From Spartinivicinus ruber (GTDB lineage: Bacteria > Pseudomonadota > Gammaproteobacteria > Pseudomonadales > Zooshikellaceae): 64,000 nucleotides of DNA. How positions within the stretch are numbered: the stretch's first letter is position 1; each line of letters begins with the position of its first letter. The stretch covers positions 5,424,354 through 5,488,353 of the forward strand of contig NZ_CP048878.1 of assembly GCF_011009015.1 (NCBI RefSeq). The letters run 5' to 3'. Below are positions 1 through 64,000 of the stretch, in pieces. Below the pieces are notes generated by a model that was not told the DNA's origin, did not search any database, and saw nothing but the letters and a program-made list of their open reading frames with translations. The translations under genes were made by a program, and so were the position numbers.

Positions 1-1312
1 TTTTAACTGATACATTTACTTTCAAATCATGCATCATCTCCAATGCATACACTTTATCTTTCTGTTGCTTTTCTGATAAAGGAACAGATAATACCCCTGA
101 CGTTTTAACCTCTGCATTAAAGTTGGGTGCTAATGATGCTGTTGCATGGGGCGGACCAAATGGGTGCATATCCGTGTGAACGTAATGGTTTGCATAGTAC
201 AGCCAGCACTTTATTCTAGAGTAACTCACCTCACTCACTGCTTGGTGAATAAATTGCGTTGCATAATAGTGGTCTTGGTGAGGGTCCAACTGTAAGTGTG
301 GTGTGACTATAACTTCAGGCTGATATTTTTCTACTAAGAACTGAAGGTCTTTTAACAGATTTTTGCCTGTGGCTTTATTATCACCATCAGTAGGTAGTGG
401 AAAGCTATTAAACTCTCTGAATACAATTGTGGTATCAACACCCGCAGTCTTAGAGCTCACTAGTTTGGCTTGCTCTTCATACATGTCTTTGAGACATAGA
501 CAAAAGTAACCCAGATTAACAACCTGTTCTTTTGTAACACCACCCCAAGCAGGTACTGCAATGCTATCAAATACTCTTAAACGACCCTTTAATATAGATG
601 CCTGTTGAGGTTCTGGATAGACATGTTGAAAATCCTTCTGCTCTACTTCGCCAGCCGTTAAGGTAACAATGCTAACATCTTTCGCCTGGCTATAAAGACC
701 ATAGGCAGCCAACTCTGCATCGTCAGCATGAGGAGCAATAATCATTATGCGTTTGTTGATGATGTCTGGGTTAGAAAAGCCAAATAGGGTTAATTTATGG
801 TTGTTATCAGTTATTGGCTGGCAGTGTTTGAAGTCGAGGATTAAATTTTTACCAGTTAATAATGTTGTTAAACCATCACTTATATTCAAATAGCGCAATC
901 CATTTACAGAGCGTTCAAAATACTGTCTATTTGTAGTATTACCATCGTTAATTTCAACATAAGGGTCAAAAATACTACCCAACCAATTAGCTTGAATTTT
1001 AATAGCAACCAATCCTGTATCCAGCGATAAATCACTGTCAGGCTTTTCTACACAATGAAGTTGATTATTTTCTATCGTTAACAGAAGCTCTACTGCATTT
1101 TCAAACTGGTATTGGTAATCTGACTTGGGGTCATAAAAAATATGATCAGACCACAACACTTCATGGGCAATATAAAAAATGACTGCAAAAATTAAAGTTT
1201 GCCAGTACCAACCCATCAAAAGCCCAAGAAGCGCCAAGCAAATAAAAACTAACGCTTTTATTTGGTTTGTCATCTTCTTCTTTTTTAAATATGGGTTATT
1301 TTTTGTTTTCAT
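1..1312 (-). CDS. PIG-L family deacetylase, DnpA-like (3' end outside window)
   Basis: The reading frame starts at ATG 1310-1312 and is open to the window edge, so the C-terminus is missing. About the first 50 residues hold a lysine-rich start and a hydrophobic membrane segment. A middle region of unknown fold follows, then a LmbE/PIG-L domain with the zinc-site motif APHADDAELAAYG and a later HxxDH-type site (PHLQLDPHQDHYYA). PIG-L proteins remove N-acetyl groups from sugars. The gene sits 8 bases after the Mig-14-like gene at the distal end of the LPS-core run. That is the place of PA5002 (dnpA, a de-N-acetylase linked to drug tolerance) in P. aeruginosa as I recall it. The family call is secure. 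The DnpA orthology rests on synteny plus the membrane anchor. Confidence 0.85.
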   Translation of the reverse strand, partial: MKTKNNPYLKKKKMTNQIKALVFICLALLGLLMGWYWQTLIFAVIFYIAHEVLWSDHIFYDPKSDYQYQFENAVELLLTIENNQLHCVEKPDSDLSLDTGLVAIKIQANWLGSIFDPYVEINDGNTTNRQYFERSVNGLRYLNISDGLTTLLTGKNLILDFKHCQPITDNNHKLTLFGFSNPDIINKRIMIIAPHADDAELAAYGLYSQAKDVSIVTLTAGEVEQKDFQHVYPEPQQASILKGRLRVFDSIAVPAWGGVTKEQVVNLGYFCLCLKDMYEEQAKLVSSKTAGVDTTIVFREFNSFPLPTDGDNKATGKNLLKDLQFLVEKYQPEVIVTPHLQLDPHQDHYYATQFIHQAVSEVSYSRIKCWLYYANHYVHTDMHPFGPPHATASLAPNFNAEVKTSGVLSVPLSEKQQKDKVYALEMMHDLKVNVSVK

Positions 1313-1320
1313 AATACTTA

Positions 1321-2220
1321 TTACGTTGAGTATACTGACACTCTGCTACACCAACGGTCTTTATACTCGTTATCAGCTAAACCAAATGAATAACGTAGCT
1401 GCTTATTTTGCTTATCAGCCGCCTCCTGAGCTTCCTGCACATTCAAAAAGCTAAGCATACTACCAGGACTAAACTCTTTTACAGATGGATCAACCCCACC
1501 ATTGATATATTCTACAGACAACCATTTCTCTGATTCAGCCTGATATACCAGCTGAATCGCAACTGGGCGTTTATCAAAATACAGCACTGAGCCAACTAAA
1601 TAGTTTTGTAGTCTACTCAGTAATTCCCCCATCAAGGATGTACCTTTGGCTGCAAAGCCCCACCTTAACTCAAATAATGTCAAATAAAACTCACATATCT
1701 GATCTGCAGATAGCTCACTGATAGGATGCAACTCACCACCCGCCTCTTGAAACAACCTTAATTCACGGCGATGGTTGTACTTAAACTTTTTAGAGTAACC
1801 CCCAGGTTGAAAGCCTTTAGCTAAACATATCTGTTTATCTTTATCCTTCAGATTGGTCAACTGGGGTTCATGCAAATTCGAAATTAATTCTGCTTTATAA
1901 GGCAATTCAAGTTGGGCATTTTCAGCAATGGGCAATATAATTTCCGCATTACCTGTATCCACTAAGCCTCTTTTACCGAGTTTTTTTAAAGCTTGCTTAC
2001 TCCCCGCGACATAGTTTTCCCACACAGGAATCGCAGCAATAAGCTGGCCATCTTGATAACGGCCACTAAACTCCAGTGGGATATCTAATAATGACGAAAC
2101 CACTCCAATCACTTCTGGGTGAGTAATAAAGCTACCGCCCCACTGTTGGTAAGCCTCTTCATATTGACCAGCAGTTAAAGGTTGCCAATGACGGGTTTGC
2201 CATTTCGCGAGTAAACTCAT
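1321..2220 (-). CDS. Mig-14-like GNAT-fold protein
   Basis: A protein of about 299 aa if translation starts at ATG 2218-2220, where the start overlaps the upstream stop (ATGA). A longer frame to 2268 lies inside the upstream gene and is unlikely. It begins MSLLAKWQTRHWQPL and has the look of a GNAT/FemAB-type acyltransferase: an aromatic, charged N-terminal half and a later segment of the LYFDKRPVAIQLVY type near the expected acyl-CoA-binding strand. No signal peptide or membrane segment is seen. Position between the glycosyltransferase and the PIG-L gene matches PA5003 (mig-14), whose relatives give resistance to antimicrobial peptides. Function is inferred from position and overall resemblance; the substrate is unknown. 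Confidence 0.7.
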   Translation of the reverse strand: MSLLAKWQTRHWQPLTAGQYEEAYQQWGGSFITHPEVIGVVSSLLDIPLEFSGRYQDGQLIAAIPVWENYVAGSKQALKKLGKRGLVDTGNAEIILPIAENAQLELPYKAELISNLHEPQLTNLKDKDKQICLAKGFQPGGYSKKFKYNHRRELRLFQEAGGELHPISELSADQICEFYLTLFELRWGFAAKGTSLMGELLSRLQNYLVGSVLYFDKRPVAIQLVYQAESEKWLSVEYINGGVDPSVKEFSPGSMLSFLNVQEAQEAADKQNKQLRYSFGLADNEYKDRWCSRVSVYST

Positions 2221-3344
2221 GCAACCCCCATTGTCATGGCGTAAGGCTTGATAAAAGGCAACTGCCAAAAGTGGTCTTTAACGACTGAGTAGCTAAAATT
2301 TTGAGTAACTTTAGCATCCATTTTATTTGCCAGAGCAGTTTTGTCTTGGCTAGAAAGGCTGTAAATTTGGATCATGTGTGCAGCCAGCTGTTGTGCATCC
2401 CCTAATGGAAACAACTGGCCACAACCCTCAACCACCTCTTTACCACCACCACAATCGGTAGCAATGATCGGCAAACCAGCAGCCATAGCCTCCAGTAATA
2501 CCATACCAAAAGGCTCATGATCAGACGTTAAAACAAAACTATCAAAGGCTTTATAGTATTGAGCAGCCTCAAGTACCATTCCTAAAAACAACACTTGCTT
2601 TGCAATACCAAGAGACTGAGCTAGCTGCTTTAATTCACCCTCTAGCCTGCCTTGACCTAAAATTGCTAATACTGCATTCGGCAACTGTCCTGCAACTAAA
2701 GCAAATGCTTTTAATAAGGTTGCCTGGTCTTTATCTGGGTGTAATCGCCCTACATTAGCAAAAACATACTGGTCTTGTGTTAAACCTAAAAATTTTCGGG
2801 CAGCTTCGCGTTCAACCAAATTAGCTTTTAGTTGATTATAGTCAACCCGATTATAAAGGGTTTGAATGTGGTCCGCAGGCCAGTGTGGCAAGCAGCTGCG
2901 AATATCATCTCTTACCGCATCGGACACACCAAGCAATGCTAAACGTTGTTGGCGTCGGTTAACAAACCAACGCCGGGTTTTTCGCTGATAATCACCAAAT
3001 GCATGATGAACACCGACGGTAAATAAATCCGGAATATGAGAACAGATATATAAAGGCTTAAACCGGTGGGCAATGGCAAAACTAAACTGTCTTTGCTCAC
3101 ATATACGCTGTAACTGTTTAATTTGTTTTCGCTTCAAGCCGCGCACATCTTTAGACGTGTTTTCCAGAAAAAACACTTCATCAGAAGCAGACTCATTTGC
3201 CACTTGATCAGAGAACTCGCCTGTTAAATAAACGGTTGTCACTTTATAAGGTGTATCAGCAAACAGCCCTGCATATTGTCGAGCCACATCTAAAAAAGGT
3301 GGCTCATATCCGTGACAGAGCTGTAGTACATGGGGTTGGTTCAT
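2217..3344 (-). CDS. LPS-core glycosyltransferase, WapH-like (GT4)
   Basis: A GT-B fold glycosyltransferase of about 375 aa. The C-terminal half carries the GT4 signature: NVGRLHPDKDQATLL starts the nucleotide-sugar domain, and an E-x7-E motif (DHEPFGMVLLEAMAAGLPI) marks the donor site. The start is taken as ATG 3342-3344, five bases after the upstream stop, with GAGGG about 12 bases ahead; the longer frame begins with TTG at 3356 and overlaps the upstream gene. It lies between the carbamoyltransferase and the Mig-14-like gene, the place of PA5004 (wapH) in P. aeruginosa, which adds a core sugar. The precise sugar here cannot be read from sequence. Confidence 0.8.
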   Translation of the reverse strand: MNQPHVLQLCHGYEPPFLDVARQYAGLFADTPYKVTTVYLTGEFSDQVANESASDEVFFLENTSKDVRGLKRKQIKQLQRICEQRQFSFAIAHRFKPLYICSHIPDLFTVGVHHAFGDYQRKTRRWFVNRRQQRLALLGVSDAVRDDIRSCLPHWPADHIQTLYNRVDYNQLKANLVEREAARKFLGLTQDQYVFANVGRLHPDKDQATLLKAFALVAGQLPNAVLAILGQGRLEGELKQLAQSLGIAKQVLFLGMVLEAAQYYKAFDSFVLTSDHEPFGMVLLEAMAAGLPIIATDCGGGKEVVEGCGQLFPLGDAQQLAAHMIQIYSLSSQDKTALANKMDAKVTQNFSYSVVKDHFWQLPFIKPYAMTMGVA

Positions 3345-3349
3345 TGTAA

Positions 3350-5098
3350 TTAGCAACCCTCAGGAAAGTCGCCTTTCACGACTAAAATATCTTCCATAAT
3401 TAAATACTGTAAGTCTGAGCCAAAAAACATATTCAATGCATCAGTAGGCGTACATACAACTGGCTCACCACGGCGGTTTAATGAAGTATTCAACACTACG
3501 CCATTGCCAGTGAATTTTTCCATTTCCAACATTAAATCATAATAACGTGGGTTTACTTCCCGCTTAACCGCTTGCGCCCTGGCAGTACCATCTTCATGTA
3601 CTACCTCAGGCACACGCTCTTTCCATTCCTCTTTAACTTCAAAGGTAAAAGTCATAAAAGGCGCGGGGTGGTCCACTTTAAACATTTCTGGTGCCACTCG
3701 ATCCAGCATACTAGGGCAGAATGGCCTCCAACGCTCGCGGAATTTAATTTGCTCATTAATTCGGTCAGCAACCCCTTTCACACTGGGGCAACCTAAAATA
3801 CTACGCCGACCTAATGCCCGTGGACCAAACTCCATGCGCCCTTGGAACCAAGCAACTGGATTACCTTCAGCAAGCACTTTGGCAATACGCTCTGGAACTT
3901 GATCAATTTGCTTGAATTTCGGTTTATCAGGGTGGTTTTGACAGGCTTCAGTAACTTGCTCATTAGTAAATGAAGGGCCTAAATAGACATGCTCCATTTT
4001 TTCAACAGCAACTCCACGCTTTTCAGAAGCAAAAGAAGCTGCACCAATGGCAGTTCCAGCATCTCCAGAGGCAGGCTGTACAAATAACTCTTTTAATTCT
4101 GGACGAGAGACAATTTTCTGGTTGAGTTTTACGTTTAACGCACCACCACCAGAAAAAGCTAATAAGCCCGTTTCCTTAATAATATCCCCTAAATAATAAT
4201 CCATTAATTTTAGGGCAACTGTCTCATATAATTGCTGAATGCTTGCAGCATAGTGAATATAAGGATCATCTGCCACATCACCTTTCCGACGAGGCCCCAG
4301 CCACTCAATTAATTTCTTAGTAAAATAAAAGCCTTTGCCATTTTCTTTATAACGGCGTAGTCCAACCACATTGACGTAATCAGTATTAACTCGAAATTCT
4401 TTACCATCAAAATCAATAAGCTTTGATAAATCGTATTTGCTAGGATCACCATAGGGCGCCATGCCCATCACTTTATATTCACCATCAAGCATCTCAAAAC
4501 CAAGATATTCAGTGATAGCACCATACAAGCCACCCAATGAGTCTGGATCATAAAATTCTTTAATTTTATGAATTTTGCCATTTTCGCCGTAGCCAAAAAA
4601 TGTTGTGGCATACTCTCCTTTTCCGTCAATCCCCATAATGGCTGTTTTTTCTTTAAAACCACTTAGGTGATAAGCACTGGAAGCGTGGGCTAAATGATGT
4701 TCAACTGGTTCAAACTCAATTTTTTGCCAGTCAAAACCGATGGACTCAAGCATTTCACGAATCTGCCCTACATAACGACGATAACGGCGATTACCATTAA
4801 ACAACACACCTAAGGCTCGGTCAGGGGCATACCAATACCGCTTTGCATAATGCCAACGAGCAGGACTGGACAAACTAATAGGTGCAAAAGGCACAGCAAT
4901 GACATCAACATCTTTAGCAGAGATACCCGCTTGCTTTAAGCAAAACTTTGTAGCCTCTAGCGGCATTTTATTTTTGGCGTGTTTATCCCGAAGAAAGCGC
5001 TCCTCTTCAGCTGCAGCAACCAACTTGCCATCTATATACAATGCTGCTGAAGGATCATGGCTCAATGCGCCAGATAAACCTAAAATTGTTAATGCCAC
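3350..5098 (-). CDS. LPS-core carbamoyltransferase, WapO-like
   Basis: A 582-aa member of the NodU/CmcH/TobZ O-carbamoyltransferase family, full length. Visible family marks are the ASKHA-type start (GALSHDPSAALYIDGK), the HHLAHASSAYH metal/carbamoyl-adenylate motif, GGGALNVKLNQK, FQGRMEFGPRALGRRSI and the YrdC-like NTSLNRRGEPVV near the C-terminus. The start codon is GTG (5096-5098) with AGAGGT a few bases ahead. In P. aeruginosa the gene in this position (PA5005, wapO) carbamoylates heptose II of the LPS core. The same role is inferred here from family and gene order. It is the first gene after a 215-bp gap holding a MITE-like element. Confidence 0.85.
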   Translation of the reverse strand: MALTILGLSGALSHDPSAALYIDGKLVAAAEEERFLRDKHAKNKMPLEATKFCLKQAGISAKDVDVIAVPFAPISLSSPARWHYAKRYWYAPDRALGVLFNGNRRYRRYVGQIREMLESIGFDWQKIEFEPVEHHLAHASSAYHLSGFKEKTAIMGIDGKGEYATTFFGYGENGKIHKIKEFYDPDSLGGLYGAITEYLGFEMLDGEYKVMGMAPYGDPSKYDLSKLIDFDGKEFRVNTDYVNVVGLRRYKENGKGFYFTKKLIEWLGPRRKGDVADDPYIHYAASIQQLYETVALKLMDYYLGDIIKETGLLAFSGGGALNVKLNQKIVSRPELKELFVQPASGDAGTAIGAASFASEKRGVAVEKMEHVYLGPSFTNEQVTEACQNHPDKPKFKQIDQVPERIAKVLAEGNPVAWFQGRMEFGPRALGRRSILGCPSVKGVADRINEQIKFRERWRPFCPSMLDRVAPEMFKVDHPAPFMTFTFEVKEEWKERVPEVVHEDGTARAQAVKREVNPRYYDLMLEMEKFTGNGVVLNTSLNRRGEPVVCTPTDALNMFFGSDLQYLIMEDILVVKGDFPEGC

Positions 5099-5185
5099 TT
5101 AACACCTCTTCTTTTCAGCTACAACTGTTGCTTATACCAAAGGCGTATTGCAACAGTCCTAGAAAACATTGAGATTGTATCTTTC

Positions 5186-5313
5186 TATACCCTTCCCGAA
5201 TGAATTTTAGGGTTTGTTGTCGTCGCTCTTCACCCCAATCATTTATAGAAACATAAACTCATGGGGCTTCATCGCTCGACGGCCGCCCCTAAAAACCATT
5301 CGCTTTGGCTATA
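5186..5313. repeat. 128-bp MITE-like element, copy A
   Basis: It begins TATACCCTTCCCGAATG and ends CATTCGCTTTGGCTATA. The two outer arms of about 27 bp are imperfect inverted repeats: left TTTTAGGG pairs with right CCCTAAAA, and left CGAATG pairs with right CATTCG. The element fills the space between the two-domain kinase gene, abutting its stop codon, and the carbamoyltransferase gene. A copy of identical length lies at 31527-31654 and a longer one at 33818-33995. No coding capacity. Confidence 0.8.
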
Positions 5314-6768
5314 TTAGCTAAACCGACTTACCAACTGCTCGAATACCTGCTTTACATTCGGCGACGCATTTAGCCAGTTTTTATTAAAACGCTGCAAATC
5401 CCGTTGAAATGCAACCTGAAATGAACCTGGGCGATCATGCTGTTGCATAGCATCCAGGTCAATAATTTGCAGCCCTGAATCTGCCAAAAGCAGGTTATTG
5501 GCTTTTAAATCACCATGAGAAATTTGATATTTCTCCATGGTTTCAAATAACTGGCTAAACGCTGGCAACCAACTCTCAACCTCAGACGAGTCAGTTACCG
5601 CTAAGAAATGCGATAAACAGTCTGGCCCAGCGATATACTCTAAAATCAAAAATGCTCTGCCACGAAGAGGTCCACAACGCTCTTCAATAAATGCTATGGG
5701 TTGCGGCGTTTGAATACCCAACAAACCCAAGCGATAGGCATTCAGCCAAGATACCCAAGCCCGGCTTGGTCGCCAGCAGCGTGATAAACGATGCTGAAAA
5801 CTTTTTATGTTATACCGCTTAATCACCAGTGGCTGGCCGTTATACTCAGCTACTCCAACGGTTGCAGTATTCCCACTTTTTAGTCGGTTCGAGTCATCAA
5901 CCAGACAATTGTCAAGGTTTTGTAAAAAGCCATGCCACTGTTCGCAATCCCACTCTCTTCGATAAACTTCCAGGCGAGACCAACTTTTATTCACCACAAA
6001 TTCACTACAGTCGCGAGTCACTTTACGTAAGTAATTCGCCACTCGCCACTTCCGCCAACGGACTGTTAAAGCCTGTAGTTCTACTTCAGTGATTGGCTGC
6101 ATTTCGGGCTGGCGGGCATTATAGTCTGCAACGACTTGTGATACAAAGCGATCATAATAAGGAGGCAACTGAGCCAAATAAATCGCCAAGTTATCCAAAA
6201 TATTCTGTCTGGGTAGCAGGCTACCTTGTTGAGAGCCATCCACCCCATCACCATCAATGGCAAGCATGTTACCCTGATGAACTAAAAAGTTATTCAGATG
6301 AATATCATCTTGCTTCAGGCCAGCCTTGTGCATCTGGGCTAGCAGGCCAAAGGAAGGCAAAAACAACTGTAGTCGCTGCTCATTACTACTAGCTTGTTGC
6401 CAGAGCTCTGCCAAACTTTGGTTATTTTCCAGCCACTCAAAAAGTACCACATGACCTTGCTGCTCAAAGGTATCTGACGCTACTAGCTGCTGAGTAGCTA
6501 CGCCAGCATCCTCTAACCAGCGGGTACCTTTTAACTCTCGCTGGGCATGCCACTTTGCTTTATTCGGGGCAATAAACAGTTTGGCTAATACTGGCTGGCC
6601 TTGATATACCCCATAACCAACCACCCGTTTACCTGGCAATACACGGAGGGTTTTATGTACGACAAGTTCGACTTGCTCATTATCAAGCAGTAGACTAAAT
6701 GGAGCGATAACCTCTCGGCCTTGACTACGCAGCCCTGCTAAAGTGACTTGTGGAATAGCTACCGTCAC
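5314..6768 (-). CDS. two-domain LPS-core kinase-like protein (PA5006-like)
   Basis: A 484-aa protein that looks like two Kdo/WaaP-type kinase folds in a row. The N-terminal half has an ATP-lysine strand (GQPVLAKLF), a catalytic-loop-like DDIHLNNFLV and a metal-binding IDGDGV. The C-terminal half repeats the pattern with GQPLVIKRY, SHGDLKANNLLL and IIDLDAMQQ. The start is GTG 6766-6768, directly against the stop of the upstream kinase gene. Length and position fit PA5006 of P. aeruginosa, a putative LPS kinase. The second domain has the more canonical catalytic loop, so the first may be degenerate or have another acceptor. Core-heptose phosphorylation is inferred. Confidence 0.75.
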   Translation of the reverse strand: MTVAIPQVTLAGLRSQGREVIAPFSLLLDNEQVELVVHKTLRVLPGKRVVGYGVYQGQPVLAKLFIAPNKAKWHAQRELKGTRWLEDAGVATQQLVASDTFEQQGHVVLFEWLENNQSLAELWQQASSNEQRLQLFLPSFGLLAQMHKAGLKQDDIHLNNFLVHQGNMLAIDGDGVDGSQQGSLLPRQNILDNLAIYLAQLPPYYDRFVSQVVADYNARQPEMQPITEVELQALTVRWRKWRVANYLRKVTRDCSEFVVNKSWSRLEVYRREWDCEQWHGFLQNLDNCLVDDSNRLKSGNTATVGVAEYNGQPLVIKRYNIKSFQHRLSRCWRPSRAWVSWLNAYRLGLLGIQTPQPIAFIEERCGPLRGRAFLILEYIAGPDCLSHFLAVTDSSEVESWLPAFSQLFETMEKYQISHGDLKANNLLLADSGLQIIDLDAMQQHDRPGSFQVAFQRDLQRFNKNWLNASPNVKQVFEQLVSRFS

Positions 6769-7563
6769 TTACTCACGCCCCTCAAAAAAGTCCAGCACTT
6801 GCCTGATTTGCTGTTTGTCTTTACTGGTAAGTCGATGAGCAAGACTATTGCCTCGATATAGCTTGTAAAAGCGCATCCGCATCGTGCGTGATAAATGGTA
6901 TTTACCCAGTTTATCCAAGCAAGCCAGATCTTTAACAATTCGATATTGCAGCATCGGGCCAAACCACCTAAAACCACCAGGACAGTCAATCAGAAATATC
7001 TGCGGATTGGTTTTATCCCGAGAAACCAGAATATTGCGCCACTTTAAATCGTTATGAACAAACCGGTAGGCATGTAATACCCGAGCAGCCCACGCCACCT
7101 GATCAATCACTGGTAATAACCAGTTTCGATCAGTTAAATAATTCGGGTACTCTTCTATTACCTCTGATAAGTCAATGGTATTTTCCAGCTCTTCAGTAAT
7201 TAAAGCGCCTTTTAGCATCATGCTAAACAGCTTTTGCTCTCCATACGCAACTAAATTGGCAGTTGGTAACCCTAAATGACGGAACAACAAAAGGTTTTTC
7301 CATTCTGCACGGACTCGACTGCGACCAATATAACGACGCAAGCCTTTACCACCACCCGTATAGCGCTTTACATAAAAAACCTTACCTGCAGATGTGACTT
7401 TATAAACTTTACTCAAAGGATCACTGGTAATCTGTTCACCTGGTAATTTAAATACTTTATACAAGCTACCAAACACATCAGCAACAGGGGTATGCTGGTA
7501 GGGCTGAGTCACAGTCCAAAAACCCGATTTAGGCCAAACAGCAGACTTCAAAAAACTGAGCAT
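6769..7563 (-). CDS. LPS-core kinase, WapP/WapQ-like
   Basis: A protein of about 264 aa if read from ATG 7561-7563, which lies five bases after the waaP stop; the longer frame to 7605 would overlap waaP. Kinase marks are a GKVFYVKRY ATP-lysine strand, the catalytic loop FVHNDLKWRNILV and a metal site FLIDCPGG. In P. aeruginosa two small kinases (wapP and wapQ) lie between waaP and PA5006, whereas only one lies here, so it cannot be assigned to one of them by position. Cytoplasmic, expected to phosphorylate a core sugar. Tightly packed with its neighbours in one operon. Confidence 0.75.
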   Translation of the reverse strand: MLSFLKSAVWPKSGFWTVTQPYQHTPVADVFGSLYKVFKLPGEQITSDPLSKVYKVTSAGKVFYVKRYTGGGKGLRRYIGRSRVRAEWKNLLLFRHLGLPTANLVAYGEQKLFSMMLKGALITEELENTIDLSEVIEEYPNYLTDRNWLLPVIDQVAWAARVLHAYRFVHNDLKWRNILVSRDKTNPQIFLIDCPGGFRWFGPMLQYRIVKDLACLDKLGKYHLSRTMRMRFYKLYRGNSLAHRLTSKDKQQIRQVLDFFEGRE

Positions 7564-7570
7564 ATTCACC

Positions 7571-8374
7571 TTAAATTGCGTCACCTTTGCGTTGCTTGCG
7601 AGCATATAGTTTTTCTGCTTTTTTCGCCAACATACGCCAAGTGCTGGATTTATCTTTAAGTGCTTGTTTTAAAGGCTTGCCTGTGTATATCTTGATAAAG
7701 CGGAATAAATCATTACGGCAAAGTCCTATATCCATCACCGAAAAATACAACGCGGCTAGATCTTTATTTATCCAACGACGTGGTGTGTGGTTACGCACCT
7801 GAGCACGATGTAAGTCAATCAACCATAGATCAGGGTTTAAATCGGCTGGTAGCTCAGGTGATAAAAGAAAATGGCAAATATAATAATCGCGATGATTTAA
7901 CCCGTTCTCATGAATCGTTCGAGTTATCTTCGCAACCTGAGCAATTAAATTACGCTTTAGCTTTAATGGTGATGGAAATTGCTGCCAATTTAATGATAAA
8001 TCCTCAAGGCTTATCATATCTTGCAGCTCTTCAGTAATAATAAACGACTGTTGTGTTGCAGGATTACAGCCTTTAACGCCAAAAGCAACTGGAGTCATTG
8101 TTTTTACCCCAAGCTGCTGTAAACGCTTAATCGCTTGCCATTCATTAGTCGCACCTAATACTGGCCAGCGAAACCGAATTAAATTATCGACAATATCTCG
8201 CCAACCAACACCAAAATGCAGCTTGGCAAAAAAGCCTTTACCATTATGCTCAAAACGCAATGTACGGCGAGCTTCCAGCTCTCGAAATATTTCTCCTTGC
8301 AACTGGCGCACTTGAGTAAAAGGATCTTTACCCTGCCACCAGCAGGAAAAGTCTTCACGCAAATTTAATTTCAT
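7571..8374 (-). CDS. waaP: lipopolysaccharide core heptose(I) kinase WaaP
   Basis: A 267-aa protein closely matching the E. coli WaaP pattern over its full length. It starts with a WxGKDPF...LQGE(I/V)FRELE block (W13 onward), followed by RRTLRFE, then FAKLHFG with the ATP lysine. SFIITEEL, the catalytic loop NHRDYYICHFLL and the metal-binding LIDLHRAQVR follow, and RRWINKDLAALYFS completes the C-lobe. WaaP phosphorylates heptose I of the inner core and is essential in Pseudomonas. The start overlaps the end of waaG by 4 bp (ATGA). This is one of the most certain calls in the run. Confidence 0.95.
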   Translation of the reverse strand: MKLNLREDFSCWWQGKDPFTQVRQLQGEIFRELEARRTLRFEHNGKGFFAKLHFGVGWRDIVDNLIRFRWPVLGATNEWQAIKRLQQLGVKTMTPVAFGVKGCNPATQQSFIITEELQDMISLEDLSLNWQQFPSPLKLKRNLIAQVAKITRTIHENGLNHRDYYICHFLLSPELPADLNPDLWLIDLHRAQVRNHTPRRWINKDLAALYFSVMDIGLCRNDLFRFIKIYTGKPLKQALKDKSSTWRMLAKKAEKLYARKQRKGDAI

Positions 8375-9498
8375 AACAGTTGCCCCACTTGCTGCTCAAT
8401 TTGCTCCGCAGCCCGCTCAGGCATACTGTAAATATCAGCCTGTTCAGCAAAACTGAGCCCATTGGCTCGCCACTCTGAATGCTTATCAGACTGCAACATC
8501 TCTAACAGCAAGTGATTAAACTGTTGCTGACTAAAGGGGCTTGTGACTAGTAGGCCAGCTTCAGCTTGTTGTATATAGCGGGCATAACCACACACATCAG
8601 TTACTAATACCGGTAAACCAGCAACGACGGCTTCAAGCAAGACAGTACCTGTATTTTCGTGATAAGCCGGGTGAATTAGTAAGTCAGCACCCAATAAAAA
8701 CCGGGGAATATCATCACGCCCAGCAAAAAAGCGAACCTGATTGCTTACACCAAGCTTATTGGCCATCCGCTCAAACGGTTTGAAATTATCCTGGCCAATC
8801 ACAAATAGCTTGGTTGTTTGCCTTTGTTCAGCAGGTAATGCCTCTAGTGCTAATAAAGCTCTGTCTAAACCCTTGGTTTTAAAGCCTGAGCCTACCATTA
8901 ACAACAACTTATCCTGATCAGCCAAGCCAAACTCTTGTCGAAGCGCTGCACGAATAGAATTCGCATTAGCAGGCCGTTTTCGGTCTTTTGCGATACCAGG
9001 GGGTAGCAGATGAAATCGATTTTGCGGGGTTTGATAATACTGCTGATAAATTGCAATTTGCCGCTCAGCAATCATTAAAATATGAGTGTGACTTTGCGCG
9101 TTAAAAACCGCTGACTCAAAATGATTAAAATGTTTATAACGAGCCCCTTGCCGATACAACCAACCTCGAGAGTGCCGGGCTTTTTCTTCGTAGCAGGGAT
9201 CAGCAGCATAATAAACATCCAGCCCTGGCATTTTATTAAAGCCCACCACTAAATCGACTGGGTTTTTCTTAATATCAGCCATCACCGCTTGCTGAAAAGC
9301 TTGGTCACGTTTATGAGCAGATAACGCTTTGTTACTAATTAATCGAACATCAAATTCAGCTGGCTGATCTCCTTGCCAACCCATAGTGTAAACACGAATT
9401 TGATGGCCACGCTCTAAACAGGCTAAAGCAATTCGTAAAAAGTCTCGCTGCAAGCCACCAAATGGGAAATATTTAAAAAGGATAAACGCCAACGTCAT
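8371..9498 (-). CDS. waaG: LPS core glycosyltransferase WaaG
   Basis: A 375-aa GT4 glycosyltransferase. The N-terminal domain starts MTLAFILFKYFPFGGLQRD, the typical acceptor-side loop of WaaG. The C-terminal domain has LLMVGSGFKTKGLDRAL and the donor E-x7-E site in HENTGTVLLEAVVAGLP. WaaG adds the first hexose to heptose II of the core, on the cytoplasmic face of the inner membrane. It lies six bases after waaC and overlaps waaP by 4 bp, the same order as PA5010-PA5009. Length equals the usual family length. Confidence 0.92.
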   Translation of the reverse strand: MTLAFILFKYFPFGGLQRDFLRIALACLERGHQIRVYTMGWQGDQPAEFDVRLISNKALSAHKRDQAFQQAVMADIKKNPVDLVVGFNKMPGLDVYYAADPCYEEKARHSRGWLYRQGARYKHFNHFESAVFNAQSHTHILMIAERQIAIYQQYYQTPQNRFHLLPPGIAKDRKRPANANSIRAALRQEFGLADQDKLLLMVGSGFKTKGLDRALLALEALPAEQRQTTKLFVIGQDNFKPFERMANKLGVSNQVRFFAGRDDIPRFLLGADLLIHPAYHENTGTVLLEAVVAGLPVLVTDVCGYARYIQQAEAGLLVTSPFSQQQFNHLLLEMLQSDKHSEWRANGLSFAEQADIYSMPERAAEQIEQQVGQLL

Positions 9499-9504
9499 AA
9501 ATTA

Positions 9505-10533
9505 CTAAGCCACACCTAGCTGCTGAGTTAACGACTGCCACACCACATCAGGCGTAAGCCCCTTAAAAATTGCAGGCTCAATAGTTTGTTCAGCCCCATC
9601 CGTTGACTGCTCAAGATCACTGGCACATAAGTGCACTTGATTAGTGCCATAGGCCCCGACTAATTTGGGAGAGGTAGGACCATATAAAGAAACCGCAGGC
9701 ACTTCTAAAGCTGAAGTTAAATGACCAAGCCCAGTATCTACTGCTACCACCGCCGTTGCCTCAGCAATGACACCCGCCAATTCAGCCAGCTTCATTTTTG
9801 GTAGGACTTTTATGCCACTACCCATTGATTTATCAGTCACTGACGCTGCAATCGTATCCGCCCGTTGCTTTTCTACAGCATTGCCCCAAGGCAACAATAC
9901 CTGAAAGCCTGCTTTCACCACTTGATCTGCCAGTGCTTGCCAGTAAGGCACTGGATAGTGCTTAGTGGGCCAGGTGGTACCATGAATAAATACGACATAA
10001 GGCTGGTCAGTACATTGCTGCTTCGGAAAGCGGGTCTTATCTAAACTGAAGTGACCCATTGAATTGGGGGCTGGATAACCTAGCGCTTGAGCAAACAATT
10101 GGCGTACACGCTCAACTGCATGTTGATCTTTAGCTACTGCGACTGGGTTGTCGTAAAATCGAGCACTGATCTGCTCACGAGCAGACTGCTTATCTAGACC
10201 AAACTTAGGGCCATTCGCCAGCCGAGTTAACCAAGCACTTTTTAGCAGCCCTTGAGCATCAATCACACAATCATACTGCTCTGCTTTTAACTGTTGCTTA
10301 AACTGTTTCCACTCACCACTCATCCAGGTTTGCCAAAGTTGTTTACGCCAACGGCGAATGGCAACAGGAATCACCTTATTAACGGCTTTATGCCAGTGGG
10401 GGATTTCTGCGAAAGCTTCTTCCACCACCCAATCAAACTGAATATTAGGAATCTGTGCTTGGGCATCGGTCAGTGCAGGTAAAGTGTGAATCACATCCCC
10501 CATCGAAGAGGTTTTAATCACCAGTACTTTCAT
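9505..10533 (-). CDS. waaC: ADP-heptose:LPS heptosyltransferase I WaaC
   Basis: A 342-aa GT9 heptosyltransferase. It starts MKVLVIKTSSMGDVIHTLPAL, the acceptor loop typical of WaaC, and carries FIHGTTWPTKHYP and the donor-binding AVVAVDTGLGHLTSAL. The enzyme adds the first heptose to Kdo2-lipid A. The start codon overlaps the stop of waaF by 4 bp, so translation is probably coupled. WaaC rather than WaaF is chosen for the SSMGDV start and the order matching PA5012-PA5011. Confidence 0.93.
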   Translation of the reverse strand: MKVLVIKTSSMGDVIHTLPALTDAQAQIPNIQFDWVVEEAFAEIPHWHKAVNKVIPVAIRRWRKQLWQTWMSGEWKQFKQQLKAEQYDCVIDAQGLLKSAWLTRLANGPKFGLDKQSAREQISARFYDNPVAVAKDQHAVERVRQLFAQALGYPAPNSMGHFSLDKTRFPKQQCTDQPYVVFIHGTTWPTKHYPVPYWQALADQVVKAGFQVLLPWGNAVEKQRADTIAASVTDKSMGSGIKVLPKMKLAELAGVIAEATAVVAVDTGLGHLTSALEVPAVSLYGPTSPKLVGAYGTNQVHLCASDLEQSTDGAEQTIEPAIFKGLTPDVVWQSLTQQLGVA

Positions 10534-11585
10534 GGCGTAACCACCTCAACCGGCACTGTCTGGCTTTTTTCTATCACTAGATTAAGCGCTTGATTTACCT
10601 GGTCAGGCATTAGTTCTTTAAGGCAGTTAAGATGCTCTAATGGGCATTCACGCTTGAAACAGGGGCTACAAGAAAGCCCTAACCGCACAATTTCTTTCTG
10701 CTTACTTAATGGTGGCGTAAAGTCAGGTGAAGTAGAACCATATACAACAACTAGTGGGTGCTCTAGCGCGGCGGCAATATGCATCAAACCAGAGTCATTA
10801 CTGACAACTGCGCTGGCCAGAGATAACAAATCAACGGCATCCGCTAAGCTGGTATTGCCTGCCAGGCTAATCACTTGATCTTGGTGCTGAGCAGGCACTG
10901 CTTGTTTGATTAGTTCTGCCACAGGCTGATCTTTTGCAGAACCAAACAACCACACTTGCCAGCCTTTCGCTAACCACTCGCTGGCAACTGCCGCATAGTG
11001 TTGTTCAGGCCAACGTTTAGCAGGTCCAAACTCTGCACCTGGGCACAATGCTAATACTGGCTTATCAGTATTGAGCTGATAGCGCTCTAAAGATGCCGTG
11101 ACATTGGCTTGATTGACAACCAGTTTAGGGGCAGGCAGGTTTTCAGGTAGTGGGCTGTTTTTAGGTAGGCCTAACGCGACAAAACGTTCTACCATCAGGG
11201 GGTAACGTTGTTTATCTAGTACACGCAGATCATTAAGCAATCCATAACGCATTTCACCACGCCAGCCGGTTCGTAATGGAATTTTTGCCCAAGCAGGGAC
11301 TAGTGCAGACTTAAAGGAGTTGGGTAAAACGATGGCTTGATTGTAATTCTCAGCCCGAAGAGAAAGGCCTAACTGCTTCCGGCCTTTTAGATTTAGGGAA
11401 CCGTGCCCTACAGGCATAACAATTTCGTTTCTGACTTCAGGCATTCGCTCCAGCAGCGGCCGACTCCAGTCTGGTGCTAGCACATCGATATCTGCTGAGG
11501 GATAGTGTTGCTTAATGGTCATAAACAATGGCTGCGCCATGACCATATCACCTACCCAAGAAGGCCCAACTACCAGTACTTTCAC
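10530..11585 (-). CDS. waaF: ADP-heptose:LPS heptosyltransferase II WaaF
   Basis: A 351-aa GT9 enzyme. It starts MKVLVVGPSWVGDMVMAQPLF (WVGDMVM is characteristic of WaaF), has ALCPGAEFGPAKRWPEQHY in the middle and AVVSNDSGLMHIAAAL, YGSTSPDFTPPL at the donor site, plus the SCSPCFKRECP cysteine cluster near the end. It adds the second heptose of the inner core. It follows ilvE after a 94-bp gap with a hairpin and overlaps waaC. Confidence 0.94.
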   Translation of the reverse strand: MKVLVVGPSWVGDMVMAQPLFMTIKQHYPSADIDVLAPDWSRPLLERMPEVRNEIVMPVGHGSLNLKGRKQLGLSLRAENYNQAIVLPNSFKSALVPAWAKIPLRTGWRGEMRYGLLNDLRVLDKQRYPLMVERFVALGLPKNSPLPENLPAPKLVVNQANVTASLERYQLNTDKPVLALCPGAEFGPAKRWPEQHYAAVASEWLAKGWQVWLFGSAKDQPVAELIKQAVPAQHQDQVISLAGNTSLADAVDLLSLASAVVSNDSGLMHIAAALEHPLVVVYGSTSPDFTPPLSKQKEIVRLGLSCSPCFKRECPLEHLNCLKELMPDQVNQALNLVIEKSQTVPVEVVTP

Positions 11586-11613
11586 TACGAAACGTCACCC
11601 CAATCTAATCACG

Positions 11614-11649
11614 AACAAAGGCAGCAAGTACTTCTTACTACCTTTGTTT
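11614..11649 (-). other. hairpin between ilvE and waaF
   Basis: The arms AACAAAGG and CCTTTGTT are joined by further partial pairing. Read from the minus strand, the stem is about 15 bp with two G-U pairs around a 5-nt loop. There is no following T-run on the minus strand, so this is more likely a processing or attenuating structure than a full terminator. Confidence 0.4.
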
Positions 11650-11679
11650 GGTAAGAGTCAAAAGGGGAGGGATTTTACC

Positions 11680-12603
11680 TTACAGCACAGGAGTTAGCCA
11701 CTCGGGATAATCCTTACTTTGACCGGTCACTTGATCAAAATACATTTGCTGAAGCTTTTCAGTAACCGGACCACGGCGACCACTGCCAATCTTCCGGCCA
11801 TCATGCTCACGAATCGGCAATACTTCAGCTGCCGTACCAGTGAAAAAGGCTTCATCCGCAACGTATACTTCATCACGGGTAATCCGTTTTTCAACCACTT
11901 GATAGCCAAGCTGAGTAGCAAATTGAATGATCGTGTCGCGGGTAATCCCTTTTAAGCAGGAGGTCAACTCAGGGGTATAGATAACTCCATCAGTGACAAT
12001 AAAGATATTTTCACCACTCCCTTCTGCAACATAACCTTCATTATCCAATAACAACGCCTCTTCACAACCACAGTCCAGCGCTTCTTTTAACGCCAGCATA
12101 GAGTTAATGTAATTACCATTGGCTTTCGCCTTGCACATGGTGATGTTAACGTGATGACGGGTATAAGATGATGTACGAATCTTGATGCCTAACTCTTTCG
12201 CTTCTGGCGCCATATAAGAGGGCCACTCCCAAGCAGCAACAATCACATGGGTTTGTAGTGAATCTGCTCGTAGTCCCATTCCTTCAGAACCGTAAAAACA
12301 CATTGGGCGTAGATAAGCACTATCCAGTTTATTTTCACGCACTACTGCACGCTGTGCTTCGTTTAGCTGCTCTTTACTAAAAGGCATTTGCATATTCAGA
12401 ATATGGGCACTATTAAATAGCCGGTCGGTGTGCTCTTTCAGCCGAAAAATACAAGGCCCATTGGGTGTGCTATAAGCACGGACACCTTCAAACACCCCCA
12501 TCCCATAATGCAGGGTATGAGTAAGCACATGGGTTTTGGCCTCCCGCCAGGGTACCATTTCCCCATCAAACCAAATCAATCCATCACGATCGGCCATAGA
12601 CAT
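11680..12603 (-). CDS. ilvE: branched-chain amino acid aminotransferase IlvE
   Basis: A 307-aa class IV PLP aminotransferase when started at ATG 12601-12603, which has a perfect AAGGAG six bases ahead; the longer frame starts with TTG at 12618. Lysine 160 in MCKAKANGNYINS is the PLP-binding residue, followed by LDNEGYVAEGSGENIF and TPELTSCLKGITRDTI. It transaminates leucine, isoleucine and valine with 2-oxoglutarate. Its place between glnE and waaF is the same as PA5013. Full length, with all expected motifs. Confidence 0.96.
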   Translation of the reverse strand: MSMADRDGLIWFDGEMVPWREAKTHVLTHTLHYGMGVFEGVRAYSTPNGPCIFRLKEHTDRLFNSAHILNMQMPFSKEQLNEAQRAVVRENKLDSAYLRPMCFYGSEGMGLRADSLQTHVIVAAWEWPSYMAPEAKELGIKIRTSSYTRHHVNITMCKAKANGNYINSMLALKEALDCGCEEALLLDNEGYVAEGSGENIFIVTDGVIYTPELTSCLKGITRDTIIQFATQLGYQVVEKRITRDEVYVADEAFFTGTAAEVLPIREHDGRKIGSGRRGPVTEKLQQMYFDQVTGQSKDYPEWLTPVL

Positions 12604-12656
12604 TAGAGACTCCTTCAACTTTCAGTTATTCGTTGATTTTTACGCTTAGAAAAAGC

Positions 12657-15602
12657 CTATTCGCTTGCCAGCGGTGTACTCTCTAGCCACTGCTGCCAAA
12701 CTTCAATCACTCCTCGACGATACTCATGAAAGGTATCACCGCTGACTACACCCGCGTGCTTTTGCAGGGCTAAACGGTGAGCGGCAGCCCGGTAAGCCTT
12801 GTAGGCTTCACGGAAAAGACCGGCAGCTTCAGGTGTCATTAGGCCGGCTTGCTCAAGTTTTTCTAGCACCCGAATATTATCTGTGTAGTTAAGTAGCTCC
12901 GGATGCTGGTGTGACCAGGCTAGAACCCCATATTGGACCATAAATTCAATGTCAACGATACCGCCATAATCATGCTTGAGATCAAACGGTTGCGCAGCCT
13001 CCCAAGCATTATCTGCCGTCCCTCCCTGGGTGGCTTTCGTAGCCAGGCTATCTCGCATTTTCTGGCGCATTTCGATAATTTCTTGCCTTAACTTGCCCAG
13101 CTCCCTTGGCCGCCCCAGCACTTTTGCCCTGATGGCCACAAAGTCTTCTGCCAGTCTTTTGCTCCCCGCAAGTGACCTGGCACGGACCAATGCCTGATGC
13201 TCCCAGGTCCAAGCTTGATTTAATTGATACTGCTCAAAAGCACTTAAAGAAGAAACCAATAACCCAGATGCCCCAGATGGCCGCAAACGCATGTCTACTT
13301 CATAAAGCTGGCCTGACGGGGTTTGGGTGGATAGAATATGAATAATCCGCTGTCCCAGGCGGGTATAAAACATACTGCTTTGGATTGGCTTAGGTCCATC
13401 AGTCATGCTGTTGGGTGGCGCATCATAAATAAAGACCAAATCCAGGTCTGAGCTATGGCCCAACTCAATGCCGCCCACCTTACCATAGCCAAGAATAGTA
13501 AAAGCTGCTTTCTTGTCAGGATACCCCTCAGGTAAACCATGCTTGGCAATTAGGTACTGATAAGCAATATGCAACACCTGATCCAGCACCACTTCGGCAA
13601 TCCATGTCAAGTAATCACTCACTTTCATTAATGGTAAAGTTTCTGCAACTTCAGAAGCAGCCACTTGCAGCACATGAGCAAGCTTGAAGTAACGCAGGGT
13701 TTCCATTTGCTGCTCAATATCTTCCTCAGGGATGCGCATCAGCTGCTGCCTGAGTTCGTCAGCCAACTCATCTTTATCTGGCGGCGAGTACAAAGTACCT
13801 ACATCCAGCAACTCATCAAGCAACATAGGGTATTTTGCAATGGTTTCAGCAATCCAGGGGCTAGCGACACAAAGCTTAAGCAGTTGCTCCAAGGCATGAG
13901 GGTTTTCTATCAATAGCACCAAGTAAGCCGTTCGCCGCAAAACACTTTCAATAAAGGGCAATACATTGAACAAACAGTCATCAGGTGATTCTTGTTCAGT
14001 AGCCATTGACAACATAAAAGGCATAAACTGATCAATGCGGTCTTTGCCCGTGCGCTGAGCCTGCTTCATCGATTGACTACTTTGCAAAGCACGCAGCTGC
14101 CGGTCAGCCTCCTCAGGCTGCTGAAAGCCCTGCTTAGCAAATAATTCGTGCGCCTCTTCCTGATCGACACTGCCTATCCAATAAGCTTTCCAGCTTTCCT
14201 GCCCAGAAAGCTGGCTTGAAGTAGGTTTATGTGGCTCTGCCACCATTTGCTGAAAGTGGTAATTCACTCGCTGACGATGATGCATCAACTGTTTATTCAG
14301 TTCTTCCCAGTGTTGATAGCCCATAGCTAAAGCCAGTCGCTGCTGCTTAATAGATGAGCTTGGTAAAGTTTGACTTTGCTGATCAGCCTGAGCTTGAATA
14401 AAATGCTCTAATCGACGGAGAAATTGGTAAGCCTCCCTGAGTTCAGTTACCACCTGTACTGGCAAATAACCTTCCCCCTCAATAACCTCTAACACCTTTA
14501 GCAAAGCATGCTGCTGAAGGGCTCGATCCCGCCCACCATGAATCAACTGGAATGCTTGGGCAATAAACTCAATCTCTCGTATTCCTCCTGGACCCAGCTT
14601 GATATTTGCCTCCATGCCCTTCCGGCGTACCTGCCGTTGAATTAACTGTTTCATGTCGCGCAAGGCATCGACTGCACTAAAATCAAGATAGCGGCGATAA
14701 ACAAATGGCTTTAGTCTCTCTAGCAAGTTACGACCTTGACGTGGATCTCCACCAACGACTCGGGCTTTAATCAGCGCATAGCGCTCCCAATCTCGCCCCT
14801 GATCTTCATAGTATTGCTCCATCGCACCAAAACTAAGAGCTAAAGCTCCGCTATGCCCATAGGGCCGAAGCCTCATATCTACCCTAAACGCAAAACCATC
14901 TGCCGTAACTGTGTCTAGTGCCTTAATCAATCGCTGACCAAGCCGAATAAAAAATTCCTGATTGCTAATCGAGCGACGCCCCCCTTGGGTTTCCCCCTGT
15001 GAAGGGTAAACAAACATCAAATCGATATCTGAAGAAAGGTTAAGTTCACAAGCACCCAGCTTACCCATTCCCAGCACTACCATATGCTGCGGCTTATTGT
15101 CTTTTTTACCCGTTGGCACTCCCAGCCCCTGAGTCAAATCTTGATACAGCCAACGATAGGCCCTATCAATACAAACGTCTGCCAGAGCACTCAAGTGATA
15201 CATGGTTTCAGTTAAGGAGGCCTGGCCAGTGACATCTCGCCAAATAATGGTAACCATCTCCTGATGCCGAAACTGCCTAAGCTCACGAAGCAAATCAGCC
15301 TCGCTTGCCACGCTTCCAAAGCGCTGAGCGAGTGATAAGGCCAGCTGTTTTTTACTGGTAGGGCTCGCAAAGCGACTATTCTCTATCAACTCAAACAGTA
15401 GCCCTGGGTTACAGCTGTTTTGTTGAGCAACATAGTCACTAACAGCCCAAACCTGACACAGCTGATTCATAGTAGCCTGATCAAACAAAGCAAACTTCTG
15501 CTCAAGCTGGTGAGCCATCGCTGTTTCTTTAAAGCGTTCCCAATAGCCTTGTACGGTATTTTGCAGTATGCTTGGGAGCCCTGATAACGCTGCTAAGTCC
15601 AT
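12657..15602 (-). CDS. glnE: bifunctional glutamine synthetase adenylyltransferase/deadenylase GlnE
   Basis: About 981 aa from ATG 15600-15602, with GGA five bases ahead; the longer frame starts with TTG at 15611. Two nucleotidyltransferase domains are visible. The N-terminal (deadenylylating) one has LSSDIDLMFVYPS, followed by FFIRLGQRLI and GPGGIREIEFIAQ. The C-terminal (adenylylating) one has LGHSSDLDLVFIYD, FYTRLGQRII and YGGIVDIEFMVQ. It controls glutamine synthetase by AMP transfer in response to PII. First gene of the minus-strand run, divergent from aceE across 462 bp. Full-length and unremarkable. Confidence 0.97.
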   Translation of the reverse strand: MDLAALSGLPSILQNTVQGYWERFKETAMAHQLEQKFALFDQATMNQLCQVWAVSDYVAQQNSCNPGLLFELIENSRFASPTSKKQLALSLAQRFGSVASEADLLRELRQFRHQEMVTIIWRDVTGQASLTETMYHLSALADVCIDRAYRWLYQDLTQGLGVPTGKKDNKPQHMVVLGMGKLGACELNLSSDIDLMFVYPSQGETQGGRRSISNQEFFIRLGQRLIKALDTVTADGFAFRVDMRLRPYGHSGALALSFGAMEQYYEDQGRDWERYALIKARVVGGDPRQGRNLLERLKPFVYRRYLDFSAVDALRDMKQLIQRQVRRKGMEANIKLGPGGIREIEFIAQAFQLIHGGRDRALQQHALLKVLEVIEGEGYLPVQVVTELREAYQFLRRLEHFIQAQADQQSQTLPSSSIKQQRLALAMGYQHWEELNKQLMHHRQRVNYHFQQMVAEPHKPTSSQLSGQESWKAYWIGSVDQEEAHELFAKQGFQQPEEADRQLRALQSSQSMKQAQRTGKDRIDQFMPFMLSMATEQESPDDCLFNVLPFIESVLRRTAYLVLLIENPHALEQLLKLCVASPWIAETIAKYPMLLDELLDVGTLYSPPDKDELADELRQQLMRIPEEDIEQQMETLRYFKLAHVLQVAASEVAETLPLMKVSDYLTWIAEVVLDQVLHIAYQYLIAKHGLPEGYPDKKAAFTILGYGKVGGIELGHSSDLDLVFIYDAPPNSMTDGPKPIQSSMFYTRLGQRIIHILSTQTPSGQLYEVDMRLRPSGASGLLVSSLSAFEQYQLNQAWTWEHQALVRARSLAGSKRLAEDFVAIRAKVLGRPRELGKLRQEIIEMRQKMRDSLATKATQGGTADNAWEAAQPFDLKHDYGGIVDIEFMVQYGVLAWSHQHPELLNYTDNIRVLEKLEQAGLMTPEAAGLFREAYKAYRAAAHRLALQKHAGVVSGDTFHEYRRGVIEVWQQWLESTPLASE

Positions 15603-15875
15603 GATTTCCAATTAATAAAAATGTTACAAAGGCAAGTTAGGTATAAGGCAGATAGCTGGTAATATTTTCGGCTCGTTACCATTGTCGATCTACCCAGATG
15701 ACATATATCAATAAAATGAAAGATAAACCATAACTGATAGTGATTGTCTGATGCTAGCGCTGCACGCTACTTTAAATCCATTAAAACTAGAAAAATCAAG
15801 GCTTAACAGCACTAGTAGGCACTGCTGACTCATCAGCAGCACCACTAAAACAAACATTGACTTTCAAACGCATTT

Positions 15876-15890
15876 TGTAGCTTTACTACA
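15876..15890. promoter_or_regulatory. candidate GntR/PdhR-type operator 1
   Basis: TGTAGCTTTACTACA, a palindrome with arms TGTAG and CTACA. It is close to the GntR/FadR-subfamily pattern TNGTNNNACNA, with one arm mismatch. It lies 52 bp, about five helical turns, from a nearly identical site. Confidence 0.55.
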
Positions 15891-15927
15891 TTTGTAACGG
15901 AAAAACTCAGGTAAAACCGTTAATCTG

Positions 15928-15942
15928 TGTAGTATTACTACA
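15928..15942. promoter_or_regulatory. candidate GntR/PdhR-type operator 2
   Basis: TGTAGTATTACTACA, a perfect 6-3-6 palindrome that contains TAGTATTACTA, a full match to the FadR-subfamily pattern TNGTNNNACNA. Placed upstream of aceE where a pyruvate-responsive repressor such as PdhR would act. Regulator identity is inferred; no pdhR gene is in the window. Confidence 0.6.
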
Positions 15943-16064
15943 TATAAACAATTACAATGGCCCCCTAATATTATTGGCGCTTATTTAAAATGGCACTAAA
16001 AGGGTAGCGGCTATAATCATTATACGCCTAATCTCAAGGCCCTTCTGACCTGGAGCAAATGAAT

Positions 16065-18719
16065 ATGCAGAATGATGTTGATCCAATAGAAACCCAAGAG
16101 TGGCTTGAGGCACTAGATTCGGTGCTGGAAAAAGAAGGGGAAGACCGGGCCCACTATTTACTGACTCGCCTGGCTCGCTATGCCAGCAGAGCCGGTACTC
16201 AACTGCCCTACTCCATCACAACCCCTTATCGCAACACTATTCCATCTTCTCGTGAAGCAAGAATGCCTGGCGACTTATTTATGGAGCGCCGGATTCGCTC
16301 TATCGTTCGTTGGAATGCCATGGCAATGGTGATGCGTGCTAACAAAAGCGATGCAGACTTAGGCGGCCACATTTCCAGCTTCCAGTCTAGCGCTACTCTT
16401 TATGACATTGGCTTCAACTACTTTTTTAAAGGCCCTACTGAAGATTCCGAAGGGGATTTGGTTTACTTCCAGGGCCACACTGCACCAGGCATCTACAGTC
16501 GTGCATTCTTAGAAGGGCGCCTAACCGAAGACCAATTAGACAACTTCCGTCAGGAGGTGGATGGCAAAGGTTTATCTTCTTACCCTCACCCTTGGCTAAT
16601 GCCTGACTTCTGGCAATTCCCAACAGTATCAATGGGGTTAGGGCCACTACAGGCCATCTACCAAGCCCACTTTATGAAGTATCTAGACAACCGCGGTATG
16701 GCTCCTGCTAACAACCGTAAGGTCTGGGCCTTCCTTGGTGATGGCGAGATGGATGAGCCAGAGTCAATGGGTGCTATCGGTCTAGCTGGCCGTGAAAAAC
16801 TTGATAACCTGATTTTTGTAGTGAACTGTAACTTACAGCGTCTAGATGGCCCTGTTCGTGGTAATGGAAAAATCATTCAAGAGCTTGAAGGCCAGTTCCG
16901 CGGCGCAGGCTGGAATGTCATCAAAGTAGTTTGGGGGCGTCATTGGGACCCATTATTTGCTGAAGATAAAGATGGCTTGATGCAGCAACGCATGGATGAA
17001 TGCGTTGATGGTGACTACCAAAACTACAAAGCTAAGGGCGGTGCTTATACACGAGAACACTTCTTTGGTAAGCACCCTGAGCTCTTAGATATGGTACAGC
17101 ACCTATCTGACGATGATATCTATAAGTTAAACCGCGGCGGCCACGACCCATATAAAGTCTATGCAGCCTATCATGCTGCGGTAAATCACACTGGCCAGCC
17201 AACAGTGATCTTAGCCAAGACTGTTAAAGGTTATGCTACCGGTTCCTCAGCTTCCGCCAACATTACTCACTCAGTTAAGAAGCTAGCATTAGAAGACCTG
17301 AAGTCATTCCGTGATCGCTTTGATATCCCTGTCAAAGATGATGACTTGGATAAAGTTCCCTACTACCGCCCAGATGCAGACAGCCCAGAAATGGTTTACA
17401 TGCGCAAGCGTCGTGAGTCTTTAGGTGGTTATGTACCTCAGCGCAGAACTCGATCTAAATCACTGCCTGCACCTGACTTAAAAGCATTCGAAGCAGTAAC
17501 CAAAGGTAGTGGTGAACGCGAAATTTCTACCACCATGGCGTTTGTTAGAATTTTAGGTGCTCTGGTTAAAGACAAAAACTTTGGAAAAAACGTTGTACCC
17601 ATTGTGCCAGATGAAGCTCGTACCTTTGGCATGGAAGGCATGTTCCGTCAGCTAGGTATCTACTCATCCAAAGGTCAGCTTTATACACCGATGGATTCCG
17701 ACCAAGTGATGTTTTACAAAGAAGACAAAAAAGGTCAAATCCTTCAGGAAGGTATCAACGAAGCTGGCTCTCATGCAGCGTGGGTAGCAGCTGGTACTTC
17801 TTACAGCTTCAACAACACACCAATGATTCCATTCTACGCCTTCTACTCTATGTTCGGCTTCCAGCGGACTGGCGACTTAGCTTGGGCATCAGGAGATATT
17901 CAAGCACGTGGTTTCTTAATCGGTGCCACTGCTGGTAGAACCACCCTAAATGGTGAAGGCCTACAGCACCAGGATGGTCACAGTCATATCCTAGCTTCCA
18001 CTATTCCAAACTGCGTCAGTTATGACCCAACTTATGGCTATGAGCTAGCTGTAATCATTCAAGACGGCTTACGTCGGATGTATGAAGAACAAGAAAGCGT
18101 GTTCTATTACATCACCACTATGAATGAAAACTACAAGCAACCAGCCCTGCCTGAAGGCGATGAAGTTATTCAAGGCATTATCAAAGGCCTGTATTGCTTT
18201 GAGCAAAATTCTAAGAAAGCTAAGCTCAAAGTGCAGTTAGTTGGTTGCGGTACTATTTTGGAAGAAGTTCGTGCTGCTGCAGATATCCTACGCAAAGAGT
18301 TTAAAGTGGAATCCGATATATGGAGTGCCACTAGCTTCAACGAATTACGCCGTGAAGGCTTAGATGCTAAACGCTGGAACATGCTTAACCCTGAAGCCGA
18401 GCAAAGAGTACCCTATGTAACAGAGTGCTTCACCAATCGTCAGGGCCCAGTCATTGCTGCAACTGACTACATGAAGTTGTATGCAGATCAGATCCGAGAC
18501 TTTGTTCCAACTACTTATATCACCCTTGGCACCGATGGTTTTGGTCGCAGTGATTCTAGACAGAAATTGCGCGAGTTTTTCGAGGTTGATCGATACTACA
18601 TCACTGTTGCTGCCTTACATGCCTTAAAAGAAGAAGGCAAAGTTGATAGCAAACTAGTGGCTGATGCAATGAAGAAATTCAACATCGATCCAACCAAAGC
18701 CAATCCACTGTATTGCTAA
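16065..18719 (+). CDS. aceE: pyruvate dehydrogenase E1 component AceE
   Basis: An 884-aa homodimeric-type E1, close to the Pseudomonas protein throughout. The second of two adjacent ATGs (16065) is preferred: its GGAG is 9 bases ahead and the protein then starts MQND.DPIETQEW like the PAO1 enzyme. The thiamine-diphosphate motif runs from GDGEMDEPES to NCNLQRLDGP. Other marks are FWQFPTVSMGLGP, GRTTLNGEGLQHQDGHS and the C-terminal FGRSDSR. It decarboxylates pyruvate and acetylates the lipoyl group of AceF. In operon with aceF, 32 bp apart. Probably controlled through the palindromes upstream. Confidence 0.98.
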   Translation: MQNDVDPIETQEWLEALDSVLEKEGEDRAHYLLTRLARYASRAGTQLPYSITTPYRNTIPSSREARMPGDLFMERRIRSIVRWNAMAMVMRANKSDADLGGHISSFQSSATLYDIGFNYFFKGPTEDSEGDLVYFQGHTAPGIYSRAFLEGRLTEDQLDNFRQEVDGKGLSSYPHPWLMPDFWQFPTVSMGLGPLQAIYQAHFMKYLDNRGMAPANNRKVWAFLGDGEMDEPESMGAIGLAGREKLDNLIFVVNCNLQRLDGPVRGNGKIIQELEGQFRGAGWNVIKVVWGRHWDPLFAEDKDGLMQQRMDECVDGDYQNYKAKGGAYTREHFFGKHPELLDMVQHLSDDDIYKLNRGGHDPYKVYAAYHAAVNHTGQPTVILAKTVKGYATGSSASANITHSVKKLALEDLKSFRDRFDIPVKDDDLDKVPYYRPDADSPEMVYMRKRRESLGGYVPQRRTRSKSLPAPDLKAFEAVTKGSGEREISTTMAFVRILGALVKDKNFGKNVVPIVPDEARTFGMEGMFRQLGIYSSKGQLYTPMDSDQVMFYKEDKKGQILQEGINEAGSHAAWVAAGTSYSFNNTPMIPFYAFYSMFGFQRTGDLAWASGDIQARGFLIGATAGRTTLNGEGLQHQDGHSHILASTIPNCVSYDPTYGYELAVIIQDGLRRMYEEQESVFYYITTMNENYKQPALPEGDEVIQGIIKGLYCFEQNSKKAKLKVQLVGCGTILEEVRAAADILRKEFKVESDIWSATSFNELRREGLDAKRWNMLNPEAEQRVPYVTECFTNRQGPVIAATDYMKLYADQIRDFVPTTYITLGTDGFGRSDSRQKLREFFEVDRYYITVAALHALKEEGKVDSKLVADAMKKFNIDPTKANPLYC

Positions 18720-18751
18720 CCAATAGGTGTCAGTAGATTAAAGGGTAAACT

Positions 18752-20347
18752 ATGTCAGAAGAAATCATTAAAGTCCCCGATATTGGTGGTAGCGAAGACG
18801 TCGAAATCATCGAAGTATGCGTCCAAGCTGGCGATACAGTAGCAGAAGAAGACTCATTAATCGTGCTTGAGTCTGACAAAGCCACCATGGAAATTCCCTG
18901 CCCAAAAGGAGGGACTGTACAAAAGCTGCTAGTGCAAGTAGGTGATAAAGTCTCTGAAGGCAGTGAAATTGTTGTATTAGCCGCAGAAGGTGCTACTGAA
19001 GCGCCTGCGGAGCCAGCACCTACCACAAAAGAAGCGACAGCTGAAGAACCTGCTCCAACTCAGCAACCAGCTGCCCAAGCACCAACTGCTTCAGCTATCG
19101 AGCCAATTAAAGTGCCTGATATTGGCAGTGAAAACGTGCCTGTTATTGAAGTATGCGTAAAAGAAGGTGATGAGATTGCTGAAGAAGATTCAATCATCGT
19201 GCTTGAGTCTGATAAAGCCACCATGGAAGTACCTGCCCCAAAAGCCGGCATTGTTAAAAGCCTGAAAGTGAAAGAAGGCGATACGGTTTCTATGGGTGAC
19301 TTAATCTTAGAACTAGAAACCACGTCTACAGCACCTGTAGCAGAGCAACCCGCTGCGCCTGCTGCTCAGCCAGCACAACAAGCTGCTGCCCCAGCAAAAG
19401 CAGCTACTCCACAGACACAAAACTCTGCGACATTAGATAAGCCAAGCCAAAATGTTCACGCTGGTCCAGCCGTTAGAAAACTGGCCCGTGAATTTGGAGT
19501 GGACTTAGCACTAGTCAAAGGCTCTGGACCACGTACTCGGATTCTCAAAGAAGACGTACAAGCCTATGTTAGCGAGCAGCTGAAAAAGGCCAAAACCCAA
19601 CCTGCTGGTGCAACAGGTGGTGCTGGTATTCCTGAAGTACCAGCTATTGATTTCTCACAGTTTGGACCTGTTCGTGAAGAACCAATGTCACGATTGCGCA
19701 AAGTGGCTGGCTTCAACCTACATCGAGCTTGGTTGAACGTGCCTCACGTTACCCAATTTGATGAGGCTGATATCACCGAGCTGGAAGCCTTCAGGCAATC
19801 GCAAAAAGCGAAGGGCGTTAAAATGACCCCCCTTCCCTTCTTGGTCAAAGCTTGCGCCCAAGCACTAAGAGCATTGCCAAACTTTAATGCTTCACTAAAT
19901 GCTACTGGTGATGGGCTGGTTTATAAAGACTATGTACATATCGGTATTGCGGTTGATACTCCAGACGGCTTACTAGTACCAGTCATTCGCGACGCTGATA
20001 AAAAAGGCTTAGTCGAACTCGCTAAAGAAACCATCGAACTAGCAGGCAAAGCTAAAGACAAAAAGCTATCGCCTGCAGAAATGCAAGGCGCTTGTTTTAC
20101 AATTTCCAGCTTAGGAAGCATAGGGGGCACCGCCTTTACTCCAATCGTTAATACACCAGAAGTGGGTATTTTAGGAGTTTCCAAGTCGTCCATGAAACCA
20201 GTCTGGAATGGTAAAGAGTTTGAACCACGCCTAATGTTGCCTTTGTGTTTATCATACGACCACAGAGCAATCAACGGTGCAGATGCAGCACGCTTTACTG
20301 CTGTTTTAAGCGACTTATTAAGCGATATACGGCAGTTATTGCTGTAA
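18752..20347 (+). CDS. aceF: dihydrolipoyl acetyltransferase E2 component AceF
   Basis: A 531-aa E2 with two lipoyl domains (lipoyl lysines K43 and K155, both in ESDKATME), Ala/Pro-rich linkers, a peripheral-subunit-binding domain (GPAVRKLAREFGVDLALVKG) and the catalytic acyltransferase domain ending in LSYDHRAINGADAARF with the active-site His504. E. coli has three lipoyl domains and Pseudomonas two, so this matches the Pseudomonas form. AAAGGG lies before the ATG. No lpd gene follows; a terminator closes the operon, so E3 must come from elsewhere. Confidence 0.98.
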   Translation: MSEEIIKVPDIGGSEDVEIIEVCVQAGDTVAEEDSLIVLESDKATMEIPCPKGGTVQKLLVQVGDKVSEGSEIVVLAAEGATEAPAEPAPTTKEATAEEPAPTQQPAAQAPTASAIEPIKVPDIGSENVPVIEVCVKEGDEIAEEDSIIVLESDKATMEVPAPKAGIVKSLKVKEGDTVSMGDLILELETTSTAPVAEQPAAPAAQPAQQAAAPAKAATPQTQNSATLDKPSQNVHAGPAVRKLAREFGVDLALVKGSGPRTRILKEDVQAYVSEQLKKAKTQPAGATGGAGIPEVPAIDFSQFGPVREEPMSRLRKVAGFNLHRAWLNVPHVTQFDEADITELEAFRQSQKAKGVKMTPLPFLVKACAQALRALPNFNASLNATGDGLVYKDYVHIGIAVDTPDGLLVPVIRDADKKGLVELAKETIELAGKAKDKKLSPAEMQGACFTISSLGSIGGTAFTPIVNTPEVGILGVSKSSMKPVWNGKEFEPRLMLPLCLSYDHRAINGADAARFTAVLSDLLSDIRQLLL

Positions 20348-20370
20348 ATTTGCGAAACGCTTACCCTACA

Positions 20371-20398
20371 AAAAAAGCCCCATATTTGGGGCTTTTTT
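20371..20398 (+). terminator. rho-independent terminator after aceF
   Basis: Symmetric hairpin AAAAAAGCCCC / GGGGCTTTTTT with a 6-nt centre and T-runs on both strands. It ends aceE-aceF and could also serve the convergent peptidase gene. Confidence 0.9.
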
Positions 20399-20461
20399 AA
20401 TTTAAAGACAAAAGATTCACACCCAACAATATAATCTACATACTCACAGCGAAGGGTATAT

Positions 20462-22057
20462 TTATTTCCAATCCCAACTTTGAATTGGATGTCCAAACAG
20501 CGAACTCCAAACGCCGACTTGAACGCCTGCATTTCTTCCCCAGGCTGTTAATAGCAAACTATCACTTGCACCATTAATTACCCGCTGGCCTTCCATTTTC
20601 CATTTTTGGCCTTTACCACTGCCACAACTTCTTAATACAGCACGGTCACCTCGATTGGCTATATCACTCACAGATAAACAATTTCCTGATTTGTGTTTTA
20701 ACCGACCCTGGTCATCATGCTGCCACAACTGTTTATTATTCATTGCACAGTTAGCTAGTTCGGCCTGATTAGAAGTATTTACCGACAGACAATAACCTGT
20801 GACTGATTTTAGTTGTTTATAATCACCTGGATCGGGGTCAGGATCAGAACCCGCAGTTTTAGCCATTTCCACAGCAAACGAAGCTGCCATTTTGGCAAAT
20901 TTATAAGCATGGTTAGCATTATCGCCTGACTTGCTAATGGTATCACCTGTAGTATGTAATGCTTGGTTATGCTTACCAAATGGCGCTTCTGACGGCATGG
21001 TGGCAGGGAAGCCCTGGTTGTGCCAAGAGGCATGATCAGAGCAAGCATATCCACATTGAGTTGTGCCAATATTTAGTTCAGGTGCATAGTAGTTAGCAAC
21101 TTCTTTAAAAAAGTTATTTTGTGCACTGCTGGTATAGTCAGTAATAATTGCCGCATCAACCGCATCCCCTTGATAATTAGTCATGTCTAGCTGCAACACA
21201 CCAACCACATTTTTTCCTTGGTTTTTGTGGGCTTTGGCAATTTCTTGAGAGCCTTTTAAGCCTACCTCTTCTGCTGCATATCCCATAAATTTCAAGGTAC
21301 GACTTGGTTTGTAGTCATTATTCATTAATACCCTAATCACTTCCGTAATAGTCGCAATACCTGATGCATTATCATCAGCACCTGGTGCACGAGCATTAAT
21401 TCGATCACTGCTATATTGATTTATTGAATCTAAATGGCCACCGATAACTACAATTTCATCAGCTAACTCATTACCTTGAACAGTCATTACCACTGAGTCC
21501 TGATTCCAACCACTATGACCGTATAACTCAACCGATACATCTGAACGACCTGCCGACAACTCAGCCCATTTATCACGAATACGCTTCGCAGCATTAACAC
21601 CAGTTGTACTACGGTAATAACGATTATTAAAATCAGATAACTCAATAATAAAGCTTCTAATTTCAGACTCTTTGATTTGTGGAAGTAATGGATTAATGAC
21701 GCCTTGTTGGTCAATTTTATAATCTATCAATGCTTGAGGTCTATTATCCATAAATGCTTGAATAGATGAATAAGCCGCTTGCTCATTTTCATGAACCATA
21801 TAACCACCACAGCGCTTAAATTGCTTGTGCATATACATGCTTAATAGCGGTAAATATTTTTCATGCACTTTGACTAAACTCACTTTATCATTAGCTAAAT
21901 CAAACGATTTTTTCTCTTGCATTAACCCCGGCATTTGCTGCTTTAATAAATCGTAACCATCTTTTCCAATGGTCACCCACACTTTTTCATCAGCCTGACT
22001 AATATTCGATAAAGCTAAAGCACTCGCTAAACTTGAAAGTAATAAAAATTTTTTCAT
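20462..22057 (-). CDS. secreted M28 aminopeptidase with ricin-type lectin domain
   Basis: About 531 aa from ATG 22055-22057, which has AAGGTGA ahead. The signal peptide is MKKFLLLSSLASALALSNISQA. The catalytic part is the Vibrio-type leucine aminopeptidase, with metal and catalytic residues in GGHLDS, ADDNASG, YAAEEVGLKG, LQLDMTNY and ALHTTGDT, and the disulfide pair CGYAC. After a DPDPDPG linker come about 115 residues of ricin-B-like beta-trefoil (GYCLSVN, GNCLSVSD, LLTAWGRNAG). A closely similar lectin tail sits on the broken M4 protease next door. Likely exported in two steps (Sec then type II) and active on free N-termini outside the cell. The gene is flanked by short matches to the ends of the MITE-like element. 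Confidence 0.92.
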   Translation of the reverse strand: MKKFLLLSSLASALALSNISQADEKVWVTIGKDGYDLLKQQMPGLMQEKKSFDLANDKVSLVKVHEKYLPLLSMYMHKQFKRCGGYMVHENEQAAYSSIQAFMDNRPQALIDYKIDQQGVINPLLPQIKESEIRSFIIELSDFNNRYYRSTTGVNAAKRIRDKWAELSAGRSDVSVELYGHSGWNQDSVVMTVQGNELADEIVVIGGHLDSINQYSSDRINARAPGADDNASGIATITEVIRVLMNNDYKPSRTLKFMGYAAEEVGLKGSQEIAKAHKNQGKNVVGVLQLDMTNYQGDAVDAAIITDYTSSAQNNFFKEVANYYAPELNIGTTQCGYACSDHASWHNQGFPATMPSEAPFGKHNQALHTTGDTISKSGDNANHAYKFAKMAASFAVEMAKTAGSDPDPDPGDYKQLKSVTGYCLSVNTSNQAELANCAMNNKQLWQHDDQGRLKHKSGNCLSVSDIANRGDRAVLRSCGSGKGQKWKMEGQRVINGASDSLLLTAWGRNAGVQVGVWSSLFGHPIQSWDWK

Positions 22058-22078
22058 TGATTCACCTTCCATGTGAAC

Positions 22079-22095
22079 TATACCCTTTGGCTATA
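22079..22095. repeat. possible footprint of the MITE-like element
   Basis: TATACCCTTTGGCTATA joins the left terminus (TATACCCTT) and right terminus (CTTTGGCTATA) of the 128-bp element with the interior missing. It lies just upstream of the aminopeptidase gene. A matching end, GAAGGGTATA, lies at 20451-20460 beyond its 3' end. Confidence 0.45.
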
Positions 22096-22235
22096 GATTT
22101 GATACATTAAATTAAGTGACGCTTTATTATAATTTTAATTAAACAAAAGCAACTTATTGATTACGTCAGTAAGTTGCTCAGTACAACTAAGTGTAGCTGG
22201 TTACATCTTGTGCGAATAATTTTTAACACTACCCT

Positions 22236-23658
22236 TCAGTTTTTCCACCACCATTGCTGGATCGGATGATTATTAAGTGAAGTCCAAACACCCACTCTTG
22301 CTCCATTACGAGATCCCCAACTGGTTAAACGTAAACTAGAATCTTTTACGTTTTGAATAACATTGCCACTAAACTGCCAGCGCTGATAATCCTCATTATT
22401 ACAACTGCTTAACATAGCTTGGTTACCCCGTTTAGGATTACTTCCTACTGACAAACAAGAGTTGCTAACAGACTTAACCATTAAATGCCCTTGATCATCA
22501 AGCAACCAATGTTGACTATCGGAATTATTACAAGTAGATACAGTAACTGCATTTCCACTAGCTGTTAAGCAGTAGCCAGCACCTGACTGTAATGGCTTGT
22601 ATTTATCCGTTGGGTCTGGCGGGTCAACTTTACAACTGTCACCGACTCCTACTACAGTAAATGCAGCTTTGGCATCTGCAACAGAATAGCCTTTGTCTTT
22701 GGCTGCTTTCATTACATCACAAGCACCTTGTTCAAAGGTAGAATTTCTCTGCCAATAAACCTGATTGGCTAATACCATTACATCAAAAGCTTTGCGAATA
22801 CCCCAGCCTTTGACTTCTGCTAATTGGTAAAAAGCTTTATTAAAAATACCGCTAGAATAGTGTACATTCATACCATTACGATAGTCTTTAATATGCTCTA
22901 TAGATCCTCCATGCTTACTGGGGTTAGGAAAGTTACGTATACCTTTACCACTCTTGGTAATATCTGCTCCTACAATCCAATCAACTTTACCCCGCATGAA
23001 AAACTCTGCCGCTTCACCTGCCATATCAGAAAAAGCTTCATTCATACCACCTGCGCAAGACCTTCCCAATGATCGATAACTTCACCTGTGTGGGCATCAA
23101 TAATAAGAAATGGCCGTGAAGGAAAACCTAATGCATCGGTATAATAAGAAACCTCGTAAACCAATTTTGGTTCCTCATCTTCAAGATAAATAAACAATTT
23201 TTTTGTTTATTTTCTAGCTTTTTATTTACTATGTTAGTAGCACCAATATATTGTTTAGCTATAATCATCACTTGGTTTTGAGTTAAGTTAGGTGCTAAAC
23301 TTAGCTGCATCTCCTTCAACCCTTTAACTTGAAAACCAGACAAATTTTCATAATTACCACTGCTAGCCTGGGTTGCTGTCAACGTTACTCCCCACACTGG
23401 AATATCCTGATAGTGTTGCTGAATACGACTGATGGACTTTCCCGACTTAAAATTGACCTGATTAAGTACTACTAATTTTTCCTGGTTAGATAACTCTAAA
23501 ATTGAAGAGAGTGAGGACTGATATAATGAGTTAAATCCTTTATTTAAAAGATGGTTTGTTAAGTTTATTTTTTCGATTGCAAAGCCAATGCCAGGAAAAA
23601 GCAAACCAATAGCTATAGTGCTCGTGCTTAATAATTTGACAAAATTTAAACTATTCAT
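22236..23658 (-). pseudogene. M4 (vibriolysin/pseudolysin-type) metalloprotease, inactivated
   Basis: The 5' part (23658 to about 23200) encodes a signal peptide and FTP/PepSY propeptide. The frame breaks at a homopolymer, 7 T on the plus strand at 23198-23204; one more base restores KLFIYLEDEEPKLVYEV and FLIIDAHTGEVIDHWEGLA. At about 23060 that frame jumps directly to SCAGGMNEAFSDMAGEAAE, so roughly 140-150 codons of the mature enzyme are gone, including the HExxH zinc helix. The rest keeps the third zinc ligand Glu (GGMNEAFSD), the catalytic-His region (NVHYSSGIFNKAFYQLA) and a ricin-B-like tail (GYCLTASG, SCLSVGSN, LRLTSWGSRNG). The protein cannot be an active protease; the deletion makes simple sequencing error an insufficient explanation. 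Confidence 0.9.
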
Positions 23659-23838
23659 ATGTCACTCCTTAACATAGTTTCGGCTGGCAGATAGTTTAAA
23701 TTTTAGACGCGCTTTAGATGGTAGTTGATCTTAAATAAAGCTTTATATAATTTATTAGACCCTGCTCAAGCTTAAAAACAAAACATATCACAAAAAATGT
23801 TTTCGAGAATACTCTCATTGTATTAATGATAGATATAT

Positions 23839-23868
23839 AAAAAAAGCGGCCATTGGCCGCTTTTTTTT
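23839..23868 (-). terminator. rho-independent terminator
   Basis: GCGGCC-ATT-GGCCGC stem flanked by A7 and T8, only 14 bp beyond the stop of the metalloprotease gene that ends at 23882. Works in either direction by sequence. Confidence 0.9.
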
Positions 23869-23881
23869 ATTTTAAGTGATT

Positions 23882-25909
23882 TTATTGAGTCACTTTAATG
23901 TTATCAATATTAAATTCCATCCCACCGTCTGGACCAATTACAACCAGCTTAGCATCAACATACTTAGAACCAGGCGCATTAAGTACTCCAGATAAAGTAA
24001 ACCATCGGCTATGAGATACCACCTGCCGAGCAATCCGGTGCCAGTAATTCCGACGAGGGTTATTTTTGTCAGTATATAGTAAGTACAAAGAAACTGGTTG
24101 TGCTGTCCCACGACCATTATCTAACTTCACATCCATAGTTACTTTATATGACTTACCAGGCTTAACATTTCCCGTTACATCAACACCAGGACCAGCATAC
24201 CATGCATTACGGCCATAACTTCTTAAACTATAACGTCCTTTTGATACATCATAACTGGTTCTATAAAAGCCACTATCTAAGCTAATTGCACTATAATTCC
24301 ACTTTTCAAAGCCTTCCTCAAAAACAAGTGGATTATTGGATGGAGTAACAGGCTTGGAGACTTCAACCAGTTTAAACTCATCTATAATAAAATCTCGATT
24401 TGAGCGAGGCCCATAAGCAAATAAGTTTAGTTTCTCAACAACAGCTCTGCTCTTTAGCTTAAATTTTTTCTTTAACGTGGTAAATTCTTTATTGGTAACA
24501 GATGCATCAGCTAAATACTGAAAGTCTTGGCCACCATTGATTTCAAGAGTAATTTGCGCATCATCTCGGATGGTATAATTACCATCACCAACTAGTTTGA
24601 TTTTAGCGCTGACTTCATATTCATGGCCTTTCTGAATTTTACCAGTCACATCTTGCATAGGACCGGTATACCAATATGGACGACTTGTAATTTTGAGGCG
24701 GTTGTCTTTACCACAACTAGTATTGTCATCAGAAATTTGCTCTAAAAAGCCACCGTGAATACCTCTAAACAAAGACCACTCGTTTATTTGGTTAAAATCC
24801 CCTTGAGATAGTAAGTTGTTTTTCATATGAGGCTTGTTACAAAGCTCAGGAGTTGTCGGCTGAGTAGTGCCTGTATCCGTTCCACCAGGGTTTGTTTCAC
24901 CAGGGTCATTTTCTAGTGGGTATATACTAGGCATAAAGTCAGCTATTTGCTTAGCCAGTTTATTAAGGTTATCAGCTGAATCAGACCCAATACTAACTTT
25001 TTCATTTTTTTGGGTTTCAGGGTTATAGTAGTTTATATATTCATCTTTTTTCTTTCCACAAGCATGTCCGTTACACTTATATAGTTTGGGATTTGAAAAC
25101 TGTTGTAATCCAACTGCTCCAAAGACTTGAGGATAAGCCATTACTGTAGTGAAATCACCAACTTCTCCATAGCCTCTAGCCCAATTATAAACTCCACCTA
25201 CACTCTTTTGTTTTACCGAATGCCCCAGCCCCATATTATGACCAAGCTCGTGAACAAAGGTATTATAGCCACAGTCAACACCCACTAAATTATAAGCCTG
25301 AGTATTAGCGTTATAATAAAACTTGCCTTTAGAGTCATAACGAGAGACATAGCCTTGAGGTACATACCCAATACCACAAGTGATGTAGCCATCATTGGTT
25401 CGTTCGGCTAGATTAACTAAAGTTACTAAATCTGCTCCATGTTTTTTTCTTAATTTTTGTATATTTTCATTAGACCTTAAAATACCTAAATTTATACCAT
25501 TAACAGCTTTTAATGGATTTTCTAAGGTATCTTCTACAGATTTAAGGCAACTTCTTTTCTGATTATTATCTCTATATTGATAACATTCTTGTTTGTATAT
25601 TTCTTCCTGATTGTGGATAGCTTGCTTCTCAGTAGCTGACAAGTTAAATTCTTTTGAATGAACTAATCTCAACTGTACTTTTGCCCCACTATTTTCATAT
25701 GCTTTATTAGCATAATTAATATATGCTGCAATCCGAGCATCAATATCGCGACCTTTATAAGTCTTGGTTGCTGCATTTGTATACAGAACCATAACGTCAA
25801 TAACAGTATCTGTCGTGTTGTCTGTATAAGCAGCAGATGCATTTACTGAAGCTACTGCAGCAGCTAACAAACTGCTGGCAGTAAGAAAAAATTGACCAAA
25901 TGAATTCAT
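23882..25909 (-). CDS. secreted metzincin-like metalloprotease with two C-terminal beta-sandwich domains
   Basis: About 675 aa from ATG 25907-25909, which has GGAGAG seven bases ahead; the longer frame starts with TTG. The signal peptide ends near ASVNASA. The catalytic domain starts VIDVMVLYTNAATK, typical of M12B/M72 (peptidyl-Asp) enzymes, and holds the zinc motif HELGHNMGLGH (residues 220-230) and a Met-turn TVMAYPQ. A Gly/Thr linker (near DPGETNPGGTDTG) leads to two paralogous domains of about 150 residues with the layout of CBM4/9-type jelly rolls (SRPYWYTGPMQDVTG and GRNAWYAGPGVDVTG). It follows its membrane-anchored partner gene by 47 bp. There is no N-terminal propeptide of normal size. 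Exact peptidase family is uncertain. Confidence 0.85.
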   Translation of the reverse strand: MNSFGQFFLTASSLLAAAVASVNASAAYTDNTTDTVIDVMVLYTNAATKTYKGRDIDARIAAYINYANKAYENSGAKVQLRLVHSKEFNLSATEKQAIHNQEEIYKQECYQYRDNNQKRSCLKSVEDTLENPLKAVNGINLGILRSNENIQKLRKKHGADLVTLVNLAERTNDGYITCGIGYVPQGYVSRYDSKGKFYYNANTQAYNLVGVDCGYNTFVHELGHNMGLGHSVKQKSVGGVYNWARGYGEVGDFTTVMAYPQVFGAVGLQQFSNPKLYKCNGHACGKKKDEYINYYNPETQKNEKVSIGSDSADNLNKLAKQIADFMPSIYPLENDPGETNPGGTDTGTTQPTTPELCNKPHMKNNLLSQGDFNQINEWSLFRGIHGGFLEQISDDNTSCGKDNRLKITSRPYWYTGPMQDVTGKIQKGHEYEVSAKIKLVGDGNYTIRDDAQITLEINGGQDFQYLADASVTNKEFTTLKKKFKLKSRAVVEKLNLFAYGPRSNRDFIIDEFKLVEVSKPVTPSNNPLVFEEGFEKWNYSAISLDSGFYRTSYDVSKGRYSLRSYGRNAWYAGPGVDVTGNVKPGKSYKVTMDVKLDNGRGTAQPVSLYLLYTDKNNPRRNYWHRIARQVVSHSRWFTLSGVLNAPGSKYVDAKLVVIGPDGGMEFNIDNIKVTQ

Positions 25910-25956
25910 CAGGTGGCTCTCCCTTTGTGTAATAAGTGTCAAGTGTTGTCTATAAA

Positions 25957-26628
25957 CTAACGCTCTGGTGGCGCTTGTAAGTTCCCATTAAATACTACTG
26001 GAGGTTCATCTACCGCAGCCTTGATGTGGTTTTCATTTATTATTTGAGTTTCACCTGTATCATTTTGAACCACAGCTGAATAAATTCCTTCAAGAGAAGA
26101 AATCGTTATATGGGTTTGTGTTTTCCCCCTAGTGACAATAACGTTTTCAGTCGGTCCACCATCCACCATAATGCCAGTCCAAACATGCACCCCATTAAAT
26201 GAGTTAGCCGTATCGGTCAGCTTAGCAATGAATGACTTATTTAATTCTGGAATAGGGAATTCCAACACTTGACCAACTTGTATACTTTTAATGTAAGCTG
26301 GTTCTACTTTAAGGTGATGGACAGGTACATCAAACTTGTCAACTGTTTGTAGTTTCTCAGTTGCCTGCCAAAATACTACAGGTGTTCCATCTATTTTTGG
26401 TAATGGTGCTTTTTTCTTTGGTAAAGGTAAACGATCTTTTTCTGCTACTTCTTCTGGTTTGGCTTTATCATTACCAGCAACATCAACTGCTTTTGTTATT
26501 TCTTGCTGGTTATCTTTACTATTGCCTTGAGTAACGGTGACCTGCTGGTTACCATCTTGAGTAACCCATAAGCCAATGGCAATACCTGCAACAGCAAACA
26601 ATGAACCTGCAGCAAGTTTCCAAGACAT
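25957..26628 (-). CDS. membrane-anchored propeptide-like partner protein
   Basis: A 223-aa protein with one N-terminal membrane segment (WKLAAGSLFAVAGIAIGLWV), a charged spacer and a C-terminal beta-rich domain of about 120 residues (VGQVLEFPIPELNKSF ... VHVWTGIMVDGGPTENVIVTRG ... ISSLEGIYSAVVQND). That pattern recalls the pro-domain of secreted metzincins, here encoded apart from the enzyme. ATG at 26626-26628; an in-frame TTG at 26629 has an equally good AGGAG. A paralogue with the same layout precedes the second protease at 28947. Chaperone, inhibitor or receptor for its neighbour is inference; no family name was recognised. Confidence 0.75.
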   Translation of the reverse strand: MSWKLAAGSLFAVAGIAIGLWVTQDGNQQVTVTQGNSKDNQQEITKAVDVAGNDKAKPEEVAEKDRLPLPKKKAPLPKIDGTPVVFWQATEKLQTVDKFDVPVHHLKVEPAYIKSIQVGQVLEFPIPELNKSFIAKLTDTANSFNGVHVWTGIMVDGGPTENVIVTRGKTQTHITISSLEGIYSAVVQNDTGETQIINENHIKAAVDEPPVVFNGNLQAPPER

Positions 26629-26631
26629 CAA

Positions 26632-27006
26632 ATTCAGTCTCCTCTTGGTAATAAACTAGATATGTGTTTTAAAGTGCTGGCTTTCTTGTGGTTATTTTTA
26701 ATAAACAACAAGAGCTTTTGTTATCCTCCCTTTACTATCTGGTCTTAGTAACCGAGAGGTGTTGATAGCTGCACATTAACTACAGTTATACAACAATTAA
26801 CGTGTGGCGAATTATAGTGTCGAGTTAGATTAGAAAAAGAGATGCAGCGCACAAAAAAATTATTTAATGAATCGCGAACCGAAAACCATTTAACAACTTA
26901 ATAGTCATCAAATGACCATATAAAATTCACAATAAAGAACGATAGTGCATTAACAGTAAAGTGGGAGAGAATAGAGAAACAGTAGCAGCTTGATAAATTG
27001 CTTGAT
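26632..27006. other. intergenic region upstream of anchor/protease module 1
   Basis: AT-rich, no ORF with a ribosome site found. It must contain the promoter of the minus-strand module, but no clear -35/-10 pair or repeat was recognised. Confidence 0.5.
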
Positions 27007-27801
27007 CTAGCTTAACAAGGCAAATAGTTTATTTTTTATTCTTGTTTCCCAACTATTAATTTTAAGCAGATCAACACGCGACAGGGCAATTCCTTTTTCT
27101 GGGGGTTGGTCTAGTCCTAGTAACACAGGAACTGACAGCGTGTCAATTATACCATTAATATTGTCAAAATTATTGTCACTGACAATATCAACAACCCAGG
27201 CTGAAACTTTCCTGTTCTTAATTATATTCGGTGAAATAGGCTTTTCTGAAAGCCTAATGGTTTCGACATGGAAACCAAGTTGCTTAACCAAGTTAGTAAG
27301 CACTGCCTGGCTTCTATCAGTATCTGTTATTAATCCTACAACTGGGCCTAATGCTGGCTTTTCAATACGCAATATTTTTTGTATTGCGTTTACAAATTCA
27401 CGTCCAACAATAGGAATTGAGAGGCAAGCTTGAGCTCCCAAGCTAATTGCCATTTTTCCTAAATAACGATCATTCCACTCATTAATAACAACTATAGGCA
27501 ATCTTGAAGTAACTGGATCACTCCTTAATAGTTGTATAAGTGATAAACAAGTGATCCCCTGCAAGTCAGCATTAATTAAGATAATATCGGGAGAAAAGCG
27601 CTTTGCCATAACAGTAGTCATTAATGGCTCATTGCAAACCAGTGCATCCATAGAAAGACGACAAACCATATTATCGAGCAGTTTAGCAGTATTTCCAGAC
27701 TGCCCAACTAGCAGTCCTTTCAGTACAGGTTTAGAACTCCAAAGTTGCTTATGCTTAGAGCTAGATATACCCAACTCGTTATGATCAGCATTAGAGTTCA
27801 T
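27007..27801 (-). CDS. orphan protein with two degenerate receiver-like domains
   Basis: A 264-aa cytoplasmic protein. Residues about 25-145 follow the receiver fold (FSPDIILINADLQGITCLSLIQLL, LPIVVINEW), but the phospho-acceptor position is Asn (ILINADLQG aligned with ILLDxxLPG) and the conserved Lys is Ile (LSIPI). Residues about 150-264 form a second alpha/beta unit (VGLITDTDRSQAVLTNLVKQLGF, AWVVDI, PVLLGLDQPPEKG, WETRIKNKLFALL). That unit resembles, from memory, the N-terminal module of ChpB-type methylesterases of pilus chemosensory systems. No output domain or kinase is nearby. It lies alone between the two protease modules. Function unknown. Confidence 0.65.
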   Translation of the reverse strand: MNSNADHNELGISSSKHKQLWSSKPVLKGLLVGQSGNTAKLLDNMVCRLSMDALVCNEPLMTTVMAKRFSPDIILINADLQGITCLSLIQLLRSDPVTSRLPIVVINEWNDRYLGKMAISLGAQACLSIPIVGREFVNAIQKILRIEKPALGPVVGLITDTDRSQAVLTNLVKQLGFHVETIRLSEKPISPNIIKNRKVSAWVVDIVSDNNFDNINGIIDTLSVPVLLGLDQPPEKGIALSRVDLLKINSWETRIKNKLFALLS

Positions 27802-28390
27802 ATTTGATAACCCTTAAACAGCAGGATAATAGTTTTTTACAGTTAGTAAATAAATAAAAAATTCGTTTGATTTGTAGACCTATACTGTCTTTACAAGATA
27901 TATAAGTATTTACTTTATGAGCCTAATAACTTTAAAAGATTTTATTAAGCCAACTACCATTCAACTACAGATGGTTAACTCATACATCACTGATGCAGTA
28001 GTTTATTTTTCCATAATAAACTAGTTAGTCAGCAACTTTCACTACTCATATCTTCACTACGGTTTAGCATTAGACTACATTATTCTTACTATTTAAATCA
28101 GCTAATTTATATTCTTAGACTCTGATCAATAATTTATAGCCCACTATTTTTAATTGAGCATTCAACAAAAAGTTATGAGATTTTCGACAAGCACTAAGAG
28201 TTAGGTGGTAAGTTTGTTCTAGGGAGTAAAGAAAGAAGCAACCAAGTAAATGGCAGTAGCATTTTTTATAACTATTAAACCACAGAAAACTTTATAAAAT
28301 GTAACTAGCGGAAGCTGACTAACAACTGAAATGGCTGAAACTTAATGGAGGGCTGCCAGGCAACAAGCTCTGTTTAGTGCGAGCTTGAGC
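27802..28390. other. AT-rich intergenic region
   Basis: Nothing coding was supported on either strand. It presumably holds the promoter of the receiver-like gene near 27802-27900. No repeat of the MITE family and no strong hairpin were seen. Confidence 0.5.
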
Positions 28391-28540
28391 CTAGCGATCA
28401 CTATTAACTGATAACTCGATAACCTTTTGATTAGTTGCTTGAGTTTGAGTATCAGACTCGGCATTTGTGCCTAAAATAAAAGCTGCACAAACAGCTGTGA
28501 TCATTATGGCACAGGCTTTCAATAGGTTTTTATCAAACAT
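28391..28540 (-). CDS. predicted small secreted or lipid-anchored peptide
   Basis: A 49-aa frame starting at ATG 28538-28540 with GAGGTGG six bases ahead. The start MFDKNLLKACAIMITAVCAA has a positively charged end and a hydrophobic stretch like a signal peptide. The mature part is polar (ESDTQTQATNQKVIELSVNSDR). The strong ribosome site and signal-like start are the evidence; there is no recognised family. A 76-codon frame on the opposite strand over the same DNA looks random. Confidence 0.5.
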   Translation of the reverse strand: MFDKNLLKACAIMITAVCAAFILGTNAESDTQTQATNQKVIELSVNSDR

Positions 28541-28946
28541 ATTTGCCACCTCAATATTAATAAGTATCTACCTTGTAACTGGGGATGATTATAGAAGCCT
28601 GTTTAGCAAAAAAAAGCGAACCTACGCACAAGATTTACTCCAAGCTGTCAAAAAACTTATCACTTTGTGGTTTAGGTCGCTTCAAGCATTTGAGTAATTA
28701 CACACTGTAACAAACAGATAAGAATGATTACCCTTAAAGTTTGTGTTTATTAGCTCCAATCTTCACAGCCAAAGCAACTTTGGCCATAATAAGTCTTGCT
28801 GCTAATTGGCCTCAAAATATTAAAACTTGATATTTTACGCCATAGATTAGCCAAATCAGCCAAGCATAACTTGAAACTTTACTCAGGTTTTCTGCGAATA
28901 ACCACTAATTTTCAGGCAAATTAGTGTCCGAATAGCCAGTTTACTG
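28541..28946. other. intergenic region beyond metalloprotease module 2
   Basis: AT-rich non-coding DNA; contains the promoter side of the small peptide gene. No clear terminator was found after the protease stop at 28947. Confidence 0.45.
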
Positions 28947-30722
28947 CTAATTTTTCTTTACACTTACCCTATCAATAAAGAAGTCCATTCCAGGCTCAGG
29001 ACCAAACAGATATAAGTGAATGAATTTCACAGCTCCTTTTGCCTGATAGCTTAAATTGCCCGACACTGTTGTCCACTGCTCGCCTGCAGGCAAACTAGCC
29101 GTTTTAACTCGATGCCAGTGGTATCCGACATCATCCACATAAAAGAGCTGAATATCGATTAACTGCTCCTTGCTTTGCTTCATGGCCTGCCTGACATTCA
29201 GGCTTAATTGGTATTGCCTGCCACTTTCTAAAATACCTTTCACATCTAAAGCTGGCCCAGAATACCAGTGGCTACGCCCTGTTACCTTCATGCTGTATTC
29301 ACCTTCACTGGCAGCTTCTTTCGACCGGGTTAACTGATCAACACCAAAGAACGGAATCCAGTTATGAAGGTTTTGCTCAAAGTGATGGTTAAAGACATCT
29401 TTATCAGGTTTAGGTGGTTCACTGTCTACTTGAGTCAGTTTAACCTCATCTACATTAAGTGCGTACTCTGCTTTAGGGCCAAACAACAACACCTGAACCT
29501 TTTTTACTTCGCCAAGCGCCTGTATTTTAAACTTATCTTTTACCTGACTCATTTCATTACTGGTAATAGATTCATTAACCAAATATTGATAATGAACACC
29601 TACTTCATCAGTTATTTGTAGTGCTATTCGCGCCGTGTCTCTTACTTGCTGCTCAGTATCTATTTTCATTTTTGCAGATATTTCATATTCAACCTCTGGC
29701 TTTACTTTTTCAGTAATATCTTGAATAACCCCGTCATAGAAAGCCTTACGATTTTTAATAGATAAAATATTGTCTTTACCACAAGGTTTTTGCTTCGCAA
29801 TTTTACTCAAACTCACACTACTATTGTGGTATGACCCCCAAGGATTGAGATTGTTAAAATCCCCTCCAGTTATCAGGTTATTTGCCATATGAGGTTTCTT
29901 ACAAAGGTCAGAATTTGGTTTATCGTCATCAGAGTCAGGCTTTGCTGAGCCGGCAAAGTTAGCTACTTGTTCTGCAACAATTATTAAATTTTCCACCGCA
30001 TTAGCACCATTTGAGGCACTTTTATCAACACCACAGGGTTGATCTTTACATTTAATTTGTACAGGGCTTGAAAACTGCTGAACATGTTTGGCACCGTTAA
30101 AGTTCTTTGGATAAGCCATGATGGTTGTGAACAAGCCATCTATTCCATGCCCTCTAGCCCAAGGAAAGATACCACCAACCCGCCCTGAAGGATTTTCATT
30201 TTGAGCGGAATGGCCCAACCCCATGTTATGGCCCAGCTGATGAACATAAGCTAACAAACCACACTCAGCTCCAATCACGCTATAGGCAAATCCGCTGGCA
30301 GTGGATTTAAACTTTCCTGTTGTTGAATCGCCTTGGGGAACCCATGCCGAACCGCAAATATCCGCTTTTCGCAGAGTAATTAAAGTAACTAAATCGGCGC
30401 CATACTGTTTACGCAAACCGGCTATTTTTTGATCATCAGTAAATTTTTTTAACGTAGCACCTGAAACACTTCCATAGTCATTGGCTATTGCTTCCGTGTG
30501 GACAACGTTTAGCTGCATATTAACGTCACTATTAAGGTAACTCTGATTTGCATATTCAACCAGGTTAGTAATATGAGCATTAATATCTTTTACTTTACTT
30601 GCTGCACCTGGCGTATATAGCAACATCACATCAACTGTTGTCTTTGCCGCTACCTGGCCAGGCAATAACGCAGACAAGGCTAGGCTGAACCCAGCCAGCA
30701 CTGATATATTTTGTGATTTCAT
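28947..30722 (-). CDS. metzincin-like metalloprotease homologue with catalytic Glu replaced (HQLGH)
   Basis: About 591 aa from ATG 30720-30722. The signal peptide ends near LLPGQVAA. It is a paralogue of the protease at 23882: TVDVMLLYTPGAASK, the zinc helix, Met-turn TIMAYPKNF, FSSPVQIKC and two jelly-roll-like tail domains (NRKAFYDGVIQDITE, GRSHWYSGPALDVKG). The zinc helix reads HQLGHNMGLGH: the three His ligands remain, but the general-base Glu is Gln (codon CAG at 30237-30239). By family knowledge this should abolish proteolysis while keeping zinc. The frame is otherwise intact, which suggests a retained non-catalytic role such as binding, decoy or regulation. It follows its own anchor gene by 38 bp. 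Confidence 0.85.
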   Translation of the reverse strand: MKSQNISVLAGFSLALSALLPGQVAAKTTVDVMLLYTPGAASKVKDINAHITNLVEYANQSYLNSDVNMQLNVVHTEAIANDYGSVSGATLKKFTDDQKIAGLRKQYGADLVTLITLRKADICGSAWVPQGDSTTGKFKSTASGFAYSVIGAECGLLAYVHQLGHNMGLGHSAQNENPSGRVGGIFPWARGHGIDGLFTTIMAYPKNFNGAKHVQQFSSPVQIKCKDQPCGVDKSASNGANAVENLIIVAEQVANFAGSAKPDSDDDKPNSDLCKKPHMANNLITGGDFNNLNPWGSYHNSSVSLSKIAKQKPCGKDNILSIKNRKAFYDGVIQDITEKVKPEVEYEISAKMKIDTEQQVRDTARIALQITDEVGVHYQYLVNESITSNEMSQVKDKFKIQALGEVKKVQVLLFGPKAEYALNVDEVKLTQVDSEPPKPDKDVFNHHFEQNLHNWIPFFGVDQLTRSKEAASEGEYSMKVTGRSHWYSGPALDVKGILESGRQYQLSLNVRQAMKQSKEQLIDIQLFYVDDVGYHWHRVKTASLPAGEQWTTVSGNLSYQAKGAVKFIHLYLFGPEPGMDFFIDRVSVKKN

Positions 30723-30760
30723 GCAGCCAAACCCCACTTTTTGATCAAGTTTTTTTACTG

Positions 30761-31477
30761 TTAACTACGATTTTTAGGTGGTTCAACTGGCACTTCTGGT
30801 GCAGGAATGGCGTCATTAAAATTAGTGATTGTTTTTGCAATATCATCTTCACTAATCATGGTGGCTTTACCAGAAGCATTATCAATCCGCACCGAATAAA
30901 CACCTTCGCTGGTAGATACAGTGACATAGGTCTCCACTTCACCACGGGTCACAATTACATTGTCATTTTCAGCACCGTTATTAATTTTGCCTTTAAATAC
31001 ATGAACATCATCCAACTGGTTATGTGTTGTAGTAAGCTCTGCCTGATAAGACTGATTTAGTGCAGGTACTTCAAACTCTAGCGTTTGCCCCAGTTGTAAC
31101 GAGCTAATTAATTGTGGATTAACCTGTAAATGGGTAGTTGGAATCCCATTTTCATCAACAGTTTGCTCTTGCTCAGATGTTTTCCACATACTGGTTGTTT
31201 CGTTAGGATCAACTTCTGGCAATGCAGGAGCAGGCTCAGGTAGTGGGATATCGGCAGGTTCAGCTGCTGTATCGGCCTCAGCTTTTTCTGCAACAGGCGC
31301 AGCAACTACTACATTGCTAGTATCTGATTGTGCGGACTGACCCTCATTGGAAGCATTAACCGCAGATCCTTGGTTAGCTGTTTGGCTCGTAGATTGCTCA
31401 GAAGGCATCATGACAACAGCAGCACCAACACCTATAACCATGGCACCAACACCCAGTAATAATTTCGAACCCTTCAT
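30761..31477 (-). CDS. membrane-anchored propeptide-like partner protein (paralogue)
   Basis: A 238-aa paralogue of the protein at 25957. It has one N-terminal membrane segment (KLLLGVGAMVIGVGAAVVMM) and a long Ala/Glu/Pro-rich spacer. The C-terminal beta-rich domain follows (LGQTLEFEVPALNQSYQAEL, VHVFKGKINNGAENDNVIVTRG, VSTSEGVYSVRIDN). ATG 31475-31477 has AGAGGA ahead. It precedes the HQLGH protease homologue in the same orientation, so the two-gene module as a whole has been duplicated. A MITE-like element begins 50 bp upstream and may sit in or near the promoter. Function is inferred only from architecture. Confidence 0.75.
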   Translation of the reverse strand: MKGSKLLLGVGAMVIGVGAAVVMMPSEQSTSQTANQGSAVNASNEGQSAQSDTSNVVVAAPVAEKAEADTAAEPADIPLPEPAPALPEVDPNETTSMWKTSEQEQTVDENGIPTTHLQVNPQLISSLQLGQTLEFEVPALNQSYQAELTTTHNQLDDVHVFKGKINNGAENDNVIVTRGEVETYVTVSTSEGVYSVRIDNASGKATMISEDDIAKTITNFNDAIPAPEVPVEPPKNRS

Positions 31478-31526
31478 AGTTTTTCCTCTTGCAAGATGAA
31501 ATATTCGGGCTAATGTAAAAATCTTT

Positions 31527-31654
31527 TATACTCTTCACGAATGACTTTTAGGGTTTGTTATCTTCATTTCTCACCCCAATCACCTATTACTTATAGGCTC
31601 ATGAGGCTTCGTCACTCGACGGCCACCACTAAAAAATTATTCGCTTTGACTATA
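31527..31654. repeat. 128-bp MITE-like element, copy B
   Basis: Begins TATACTCTTCACGAATGAC and ends TTCGCTTTGACTATA. Same length, same orientation and the same internal blocks as copy A (TTTTAGGGTTTGTT, CACCCCAATCA, TCGACGGCC), with scattered substitutions. Lies just upstream of the anchor gene of protease module 2. Confidence 0.8.
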
Positions 31655-32326
31655 GCTTTAAAAATCAAGGTTTACTCAATAAGCAAAATGATCACTAAAT
31701 AAAAATCCAGCATGTCAACCATTTAACTGGAAGAAACATACAAACTAAATTTTAGTTTCATCAATTAACAGCTAAACAATCATTTATGCTTTGAATAGCA
31801 GATTTATAGTTAAGTTCAAATTGACGACAGTATTAACTGAAAGCGAGTATAAAAAGGAAAGCAATGCTAAAAAGCGAATTTTCGCACATATGTAGCTATC
31901 AGCTGATATGCGTTAACAAGCTGCAATATTATTCACAACCGATGCGCGACTTATATCCACTCAACCATTTCCCTGAGAGGGGCTCATAAAAGCAATCTCG
32001 GCCAATCCACATAGCTAGCAACTTACCTACTTAAATTCAAGAGTTTATTGACTAACCCTTCACCTGGATGAATTAACTACTAAAGGGTATTTAAGATCAA
32101 ACTTTGATTTAATTTATTTTAAAAAATAACCAACACCTGCTTCCAGTAATAGAATTAATTTTTATATAAGACATTTTTAGTGGATCAACTATCAATACAA
32201 TAAAAAATATAGCGCTATTCTCTAGCAAAGCATTGATAGCTTTTTATTTAAAACAAAGAAATCAACAAGCTCAAACAAGTCACACAATAAAAATGACAAA
32301 CAACTCCATTTAAATAGGAATTTACA
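31655..32326. other. intergenic region upstream of the serine protease
   Basis: About 670 bp of AT-rich DNA with no supported ORF. It separates divergent transcription units (anchor/protease module 2 to the left, serine protease to the right), so promoters are expected in it. No operator was recognised. Confidence 0.5.
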
Positions 32327-33811
32327 ATGAACAAACAAAATATCAAGCCAATATTTGTGCTGAGCAGCCTATTTTTAGCCGTAACAGGGCTTGCCCATGC
32401 AAATAATGGAAACCCTCAACAAAATGATAATTATCCTTCACCTGAAGCAGGTAATAATACACAGGAAATAGTTGGTGGCCGTCCCTCTAATTTTGAAGAA
32501 CGTAAATGGATGGTATGGCTAGGTGGTTGCGGTGGCAGTTTGATTAACCAACAATGGGTGATAACTGCAGCCCATTGCTCTCCCAAAGCAGGTACTAGGG
32601 TAACCGTTGGTCGTTATGATCGCACGACCAATGAAGGAGAAGTAATCAGGGCAGAAAAAACAATCATTCATCCAAAATATAATCCACGTAGCAGCGACAA
32701 CGACATTGCATTAATTAAATTGCAACGCCCAGTTAGTAGCAGTTTAAATATCACACCAATAAACCTGGCTGATACTAATATTCACCATAATGCAATAAAA
32801 CCAGGCACTAAAGTAAAGGTAGCTGGGTGGGGAAATACTCAACAAAACATCATGCTATCTAATAAATTAATGGAAGTAGATGTTCCCGTTGTCAGCCAGC
32901 AAGAATGCAGCCAAGCTTATGGTGGCATTACCGAAAACATGGTATGTGCAGGCTATAAACAAGGCGGCAAAGATTCCTGTCAGGGAGACAGCGGCGGACC
33001 ATTATTTATTAAATGGTACGATAAAGTTTATCAAGTTGGCATCGTCAGTTTTGGTAGAGGCTGCGCCCGGCCAGGTTACCCTGGGGTTTATACCAAAGCT
33101 GCTAATTATTACGAGTGGGTGAAACAATACGTCAATTTAGGTGATAACCAACCTCCTGGCGATGACAACCCTCCCCAACCGCCAGTGCCACCTGATAACC
33201 CAGATGATAATGGTCCTGATTGGCCCAAGCCTCCCGGAGACGACGACAATCCTAATCCTCCACCACCTCCTGGTGATGATGACAACGATGGACCGGACTG
33301 GCCTGATGATGATGGAGATAAGCCAAATCCACCACAACCGCCTACACCCCCTGATGATGGTGATGACCCCATGCCTCCTAATGACCCATGTAAACCACCA
33401 CAGGATCCTGACTGGCCCAAACCACCTAACTGGCCTAATGATTGGCCCAAACCGGACTGGCCTGGTAATCAATGGCCTCATAAAGGAAAACACACAGGTA
33501 ATGCCGCTACTGGTCAGCAGTTTGCCTTAACACAATTAACAGCTAAGGCCGGTGATTGGCTGTATTATACAGTGAATATACCAGCACAAACTAAGGCACT
33601 AGAAGTCCAAACAAGCAATGGCAAAGGCAATGCAGACCTATTTATTAGCACTGGAGCATTACCAAATGAGAGTAGTAGTTACTGTAGTTCAACCAAAGCA
33701 AACAATAGCGAGTACTGCCGTATAGACTATCCTACAACAGGTGTATGGTATATCGGCGTGAAAGCAGAACAAGGCTTTGCTGGGTTAATTATTAAAGCCA
33801 GAGCCAAATAG
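32327..33811 (+). CDS. secreted trypsin-like serine protease with Pro/Asp linker and PPC domain
   Basis: A 494-aa S1A protease. The signal peptide ends near LAHA (residue 25). A short propeptide leads to the activation site before IVGG (residue 48). The triad is H83 (TAAHC), D126 (NDIALIKL) and S222 (GDSGGP). Asp216 at the base of the S1 pocket predicts cleavage after Lys/Arg. Residues about 275-392 are a low-complexity Pro/Asp/Trp linker (PPGDDDNPN, GPDWPDD units). The last 100 residues match a bacterial prepeptidase C-terminal (PPC) domain (LTAKAGDWLYYTVNIP, GNADLFISTG, WYIGVKA). Probably exported via type II secretion. MITE-like copies lie on both sides. Confidence 0.93.
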   Translation: MNKQNIKPIFVLSSLFLAVTGLAHANNGNPQQNDNYPSPEAGNNTQEIVGGRPSNFEERKWMVWLGGCGGSLINQQWVITAAHCSPKAGTRVTVGRYDRTTNEGEVIRAEKTIIHPKYNPRSSDNDIALIKLQRPVSSSLNITPINLADTNIHHNAIKPGTKVKVAGWGNTQQNIMLSNKLMEVDVPVVSQQECSQAYGGITENMVCAGYKQGGKDSCQGDSGGPLFIKWYDKVYQVGIVSFGRGCARPGYPGVYTKAANYYEWVKQYVNLGDNQPPGDDNPPQPPVPPDNPDDNGPDWPKPPGDDDNPNPPPPPGDDDNDGPDWPDDDGDKPNPPQPPTPPDDGDDPMPPNDPCKPPQDPDWPKPPNWPNDWPKPDWPGNQWPHKGKHTGNAATGQQFALTQLTAKAGDWLYYTVNIPAQTKALEVQTSNGKGNADLFISTGALPNESSSYCSSTKANNSEYCRIDYPTTGVWYIGVKAEQGFAGLIIKARAK

Positions 33812-33817
33812 TCTAAT

Positions 33818-33995
33818 TATACCCCTCTTGAATGATTTTGAGGGTTTGTTGTCGTCGCTCTTGACCACCAAGGATGGTGGAAATGCAGTTAATGCATCGA
33901 GCATTTAACTGCCACCCCAATTATTTATAAAAACATAAACTCATGAGGCTTCATTGCTCGACGGCTGCCCCTAAAAACCATTTGCTTTGGCTATA
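33818..33995. repeat. MITE-like element, copy C, with about 50-bp insert
   Basis: Has the same ends as copy A (TATACCCCTCTTGAATGA and CATTTGCTTTGGCTATA) but is 178 bp long because extra DNA lies after TCGTCGCTCTTG. The insert carries two small palindromes, CCACCAAGGATGGTGG and a longer one around GCAGTTAATGC / GCATTTAACTGC. Lies six bp beyond the serine protease stop. Confidence 0.8.
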
Positions 33996-34007
33996 TTTAC
34001 AGATAAT

Positions 34008-34037
34008 AAAAAAGCCGCTTTTAAAAGCGGCTTTTTT
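34008..34037. terminator. bidirectional rho-independent terminator
   Basis: GCCGCTTTTAAAAGCGGC is a perfect palindrome flanked by A6 and T6. It lies between the convergent serine protease and TPR-protein genes and can serve both. Confidence 0.9.
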
Positions 34038-34051
34038 GTTTCGATACTATT

Positions 34052-34921
34052 TTATTTTTGTTTGGTTCTTAATAATGCTGTCATGGTTTGAGCTAAGTCT
34101 TTAATAGCTTGGTTATCTTTTCGAATAACCAACCAGCGTTGTCCGTCAACTGGATGCTTTAACCAGCAAACTTTTTCCACTTGTGAACACTGGTAGTCAA
34201 CAAATGGATCAACCCCATAAACGGATAGTTTAGAGCTTGAAAAACGTTTATTCGCATCAGCTGCTAATGAGCTACGACGAGTTACAAATAACTCACCCTG
34301 TTTATTTGCCGTTACTGAATAAACCAAATCTGCTTCTTTATTCAGATTAATAATTTTTCCTGTACGCACAGCATAATTATTTAAAATCGCATTAATATGC
34401 CTTAATAACGCCTCTTCATCATTATCAGTTAAATAGAGTTTTTTTAGTGATGTCACCAGTTTTTCAGATTTGCTTGGCCCAGCCTTAATAGCATCAACAG
34501 GGATTTTACTGGTAGGCTGACTAGCTTTAGTTTTTATCGCCAGTTTTTCTTCTGCTTCGGTATAAAGTGCTAATGCTTGCTGATAAAACTCACCTTCTTT
34601 ACCAGCTTTTTTTAGATAACGCTCAAGGTTTTCCTGAGCTTGGGATAATTTACCATTACGCAATAACACCTGGCCGTATAAAAAATAAAATTTATCTGGC
34701 GTACTTACTTGCAAAGCAACAGCTCGCTGCAAGTAATCTTCAGCCTGACGAAACTCTTCATTATTGATATGTTTTTCAGCCGCTAGGATGTATCGATCAA
34801 CCTCAATTTCTGCCGGTAGTTGTGCCCCCTGAACAGCCCAGCTAAACATAGCCGTAAATGCAATTGTGCTTAGTTTTAGCATTCTGAATTTGTTCCCGCA
34901 ATTTTTGTTATACAGTCTCAT
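34052..34921 (-). CDS. exported TPR-containing protein of unknown function
   Basis: About 289 aa from ATG 34919-34921, with GAGGT a few bases ahead. The N-terminus (KNKCGN-type charged segment, then LSTIAFTAMFSWAVQGA) is a signal peptide. Residues about 40-125 form two or three tetratricopeptide-like helix pairs (ADYLQRAVALQV, LSQAQENLERYLKKAG). The C-terminal half is mixed alpha/beta with two Cys (YQCSQVEKVCW) that could form a disulfide. Periplasmic by inference. Single-gene unit ending at the shared terminator. Not recognised beyond the repeat. Confidence 0.7.
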   Translation of the reverse strand: MRLYNKNCGNKFRMLKLSTIAFTAMFSWAVQGAQLPAEIEVDRYILAAEKHINNEEFRQAEDYLQRAVALQVSTPDKFYFLYGQVLLRNGKLSQAQENLERYLKKAGKEGEFYQQALALYTEAEEKLAIKTKASQPTSKIPVDAIKAGPSKSEKLVTSLKKLYLTDNDEEALLRHINAILNNYAVRTGKIINLNKEADLVYSVTANKQGELFVTRRSSLAADANKRFSSSKLSVYGVDPFVDYQCSQVEKVCWLKHPVDGQRWLVIRKDNQAIKDLAQTMTALLRTKQK

Positions 34922-35214
34922 CACTACCTCACCTGTATGTTTTATCCTTTTATTTAGAATGCAGTATTGGTTTTAGCTATCTATTTTTTATCATGACTGT
35001 CATTCAAACCATGACTATTAACAGTTATCAGTCCCCCAGAGACTATGACCAAACTGCATCTTTGGGTCTAAGCTAATGCTTTTGTAGGACCCTCTTGTGA
35101 GGCTATCAACAGCGCCTGCTTTCACCTTAGTATAAATATCCTTAGTTAGCAGTATTCGTTGATAGACTATTTGGTTGCTATTATCGCATTGCTGTGGCTA
35201 AGCAGCAGGTTAAA

Positions 35215-35667
35215 TTATGTGCTAACTCTCTCAACCTTTAAAACCAGATTATCCACATCAACCACCCTTACCTGAGTGCCTACTGGCATATCATCTCCTG
35301 ATACCTGCCAATAGCTATCATCTAGCCGAATTCGGCCACGACCACTGCTAATCGCATCGACTAACACAGTTGTTCTACCCACATGCTGCAAACCACGCTG
35401 GTTCAGTAAAGGCTGTTCAGTATTTTGCGGGTTTACCTTTAGATATTTCCACCAGCCAAGCGCAGTAACTACTGATAAAATTGCAAAAACCAGTAGTTGC
35501 CACTGCCAGCTAAAGCCAGGTACTAGCCACTTGATAATGCCAACCACAATGGCTGCCAAACCTATCCACAGAAAGTAGCCACCCGTACCAAACACTTCTA
35601 CAGCTAACAACAGGAATCCTAAGCCGAACCAAAACCAGAAATTCAGTGCTTCAACTAATTCTAACAA
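35215..35667 (-). CDS. NfeD-family membrane protein
   Basis: A 150-aa short-form NfeD protein. Three hydrophobic segments (FWFWFGLGFLLLAVEVFG, WIGLAAIVVGIIKW, LLVFAILSVVTALGWW) are followed by an OB-fold domain (GRTTVLVDAISSGRGRIRLDDSYWQVSGDD, then VGTQVRVVDVDNLVLKVE). It follows the SPFH gene by 2 bp. NfeD-SPFH pairs are a conserved bacterial membrane-microdomain module (E. coli ybbJ-ybbK/qmcA). Confidence 0.92.
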   Translation of the reverse strand: MLELVEALNFWFWFGLGFLLLAVEVFGTGGYFLWIGLAAIVVGIIKWLVPGFSWQWQLLVFAILSVVTALGWWKYLKVNPQNTEQPLLNQRGLQHVGRTTVLVDAISSGRGRIRLDDSYWQVSGDDMPVGTQVRVVDVDNLVLKVERVST

Positions 35668-35669
35668 GG

Positions 35670-36581
35670 TTACTTCCTATCAACAGACTTCACGATGTCA
35701 GTTATTCCCGCTACCGAACCAACTACACTACTGGCCTCTAAAGGCATCATAATAATCTTACTGTTATCAGATGCAGTAAGCTGACCTAAAGCTTCAACAT
35801 ACTTTTGGGCTACAAAGTAATTGATCGCATTAATATCTCCTTCTGCTATTGCTACTGAAACCATTTTGGTTGCTTTCGCTTCTGCTTCTGCCGCTCGTTC
35901 CCGTGCCTCTGCTTCTAGAAATGCCGCTTGCCGCTCACCCTCTGCTTTAAGAATTTTGCCTTGCTTTTCTCCTTCTGCTTTTAAAATTTCTGCTTGGCGC
36001 AATCCTTCTGCCTCAAGAATTGCAGCTCGTTTCTCCCGCTCTGCTTTCATTTGATTGGCCATTGCCTCAACCAAGTCTACAGGAGGGGTAATGTCTTTTA
36101 TTTCAACACGAGTGACTTTAACTCCCCAGGGATTGGTGGCTTCATCAACGATTCTTAGTAACCGCTCATTAATTTGATCCCTTTGAGACAGAATACTGTC
36201 TAACTCCATTGAGCCTAGTGCTGTCCTGATATTCGTCACTACCAAGTTAGCAATAGCCCGCTCAAGGTTATTCACTTCATAAGATGCTTGGGCAGCATTG
36301 ACCACTTGATAGAAGCAAACTGCATCAATTGTCACCATAGCATTATCAGAGCTGATGACTTCCTGAGGTTCAATATCCAGAACTGTTTCCATCATATTCA
36401 TTTTATGACCAATGCGATCAATCAAAGGAATAATGATATTTAAACCTGGCGTTAGCGAACGGGTAAATCGCCCAAACCGCTCCACTGTCCACTGATAACC
36501 CTGGGGCACTGACTTCACCCCCATAAACACCAGCACTAGCAGGAAAAAGATAATGGTGCCAATTACATATAAGGATTCCAT
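35670..36581 (-). CDS. SPFH/stomatin-like protein, QmcA type
   Basis: A 303-aa membrane-associated protein. One N-terminal hairpin/TM ([18 protein letters not shown]) is followed by the SPFH domain ([28 protein letters not shown]). Next comes a long charged coiled coil with an approximate AEGxxQ repeat ([20 protein letters not shown]), then a C-terminal [18 protein letters not shown] segment typical of QmcA/slipin proteins. Forms large oligomeric cages or microdomains with NfeD partners. Two-gene operon with the nfeD-like gene. Confidence 0.93.
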
Positions 36582-36711
36582 ACGACTACTCCACTAACTA
36601 CTCAGGTGTGCCTTTTTAAAAAGCAACATTAGCCTTGCGATATTTAGGGACACTTCTATCACTACTAACTTTTCTTTTTAGAGGTGCCCTTAGGTTAAAA
36701 GCAGTTTGATT

Positions 36712-38502
36712 TTATTTCATCCGCTCTGTTGTTGGGGTTACTCGTATAATCTCAGCAATGGTGGATAAACCACTAGCTACTTTTTGAGCCCCGCTCACCC
36801 TTAGGCTACGCATACCCTCTTTATAGGCCTGGCGGCGAATTTCTTGTACATCACACCCATCATCAATAACATGTTTCAGCCCTTCAGACAGAGGCATAAT
36901 TTCATATACCCCTAAACGACCACGGAATCCTGTTTCTCGACAATCCAAACAACCCACTGGCTGGCAAGCTGCTTTTGGCAATGGTGCAGACCAAGGACGT
37001 GTCAGTGTCTGCCACTCAGCCTCATCAACTAATGCAGTTTTCTTGCAGCTTGAACACAAGGTTCTCACTAAGCGCTGTGCCATAACGCCAATAACGGTTG
37101 CTTTTATCATGTAGGCTGGTACACCTAGCTCAAGCAAGCGAGTAATCGCTGAAGGGGCATCATTGGTGTGTAACGTAGACAATACCAAGTGCCCTGTTAA
37201 CGCTGCTTGCATCGCCATTTCAGCAGTTTCCAAGTCACGAATCTCACCAATCATAATGATATCCGGGTCTTGTCTTAACAACGCCCGAACCCCACTGGCA
37301 AAGGTCAGGTCGATATTATGTTGCACCTGCATTTGGTTAAAACTGGCTTCCACCATTTCTATGGGGTCTTCAATAGTGCAAACATTAACTTCCTCTGTAG
37401 CTAATTCTTTAAGTGATGAATACAAAGTGGTGGTCTTACCAGAACCTGTTGGCCCTGTGACTAACACAATACCATTCGGCTGGCTGATCATATCATGCCA
37501 ACGACGGTTGTCTTCTTTCATTAACCCCAGCTCGCCAAAGCTCTTGAGTAAAACATCAGGGTCAAAAATCCGCATTACCATTTTTTCACCAAAAGCGGTA
37601 GGTAATGTGGATAAACGCAACTCTACCTCGTTGCCTTCAGGACTCACTGTTTTTAATCGGCCATCTTGTGGACGCCGTTTTTCGGCTACATCCATTCGCC
37701 CCAGAATTTTTAACCGGCTGGTCACTGCTGCCATAACTTGTGCGGGCAACTCATACACATAATGCAGTACACCATCAATCCTGAGCCTTAAATGCCCTTT
37801 TTCTCGACGCGGCTCAATATGAATATCACTGGCCCGCTGCTCAAAGGCATATTGCAATAACCAATCAACAATATTAACGATGTGTTGATCATTCGCATCA
37901 GGCGCTTGCATATTGCCCAACTCAAGCATTTGCTCAAAGTTGGTTAAGAAGCCCCCATAAGCATCGCCACTGGCTCCGGAAACAGACTGGGCAATTTTGT
38001 AGAATTCTACAGTATAACGGCGAATATCAGCAGGGCTGGCAATAACCCGCTTGATTTCCTTTCTAAGCACATGGCGTAGGTTTTCTTCCCAAGCATGAAC
38101 ATAAGGCTGAGCACTGGCTATTGTTACAGTTTCATCATCAACATCAACTGCCAGAATTTGATGGCGCTCAGCAAACGCATGGGACATTTGCTTAGTAACA
38201 GAAGGCACGTCAATTTTTAGTGGATCAATATGAAAATGGCGCTGATCCGACTTAATCGCTAACCATTCTGTTAAACAATCAAGACTAAGCGCTTTACCTT
38301 CTCTGGCTTCGTCTCGCAGGTTTTGGGAGGCAATGTACTCTAAGGGGTGAAGTTTAGCCTGCTCAGGTGTACGCCTTCGTGATAGCAGCTCCTCTGCCAC
38401 CTCGCCACACAAACGGTGGTCACGCACCAAGTCATGGAGCACGCCCCGTAGATCTAAATAATGATCAGGTTGTTGTTTGGTTGCTGTTTGCACATTAAAC
38501 AT
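36712..38502 (-). CDS. GspE/PilB-family secretion ATPase (PA5210-like)
   Basis: A 596-aa type II secretion/type IV pilus-type ATPase. Marks are an N-terminal MshEN-like region, RASDIHIEPRREKGHLRLRIDG, Walker A GPTGSGKTTTLYSS, the Asp box, Walker B LLRQDPDIIMIGEIRD and the His box LSTLHTNDAPSAITRL. A zinc tetracysteine follows (CSSC ... CLDC). No other secretion gene is nearby, so it is an orphan ATPase. Its neighbours (CYTH, DUF47, Pit) match PA5209-PA5207, making it the PA5210 counterpart as I recall that locus. The machine it serves is unknown. Confidence 0.88.
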   Translation of the reverse strand: MFNVQTATKQQPDHYLDLRGVLHDLVRDHRLCGEVAEELLSRRRTPEQAKLHPLEYIASQNLRDEAREGKALSLDCLTEWLAIKSDQRHFHIDPLKIDVPSVTKQMSHAFAERHQILAVDVDDETVTIASAQPYVHAWEENLRHVLRKEIKRVIASPADIRRYTVEFYKIAQSVSGASGDAYGGFLTNFEQMLELGNMQAPDANDQHIVNIVDWLLQYAFEQRASDIHIEPRREKGHLRLRIDGVLHYVYELPAQVMAAVTSRLKILGRMDVAEKRRPQDGRLKTVSPEGNEVELRLSTLPTAFGEKMVMRIFDPDVLLKSFGELGLMKEDNRRWHDMISQPNGIVLVTGPTGSGKTTTLYSSLKELATEEVNVCTIEDPIEMVEASFNQMQVQHNIDLTFASGVRALLRQDPDIIMIGEIRDLETAEMAMQAALTGHLVLSTLHTNDAPSAITRLLELGVPAYMIKATVIGVMAQRLVRTLCSSCKKTALVDEAEWQTLTRPWSAPLPKAACQPVGCLDCRETGFRGRLGVYEIMPLSEGLKHVIDDGCDVQEIRRQAYKEGMRSLRVSGAQKVASGLSTIAEIIRVTPTTERMK

Positions 38503-38650
38503 ATTTGAACGACTGAACTTAAACTAAATAAATGGCCCGAATTACTCATCCTGTCCAGAAAACAAAATAAGTTTATTTTTTTAAGCTTTTCTTTAAGTAC
38601 TACTGAAGCCTGTTCAGATAGTGCAAACTCCAGCAAACATAACAGACTGG

Positions 38651-39283
38651 CTAGCGATCAACAGCTTCTGCTAACAGCTGATAGCCTCGTTCTGCTTTAC
38701 TAAGGTCATATGGCTGCAATGAAAACTGCTTTTGAAGCATCTCAGATAGCTGAACTAGCGCAACTTGACTACCCGCTTTAAGCTCCAACTCTAACTCTCT
38801 AATCAGCTGCTTCTTATCATCAGCAATTATAAAACCCTGGTCTAGAGCGAATTCAACCTTGGCCACTTCTTGCCCAACATGCCAGTCCAAAAACCAGGTG
38901 GTACGTTCAAAATTTGTTTCAAACACAGGTACCAACTGTTCTCTTACCGCAGAATGAAGAGACTGTGGCCAAACTTCATCAAGTAATGCTAAGTCCAGCT
39001 TTTTATTGCTAACAGGCCATTCCCACTCATTTCGGGTAGATAATCCAGCAACACTTTGCCCTCTGGTCTTCAGTGTTTGAATGTATGTACCATCTGCTAA
39101 CTGGCGAATTCGCAGCGCCATTTTATGCTGGTGTAAATCACCAGTTGGTGTATCAAAGTAAATATTAATCAGTGGCTTAGTACCTATTAGTTCAGCATTA
39201 TGTTCTTCAAAAAAAGTCGCTTGCTTGATTTGCTCTGGCAAAGTGTCATTTAGTGCCAGCTTAATTTCAGTTTCGGTTCCCAT
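38651..39283 (-). CDS. CYTH-domain protein (triphosphatase-type)
   Basis: A 210-aa protein with the CYTH signature near the N-terminus (ETEIKLAL, the ExExK motif), YFDTPTGDLHQHKMALRIRQ and the later charged strands KVEFALDQGF and ELELELKAG that line the tunnel. CYTH enzymes hydrolyse inorganic triphosphate or related substrates with Mg2+. The C-terminal CHAD domain found in some relatives is absent. Divergent from the DUF47-pit operon across 459 bp; a link to phosphate metabolism is plausible from both family and neighbours. Confidence 0.87.
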   Translation of the reverse strand: MGTETEIKLALNDTLPEQIKQATFFEEHNAELIGTKPLINIYFDTPTGDLHQHKMALRIRQLADGTYIQTLKTRGQSVAGLSTRNEWEWPVSNKKLDLALLDEVWPQSLHSAVREQLVPVFETNFERTTWFLDWHVGQEVAKVEFALDQGFIIADDKKQLIRELELELKAGSQVALVQLSEMLQKQFSLQPYDLSKAERGYQLLAEAVDR

Positions 39284-39742
39284 TTTGCTCGCTTTATTCC
39301 TTCTGCGCTTGTTAGCAGGTTTTATTGAATGGTAAATCGCATAGCATTATCAATTCGACTGATAATAGGTTGATCTTTTAATAAATAACCTCAATATTTG
39401 ACAAGCATCACAAACAAGCCTAAAGCCGTCTAACTTGAATACTTCAGTAGATCTTCAAAAACCAGTTTGCTCAGGCTAACCTTTAAAACATAAATTTCGT
39501 AACGGCCTGCCAATGGTCTTATGTTGAATATTTATTAGTCTCTTACTGTTAATAGAAACATTCAACACATAATGTACAATGATAGCCAACAACTTGAATA
39601 CGACTGCATTTGCCGCTAATTCAGCAGCAAATCACGGCTATCCAGTCAGTTAAAAATGCTTCGATTTGATGACATTTAGGGGTGGTCATGTCAGATTAGT
39701 CTCCGTATACTTGCGCCGACATTTATCCTGGAATCGGTAAAA
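39284..39742. promoter_or_regulatory. divergent control region CYTH gene / DUF47-pit
   Basis: Non-coding, AT-rich, must carry two promoters. A TTGACA hexamer lies at about 39398, but no -10 at the right spacing was seen. No convincing Pho box (two CTGTCAT-like direct repeats) was found. Confidence 0.45.
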
Positions 39743-40423
39743 ATGCCAGCAAAAAACCTTTTATCGAGTATGTTTGGGCGGTCGCCGATAGGGCCAATTC
39801 AACAGCACATCGCCAAAGTACACGAGTGTGCAACCCAATTGGTTCCTTTTGTAAGCGCGGCTATGAGTGATAACTGGGAAGAAGCTGCCAAAATTCAAGC
39901 AGATATTGCCAATCTGGAAGGTGAAGCGGATGTACTCAAAAAACAAATCCGTCTATCACTGCCTAAAAGTTTATTTCTGCCTGTACCTCGTACTGACTTA
40001 TTAGACATCATAACAGTACAAGACAAAGTCGCTAACCGGGCTAAAGATATTGCCGGGCTTATGCTTGGCCGCAAAATGTCTATTCCTGTAGAACTACAGC
40101 CAGAATTCAAAGATTATGTAGCCCGCTCTATAGATACATCTGCACAGGCACTAAAAGCCATGAGCGAGTTAGATGAGTTGGTTGAAACCGGCTTTTCTGG
40201 CAGAGAAGTTGATATCGTTGAAAAAATGATTGAAGACTTGGATGCCATTGAAAGTGACACTGACAAAATACAAGTCGCCATCAGAGCAAAATTATTCCAA
40301 TTAGAAAAACAACTACCGCCTGTTGATGTGATGTTTCTGTACAAGATCATTGACTGGATCGGGGACCTTGCCGACAGAGCCTCTAGAGTAGGTAGCCACC
40401 TACAGCTATTACTTGCCCGTTAA
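39743..40423 (+). CDS. DUF47/PhoU-like regulator of phosphate transport (TIGR00153)
   Basis: A 226-aa all-helical PhoU-like protein. It begins MPAKNLLSSMFGRSPIGPIQ and has the family's acidic metal-binding helices (EGEADVLKKQIR, DLDAIESDTDKIQ) and the C-terminal IIDWIGDLADRASRVGS. These proteins accompany Pit transporters and are thought to control them. It lies 24 bp ahead of pit in one operon, same order as PA5208-PA5207. Confidence 0.93.
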   Translation: MPAKNLLSSMFGRSPIGPIQQHIAKVHECATQLVPFVSAAMSDNWEEAAKIQADIANLEGEADVLKKQIRLSLPKSLFLPVPRTDLLDIITVQDKVANRAKDIAGLMLGRKMSIPVELQPEFKDYVARSIDTSAQALKAMSELDELVETGFSGREVDIVEKMIEDLDAIESDTDKIQVAIRAKLFQLEKQLPPVDVMFLYKIIDWIGDLADRASRVGSHLQLLLAR

Positions 40424-40447
40424 ACACTAAGACACCGGAACGAAACA

Positions 40448-41719
40448 ATGGAAATCATTGCTGAATACGGCCTGCTATTTATGGGCATGGCCTGCGTTTT
40501 TGGCTTTTTCATGGCTTGGGGGGTTGGTGCCAATGATGTGGCTAACGCGATGGGAACATCAGTTGGCTCCAAAGCACTGACAGTAAAACAAGCAATTTTA
40601 ATTGCTATGGTTTTTGAGTTTGCTGGTGCCTATTTAGCTGGCGGCTCAGTTACCTCAACCATTCGAAAAGGCATTATTGACCCCTCCACACCGGCCCTAT
40701 TAGCCAACCCAGACTTGCTGGTATACGGCATGATGGCTGCACTTTTGGCAGCAGGAACCTGGTTATTAATTGCTACCATGTTTGGTTGGCCAGTTTCTAC
40801 CACTCACTCGATTGTTGGGGCAATCGTTGGCTTTGCTGCTGTGGGTATTTCTGTAGAAGTGGTTAATTGGGGTAAAGTGGGCACCATCGCCGCTAGCTGG
40901 GTAGTCTCACCACTGCTCTCGGGAACCATCGCATTTGGCATATTTATGAGTGTGCAGAGGCTTATTCTCAATACCGATAGCCCCTTCCAAAATGCTAAAA
41001 AATATGTGCCCATTTATATGTTTTTAGTGGGCTTTATGATCGCCATGGTCACCCTGGTTAAAGGCTTAAAACACATTGGCTTAGATCTAAGCTATGGCCA
41101 GAGTCTGATCATTGCATTACTGGCTGGTGCAGCAGTAACTCTGCTGGGCAAATCACTGCTTAGTAAAATCAAAGAAGATCCCGAAGCTGATGAAAAATTT
41201 CATTTCAGCAGTGTGGAAAAAGTCTTTGGTGTATTAATGATCTTTACTGCGTGCTCAATGGCATTTGCTCATGGCTCAAACGACGTTGCTAATGCTGTTG
41301 GCCCATTGGCCGCTGTAGTTGGCGTGGTGAAGTCTGGTGGTGAAATCGTAGCTAAAACTAGTATGCCCTGGTGGATTTTACTACTGGGTGGTTTAGGTAT
41401 TGTGGTTGGCTTGGCTACCTATGGTTATCGAGTTATGCAAACCATTGGTAAACATATTACAGAGCTAACGCCAAGCCGTGGCTTTGCTGCTGAATTAGCT
41501 GCTGCAACAACTGTTGTATTAGCTTCTGGCACTGGTCTACCAATTTCTACCACTCACACATTGGTAGGGGCCGTATTAGGGGTTGGTTTTGCAAGAGGTA
41601 TTGGTGCACTAAACTTACGGGTTATTGGCAATATTTTTATTTCTTGGATAGTCACTCTACCTGCTGGTGCAGGCTTAGCGATTTTATTCTTCTATATTTT
41701 TGAAAGTATATTTACTTAA
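40448..41719 (+). CDS. pit: low-affinity inorganic phosphate transporter Pit
   Basis: A 423-aa PiT family membrane protein with about 10-12 membrane segments and the two family repeats: GANDVANAMGTSVGSKAL near the N-terminus and HGSNDVANAVGPLAAV after the cytoplasmic loop. Both halves also carry a (P)VSTTHS or PISTTHT motif. It imports phosphate as a metal-phosphate complex with protons or sodium. Second gene of the DUF47-pit operon. A hairpin follows at 41749. In Pseudomonas argE lies next to it; here argE is 21 kb away. Confidence 0.95.
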   Translation: MEIIAEYGLLFMGMACVFGFFMAWGVGANDVANAMGTSVGSKALTVKQAILIAMVFEFAGAYLAGGSVTSTIRKGIIDPSTPALLANPDLLVYGMMAALLAAGTWLLIATMFGWPVSTTHSIVGAIVGFAAVGISVEVVNWGKVGTIAASWVVSPLLSGTIAFGIFMSVQRLILNTDSPFQNAKKYVPIYMFLVGFMIAMVTLVKGLKHIGLDLSYGQSLIIALLAGAAVTLLGKSLLSKIKEDPEADEKFHFSSVEKVFGVLMIFTACSMAFAHGSNDVANAVGPLAAVVGVVKSGGEIVAKTSMPWWILLLGGLGIVVGLATYGYRVMQTIGKHITELTPSRGFAAELAAATTVVLASGTGLPISTTHTLVGAVLGVGFARGIGALNLRVIGNIFISWIVTLPAGAGLAILFFYIFESIFT

Positions 41720-41748
41720 GTTTTGTAGCTGCAATAACTAATCTAAAT

Positions 41749-41770
41749 GCATGCAGTGAAAGCTGCATGC
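41749..41770 (+). terminator. possible terminator hairpin after pit
   Basis: GCATGCAG / CTGCATGC stem of 8 bp with a 6-nt loop, about 30 bp after the pit stop. Followed only by TT and then CCCC, so weak as a rho-independent terminator. Confidence 0.45.
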
Positions 41771-41797
41771 TTCCCCTACCCAATCAATTGTAACCTC

Positions 41798-42211
41798 TCA
41801 CCTAACCAAAAATACTGACATATGGGCATGACTAGCCACATAACTACCATGGTTATGAAATAGATTTTGCCATAACCCAGGGACATGTGCGGCCATGATG
41901 ACTAAATCTGCTCCAACAGCTTCACCTGCATCACTCAATATTTGGTCGAGATCAGCAGTTGGATCTGTTGCAGTAATAGGATGAGCCTGTCCCTTAACCC
42001 CATAGATACTATCCTGATTAGCAACAAACTCATCCAGCTTTTTAGCAAATATCTCCGGGTTACGTGCTAGTTCACTAGGCAAAGAGCCAGTCACAGATAC
42101 ATAATGGATTTCAGCATGATAAAACTTCGCGAGATCAGCTGCTGCTCGTAATGCTTTATCCATTTTATCCAAGTGAGCTAGATCAACAGGCACCATAATA
42201 TTGGTATACAT
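41798..42211 (-). CDS. universal stress protein (UspA family)
   Basis: A 137-aa single Usp domain starting MYTNIMVPVDLAHLDK, with ADLVIMAAHVPGLWQNL and the ATP-loop-like GSYVASHAHMSVFLVR at the end. The usual GSxxxxVxxxxxxPVLVV is recognisable but altered, so ATP binding is uncertain. Strong GGAGGGAGG ribosome site. Monocistronic, divergent from the AraC gene. Confidence 0.9.
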   Translation of the reverse strand: MYTNIMVPVDLAHLDKMDKALRAAADLAKFYHAEIHYVSVTGSLPSELARNPEIFAKKLDEFVANQDSIYGVKGQAHPITATDPTADLDQILSDAGEAVGADLVIMAAHVPGLWQNLFHNHGSYVASHAHMSVFLVR

Positions 42212-42360
42212 GACTGCCTCCCTCCATCTTAATTCAGAGAGTGCTAATTAAAAGGTAGATACCCTGGGGAATAGAGGCAAGCCGCTTATTTCACTATAAA
42301 TAAAGAACATTCACTTTATGGTTCATTTATAGCTTTGATGAAATTTTTGGTCCCAATCAA

Positions 42361-43266
42361 ATGAAGATTAATTATCAACAAAAACTCACCCCTCTCATTC
42401 GTTATCTAGAAAGTCATTTCAACGAGCCTTTAAACCTTACAAAAGTTGCAAAAATTGCTTGCTTGAGTCCTTATCACTTTCACCGTATTTTCAAAGCCGT
42501 GATGGGAGAAACTTTATCTGAGTATATCCGTCGATTAAGGCTTCAAGCTGCTGCAGATGACTTATTTAAAAAGCAAAGCACAGTAACTGAAGTTGCATTG
42601 AACTATGGCTTTTCCAGTTCACAAAGCTTTGCTAAAGCTTTTCGCCAACATTTTGGGCTTACCCCAACTGAAACTCGTAATTGCGAAAGTCTCGAAGCAT
42701 TTGCTGCATTGTTTAGAAATAGCAAGATTGGACACGTACTTAGCAAGACAGGCAACGCTGATGATGCTGGTAACCCATATGCTACTCCTGAAACCAAAAA
42801 CAGGAGCATAGTAACCATGCACACACAACAGTTTGATACAAGTAAATTAGCTTATATTCGAGTAACAGGTCCTTACGGTGAAAATTACGAACCAGCAGCT
42901 ACAAAACTTTATCAGTGGGCGGGTGCCAAAGGACTAACAGGCAGTCAGTGTATATTCATCTATCATGATAACCCCGAGATAACACCAGCAGAAAAGTGTC
43001 GGACTGATATTTGTCTGATGGTTCCAACCGAAACAGAGGTCAGTGGTGGTGTAGAACTACAAGATTTTCCTGGTGGGAGCTATGGTGTTATCAGAAAAAC
43101 AATTACTGACAAAAGTCAGTATGGCCCTAGCTGGGATGACTTAATGAAAGAGCTAATTCAATCTGGGTTAGAGTCAGACGACCGGCCATGCTTCGAGTTA
43201 TACCACAGCTATGACCCACAAACTCACATTGCCGATGTTAGTTTTTGTACAGCCATAAAAAGCTAA
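42361..43266 (+). CDS. AraC-family regulator with GyrI-like effector domain
   Basis: A 301-aa protein. The first 100 residues are an AraC/XylS DNA-binding domain with two HTH motifs (NLTKVAKIACLSPYHFHRIFK and STVTEVALNYGFSSSQSFAKAFRQHFG). Residues about 150-300 form a GyrI-like ligand-binding domain (KLAYIRVTGPYG, GGVELQDFPGGSYGVI, CFELYHSY). This Rob/SoxS-like architecture usually senses small hydrophobic or cationic compounds and activates resistance genes. No obvious target in the window except the neighbouring antiporters. Confidence 0.92.
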   Translation: MKINYQQKLTPLIRYLESHFNEPLNLTKVAKIACLSPYHFHRIFKAVMGETLSEYIRRLRLQAAADDLFKKQSTVTEVALNYGFSSSQSFAKAFRQHFGLTPTETRNCESLEAFAALFRNSKIGHVLSKTGNADDAGNPYATPETKNRSIVTMHTQQFDTSKLAYIRVTGPYGENYEPAATKLYQWAGAKGLTGSQCIFIYHDNPEITPAEKCRTDICLMVPTETEVSGGVELQDFPGGSYGVIRKTITDKSQYGPSWDDLMKELIQSGLESDDRPCFELYHSYDPQTHIADVSFCTAIKS

Positions 43267-43410
43267 TATTTCAACACAAACCAGATAGATTGATAGTTAA
43301 CTGTCTTTATTTCAACAAAACAAATATTACAGTGAGGGATGAGCTAGTTTAAACTATCTATTTTTTTATAATCTACATTCTGGTGGTTAAAACTTCCCAA
43401 GAAAAAGGAA

Positions 43411-44670
43411 ATGGTTTTTATGTGGTTGCACTATGCAGTAATAGGTTTAGCAGTACTCGCGCTTCTGGGTGTTGTTCTAGAAGAAGTAATACACGTAAAC
43501 AAAGCCAAAATCACCCTTTTTCTTGGAGCCCTCGCCTGGATTTTACTCTTTGTATCTAGTCATGGCGGGCCTGAAAACCAGGAAGCAATTATTCATGGCC
43601 TAGAAAGCAACATCGCTGAAATAGCCAGCCTTTGGCTTTTCTTGCTATCAGCAATGACCTTTGTTGCTTACCTTAACAAAAAGGGGATGATTGAAAACCT
43701 AATCTATCTATTCCTCCCAAAGCAGATTTCAGAACGTAAACTGTTATTTTTAACTGGCCTATTCTGTTTTATTTTTTCGTCCCTAGCCGACAATATCACT
43801 GCAACCTTAGTATCCGTTACACTTATTCTTTCCTTACGCATGGATACAGCCAAAACTCTTCGGTTTGCTGCTCTACTGGTTTTCGCCGTCAACTCAGGTG
43901 GCGTAGCGCTAATCACTGGTGATGTGACTACTTTGATGATATTCCTGCAGAATAAAGTAGATATTTTAGACTTGTTGATGTTAAGTCTTCCATCCTTTGT
44001 TGCAGTTATGTTTATGGCAACAATTTTAAGCCTAGGGCTGTCAGGCAACGTTACCATACAACAACATCGTACAGGTGTGCGCAGGGTAGATATTGCTATT
44101 GCCTGTGTATTTCTCAGCACAATTTTAGGGACAATTATCCTGAACGTTATCTATCAGATTCCACCTGTACTGACCTTTCTATTTGGACTGTCAACTATGT
44201 TTCTGGTCGCTCGATTTTTTAATGACGATATTGAAAATGACCCTATTCTCGAATATATACGCTCCATTGAGTTTGAAGCCCTACTATTTTTCTTGGGTAT
44301 TCTTTTGCTCGTTGGAGCGCTAAAAGAAATAAATGTATTAGAATCACTCTTATCAATGTACACGCTAGTGTCGCCTTTGGTGGCAAACTATCTAATGGGA
44401 TTATTATCTGCCTGTATTGATAACGTACCTCTAACAGCCGCACTACTTAAATCCGGTATTACCATGAGTAGAGCTGAGTGGCTGGGGTTAACCTATGCTG
44501 TCGGTGTTGGCGGATCGCTACTTATTATTGGCTCCGCTGCAGGTATAGTAGCAATGTCAAAAGTGCCAGGGCTTACCTTTGGCAAATATGCTCGTTATGG
44601 ATTCGCCCTTTTGTCAGCTTATTCTGTTGGCTATATTGGCGTATATTTACTTGCAAATTATGTAATGTAG
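43411..44670 (+). CDS. nhaD: Na+/H+ antiporter, NhaD family
   Basis: A 419-aa protein with about 12 membrane segments. NhaD-family marks are VVLEEVIHVNKAKITLFLGAL, SSLADNITATLVSVTLIL, SGGVALITGDVTTLMIF and the C-terminal SACIDNVPLTAALLKSG and GVGGSLLIIGSAAGIVAM. It exports Na+ (or Li+) in exchange for protons, a marine/haloalkaline trait. A second ATG at 43420 has better spacing from AAGGAA and may be the true start. Converges with the CPA1 antiporter gene, only 7 bp apart. Confidence 0.88.
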   Translation: MVFMWLHYAVIGLAVLALLGVVLEEVIHVNKAKITLFLGALAWILLFVSSHGGPENQEAIIHGLESNIAEIASLWLFLLSAMTFVAYLNKKGMIENLIYLFLPKQISERKLLFLTGLFCFIFSSLADNITATLVSVTLILSLRMDTAKTLRFAALLVFAVNSGGVALITGDVTTLMIFLQNKVDILDLLMLSLPSFVAVMFMATILSLGLSGNVTIQQHRTGVRRVDIAIACVFLSTILGTIILNVIYQIPPVLTFLFGLSTMFLVARFFNDDIENDPILEYIRSIEFEALLFFLGILLLVGALKEINVLESLLSMYTLVSPLVANYLMGLLSACIDNVPLTAALLKSGITMSRAEWLGLTYAVGVGGSLLIIGSAAGIVAMSKVPGLTFGKYARYGFALLSAYSVGYIGVYLLANYVM

Positions 44671-44677
44671 CCTGCCT

Positions 44678-45889
44678 TTAAACTAAACCCTTTTTGGTTT
44701 TGGCAAATTTTCTGGCATACCACTCAGCTCCAGGTACAGCTGTCATACCATGGAGCAGAGCACTCATCCACACTGCATTAATTGAAAGTACTAATACTGA
44801 ATGAGCAAACTCTTGCTGCAATTCCTCAGTTACGATTAATGCAAATAACGCTGTGGCCAAACCACGAGGTCCAAACCAACCAAAAAATAGCCGGGTTAGT
44901 TGCTGAGTTTGCGTGCCTAAAAGTGATAGATAAATTGCCAGTGGGCGAACAACAAATAGACTCATCATGATGTAGATTGCCATTGGCAAAGTCAGTAATT
45001 CGATAGCGTTTGGTAACAGTCCAAGGCCAATAAAAACAAATGAAGCCCACACCAGCATCTGTCCTTCGCTTTCGGTAAATTCATAGATAAATCGGCAACG
45101 GCCTTTCACAAAATGGCCAAAAAAGAGCCCAGCGACAAATGCAGCTATAAACCCATTGCCACCAATTAAGCTTGCAATAAGGTAAGATGAGCCAGCAAGC
45201 GCAAGCGCCGCAACACCCTCATAGGTTGGTGCTGTTAGTTTGCGAGATTCAACGAAAAGAAATACTTGAGCGCCCACCCACCCCAATAAACCACCAGCAA
45301 TTGGTCCTAGAGTAATTTGCTGTAAGCCAAATAGTAGCCAATTAGTCTGGTCTGCATCGCTGGCACTAAGCCCTGTTACCATACAAGCCAACATTAAAAT
45401 AACAGGTAATGCTAAACCATCATTAAGTCCGCTTTCTACTGTTAGCGTTAGTCGTTCACGTTCGGGAACATGAGGATGGGTGATCACAGCCTGACCCAAT
45501 GCCGCATCAGTAGGTGCCATTATTGCCGCTACTAACGCAATGAGAGGCAATGGCCAGTCAGGGAAAAAAGGAATACCCAGCAAAAACCCCAAGCCAATAG
45601 TAAGTGGTAAACCAATCAACAACATTCGCATTGGCCAAAGACTTTGCCTGCGCAGTGCATCAAAATTTGTTCTGGCAGCATCAATAAAAAGTAAGATAAT
45701 TAGTGATATTTCCGCCACTAAATGTAATAAGTACTGTACATGATCAACATGCATTAAATTTGAGTAGGCCATCATTAAACCTACCGTCAGAAATACCATT
45801 GGTGCAGTGATGACTGTATTTGAAACTCGTCGTGCTACCATTGCATAAGCAATTGCACTGATCAGTATTGCCAAAATACCTAGTTCCAC
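44678..45889 (-). CDS. CPA1-type cation/proton antiporter (NhaP-like)
   Basis: About 403 aa with some 12 membrane segments. The start is taken as GTG 45887-45889 because AAGGAG lies six bases ahead; the longer frame begins with TTG and includes that site in coding sequence. Family motifs are LFIDAARTNFDALRR, MAPTDAALGQAVI and VESGLNDGLALPVIL, with the ion-binding Asp residues of CPA1 transporters. No C-terminal regulatory domain. Na+ versus K+ specificity cannot be judged. Confidence 0.87.
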   Translation of the reverse strand: MELGILAILISAIAYAMVARRVSNTVITAPMVFLTVGLMMAYSNLMHVDHVQYLLHLVAEISLIILLFIDAARTNFDALRRQSLWPMRMLLIGLPLTIGLGFLLGIPFFPDWPLPLIALVAAIMAPTDAALGQAVITHPHVPERERLTLTVESGLNDGLALPVILMLACMVTGLSASDADQTNWLLFGLQQITLGPIAGGLLGWVGAQVFLFVESRKLTAPTYEGVAALALAGSSYLIASLIGGNGFIAAFVAGLFFGHFVKGRCRFIYEFTESEGQMLVWASFVFIGLGLLPNAIELLTLPMAIYIMMSLFVVRPLAIYLSLLGTQTQQLTRLFFGWFGPRGLATALFALIVTEELQQEFAHSVLVLSINAVWMSALLHGMTAVPGAEWYARKFAKTKKGLV

Positions 45890-45993
45890 ACCTTTCTCCT
45901 TTGGCAACCCCTCATACGGCCATCATCTGTTTGCAGTGGTTAATCACAGGGAAAGGGCAATTCATACCCCTTCCCCAAAAACAACAGAAAGTT

Positions 45994-46746
45994 TTATGTT
46001 AATGTTGTGAAAATAACGGATACGCTTGTGTAATTTACTCTGTTATCAGGGAATGTCATATCCTTAATAAGCGTACCATTAGTGTTGTAGTTATAAATAT
46101 GATTTGCAGAAGTCACATACAAGTCATTTTCTGGCCCTGCAGCAATACCACTAATGTTAAAGCCAGTGTTTGTATAGGACAACTGATTTAGGTTTAAGTC
46201 ACGAATGGTAAAGCCTTCTTGCGAGCCATTATATGATGCATAAACCCGATCACCAATAACAGTAACATCAGTGTAATTAATAGAACTGACAGGAAAGTTC
46301 ATATCTTTTATCAATGTACCATCTGTCCTGTAATGATAAATATGATTAGCCGCTGTCACATACACATCATTATCAGGGCCTGCAGCAATACCACTGGCTT
46401 TAACGCCAGTATTAAAATAAGACTGTTGATTCAAGTTTAAATCACGAACTGTTACACCCAACTGGGAGCCTTCATAAGCAGCATAGACTTTATTCCCCTT
46501 TACAATAACACTGGTATAGACAATACCACCATCTGGAAAGGTCATATCTTTAATTAACTTCCCATTGTTATCATAGTGAAATATATGATTATTTGATGTC
46601 AAATATACGTCATTATTGGGCCCTGCAGCAATGCCACTAAAGTTAAAATCCGTACCAACAAAAGACAATTGATTTAGCTGAAAATCACGGATAGTAAATC
46701 CTCTTTGTGATCCATTATAAGACGCATAGACATTGTTATTACTCAT
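45994..46746 (-). CDS. protein of three 81-residue tandem repeats
   Basis: A 250-aa protein made of three consecutive 81-residue repeats beginning at residues 6, 87 and 168 (VYASYNGSQRGFTIRDFQLNQ, VYAAYEGSQLGVTVRDLNLNQ, VYASYNGSQEGFTIRDLNLNQ). Each repeat ends with GIAAGPxNDVYxT and LIKDMxFP. The strand-rich pattern suggests beta-propeller-like blades, two per repeat. No signal peptide; only five residues precede repeat 1. The last few residues (IFTTLT) differ from the repeat, so it ends abruptly. DNA-level repeats of 243 bp make copy-number change likely. Function unknown. Confidence 0.75.
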   Translation of the reverse strand: MSNNNVYASYNGSQRGFTIRDFQLNQLSFVGTDFNFSGIAAGPNNDVYLTSNNHIFHYDNNGKLIKDMTFPDGGIVYTSVIVKGNKVYAAYEGSQLGVTVRDLNLNQQSYFNTGVKASGIAAGPDNDVYVTAANHIYHYRTDGTLIKDMNFPVSSINYTDVTVIGDRVYASYNGSQEGFTIRDLNLNQLSYTNTGFNISGIAAGPENDLYVTSANHIYNYNTNGTLIKDMTFPDNRVNYTSVSVIFTTLT

Positions 46747-47062
46747 GATTGATATCCTTATTAGTTTTTTCCATTACCCTATATTAATGATGACTTGCCA
46801 TCAGAGGATATTAACGAACAAAGTACCGAATATGACAACACTGAATGCATGCCCTTGTATTAACTAAAATAAGGTTTACATTCAGTTTGGAAATCTCTTG
46901 CGTAAACGTAGAAATACCCTCTACTTATTACGCAATTGAAATTTTCCTACCAAGTGTAGTAGAAAGAATATTTATGAGACAAAAATCAACATAGCAGTAT
47001 TCTCTAAAAGCTAGAGTTTAATATTTTAACTGAAAAGCAATAATAATGAAATATAGCAATTG
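46747..47062. other. AT-rich intergenic region
   Basis: No ORF, hairpin or known repeat was supported. Holds the promoter side of the 81-residue-repeat gene. Confidence 0.45.
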
Positions 47063-47414
47063 CTACTCTTGAAGAACTACAGCAATAGAATATTCCCAAA
47101 AGTCATGCTCCCCACCAAATATCATGTTCGCTTCCATAACTTTTTCGTTCAAAATAAACTCAGGTTGAAACGAATATCCTCCACAAGTTACTTTCGATCT
47201 AACTAATAATGTTTTTTAAAAGCTTAGTTACAATTGCAGCATAATTGCAATCACTATTTTGGGCAGTTTTCCAGTTACCTTCTGATAGTTTCACCTCAAA
47301 TGAAGAAAACAAATTATCATTATGTTTTATTTTAGAGCTTACTATATACTCTTGAGTTGCCTTAACATTCATACTTAAAAACAAAGCAAATAAAATAACT
47401 ATTTTTTTAATCAC
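47063..47414 (-). pseudogene. small secreted protein, frameshifted
   Basis: Starts with GTG 47412-47414 after AGAGGTAG. The signal peptide is MIKKIVILFALFLSMNVKA, and the frame stops after 71 codons at 47199. Removing one base from the run of six T on the plus strand (47211-47216) restores an open frame continuing TLLVRSKVTCGGYSFQPEF ... GGEHDFWEYSIAVVLQE to a stop at 47063-47065, about 117 aa in all. The joined product looks like a small periplasmic protein with one or two disulfides; no family was recognised. Either a pseudogene or a homopolymer error. Confidence 0.65.
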
Positions 47415-47793
47415 TTTACATACTACCTCTTTCCATGGCTAACACACATCAAACTGATATACAATTGCATACCTAGTGCTCCAACAAAAACCAACCAACA
47501 AATTTAAATCTCAAATAGCTTATATAGTTATTTATGTAATTATCGCTAGCATGTTTACCCTATCGCAACATCATAACCGAAATCATACTACACTAACTTC
47601 ACAGGCTTATTCTAGTTATCTTGAAAACAAAAAATAGCACCGCAGTACATTATATTAAATACAAAAAATAACAAAAAATTCTTTGATTTCATCATTTTTT
47701 TATTAGTATGCTGACCTCAAAATAATAAAAACCTATGACTGATGTAAAACTACGCTCATTACCAAGTTAGTAGCAATTTACTGAGAATGCAAA
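47415..47793. other. AT-rich region upstream of the Rhs cassette
   Basis: Divergent promoter region without recognised operators. Strongly AT-rich toward 47640-47740. Nothing coding supported. Confidence 0.5.
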
Positions 47794-50700
47794 ATGTCAG
47801 AAGAAATGAACACTATTACAACAAATGCATTTCAATACTCTAATCACTTAAGTAGCACGGTAGACCCACGAACAGGCATGTATCGCCTACAAATACAGCT
47901 ATCCCATCTACTTGGCAGTTTATTAATGGGTCCTGAATTTAGTTTTTTTATTCAGTATCATTTTTTAACCAATGAAAACCTAGGATTTGGCGAAGGCTGG
48001 TTACATAATTTATCCCGATATGACCGTAAAAACCGCCAACTTCATTTAGGACAAGGTCAAAGCTATCATGTATTACCATTCCATATCACTGATGACAATG
48101 AAATCGAGCTAGAGTTACTTTATGCAAACTCTCATGAGTTTAAAGCCTATGCACTTGCTAGTGGCGGTATCAAAATACAGTACAAAGCAGGAACATGTGA
48201 ATTCTTAAATCCAGAAGGTTTTTTAGAAAACATTCAACAGTTAGACGGCAGAAGACTTTTAATTAACTATTATTCACCTATCAGAAGAGGAAGAATCAAA
48301 TCAATCACTGATGATCATGGCCAAGCACTTGCTTTTACTTATGATGAAAGCGGCGTTAAAATCGCTAAAAACAGTCAAACAGTAATCTCATTACATATTC
48401 ATCATAATGAATTAATAGGTGCTGTACTTGCAGATAATGCTAGTTATCAGCTGGAATATACCACCATCAGTAATTGTCGAGTAATAAAACAACTCACTCA
48501 TCCACTAGGAGCCATTGAATCATTAACCTACGATTCTGAAGGGCTAAGAACTCCAATAGAGAGCCCATTGCCTACCTTGCCCGCAGTGATTCACCATCGT
48601 ATTTTCGGAAATGACATTACTACTATAAATACAACATATGAATATAGTCGTCACAATTACCTTGGCTTTGCCTCAGGAGCAAAATTCGTTAAACACAAAG
48701 ATAATTTGTACGAGCGCACCCACAACTACCGTTATCAGTCTATAGAAAAACGTGGTGATCAAGCAGTGACTCGGATTTACAATCGCTTTCATTTACTTAT
48801 CATAGAAGAAATACTTGATACTAATGAGAATATTATTATAGCTCGCCGCCAAATAGAGTATACAGCAGATTGCACCAAACCCTTTGATGAACAGCCAGCA
48901 GCCTATGCACTACCAATCAGAGATGTTACTACTTATTTTAATGATAATGGCGAACAACGATCAGAAACTTACCATTATGAATATGACAAATATGGCAATT
49001 TAGTATCTTCAATAGACCCTTTTGGTATTACTCAACGTTACGAGTATTATTCAGCACAAGGTGAAAATGGCTGCCCACCCTCTCCTACTCGAACCCCAAT
49101 TTACTTAAAACAAAAGCATATCTTCCCATCAGAAAAATATGCGATAGGAACGGAAGAAATTCTAATTCATAAATACAGTTATACTCCATTCCCAAGCATT
49201 ACTGTTATTGACGAAAACCCTATTTCCAGTGCCTTTTTATCAAAGCCGTTACCATTTGCATTATTAGCCTCAGAAACAGTTTTTACTAATAAAGGCCTAC
49301 CAATATATCAACGCTCTATTACTTATTTTAATACACCAAATAATCACTTACTCCATGGGCGTATTGAAAAAGAAAATTTACTAGTAGGAAGTCGCAATGC
49401 TGTTGATCAATATACTTATCAAAAAACAGGTGAGAGTATTCAAACTATTTTGCACTGTTTTATTGATGGAGAATCACAATACCAAGAAACTATTTTCAAA
49501 CACATAAGTAGTGGTAGAAAAATAGTCACTATTGATAAATATGGCGTTACCACAAAATTTACGTACGACTCTTTATCACGACTAAGTAAAGAAATAACTC
49601 GTGTTAACAGCCCTTATCAATCAGAATGCAACTATATTTACAAATTAGAAGAAAATAAAAAATACTATACGATTACAAACACTTCAGCTCATATAGAAAA
49701 ATTTCTTGTTGATGGACTTGGTCGAATCAAGCAAGTGATGAAAACGGATGCTTCAGGCATCCTACAAATTTATGAAAGCAGGACCTATAATTCACAAGGC
49801 CAATTATCTTCTATTACGTTATACGATACAAATAGTGAACAACAAGAGCAGCAGTATACAACCCATTTTAAATATGATATTTGGGGAGAAGTATATAAGG
49901 AAATACTGCCAACAGGACTATCACAGGTAAAGAAAATTGACAAAGTTACAAACACGCTAACTCAATACTTAGAATCCGTAAAGGGAAAAAGAATACAGTT
50001 AAAAACTACTCAATTAAATGAATCACAACAACCCACTGAAATTAACATCAATGAACAAACTATAAAGCAATTTTATGATGGGTTCGGAAGACTGATTGAA
50101 GAACAAGGCCGCTATGATGTTCCTGTATATTACAAGTATGATGTACAAGGGCGGCTAATTCAAGAATCAATCAATGATATATTAACTATCGATAAACACT
50201 ACGACCCAAACTCTCTAGATGAGTGGCTGATTGAAATAGTAGTGAATAACACTACGGTAGGTAAGCGCACTTACGACAAATTAGGTAGAATTAGCTCAGA
50301 AACAAAATTGGGATTATCGCCCACCTATTTTACATACGCACACCAATGGCCAGAACCAACCCGAACTGAATACCCAAACCAAGTTATCATTGAAAAAGAG
50401 TTAGATATTACTCTTGGGTTACCACTAAAAGAACTCAGTTCAGATCAATCTATCAATAACATATTTAAGTATACAAAGCCAACAGGTGAGTTAGCGTCAG
50501 TCACAAATCCCAATTTGCAAAGATGTATGGAATATCAAACAGACGGTTTGCTCAAAGCTGAAAAACAAGGTGAGCATCAAGTAAATTATCAGTATTCACG
50601 GCAAGGAAATATTCTATCAATAACAGACTTTTTTAAAAATACAGAGCAACGAGCATATGACAAAAATGGTCGCTTATCAAAAATCATTCAAGATCAAAGT

Positions 50701-51660
50701 ATCGTTGAGTTCTACTATGATGAGTTTGACCAAGTTAACAAGGAAGTACTGTTCACTCAATCAGGACAATTAGTTATTCATCAATATTTTTACGATGAGT
50801 ATACTCGACTTACTCAAAAAATATCGCTCATCGATCATGTCATTGTTTGTCGACAGTCATTCACCTATAACACACAAAATAAATTAATTAAAAAGCAACT
50901 AACCGATGAAAATGGCAAGACAACAACTGAACAATATCACTATGACTCACTAGGTAGACTAAGTGAATACCACTCACATGGGCCAAATGCTCCTCGATAT
51001 AAAGACAACAACGATCCCAATGACACTAAAGATGGTTTGATTCAAAAACAAATTTATCACTACAACCGTTTAGGAGATACTGATCAGTTTATCGTAGAGT
51101 ATCTAAAAAATGGTTGTACATATATCAAAACTCAGCATTTTTCTTACCACGATAATTGCTTGGGGCAATTACAATCTATTACTAGCAATACAACTATAAC
51201 AAACCTTCACGATATAGCTAACAACAGTGAACGACTCACTAACTTCGCAGAAAAACTCGCTATCAGTTATGATAACAATGGCAACATCATTAAAGATGAG
51301 CAAGGTGTACAATATCAATATAATGCGCTTAATCAAGTTACCAAGCTATTTAATGCTGATGGTCAACAGGTTGTGAACTATTTATATGATGGATTAGGGC
51401 AACAAGTCACCTGTGTTATACCTAATCAACCACCTCACCAGCAATTCTTTTCCCAGCATCAACCAATTAATGAGTCTCAAGGCGACTGGACTAGTCGTAG
51501 ATTAAATGGGAATCATGGAATTCTACAAAGAACAGTTCAAAGTCAAACTGGGCAAATTGCAGATATTATGGTTACTGACCACCAAAAAAGCGCTATTTAT
51601 TCAATTCAAGGAAATATTCTCAATAAAATAAGTTACCAGCCATTTGGTAATAGCTATTAA
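47794..51660 (+). CDS. Rhs/YD-repeat protein lacking the C-terminal core
   Basis: A 1288-aa protein of the Rhs/TccC class. The N-terminal region (DPRTGMYRLQIQLSHLLGS, LGFGEGWLHNLSRYD) resembles insecticidal-toxin-type Rhs starts. Many YD repeats follow, for example YDKYGNLVSSIDPFG, YDSLSRLSKEITR, YDGFGRLIEEQGRYD, YDSLGRLSEYHSHG and YDNNGNIIKDEQGV. It ends at NKISYQPFGNSY, exactly where family members continue into the core-associated block (GxxxDxxTGxYHLGNGYR). That missing block occurs in the gene at 52925. No signal peptide, PAAR or VgrG part. Expected to form a beta-cocoon shell that holds a toxin. Confidence 0.88.
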   Translation: MSEEMNTITTNAFQYSNHLSSTVDPRTGMYRLQIQLSHLLGSLLMGPEFSFFIQYHFLTNENLGFGEGWLHNLSRYDRKNRQLHLGQGQSYHVLPFHITDDNEIELELLYANSHEFKAYALASGGIKIQYKAGTCEFLNPEGFLENIQQLDGRRLLINYYSPIRRGRIKSITDDHGQALAFTYDESGVKIAKNSQTVISLHIHHNELIGAVLADNASYQLEYTTISNCRVIKQLTHPLGAIESLTYDSEGLRTPIESPLPTLPAVIHHRIFGNDITTINTTYEYSRHNYLGFASGAKFVKHKDNLYERTHNYRYQSIEKRGDQAVTRIYNRFHLLIIEEILDTNENIIIARRQIEYTADCTKPFDEQPAAYALPIRDVTTYFNDNGEQRSETYHYEYDKYGNLVSSIDPFGITQRYEYYSAQGENGCPPSPTRTPIYLKQKHIFPSEKYAIGTEEILIHKYSYTPFPSITVIDENPISSAFLSKPLPFALLASETVFTNKGLPIYQRSITYFNTPNNHLLHGRIEKENLLVGSRNAVDQYTYQKTGESIQTILHCFIDGESQYQETIFKHISSGRKIVTIDKYGVTTKFTYDSLSRLSKEITRVNSPYQSECNYIYKLEENKKYYTITNTSAHIEKFLVDGLGRIKQVMKTDASGILQIYESRTYNSQGQLSSITLYDTNSEQQEQQYTTHFKYDIWGEVYKEILPTGLSQVKKIDKVTNTLTQYLESVKGKRIQLKTTQLNESQQPTEININEQTIKQFYDGFGRLIEEQGRYDVPVYYKYDVQGRLIQESINDILTIDKHYDPNSLDEWLIEIVVNNTTVGKRTYDKLGRISSETKLGLSPTYFTYAHQWPEPTRTEYPNQVIIEKELDITLGLPLKELSSDQSINNIFKYTKPTGELASVTNPNLQRCMEYQTDGLLKAEKQGEHQVNYQYSRQGNILSITDFFKNTEQRAYDKNGRLSKIIQDQSIVEFYYDEFDQVNKEVLFTQSGQLVIHQYFYDEYTRLTQKISLIDHVIVCRQSFTYNTQNKLIKKQLTDENGKTTTEQYHYDSLGRLSEYHSHGPNAPRYKDNNDPNDTKDGLIQKQIYHYNRLGDTDQFIVEYLKNGCTYIKTQHFSYHDNCLGQLQSITSNTTITNLHDIANNSERLTNFAEKLAISYDNNGNIIKDEQGVQYQYNALNQVTKLFNADGQQVVNYLYDGLGQQVTCVIPNQPPHQQFFSQHQPINESQGDWTSRRLNGNHGILQRTVQSQTGQIADIMVTDHQKSAIYSIQGNILNKISYQPFGNSY

Positions 51661-51707
51661 TAACAATAAATGAAGTAAAAAACTCATATTTAAAAAAAGG
51701 TAATATT

Positions 51708-52919
51708 ATGGCTTATATAAAACCAATTAACATCCTATCAATAGCAATTAGTAATATAATCATTGGAGCGGCTTTTGCAGGATCATTAGATGCCGACCAC
51801 TATGAAATTCAAGATATTCGGGTAGAAACAGACCTTACTCATGGCCAAGCTTATCAAATTTATGCTAATGGTAAAATGCAAGCACCCGTTTATATAAAAG
51901 TCAAAGCTATTAACCCTACAACAAGAAAACCTATTACTATACCAACCGATGAATTAATTTCAGCTACATATTTATTTGGCAAACAATCAGGACTAAATTT
52001 TACTTATAATCAGTATTTTTCTGATTCATATGATAAACATTGGTTTTATACTGTAACAGAAAATCAATACCAACATACAGTACCCCGTTCAGCAGGTATT
52101 ATTCGTAGATCTGTTAGCTCATCTGAGACAACTATTCGTAATAATCCTCGGCTAACTAGCGGTTGGTCACAACTAACCTACTGGGTATCAACAAACGAAA
52201 CACACTACAGTAAACATGTATGTGCTGAGGTTTCTATTAATAATGGTGTAACAGTTAGTAGTTGCGACATGTTGTATGATGAGTATGCAACTATCAGCTC
52301 TATAGACCCTTTACAATACCGTGCTGAAGACTTTAGTTTTGACTTTCATTACTTAAAAAATACTGACACGTGGTATGTTGGCTATTGGCAGCTCACTCCC
52401 AAAGATAAACAAATTAAAATTTATGGCTTAGAATGGGAAAACCCTCTGCAAGAAGGTAACCATTTTTTTAGAGCAATGGACTACTTTCGGCCTGGAGGTA
52501 GTTTACTAAGATACAACAGCAACATAACTGCTTACTCTTTAATCCTTTATCCCTATAAACCCTCTATTGAACCTCAAACAATTAGTGACTATGTACGTAT
52601 CTGGAATATTGAAGATAAAAAACGAGAAGACTACCACTTTGAGCTACCTATCTCGACTAGCAATGTAAAGTTTGTGCAAGGAAAAGGTAATTATGATGAC
52701 TATAAAACATGTATTTACATAACACGAAATCATTGCAGTCATACACGACAAAATGGGCATTATGTAAACTTGACCAGTAATGACTCTTATCACTATGACC
52801 TTCGTCCAAAATTCAAAGTATTTGATCAATTTGGTAATGCTGCTCAACTGAAGTTAGTGGATAGCAATACTATTGCGGGCTTGGGATGGGATAATTATCA
52901 AATTAAAGATGATGAGTAA
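51708..52919 (+). CDS. exported protein inside the Rhs cassette, unknown function
   Basis: A 403-aa protein with a Sec-type signal peptide (INILSIAISNIIIGAAFAG, cleavage near residue 26). The mature part is strand-rich and tyrosine-rich: a first beta-sandwich-like unit (YEIQDIRVETDLTHGQAYQIYANG, VKVKAINPTTRKPIT), a second around TSGWSQLTYWVSTNET and a C-terminal part with two Cys pairs (CIYITRNHC). GGTAAT precedes the ATG. It lies between the two halves of an Rhs protein, 47 bp after the first and 5 bp before the second. It could be an immunity protein, adaptor or secreted partner; no family recognised. Confidence 0.7.
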   Translation: MAYIKPINILSIAISNIIIGAAFAGSLDADHYEIQDIRVETDLTHGQAYQIYANGKMQAPVYIKVKAINPTTRKPITIPTDELISATYLFGKQSGLNFTYNQYFSDSYDKHWFYTVTENQYQHTVPRSAGIIRRSVSSSETTIRNNPRLTSGWSQLTYWVSTNETHYSKHVCAEVSINNGVTVSSCDMLYDEYATISSIDPLQYRAEDFSFDFHYLKNTDTWYVGYWQLTPKDKQIKIYGLEWENPLQEGNHFFRAMDYFRPGGSLLRYNSNITAYSLILYPYKPSIEPQTISDYVRIWNIEDKKREDYHFELPISTSNVKFVQGKGNYDDYKTCIYITRNHCSHTRQNGHYVNLTSNDSYHYDLRPKFKVFDQFGNAAQLKLVDSNTIAGLGWDNYQIKDDE

Positions 52920-52924
52920 TAACA

Positions 52925-54106
52925 GTGAAGTTAACTAACATTTTTTTTAACCAGAAGTTGCCAAGTACATCATTGGAAGATTTACCCAATTTATCACGAC
53001 GGGGATTTTTGATTAAATCTTCCCTATTTGTTACTTCAGCTTCGTTATTTACTACCAGCATTCCTGTTCATGGCGCACTCAGCCTAGCTAATAACCGTGA
53101 ACTACCAAAGCTAATTATTTTACAAAACCCCATTCGCTTTACTGGTGAGCACTATGATTCCATTGCCCAAGTTTACCATTTAGGCAATGGCTATCGTATA
53201 TTTAACCCTCGGCTAATGCGGTTTCACTCAATTGACTCTTTGAGTCCTTTTAATGATGGTGGGTTTAATTGTTATTCTTACTGCCTCAATGACCCAATTA
53301 ATTTAGTTGATCCAACCGGACATTTAAGCTGGCAGGCAGGTGTTTCCATTGGCCTAGGCGTTTTAGCTTTGGTGATTGGCGTCGTTACCCTTGGTGCTGG
53401 AATAGCAGCATCAGCAGGCTTAATGACTGGAGCCGCTGCTATTACAACAGCTGCCGCATTCAAAGCGGGCTTAGCAGTTACATCAGGCGTAACAGGCATG
53501 ATTAGTGGTGGATTAGGTATTGCCTCTGGCGCAATTGAAGAAGCAAACCCTACAGTTTCATCACAATTAGGCTATGCAGCTCTAGCATTTGGAATTACAT
53601 CTGCTGTTTCCGGTATTGGCTCACTTATTGCCGGCGCAAAAGTGGCAGCAAATGCTAGCGGTCAACTCATTAGAAGTCCACTAAATCCCAGTTTAATTAC
53701 CTCCCCTAATTCTGGGCAAGTCACCTTAAAATTAACAGATAGCATCGCCCGCTATAACCCAAGGTTTGTTGCAAAATCTCTTCATCGAGCATTTCATAGT
53801 AGCGAACCCTTCCAACGTATTGCCATCACAGGTGATAGAGCGCCCGCTTTATTCAGAGGAACAAACTTTTTAGCAAACTCATATGCTCAGCAATTATCTA
53901 ACCAAACAGGAAAACAGGTTATCGAACTTGCCCGCAAAGGAAGCGCTGCTATACCACAGTCGAGAAGAGCCAGCAGTGTACCAAGCATTATTAATGCATC
54001 CACAGCCATTACCAAAAGTCCAATGTGGACACCCGCTCGTTTTTTTGGCGTATCCCGGGTAATGTACTCAAGTGGCATGATCGGTAGATCATTATTGGTA
54101 GAATAA
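52925..54106 (+). CDS. Rhs core-associated domain plus C-terminal toxin-like region, with Tat signal
   Basis: A 393-aa protein starting with GTG five bases after the upstream stop, so probably translationally coupled. Residues 24-32 (SRRGFLIKS) and the following hydrophobic stretch to PVHGA form a clear twin-arginine signal. Residues 69-133 are the Rhs core end (IRFTGEHYDSIAQVYHLGNG, RFHSIDSLSPF, YCLNDPINLVDPTGH). An Ala/Gly-rich hydrophobic region (about 137-255) typical of TccC-like variable tails follows, then a 110-residue C-terminal domain (ITGDRAPALFRGTN, NSYAQQLSNQTGKQVIEL) that is the likely effector. No signal-bearing Rhs tip of this kind is known to me. Confidence 0.82.
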   Translation: MKLTNIFFNQKLPSTSLEDLPNLSRRGFLIKSSLFVTSASLFTTSIPVHGALSLANNRELPKLIILQNPIRFTGEHYDSIAQVYHLGNGYRIFNPRLMRFHSIDSLSPFNDGGFNCYSYCLNDPINLVDPTGHLSWQAGVSIGLGVLALVIGVVTLGAGIAASAGLMTGAAAITTAAAFKAGLAVTSGVTGMISGGLGIASGAIEEANPTVSSQLGYAALAFGITSAVSGIGSLIAGAKVAANASGQLIRSPLNPSLITSPNSGQVTLKLTDSIARYNPRFVAKSLHRAFHSSEPFQRIAITGDRAPALFRGTNFLANSYAQQLSNQTGKQVIELARKGSAAIPQSRRASSVPSIINASTAITKSPMWTPARFFGVSRVMYSSGMIGRSLLVE

Positions 54107-54456
54107 ACAAATCTCCCTGTGGTGAGCGTGATATTTGGGTAAATACTACATTTCAATTATCACAGGGTTCAACAAAACACTTGCTGCTAATTTCATGTAA
54201 TTAATAACCGACTTTAGTTGTATTGTGGAGTCAGAAAATAAACGATCTAATTGCGGCAGCTAATACAATCAGCTTATGTCATATTATTGGATCAATTAAG
54301 CATCTGCCTATTTTGATTGATCAATGCTTATTGTTGTAAAACTTTGTTAATAACCTAAGGAATTATTTACTATTTTGTAATTTTAAACACAGTGTAAGTT
54401 GAGTTCATGCTTCATTAACCAGTTTAACACCACTTATTTTCAATAAGACCATTAAC
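54107..54456. other. intergenic region after the Rhs cassette
   Basis: CCCTGTG at 54115-54121 and CACAGGG at 54161-54167 could pair across about 39 nt, a weak candidate terminator without a T-run. No immunity-like ORF was found here. Confidence 0.45.
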
Positions 54457-55105
54457 TTATTTAATTACAAAAAGCTTTCTAACTATCCAAATAAAGCCTT
54501 TACCAAGATAACCTAAAGGACCATATATGGTTTCTTGGTTTAGAGTTATATCAACTCTTGAAAAAGCTACTCAGTTTTTCAAACTCTTACGACGGCCTTC
54601 AATTGAATCTAACTCAGTCTGGATTCGATTCAGCTCTTTTTCAATTTTTAGAATATCGTTTGCTTCTGTGGCTTTATTTAATAGAGACCAAAATCTTTCT
54701 CTAAGTGCTGATAAGTTAGCTATATTAGCTTCTATATTAATCATCTCTTCTGTTACATCTTCAGAGTTAAATGATTTTGAAGTAACGTTACCTAATGAAG
54801 AAATTTGCTCTACAAACAACTCTAGCTTCCTTTCAGGAACCTTCACAACCATCGAGATATCTTCTTGATTGTAATCTCGAATATTATCAGTATAACCAGA
54901 TTCCTGTGCTACCATTTCTTTCACCTTTTCGGCAGCAGTAGCAGGCTCTTTTACATCAAATTCAATATCAGCAGACTTAATAATAAACCTATCCCTCTGG
55001 CTACTACTATCATCAAAACTAGAAACAGAAGCTCTTTTATATGCTCCTGTGTTTGCACACCCTACTAACTAATAGTGCAAATAATACAACACTCAATAAT
55101 GCTCT
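54457..55105 (-). pseudogene. DUF4349-type lipoprotein, decayed
   Basis: Three stretches of one gene are visible on the minus strand. First, a lipoprotein signal (RALLSVVLFALLVS) whose frame is off by one base near 55061-55070; dropping one base gives LVSGCANTGAY, a proper lipobox. Second, the main domain (FIIKSADIEFDVKEP, SMVVKVPERKLELFVEQIS, LRERFWSLLNKATEANDILKI). Third, after an in-frame TGA at 54571-54573, the C-terminus VAFSRVDITLNQETIYGPLG and a final hydrophobic segment to the stop at 54457. Family members read an Arg or Lys at the TGA position. Two lesions make it a pseudogene. Confidence 0.8.
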
Positions 55106-55157
55106 AAATATACACCAATATCTGTCAATCCAAAATTTTTAAATAACTATTAGCAGA

Positions 55158-55470
55158 TTATGCTTTCAATCTTTCACGTGTTTCAACCAAAATTTTACCT
55201 AACATGTTTTTACCACTACCATCGCCACCATCCCCCCAATATGCATCATTTTCAGTATGCTCAATGATGTGAGCATCACCAGTCGATAACAACAATGACT
55301 TTAAGTCCTCATGCTGAGAAAATTTTGCCATTACAGCTTCTCGCATGATATTATCTTTCATTGATTCCCAGTTTTTTCATAGATTTTTCTTCCTATCCCG
55401 CCCTTTTCGAGCAGCTTCCATAGGCGCTTTGGCTTTTGCTACCAGCAAAGACTCATAAAACTGAGTAATT
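55158..55470 (-). pseudogene. NADAR/YbiA-family N-glycosidase remnant
   Basis: The C-terminal two thirds of a YbiA-like protein: APMEAARKGRDRKKNL, an in-frame TGA at 55377-55379, then KNWESMKDNIMREAVMAKFS, EHTENDAYWGDGGDGSGKN and LGKILVETRERL. E. coli YbiA has Arg at the TGA position (PLRKNWES), so a CGA to TGA change fits. The N-terminal third, with the substrate-pocket start, is missing; only a partly matching LITQFYESLLVAK precedes. Family members remove ribose from damaged riboflavin intermediates. It cannot make the whole enzyme. Confidence 0.85.
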
Positions 55471-55797
55471 AATAAGCTTGATACAAACTCTTAGTTAGTT
55501 TTCACACTTATTAACTCAGAAGGTTTATTCAATACAAAGTGTGACCAAATATGATCATAAACTGCTCGCTGCAAAGAAAAACAATTTTTTCTCTAAAGTC
55601 ACCAAACAGCATGATATTGTCATAGAGCTTTTTATTAGCCGTTATGAGCTTGGGCTTTACAAGTATGAGAGTAGGCACACTAATGAGATACTACCTATTT
55701 GACAGTTAGATGACACACCCTATTCTTAAGGGGTTTTACTTGCATTTTAATCAGAATATACAAGGCTTAAAAGAAAATAACTACATTGGATATTTTG
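55471..55797. other. intergenic region upstream of the RimK-like gene
   Basis: Non-coding. Contains the lost or unrecognisable 5' part of the YbiA remnant and presumably the promoter for rimK-mscS. No operator recognised. Confidence 0.45.
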
Positions 55798-57024
55798 ATG
55801 AATCTTGCCATCCTCTCCTGTGGGCCAAAATGCTATAGCACCCGTCGATTAAAAGAGTCAGCTTTGGATCGTGGGCATGATGTTAAAGTGATGAACACCC
55901 TGAAATTTGCGATTGATCTGGAAAGAGGCTCACCCAGCCTCTACTACAGACAACGTGAGTTAACTGGCATTGATGCCGTACTACCACGCATTGGAGCCTC
56001 TATTACTTATTTCGGCACAGCTGTTGTACGACAGTTTCAGGAGATGAACGTTTTCTGCGCAAATACAGCACATGGTATCCTTAATTCACGAGATAAACTG
56101 CGCAGCCTTCAATTGCTAAGCCGACATCATATCGGCATTCCAAAAACTAACTATGTGCGAGATAAAAAGGATGTGTTGCCAGCCATTTCACGGGTGGGTA
56201 ATGCACCTGTCATTATTAAGCTTATCGAGGGTACTCAAGGCATTGGCGTCTTATTGGCAGAGAGTACCAAATCTGCAGAAGCTTTAATCGAATTGCTACA
56301 GAGCCAGAAACAAAACGTTCTTGTGCAAAAATTTGTAGCAGAAAGCAAAGGCAAGGATATTCGCGCTTTCGTGGTAGGTAACCAAGTTGTGGCTGCCATG
56401 CGCCGGGTAGCCCAAGGACAAGAATTTCGCAGTAACGTTCACCGTGGTGGTATTACCGAAGCAGTCGAATTGAATGACCATTATAAAGAAGCAGCCGTTC
56501 GCGCTGCACAAATTATGGGGTTACAGGTGGCTGGCGTAGATATGCTTGAAGGTGCCGATGGACCTCAAATAATGGAGGTTAATTCTTCCCCCGGCTTAGA
56601 AGGGATTGAAACCTGTACCAAACTGGATATTGCAGGTTCAATTATCGACTATATATCTGCCCAGGTAGATTTCCCCGAGATTGATATACGCCAACGCCTA
56701 ACCGTGAGCAAAGGCTACGGTGTGAGTGAGCTTTATATTCCAGAAGGCTCACAATATATTGGGCAGACCATATCAGAATCAGGTTTACCCGAGCAGGATA
56801 TTAACGTACTGACTCTATACCGAGGCAATAAAGTTATTCCTAACCCTAAATCCAGTCGTCAACTTGAGGCAGACGACAAGTTGTTATGTTTTGGTAAATT
56901 GGAATCAATGCGCTCAATGATTCCAGTAAAAAACCAACGTAAACAGAAGGCCAAACCTAAAAAGTTACCCAAAGAGGCTTTGGATATTGCTGAAGAGGTT
57001 CATCATCATCAGCAAGCAGGATAG
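55798..57024 (+). CDS. RimK-type ATP-grasp ligase fused to an RCK/TrkA-C domain
   Basis: A 408-aa protein from ATG 55798 (an in-frame TTG lies 12 bases earlier). The RimK part is complete: MNLAILSCGPKCYSTRRLKE, GIDAVLPRIGASITYFG, NTAHGILNSRDKLRSLQLL, KLIEGTQGIGVLLAES and the metal-binding IMEVNSSPGLEGIE. From about residue 295 a TrkA-C/RCK-C domain follows (SELYIPEGSQYIGQTISESG, INVLTLYRGNKVIPNPKSSRQ, DKLLCFGKL), then a Lys-rich and His-rich tail. RimK enzymes add glutamates to a protein C-terminus or make glutamate peptides. RCK-C domains sense ligands in K+ transport. Next gene is MscS, so an osmotic role is inferred. Confidence 0.87.
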   Translation: MNLAILSCGPKCYSTRRLKESALDRGHDVKVMNTLKFAIDLERGSPSLYYRQRELTGIDAVLPRIGASITYFGTAVVRQFQEMNVFCANTAHGILNSRDKLRSLQLLSRHHIGIPKTNYVRDKKDVLPAISRVGNAPVIIKLIEGTQGIGVLLAESTKSAEALIELLQSQKQNVLVQKFVAESKGKDIRAFVVGNQVVAAMRRVAQGQEFRSNVHRGGITEAVELNDHYKEAAVRAAQIMGLQVAGVDMLEGADGPQIMEVNSSPGLEGIETCTKLDIAGSIIDYISAQVDFPEIDIRQRLTVSKGYGVSELYIPEGSQYIGQTISESGLPEQDINVLTLYRGNKVIPNPKSSRQLEADDKLLCFGKLESMRSMIPVKNQRKQKAKPKKLPKEALDIAEEVHHHQQAG

Positions 57025-57068
57025 CTATATCAGGTCATTGATAATTCACTGAAGAAAATAAGGGTGGC

Positions 57069-58391
57069 ATGAATCAGGAAGAGTTATTTACCCTACTCAA
57101 TGGTAGCCTGAATAAAGTCATTGATACGGTCTCGCGGATTGAAACCTATAGCGAAATCGCCGTTATTATCTTGGTCTATACACTAGCTTACATGCTTGCC
57201 AGTAGGCTTCGCAAACATATCCCTATCTTTAAACAGAGGCCAACACCCCCTGAAAGTTTCCCAATCCATGACCTGTTTTTCCGCTTTGGGAAACTACTAT
57301 TTCCGTTATTTGCAATATTACTATTACGATTGACATTAGAGTTCAGCCAACTGGTACTGGAAGACGGCTGGGTAATGAAGTTCGCCTTAGTTGCAGCCAT
57401 ATTGTTGCTATTCAACTCATTCGTAAATCTTGTTATCACTCACAAACTTGTAGCACAGATATTCCGTTGGATTGGTCTACCCATTTTATTTCTACACTTG
57501 ATTGGCATTTTGGATGATATTGTTCAGGTTCTTGAGTCCATTGCTATTAAAGTTGGAAATATCAATCTGTCAGCCTATGGGGTGGTAAGAGTTATCCTAT
57601 TTGGCTCACTGTTATTTTGGTTAGGGCGGGTTTCTAATTCCACAGGCCAGACGCTTATTCGCAAACAACAATCGTTAGATTTTCGTACGCGTGAAGTACT
57701 GGCCAAACTATTCGAAATTTCTCTTTTCTTCATAATATTCCTGTTAATGCTACAGGTCATGGGTATTAATCTTACGGCTCTGGCAGTATTTGGTGGAGCG
57801 GTTGGGGTTGGCTTGGGATTTGGGCTGCAGGCAATTGCCTCCAACTTTATCTCCGGAGTGATTATTCTGCTGGATCGCTCAGTATCAGTTGGTGATTATA
57901 TAGAACTAGAGGACGGCCGAACCGGTATCGTTACCCAGTTGAACATGCGCTCGACCACATTGGAGACCTTCGATGGAAAAGATATCGTTGTACCCAATGA
58001 AAAATTTATTACTAGTTCATTCACCAACTGGACTCACAAAAACACTAAGCAGCGTTACCGTGTTGATTTTTCAGTTGCCTATAAAACCGATGTTCGTAAT
58101 ATGGTCGAGCTGGTTAAAACTGCTGTAGCAGGGCATCCTCAGGTAATCAGTGGAGATAATATTCCCTTTGAAGAACGCCCCGATTGTGAAATCGATAGTT
58201 TTGGTGATTCTGGCATCAATATGTTTGTTGAGTTCTGGATGGAGGGGATTGATGATGGCCGTAATCGAGTGGGCGGCGATCTGCTGCTAATTATCCTCGA
58301 AACCCTTCAAGAAAATGGTATTGAAATACCATTTCCCCAGCGCGAAGTGCGGATACTTGATGATAAAAACTCTAAACTGCCGACAGATTAA
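57069..58391 (+). CDS. MscS-family mechanosensitive channel
   Basis: A 440-aa channel with about five membrane segments. The pore helix and beta domain are clear: VFGGAVGVGLGFGLQAIASN with the Gly/Ala packing of TM3, ISGVIILLDRSVSVGDYIE, GIVTQLNMRSTTLETFDGK and VPNEKFITSSFTNWTHKN. The C-terminal alpha/beta vestibule ends IPFPQREVRIL. It releases solutes on membrane stretch. 44 bp after the RimK-RCK gene, same strand, so likely co-transcribed. AGGG lies before the ATG. Confidence 0.94.
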   Translation: MNQEELFTLLNGSLNKVIDTVSRIETYSEIAVIILVYTLAYMLASRLRKHIPIFKQRPTPPESFPIHDLFFRFGKLLFPLFAILLLRLTLEFSQLVLEDGWVMKFALVAAILLLFNSFVNLVITHKLVAQIFRWIGLPILFLHLIGILDDIVQVLESIAIKVGNINLSAYGVVRVILFGSLLFWLGRVSNSTGQTLIRKQQSLDFRTREVLAKLFEISLFFIIFLLMLQVMGINLTALAVFGGAVGVGLGFGLQAIASNFISGVIILLDRSVSVGDYIELEDGRTGIVTQLNMRSTTLETFDGKDIVVPNEKFITSSFTNWTHKNTKQRYRVDFSVAYKTDVRNMVELVKTAVAGHPQVISGDNIPFEERPDCEIDSFGDSGINMFVEFWMEGIDDGRNRVGGDLLLIILETLQENGIEIPFPQREVRILDDKNSKLPTD

Positions 58392-58509
58392 TTATTGCTT
58401 TCATGATATCTCCCCCCTACATAAATTCTCAGGAGTTATACACTTGAACCCAAACTTCAAATTACCTGAATTTAAATTTTTAGCGTTCTTCGTAATTGTG
58501 TAAGCTGCA

Positions 58510-59836
58510 TTACTTATCAGGCTCAATAATTTTCTCAACTAATAATTTACCAATACGGTGTCCATCAACAGTTTTGACTGTAAATCGATAATTGTATTTT
58601 TCAACAACATCATCCACTACAGGCATCCTTCCTAGCTCAAGAATACATAGCCCTGATAGCGTATTCGCATCCAATTCATCAGGAACCTCCACACCAATAA
58701 GCCTGGAAGCATCAGAGATAGATAATAATCCGTCAACCTCCCATAGATTGTCACTCAATTGAACAATCTCATTACCAACATTATTTGTGTCAGTCTCGTC
58801 TTCAATATCACCAACGATTTCCTCTAACAGGTCTTCTAGTGTTACTAACCCAGCAAGTTTTCCATATTCATCAACCACTATTGAAATATGCGCTCGACGT
58901 TCTCGCATTGCATCAAAAATATCAGCTACCCTTTGCATTTCTGGAACAACCAAGGCTTCCCTAGCAAACTTATGAAGATCTTTCCAAGGGGATGATTCAC
59001 CTTCTAAAATTTTTGCATAGAGGTCTTTCACCAGGATAATTCCAACAATTTCATCTTTACTATTTTTACTATCAATTAAAGGAAATCGAGAGTGACCACT
59101 GTCTTTAATTACTTTTAGATTTTCTTCAGGGCTAAGCGAAACATCAAGTACTTTCAATTCCGTTCTAGGAATCATAACCCGCCCAACTAAGCGCTGGTCA
59201 AAATCAAAAAGATTTCTCAGCATAGTAGCCCGGTCTGTTTCTAGTTCTCCATGTTCTTCAGAAGTTGTTACCAAACCTCTCAATTCATCGCCAGTATAAA
59301 TATCTTCAAGCGATGCTTCTTCAACCTTAAACCAAGATAAAATCGCTCTGGAAGCATTATTCAGCAGCCAATTTAATGGGTAGGATAAAAGATAAGTTAT
59401 ATGCAGTGGATATGCCACCCATAGAGAAACTGGCTCAGATTTTCTGATCGCAAAGGTTTTAGGAACTTGCTCGCCAACAACAATATGCAATGAAGAAAAA
59501 AATAGAAAACCAATTATAAATGCACTAGTGTGTATCATTGGATCAGGTATTCCAATGTAATTAAACAACGGTAGCAACAAAGCTTCAACAGCAGGCTCTC
59601 CAACCCAACCAAGCCCAAGAGATGCCATCGTAATACCTAATTGGCAAGCAGCTAAATAGGCTTCAAGATTATCTTGGATCCTGACAACTAGTTTTGCAGA
59701 AGATATGCTTTCACTAGCCATTGATTCAATTCGAAAGGCTTTAGCCTTCACAAGTGCAAACTCTGCAGCAACAAAAAAAGCCATTAGCCGCCAGTAATAA
59801 AATAATGGATAGCAAACTAAGCGTATGACTTCCCAT
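58510..59836 (-). pseudogene. CNNM/CorC-family membrane protein with apparent 1-base frameshift near the start
   Basis: The intact part (ATG 59784 down to 58510, 424 aa) has the DUF21 membrane domain missing its first helix, two CBS domains (RVMIPRTELKVLDV, GHSRFPLID, AHISIVVDEYGKLAGLVTLED) and a CorC_HlyC tail (LWEVDGLLSISDA). A better start, ATG 59834-59836 after GGGG, encodes MGSHTLSLLSIILLLAANGF and would join FVAAEFALVKAK if the run of seven A at 59773-59779 (plus strand) were six. The family normally reads NGFFVAAEFALV there. So the gene is frameshifted, phase-variable or hit by a homopolymer sequencing error. Role: Mg2+/Co2+ or other cation handling. Confidence 0.75.
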
Positions 59837-60266
59837 TTTTTACCCCCTATGTATATCAGGAAGTGCTGAAGTCACTGTAGTTTAGCACTTTATTCCACGT
59901 CTATTCGGAGTAAATGATCTAGTGCTATACGAAATAAGTGCTTAAATTTCCTGCCATGTTTTTCAGTTTCAGTAGTTTAAGGGAGTTTTGCAACTGGTTA
60001 AAATCATCTATTTGACAGGTCAGTGCATTGACTTGTTAACTATAAGACATCAGAAGTATCAAGCTCTTTTTCACTTTTTTTATAAACAGCTAGTATAAGG
60101 CGCTCATGATCAAAGCGTGCAAGGAACCTCTCGGCTCTTTCAAGAGCGTTATGCAAATAAGGCTATTTTCATTTATCTTTAAAGATTTTTTGCGCTCTCT
60201 TATTTCTTGATGCATATTCTGAAGGGAACCGACTGAAGATTCTAACAATAATTGTCGTCTATTATT
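59837..60266. other. intergenic region between CNNM and cueR genes
   Basis: AT-rich, no ORF supported. A small hairpin GCTCTT-TC-AAGAGC lies at about 60134-60147; it has no T-run. The promoter of the CNNM gene is expected near 59840-59900. Confidence 0.45.
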
Positions 60267-60653
60267 CTACTCAACCAACCGATTAATAATCCCACATTCT
60301 GGCTGATCATCACCTGCACAACTTGCCAGCATTTGTTCCAGCGAGTCAGCCAATTGCTCAAGTTCTTTAATTTTAGTTCTGACTTGCTCCAACCTAGTTG
60401 TTACTTTGGCTTTTATATCTCGGCTTTGCCTGTCTGGCTTTTTATATAAGGCAAACAGATCCTCGCATTCTGCTAACGAAAAGCCAAACTCTCGCAACTG
60501 ATGGATAAATTTCAAACTACCAACATCTTCCTGTGTATATGATCGATAGCCATTATGTAAACGTCGGGCTGGCTTTATCAGCCCAATACTTTCATAGTAA
60601 CGAATGGTTTTTGCTGTTAAACCTGAAGCTTTAGCTACTTCACTGATATTCAT
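60267..60653 (-). CDS. cueR: copper-sensing MerR-family activator CueR
   Basis: A 128-aa MerR regulator: HTH (ISEVAKASGLTAKTIRYYESIGL), dimer coiled coil, and the CueR metal loop with Cys spaced C-x7-C (CAGDDQPECGII), as in E. coli CueR, which binds Cu(I)/Ag(I). It overlaps the end of copA by 4 bp and is co-transcribed with it, so it reinforces its own expression. The operon promoter has the expected over-long spacer (see 62929). Confidence 0.93.
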   Translation of the reverse strand: MNISEVAKASGLTAKTIRYYESIGLIKPARRLHNGYRSYTQEDVGSLKFIHQLREFGFSLAECEDLFALYKKPDRQSRDIKAKVTTRLEQVRTKIKELEQLADSLEQMLASCAGDDQPECGIINRLVE

Positions 60654-62872
60654 ACACCTGACACTCCTACCTTATTAGCTGGTCTCCATTGCTGCAAGAA
60701 CAACGAGTTTGTGACTACAAACAAGCTGCTAAATGCCATTGCGGCACCAGCAACTGCCGGGTTTAAATAACCCAGTGCAGCCACAGGAATTGCCAGGCTA
60801 TTAAAGAAAAAAGCCCAAAATAGATTTTGGCGGATCTTCCAATAGGTTTTTCGGGCAATTTCCAAGGTAGCTGGTACCAGGATTGGATCTGGTCTTAATA
60901 ACGTCACTGCGGCAGTTTCTTTCGCTACATCAGTCCCGCTCCCCATCGCAATGCCAATATCAGCAGCTGCTAATGCAGGTGCATCATTAACGCCATCACC
61001 TACCATGGCCACACAATTGCCTGATTCTCTTAGAGCAGTGACTCGCAGGGCTTTTTGCTCAGGCGATACTTCCGCCTGCCATTCATTGATCGCTAATTCT
61101 TTTGCGACATTAGCAACCACCCGCTTACCATCTCCGCTTAACAATTCAGACTGGCAGCCTAGCTGTTGTAGTTGGCTAACAGCTTGGTTGGCACTTAGTT
61201 GTATTGGGTCGGTTAGCAGATAAGCACCTATTATTTGATCATCAACAGCAACATAAGCCACTGAAGCGCTCTCTTGACTCACTTGATTAACTAGCTGTTC
61301 TGGGCACGTCAACCCAAACCGATCAAGCAACTTGCTGTTACCTACAATCACTTGCTGCCCCTCTACAGCTGCAGCAATGCCTTCTCCTGGATAATTATCT
61401 AGCTGCTCAACTGGCTTAAAGGCTAAATCATGTTTTTTTGCATATTCAATGGTCGCTTTTGCAAGCAAATGCTCACTAGCTTGCTGGGCGCTTGCAGCGA
61501 TACCCATCACTTGTTGTTGAGTGATTTCACCTTCTTTGTAAAAGTTAACAATCACTTTTGATACAGCAGGCCTACCTTGGGTTAATGTGCCAGTTTTATC
61601 AAACACTACCTTATTTACTTGGCGACTTTGCTCCAGCACGGCAATATCCTTAATTAATATCCCTGCTTTTGCCGCTGCTCCGGTACCTGACATTATGGCA
61701 ACAGGGGTAGCTAATCCTAACGCACACGGGCAAGCAATTACTAATACGGCAACCAGCGCTAAAATGGCTTGATTAACATCTCCAGCGCCAAGCCACCAAA
61801 CTAGTCCAGCTGTTATCGCTATTACACAAACTACCGGCACAAAATACTGACTGACTTTATCAACCAATCGCTGCACAGGAGCTTTATTCGATTGCACTTG
61901 CTCAATCCAATTTATAATTTTTGCCAGAGTAGTATCATCACCTACTCTCGTTGCCTGCATGGTTAGTGCTTGTCCACCATTAATACTGCCAGTAATGAGT
62001 TCATCTCCAGCCTGCTTTACCACTGGCATACTTTCACCAGTAACTATTGACTCATCCAGTTCACTGGTACCACTCACTACTTCTCCATCAACAGGTACTT
62101 TCTCACCTGGTTTAACCAGCAATAAATCCCCTACTCTGACACTGATTAATGGCTGCTCTGTTACTTGCTGATTTGCATCCAGTTTGTTGACTGTTTCTGG
62201 CTGTAATTCCAGTAAACGAGTTAAGGCAGAAGTAGTTTTTATAGTTGCACGGCTTTCCAACCAATTGCCTAATAAAACAAAGCTAATAACCAAAGCTGCC
62301 CCTTCAAAATAAACCGGCTGTTCTAAGCCACCCAATAACACCACTAAACTGTAGCTGTAGGCTGTTGCCGTACCTAAGGTGATTAACACATCCATATTGG
62401 TGTAACGGGCTTTGGCTGCTTTAATTGCTCCCAAATAAAACTGGCGACCAAACCACCATTGCACTGGAGTAGCCAAAAACAGCTGCCACCACTCTGAAAA
62501 CAGAGGCTGTTCAAAAAGCAACATAGATATCATGTTGATTAATAGTGGAAATGCTAAAATCCAGCTGCCCAGCAGATTAATTCGCTGTTGCTGTTGTTCA
62601 TTCTTGGTTTGCTGTTGTTGTGCCTGCTGTCGCTGCCGATTGCTAGCAAAATCCGATAGTACTGCTTGATAACCAAGCCCCTTCACCTTATCTACAACCT
62701 GAGATAACGCCTCTTCCGTTACAGCGACAGACAATAGCCCACTTGCAAAGTTAACAGCTGCATGATCCACTTGAGGCAATTGTTGAATTTCCCTCTGGAC
62801 TTTATTTGCGCACCCCTGGCAACGCATGCCAATAACAGCAATTTGGTATTCATTTAATGCAGCTTCAGTCAT
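60650..62872 (-). CDS. copA: Cu(I)-exporting P1B-type ATPase CopA
   Basis: A 740-aa copper pump. One N-terminal HMA domain with Cys18 and Cys21 (GMRCQGCANKV), eight membrane segments, the translocation motif CPC (VIACPCALGLATP), the phosphorylation site DKTGTLTQGRP, the TGES-type loop (VTGESMPV), an HP-type dipeptide region altered to EHLLAKAT, and GDGVNDAPALAAADIGIAMG. It exports Cu+ to the periplasm. The region after the HMA has a Gln-rich stretch (RQRQQAQQQQTKNEQQQQR). First gene of a copA-cueR operon. Confidence 0.95.
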   Translation of the reverse strand: MTEAALNEYQIAVIGMRCQGCANKVQREIQQLPQVDHAAVNFASGLLSVAVTEEALSQVVDKVKGLGYQAVLSDFASNRQRQQAQQQQTKNEQQQQRINLLGSWILAFPLLINMISMLLFEQPLFSEWWQLFLATPVQWWFGRQFYLGAIKAAKARYTNMDVLITLGTATAYSYSLVVLLGGLEQPVYFEGAALVISFVLLGNWLESRATIKTTSALTRLLELQPETVNKLDANQQVTEQPLISVRVGDLLLVKPGEKVPVDGEVVSGTSELDESIVTGESMPVVKQAGDELITGSINGGQALTMQATRVGDDTTLAKIINWIEQVQSNKAPVQRLVDKVSQYFVPVVCVIAITAGLVWWLGAGDVNQAILALVAVLVIACPCALGLATPVAIMSGTGAAAKAGILIKDIAVLEQSRQVNKVVFDKTGTLTQGRPAVSKVIVNFYKEGEITQQQVMGIAASAQQASEHLLAKATIEYAKKHDLAFKPVEQLDNYPGEGIAAAVEGQQVIVGNSKLLDRFGLTCPEQLVNQVSQESASVAYVAVDDQIIGAYLLTDPIQLSANQAVSQLQQLGCQSELLSGDGKRVVANVAKELAINEWQAEVSPEQKALRVTALRESGNCVAMVGDGVNDAPALAAADIGIAMGSGTDVAKETAAVTLLRPDPILVPATLEIARKTYWKIRQNLFWAFFFNSLAIPVAALGYLNPAVAGAAMAFSSLFVVTNSLFLQQWRPANKVGVSGV

Positions 62873-62928
62873 GTATCATCCCTCTTAGGTCTGACAATAT
62901 TTACTTGAAGTGAGCTTCTATGAAACAG

Positions 62929-62959
62929 ACTATAAAGGTTCCAGTCGCTAGAATGTAAA
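62929..62959 (-). promoter_or_regulatory. CueR-type promoter of copA-cueR
   Basis: On the minus strand a -35 TTTACA (62954-62959) and a -10 TATAGT (62929-62934) are separated by 19 bp. The spacer and -35 edge hold the dyad ACATTCTAGCGACTGGAACC. The over-long spacer with a centred dyad is the hallmark of MerR-family activated promoters. Confidence 0.8.
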
Positions 62960-63052
62960 GCCTATGTGTCATTACCAGTTAACCAATTAGAGACTAGCCA
63001 GCTATATTAGTATCCAGCGGCTTTACCAGGACAATAAAAAGGATAAAACCAG

Positions 63053-64000
63053 GTGTCTAAACTTCAACTTACAACCATGTTGACCAATTTGATAGAAGTC
63101 CCCTCTATCAGCTGTACTAATCCTAAGCTAGACCAAAGTAACAAACCGGTTATTGATTTATTAGCCAGTTGGCTAACTGACCTTGGTTTTAGTATTGAAA
63201 TTCTTCCCTTACCCAATCAACCCAATAAAGCCAATTTAATCGCCACATTAGGTAGTGGCCCAGGCGGTTTAGTGCTTGCTGGTCATACAGATACTGTCCC
63301 CTATGATGAACAGCGCTGGCAATATGATCCTTTTAAACTAACCGAAGCAGGGAACAAATGGTTTGGCCTTGGCATTTGCGATATGAAAGGTTTTTTTGCC
63401 TTAGCCATTGAAGCTATTAAACCTTTTCTGGATAAAGAACTAAAACAACCACTAATTATTCTTGCCACAGCAGATGAAGAATCTTCGATGGATGGTGCTC
63501 GCGCATTAGTAGAAGCAGCTAAGCCTAAAGCCCGTTATGCAGTCATTGGTGAGCCAACCGGCTTAAAGCCTATTTATATGCATAAAGGCATTATGATGGA
63601 GAAGGTCCGCATTAAGGGAAAGTCAGGGCACTCAAGCAACCCTGCTCTCGGAGTAAATGCCATTGAAGTCATGCATCAAGTTATTGATACAATTTTAAGT
63701 TTTCGCAGTGAGTTGGCTACTCGCTACAATAACCCAATATTTGAAGTACCTGTACCTACGCTTAATTTAGGCTGTATTCACGGTGGAGATAATCCCAACC
63801 GAATTTGTGGTGAGTGTACTTTAGAATATGATTTACGCCCACTACCAGGCCTTTATTGTGATGAGCTACGTGAAATGCTAAGAGCCAGAGTCGCACCTAT
63901 CAGCCATGACTACCAGGTACCGATTAGCGTTGAGGCAATTTTTCCAGGTGTAGAGGCATTTTCAACAGGTAAAGACAGTACATTAATAAAAACAGTTGAA
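63053..64000 (+). CDS. argE: acetylornithine deacetylase ArgE (3' end outside window)
   Basis: 316 residues of an M20-family deacetylase, open to the window edge. The start is taken as GTG 63053 with AAGGAT about 9 bases ahead; ATG 63077 is an alternative. Metal ligands and catalytic residues are in LAGHTDTVP, GICDMKGFFAL, ATADEESSMDGA and VIGEPTGLKP; the dimerisation lid starts KGKSGHSSNPALGVNAIEVM. It removes the acetyl group from N-acetylornithine in arginine biosynthesis. In Pseudomonas argE (PA5206) lies beside pit (PA5207). Confidence 0.94.
   Translation, partial: MSKLQLTTMLTNLIEVPSISCTNPKLDQSNKPVIDLLASWLTDLGFSIEILPLPNQPNKANLIATLGSGPGGLVLAGHTDTVPYDEQRWQYDPFKLTEAGNKWFGLGICDMKGFFALAIEAIKPFLDKELKQPLIILATADEESSMDGARALVEAAKPKARYAVIGEPTGLKPIYMHKGIMMEKVRIKGKSGHSSNPALGVNAIEVMHQVIDTILSFRSELATRYNNPIFEVPVPTLNLGCIHGGDNPNRICGECTLEYDLRPLPGLYCDELREMLRARVAPISHDYQVPISVEAIFPGVEAFSTGKDSTLIKTVE

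What the first reader, a model, noticed from the sequence alone, without database searches (positions are those of the whole stretch)
47794..54106. Naturally split Rhs/YD-repeat toxin: shell and core end on separate genes, with a Tat signal on the C-terminal piece
The 1288-aa YD-repeat protein stops at SYQPFGNSY, exactly where Rhs proteins normally run into the core end. That end (YHLGNGYR, DPTGH) sits in a third gene 1.26 kb downstream, with its own GTG start, and it carries a clean twin-arginine signal (SRRGFLIKS). Between them lies a gene for a Sec-exported protein. Standard Rhs needs shell and core in one chain so the core-end aspartyl protease can release the toxin. A split version sent to the periplasm by Tat would assemble and deliver differently, perhaps folding the toxic tip in the cytoplasm before export.
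Basis: partly seen in the sequence, partly recalled or inferred. Interest (0 to 1): 0.85.

Follow-up and report, generated by a model that had tools for sequence, protein, structure and literature searches.

The report
Split Rhs toxin with detachable cartridges
A bacterial toxin of the Rhs family, normally one long protein, is here made as an empty shell and a separate toxin-bearing plug that carries its own export tag, and the same arrangement turns up in other bacteria, in one case with two different plugs next to a single shell.

Summary
The window carries a 1288-aa YD-repeat shell ending three residues after YQPFG, a 403-aa Sec-type exported protein, and a 393-aa protein with a twin-arginine signal, the Rhs core end and a 260-aa cargo. 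It is not decay: 17 uninterrupted split loci were read, including predicted-conjugative Vibrio plasmids. In 17 of 17 the shell stops 0-15 residues after the same motif; 19 of 19 cartridges have an N-terminal twin-arginine-type motif (16 RR, 3 KR) and the PxxxxDPxG cleavage motif. In four of five fused relatives, shell and cartridge together cover the whole Rhs up to the plug and beyond, bar a 6-11-residue linker. The middle gene is a family unknown to Pfam/NCBIfam: beside split Rhs it has an export signal and a cysteine pair (21 of 21), beside fused Rhs not (0 of 8). Cargo tails form 10 BLAST groups; one genome has two tandem cartridges, 231/240 identical and then different, beside one shell. 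Best reading: a reloadable Rhs toxin whose plug docks into a signal-less shell and probably carries it through Tat. Shell export is inferred; the complex (about 185 kDa) exceeds the quoted Tat range.

The parts
47794..51660 (+). YD-repeat (Rhs) shell, 1288 aa, 149 kDa; no N-terminal signal recognised (hydropathy and inspection only); no PAAR or other delivery domain matched
   Evidence: PF05593 94 bits and TIGR01643 81.4 bits, no other family; whole profile aligns to residues 10-1266 of a fused Rhs; size
51634..51660 (+). Shell C-terminus YQPFG-NSY-stop: the last barrel motif, 3 residues before the stop
   Evidence: 17 of 17 split shells end 0-15 residues after this kind of motif
51708..52919 (+). 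Accessory protein, 403 aa, N-terminal Sec-type signal (about 51708-51782), family with IYANG(K/R)MQ-like and D-x-(Y/F)GN-like motifs; mostly beta in the more confident N-terminal half of a low-confidence model
   Evidence: no Pfam/NCBIfam family over its cut-off
52221..52265 (+). Codons Cys172 to Cys186 of the accessory: a pair kept beside split Rhs and absent beside fused Rhs
   Evidence: 21 of 21 versus 0 of 8
52925..54106 (+). Tat-type plug-cargo cartridge, 393 aa, GTG start, 5 nt after the accessory stop
52994..53017 (+). Twin-arginine motif SRRGFLIK (residues 24-31), followed by a moderately hydrophobic stretch
53120..53323 (+). C-terminal plug / Rhs core end (residues 66-133), with PINLVDPTGH; Asp129 codon 53309-53311
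   Evidence: TIGR03696; residues 67-133 align to solved Rhs core ends 8h8a 1090-1151 and, from 69, Tse5 8cp6 1060-1120; PxxxxDPxG in 19 of 19
53324..54106 (+). Cargo, residues 134-393: hydrophobic Gly/Ala-rich stretch, then a conserved tail of unknown fold; 26.3 kDa, pI 11.2
   Evidence: the AlphaFold model is useless (mean pLDDT 37.0)

Best explanation
This is a three-part Rhs (YD-repeat) polymorphic toxin. Gene 1 makes an empty beta-barrel shell. Gene 3 makes a separate cartridge: a twin-arginine signal, the C-terminal plug with its aspartyl autoprotease motif, and a basic cargo behind it. Gene 2 makes a Sec-exported, probably disulphide-bonded partner that belongs to the shell rather than to any one cargo. 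SHOWN by sequence: the cut falls between barrel and plug; it is conserved and under purifying selection; the Tat-type motif and the accessory's export signal go with the split form; the cargo is exchangeable. INFERRED: the plug docks into the shell in the cytoplasm and draws the cargo inside; the Tat system, which exports folded proteins, carries the loaded shell out as a signal-less hitchhiker; the accessory joins it in the periplasm; cleavage at DPTGH frees the cargo inside the shell. The split lets one shell be loaded with different cartridges. The last steps (leaving the cell, target, activity of this window's cargo) are unknown. The confidence is for the whole chain; for 'real split, Tat-targeted toxin cartridge' alone I would say about 0.85.
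For: Complementarity: the shell profile aligns from position 1-3 to 1244/1245 of 1246 on four of five fused Rhs (on the fifth to 1178), the core profile from position 67 or 72; the gap between the two matches in those four is 6-11 residues, and residues 1-66 (Tat plus linker) have no fused counterpart. Core piece 67-133 aligns to solved Rhs core ends. Conservation: 5 of 5 Zooshikellaceae reached, plus a paralogue with order core-shell-acc-acc; Vibrio plasmids with order acc-shell-core; 9 further loci in 7 of the 10 genomes matched among 315. Motifs: 19 of 19 cartridges SRR/NRR/SKR (16 RR, 3 KR) and 17 of 17 shells stopping 0-15 aa after a YxPYG-type motif; PxxxxDPxG 19 of 19. Linker residues 51-65 relaxed (dN/dS 0.29-0.75) against the plug (0.03-0.05), four pairs each. 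Accessory: 21 of 21 beside split Rhs have a hydrophobic N-terminus and the Cys pair; 0 of 8 beside fused Rhs have the pair. TatC in 5 of 5 genomes searched: G000-G003 and one of another family. Cargo polymorphism: 10 BLAST clusters (1e-3) among 19 tails; tandem cartridges in G806 identical at 231 of 240 aligned residues, then 31 of 146; one tail is Scabin-like, PF22596 37.4 bits, cut-off 27. Cargo 20.7-33.8 kDa and pI 8.9-11.5 in 19 of 19, pI of 8 or more in only 3 of 7 fused relatives; TcC cargos need about 20 kDa or more and pI of 8 or more (PMC6868009, passages). Hitchhiker Tat export is known for HybOC and PaoABC (PMC4273604, passages).
Against: No experiment. The shell has no recognised signal, so its export is inference only (its first 60 residues do hold a moderately hydrophobic stretch at about 25-55, mean up to 1.53, within the range of the cartridges' own 1.36-1.64; it begins beyond the usual signal position and was not tested further). 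Shell plus mature cartridge is about 185 kDa against 'up to 150 kDa' for Tat (PMC6708511, passage); an unidentified ~270-kDa band in the PaoABC work leaves the limit open. Pfam's TAT_signal model reaches its cut-off in 1 of 15 cartridges scanned, is under it in 2 and silent in 12, this window's included; no SignalP or TatP was available. Three cartridges have KR. The window family's tail matches no family and is strongly conserved in Zooshikellaceae, unlike a fast-evolving toxin. No conserved immunity gene follows, though in three cases the contig ends within 0.6 kb. Structure prediction of the cartridge failed. The split/accessory correlation may rest on one evolutionary event, and several of the 17 loci are close kin. 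For three of the eight unsignalled accessories (L055, L130, L131) I took an ATG downstream of the longest start; with its longest start L130's has a hydrophobic N-terminus (1.55).
Confidence: 0.5

Rival explanations
1. Split and Tat export are real, but the shell is not a hitchhiker: the cartridge crosses the inner membrane alone and meets the shell only after the shell has left by another route (lysis, vesicles, an unknown secretion path).
For: No recognised signal in the 6 shells inspected, and the complex would exceed the quoted Tat size range. The cartridge has strongly hydrophobic segments at about 136-174.
Against: Tat transports folded substrates (PMC6708511 and others, listing) and the plug is expected to fold only inside a barrel (inference); the plug is the most constrained part of the cartridge; shell and cartridge genes nearly touch where adjacent (gaps -88 to 34 nt).
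Confidence: 0.3
2. The RR motif is not a Tat signal in practice: the N-terminus is a Sec signal or a membrane anchor that keeps the cartridge at the inner membrane.
For: Three KR variants; Pfam TAT_signal over its cut-off in only 1 of 15 cartridges; the hydrophobic stretch is modest.
Against: S24, R25, R26, F28, L29 and S33 are invariant in six proteins down to 38% identity, whereas between residues 2 and 23 only L12 is.
Confidence: 0.12
3. Decay: the core end is a broken-off, orphan Rhs tip and the shell a truncated pseudogene.
For: Orphan Rhs genes are described (listing); G225 carries a decayed Tat-core stub without a shell in its 20-kb stretch, and G774 a weak match with three stops.
Against: 17 uninterrupted loci, all three genes under purifying selection in the family, the same break point, own conserved signal, different gene orders.
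Confidence: 0.02
4. The accessory is an immunity protein or inhibitor rather than part of the delivery apparatus.
For: Near the Rhs genes in the loci counted, sometimes in more than one copy (2 in the G002 paralogue and in one G1016 locus, 3 in G828).
Against: It accompanies shells with cargos of different groups, fused or split; its compartment changes with the split, not with the cargo.
Confidence: 0.15

Closest known systems
Rhs/YD-repeat polymorphic toxins of the T6SS (RhsA of P. protegens, Rhs1 of P. laumondii, Tse5)
   Same: YD-repeat barrel, C-terminal plug with PxxxxDPxG autoprotease motif, variable cargo behind it
   Different: Plug and cargo are a separate gene with a Tat-type signal; no PAAR or N-terminal T6SS region matched in the shell; dedicated exported accessory
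Tc toxins, TcB-TcC cocoon
   Same: Cocoon made of two chains; the C-terminal chain carries autoprotease and cargo (PMC8765631, passages); cargo size and charge fit the published Tc findings
   Different: TcC carries part of the barrel as well (recalled); here the cut is at the barrel/plug boundary. No propeller matched, TcA not searched for; Tat-type signal
Bacterial teneurin-like proteins (PMC13018210)
   Same: YD shells; a figure legend colours predicted signal peptides, one class being TAT/SPI (passage)
   Different: Shell and C-terminal domain in one chain with FN-plug and NHL domains (passages)
Orphan Rhs tips and short Rhs (nine in the P. endophytica genome)
   Same: Stand-alone proteins with a core end and variable C-terminus
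   Different: Those nine (one cut by its contig) begin roughly 85-100 residues earlier, inside the barrel, and show no RR signal; here the cut is at the plug
Tat hitchhiker complexes HybOC and PaoABC (PMC4273604, passages)
   Same: Proposed logic: the small signal-bearing subunit carries out larger signal-less partners
   Different: PaoABC is about 135 kDa and shown; here the complex is proposed, not shown, and about 185 kDa

Membership tests
Rhs/YD-repeat polymorphic toxin | YD/RHS repeat barrel | tested here: met
   PF05593 94 bits, TIGR01643 81.4 bits
Rhs/YD-repeat polymorphic toxin | Rhs-associated core end with autoprotease motif | tested here: met
   TIGR03696 over cut-off in the 15 cartridges scanned; PxxxxDPxG in 19 of 19, a pattern for the first conserved Asp in 18 of 19, not in G893
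Rhs/YD-repeat polymorphic toxin | shell and core end in one chain | tested here: not met
   two genes in 17 of 17 split loci; hence a variant, not a standard member
Rhs/YD-repeat polymorphic toxin | variable C-terminal toxin domains | tested here: met
   10 clusters among 19 tails, tandem cartridges with different ends; not variable among the five Zooshikellaceae orthologues
Rhs/YD-repeat polymorphic toxin | adjacent immunity gene | tested here: inconclusive
   no shared small gene downstream; some contigs end too soon
T6SS Rhs effector | N-terminal PAAR or VgrG linkage | tested here: not met
   no such Pfam match; the shell starts at the barrel; a T6SS gene (TssK/VasE) exists elsewhere in 4 of 5 genomes
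Tc toxin (TcB-TcC) | TcB propeller domain and TcA partner | tested here: inconclusive
   no propeller match in three shells; TcA not searched
Tat substrate | twin-arginine motif, hydrophobic stretch, host TatC | tested here: met
   but Pfam TAT_signal over cut-off in only 1 of 15 scanned
Tat substrate | Tat-dependent export | not testable with these tools
   needs a tatC mutant

The most novel reading that the evidence does not exclude
A reloadable Rhs weapon: a common shell is loaded in trans with exchangeable plug-cargo cartridges, and the Tat translocase exports the whole loaded cocoon because the plug carries the only signal. Tat's folding quality control would then act as the check that only plugged shells leave the cytoplasm, and the Sec-exported accessory completes the particle in the periplasm. 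This would be a route for Rhs toxins that needs neither PAAR/T6SS nor a single giant chain, spread in part on conjugative plasmids.
Probability: 0.45. Interest if true: 0.92.

Novelty: new variant of a known kind. Interest (0 to 1): 0.82.

Why it matters
Rhs proteins are widespread polymorphic toxins, and the well-studied ones are one giant chain, mostly delivered by a T6SS. A cut exactly at the barrel/plug boundary gives a natural in-trans loading system, makes 'how is cargo put into the shell, and can a shell be reloaded' directly testable, and points to Tat as an unexpected export route for a cocoon. The new accessory family, which changes compartment with the split, is a handle on what caps or delivers the particle.

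Tried and rejected
Decay or sequencing artefact: rejected on 17 uninterrupted loci, purifying selection, and gene orders in which the accessory lies between shell and cartridge or a cartridge comes first. Small or overlapping shell/core junctions (-88 to 34 nt) could look like frameshifts, but the cartridge carries a Tat segment with no fused counterpart.

Structure prediction: accessory mean pLDDT 56.6 with a more confident beta-rich N-terminal half; Foldseek's 50 rows shown were mostly antibody and other Ig-like chains, TM at most 0.21 by query, taken as no identification. Cartridge pLDDT 37.0, not used.

Function of this window's cargo: no Pfam or PADLOC match and, in NCBIfam, only the core end. 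MAFFT lays it beside the tails of the G002 paralogue and V. cyclitrophicus that have His...Cys motifs, with the segments around His and Cys missing, but BLAST does not join them; left as a weak hint. The autoprotease role rests on PMC8636562 (passages).

Spread: cartridge profile in 390 genomes of the order, 7 matched at 1e-12, 6 of them by a Tat-bearing piece (one is the decayed G225 stub), in 369 of the class, 1, this genome, and in 37 of G225's family, only G225; the first look scored at most 10 candidates per genome, so these may undercount. Accessory: 8 loci in genome contigs, 7 of 390, 10 of 315, 6 plasmid records, all Vibrio, plus V. cyclitrophicus found through the cartridge, 0 phages. 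Dropped before the split/fused counts: three Shewanella loci (L051, L052, L056) with an exported accessory and no Rhs seen in about 20 kb, G225 L066 (decayed), L127 (accessory on a 6-kb contig), a further accessory copy in G225 (L079), and G372's two fused shells, where no accessory matched. One search flagged one TAA in the G003 shell match; one search shows none there. Direction of change (fission or fusion) is unresolved: no outgroup, long branches.

Print search: (open-licence PMC papers only; listings capped, e.g. 20 of 67, 30 of 136, 25 of 261) showed no paper on a split Rhs with a Tat signal. Titles and abstract starts only, with passages read in PMC8636562, PMC8765631, PMC6708511, PMC4273604, PMC13018210, PMC5660062 (0 hits for Rhs), PMC3482391 (0 hits for TAT or twin-arginine in the 300,000 characters held) and PMC6868009.
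Full report
What is there. The window is G000:C1:5424354-5488353 of a 6.7-Mb genome. Two members of the same family, G003 and G004, have contigs of the same lengths and match positions as records of Zooshikella harenae and Z. ganghwensis; the window's genus is probably Spartinivicinus (recalled from genome size; its family is Zooshikellaceae). Three genes run on the + strand: shell, accessory, cartridge. The shell matches YD repeats only. The cartridge has SRRGFLIK at 24-31, the core end at 66-133 and a 260-residue cargo.

The cut. Profiles of the shell and of the cartridge were aligned separately to five fused relatives. In four of them the shell profile ends 6-11 residues before the cartridge profile begins, and the first 66 residues of the cartridge match nothing. 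In the fifth (L068) the shell profile stops earlier (1178 of 1246). In the Rhs1 structure the barrel is 420-1262 and the C-terminal plug, an aspartyl protease domain, 1263-1357 (PMC8636562, passages). The cartridge segment 67-133 aligns with solved Rhs core ends. So the gene boundary is the barrel/plug boundary. TIGR03696 itself is cut: in the 15 cartridges scanned the match begins at model position 12-16.

Conservation near home. All five family genomes reached have the three genes in the same order. G002 has a second, diverged locus in the order cartridge, shell, accessory, accessory, with SRRQFL. dN/dS within genera is 0.14-0.17 for the shell and 0.07-0.08 for the accessory and the cartridge; within the cartridge it is 0.03-0.05 for the plug, 0.05-0.07 for the tail, 0.13-0.16 for residues 1-50, and 0.29-0.75 for the linker 51-65.

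Conservation further off. A tblastn of the accessory against plasmids hit 6 records, all Vibrio. The V. campbellii pLMB143 stretch is annotated hypothetical protein, RHS repeat protein, RHS core protein, and its core protein carries NRREFLIK. V. cyclitrophicus has the same order, with SKRTFIK. A profile of the accessory against 315 genomes of the order of a Shewanella genome matched 10. Reading 12 stretches from nine of them gave nine more complete split loci in seven genomes, two fused loci in two genomes, and one accessory alone on a 6-kb contig; the tenth genome is the Shewanella itself, with an accessory and no Rhs nearby. The accessory profile was built from both kinds of locus, so it should not favour the split form.

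Totals. 17 split loci with 19 cartridges and 21 accessories; 7 fused loci with 8 accessories. Shells end 0-15 residues after the YxPYG-type motif in 17 of 17. Twin-arginine-type motif: 16 RR and 3 KR of 19. PxxxxDPxG: 19 of 19. Accessories beside split Rhs all have a hydrophobic N-terminus (lowest 12-residue mean 1.42); those beside fused Rhs do not (highest 1.24). The margin is small for one P. endophytica protein, and for L055, L130 and L131 I chose a downstream ATG; with its longest start the L130 accessory would score 1.55. The Cys172/Cys186 pair does not depend on the start: 21 of 21 and 0 of 8. The four signalled accessories of orphan or decayed loci also have the pair, 4 of 4. A cysteine pair that goes with the export signal is what an oxidising compartment would select.

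Evolution. In a tree of 24 shells one branch (97/97) separates split from fused. It fits one change of state, but the tree is unrooted, several branches are long, and either direction is possible. The correlation of split and exported accessory therefore may be one event, kept since; several of the 17 loci are close kin.

Cargo. The last 150 residues of the 19 cargos form 10 BLAST groups at 1e-3. In G806 two cartridges lie in tandem behind one shell: 231 of 240 aligned residues are identical through signal, plug and hydrophobic segment, then 31 of 146. One of them ends in a Scabin-like domain (37.4 bits, cut-off 27; a second model for an ADP-ribosyltransferase toxin subunit also passes, 23.9 against 21.3). 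G828 has two cartridges, one shell and three accessories. All 19 cargos are 20.7-33.8 kDa with pI 8.9-11.5, whereas 4 of 7 fused relatives have pI below 7. Those values meet the size and charge needs found for Tc cocoon cargos (PMC6868009, passages). The window's own cargo is conserved across the family and matches nothing known, so its activity cannot be named.

Mechanism. The plug should need a barrel, so shell and cartridge have to meet. The cartridge and the accessory are exported, by their signals; the shell has none that I recognise. The simplest way to satisfy all three is Tat hitchhiking, which is established for other complexes (PMC4273604, passages) and would use Tat's demand for folded cargo as a loading check. 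Against it stands the size, about 185 kDa, over the 150 kDa quoted for Tat (PMC6708511, passage). Host TatC is present in 5 of 5 genomes searched, four of this family and one other. How the particle leaves the cell, and against whom, is open.

What is new. Papers found describe fused Rhs, TcB-TcC, orphan Rhs, and single-chain teneurin-like proteins, for which a figure legend has a TAT/SPI class of predicted signals (PMC13018210). No title or abstract start in the capped listings of eight searches describes a detached, Tat-tagged plug-cargo cartridge. I file it as a new variant of Rhs polymorphic toxins.

Noticed in passing
G777 (Pseudomonas endophytica), loci L085, L087-L093, L095: This genome holds nine short Rhs proteins (247-366 aa, one cut by its contig) that begin roughly 85-100 residues before the YSPYG-type motif, carry a core end and differ at the C-terminus, without an RR signal. 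A different cut from the one here.
   Followed up: partly
L051, L052, L056 (Shewanella): Exported accessory with the cysteine pair but no Rhs gene seen in the roughly 20-kb stretches; the S. sairae genome has one weak core-like match with three stops elsewhere.
   Followed up: partly
L066 8594-9931 (G225): NRRQFL core-end stub without an ATG, GTG or TTG in frame before the RR, ending 23 residues after DPTG, beside an exported accessory and a second small exported protein; no shell in the 20-kb stretch. The same genome has a fused Rhs with an unsignalled accessory (L067).
   Followed up: partly
L133 6529-9010 (G806): Two tandem cartridges near-identical up to the cargo and then different, with 82 nt between them and so no room for an immunity gene.
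   Followed up: yes
L128 9686-10015 (G1016): A short fragment of a second shell start upstream of the accessory, a sign of local duplication.
   Followed up: no
window 45994-46746 (-): 250-aa protein of three similar repeats (VYASYNGSQ-like), weakly NHL / Vgb-lyase like.
   Followed up: no
window 47199-47414 (-): Small 71-aa ORF with a hydrophobic N-terminus just upstream of the shell; no family.
   Followed up: no
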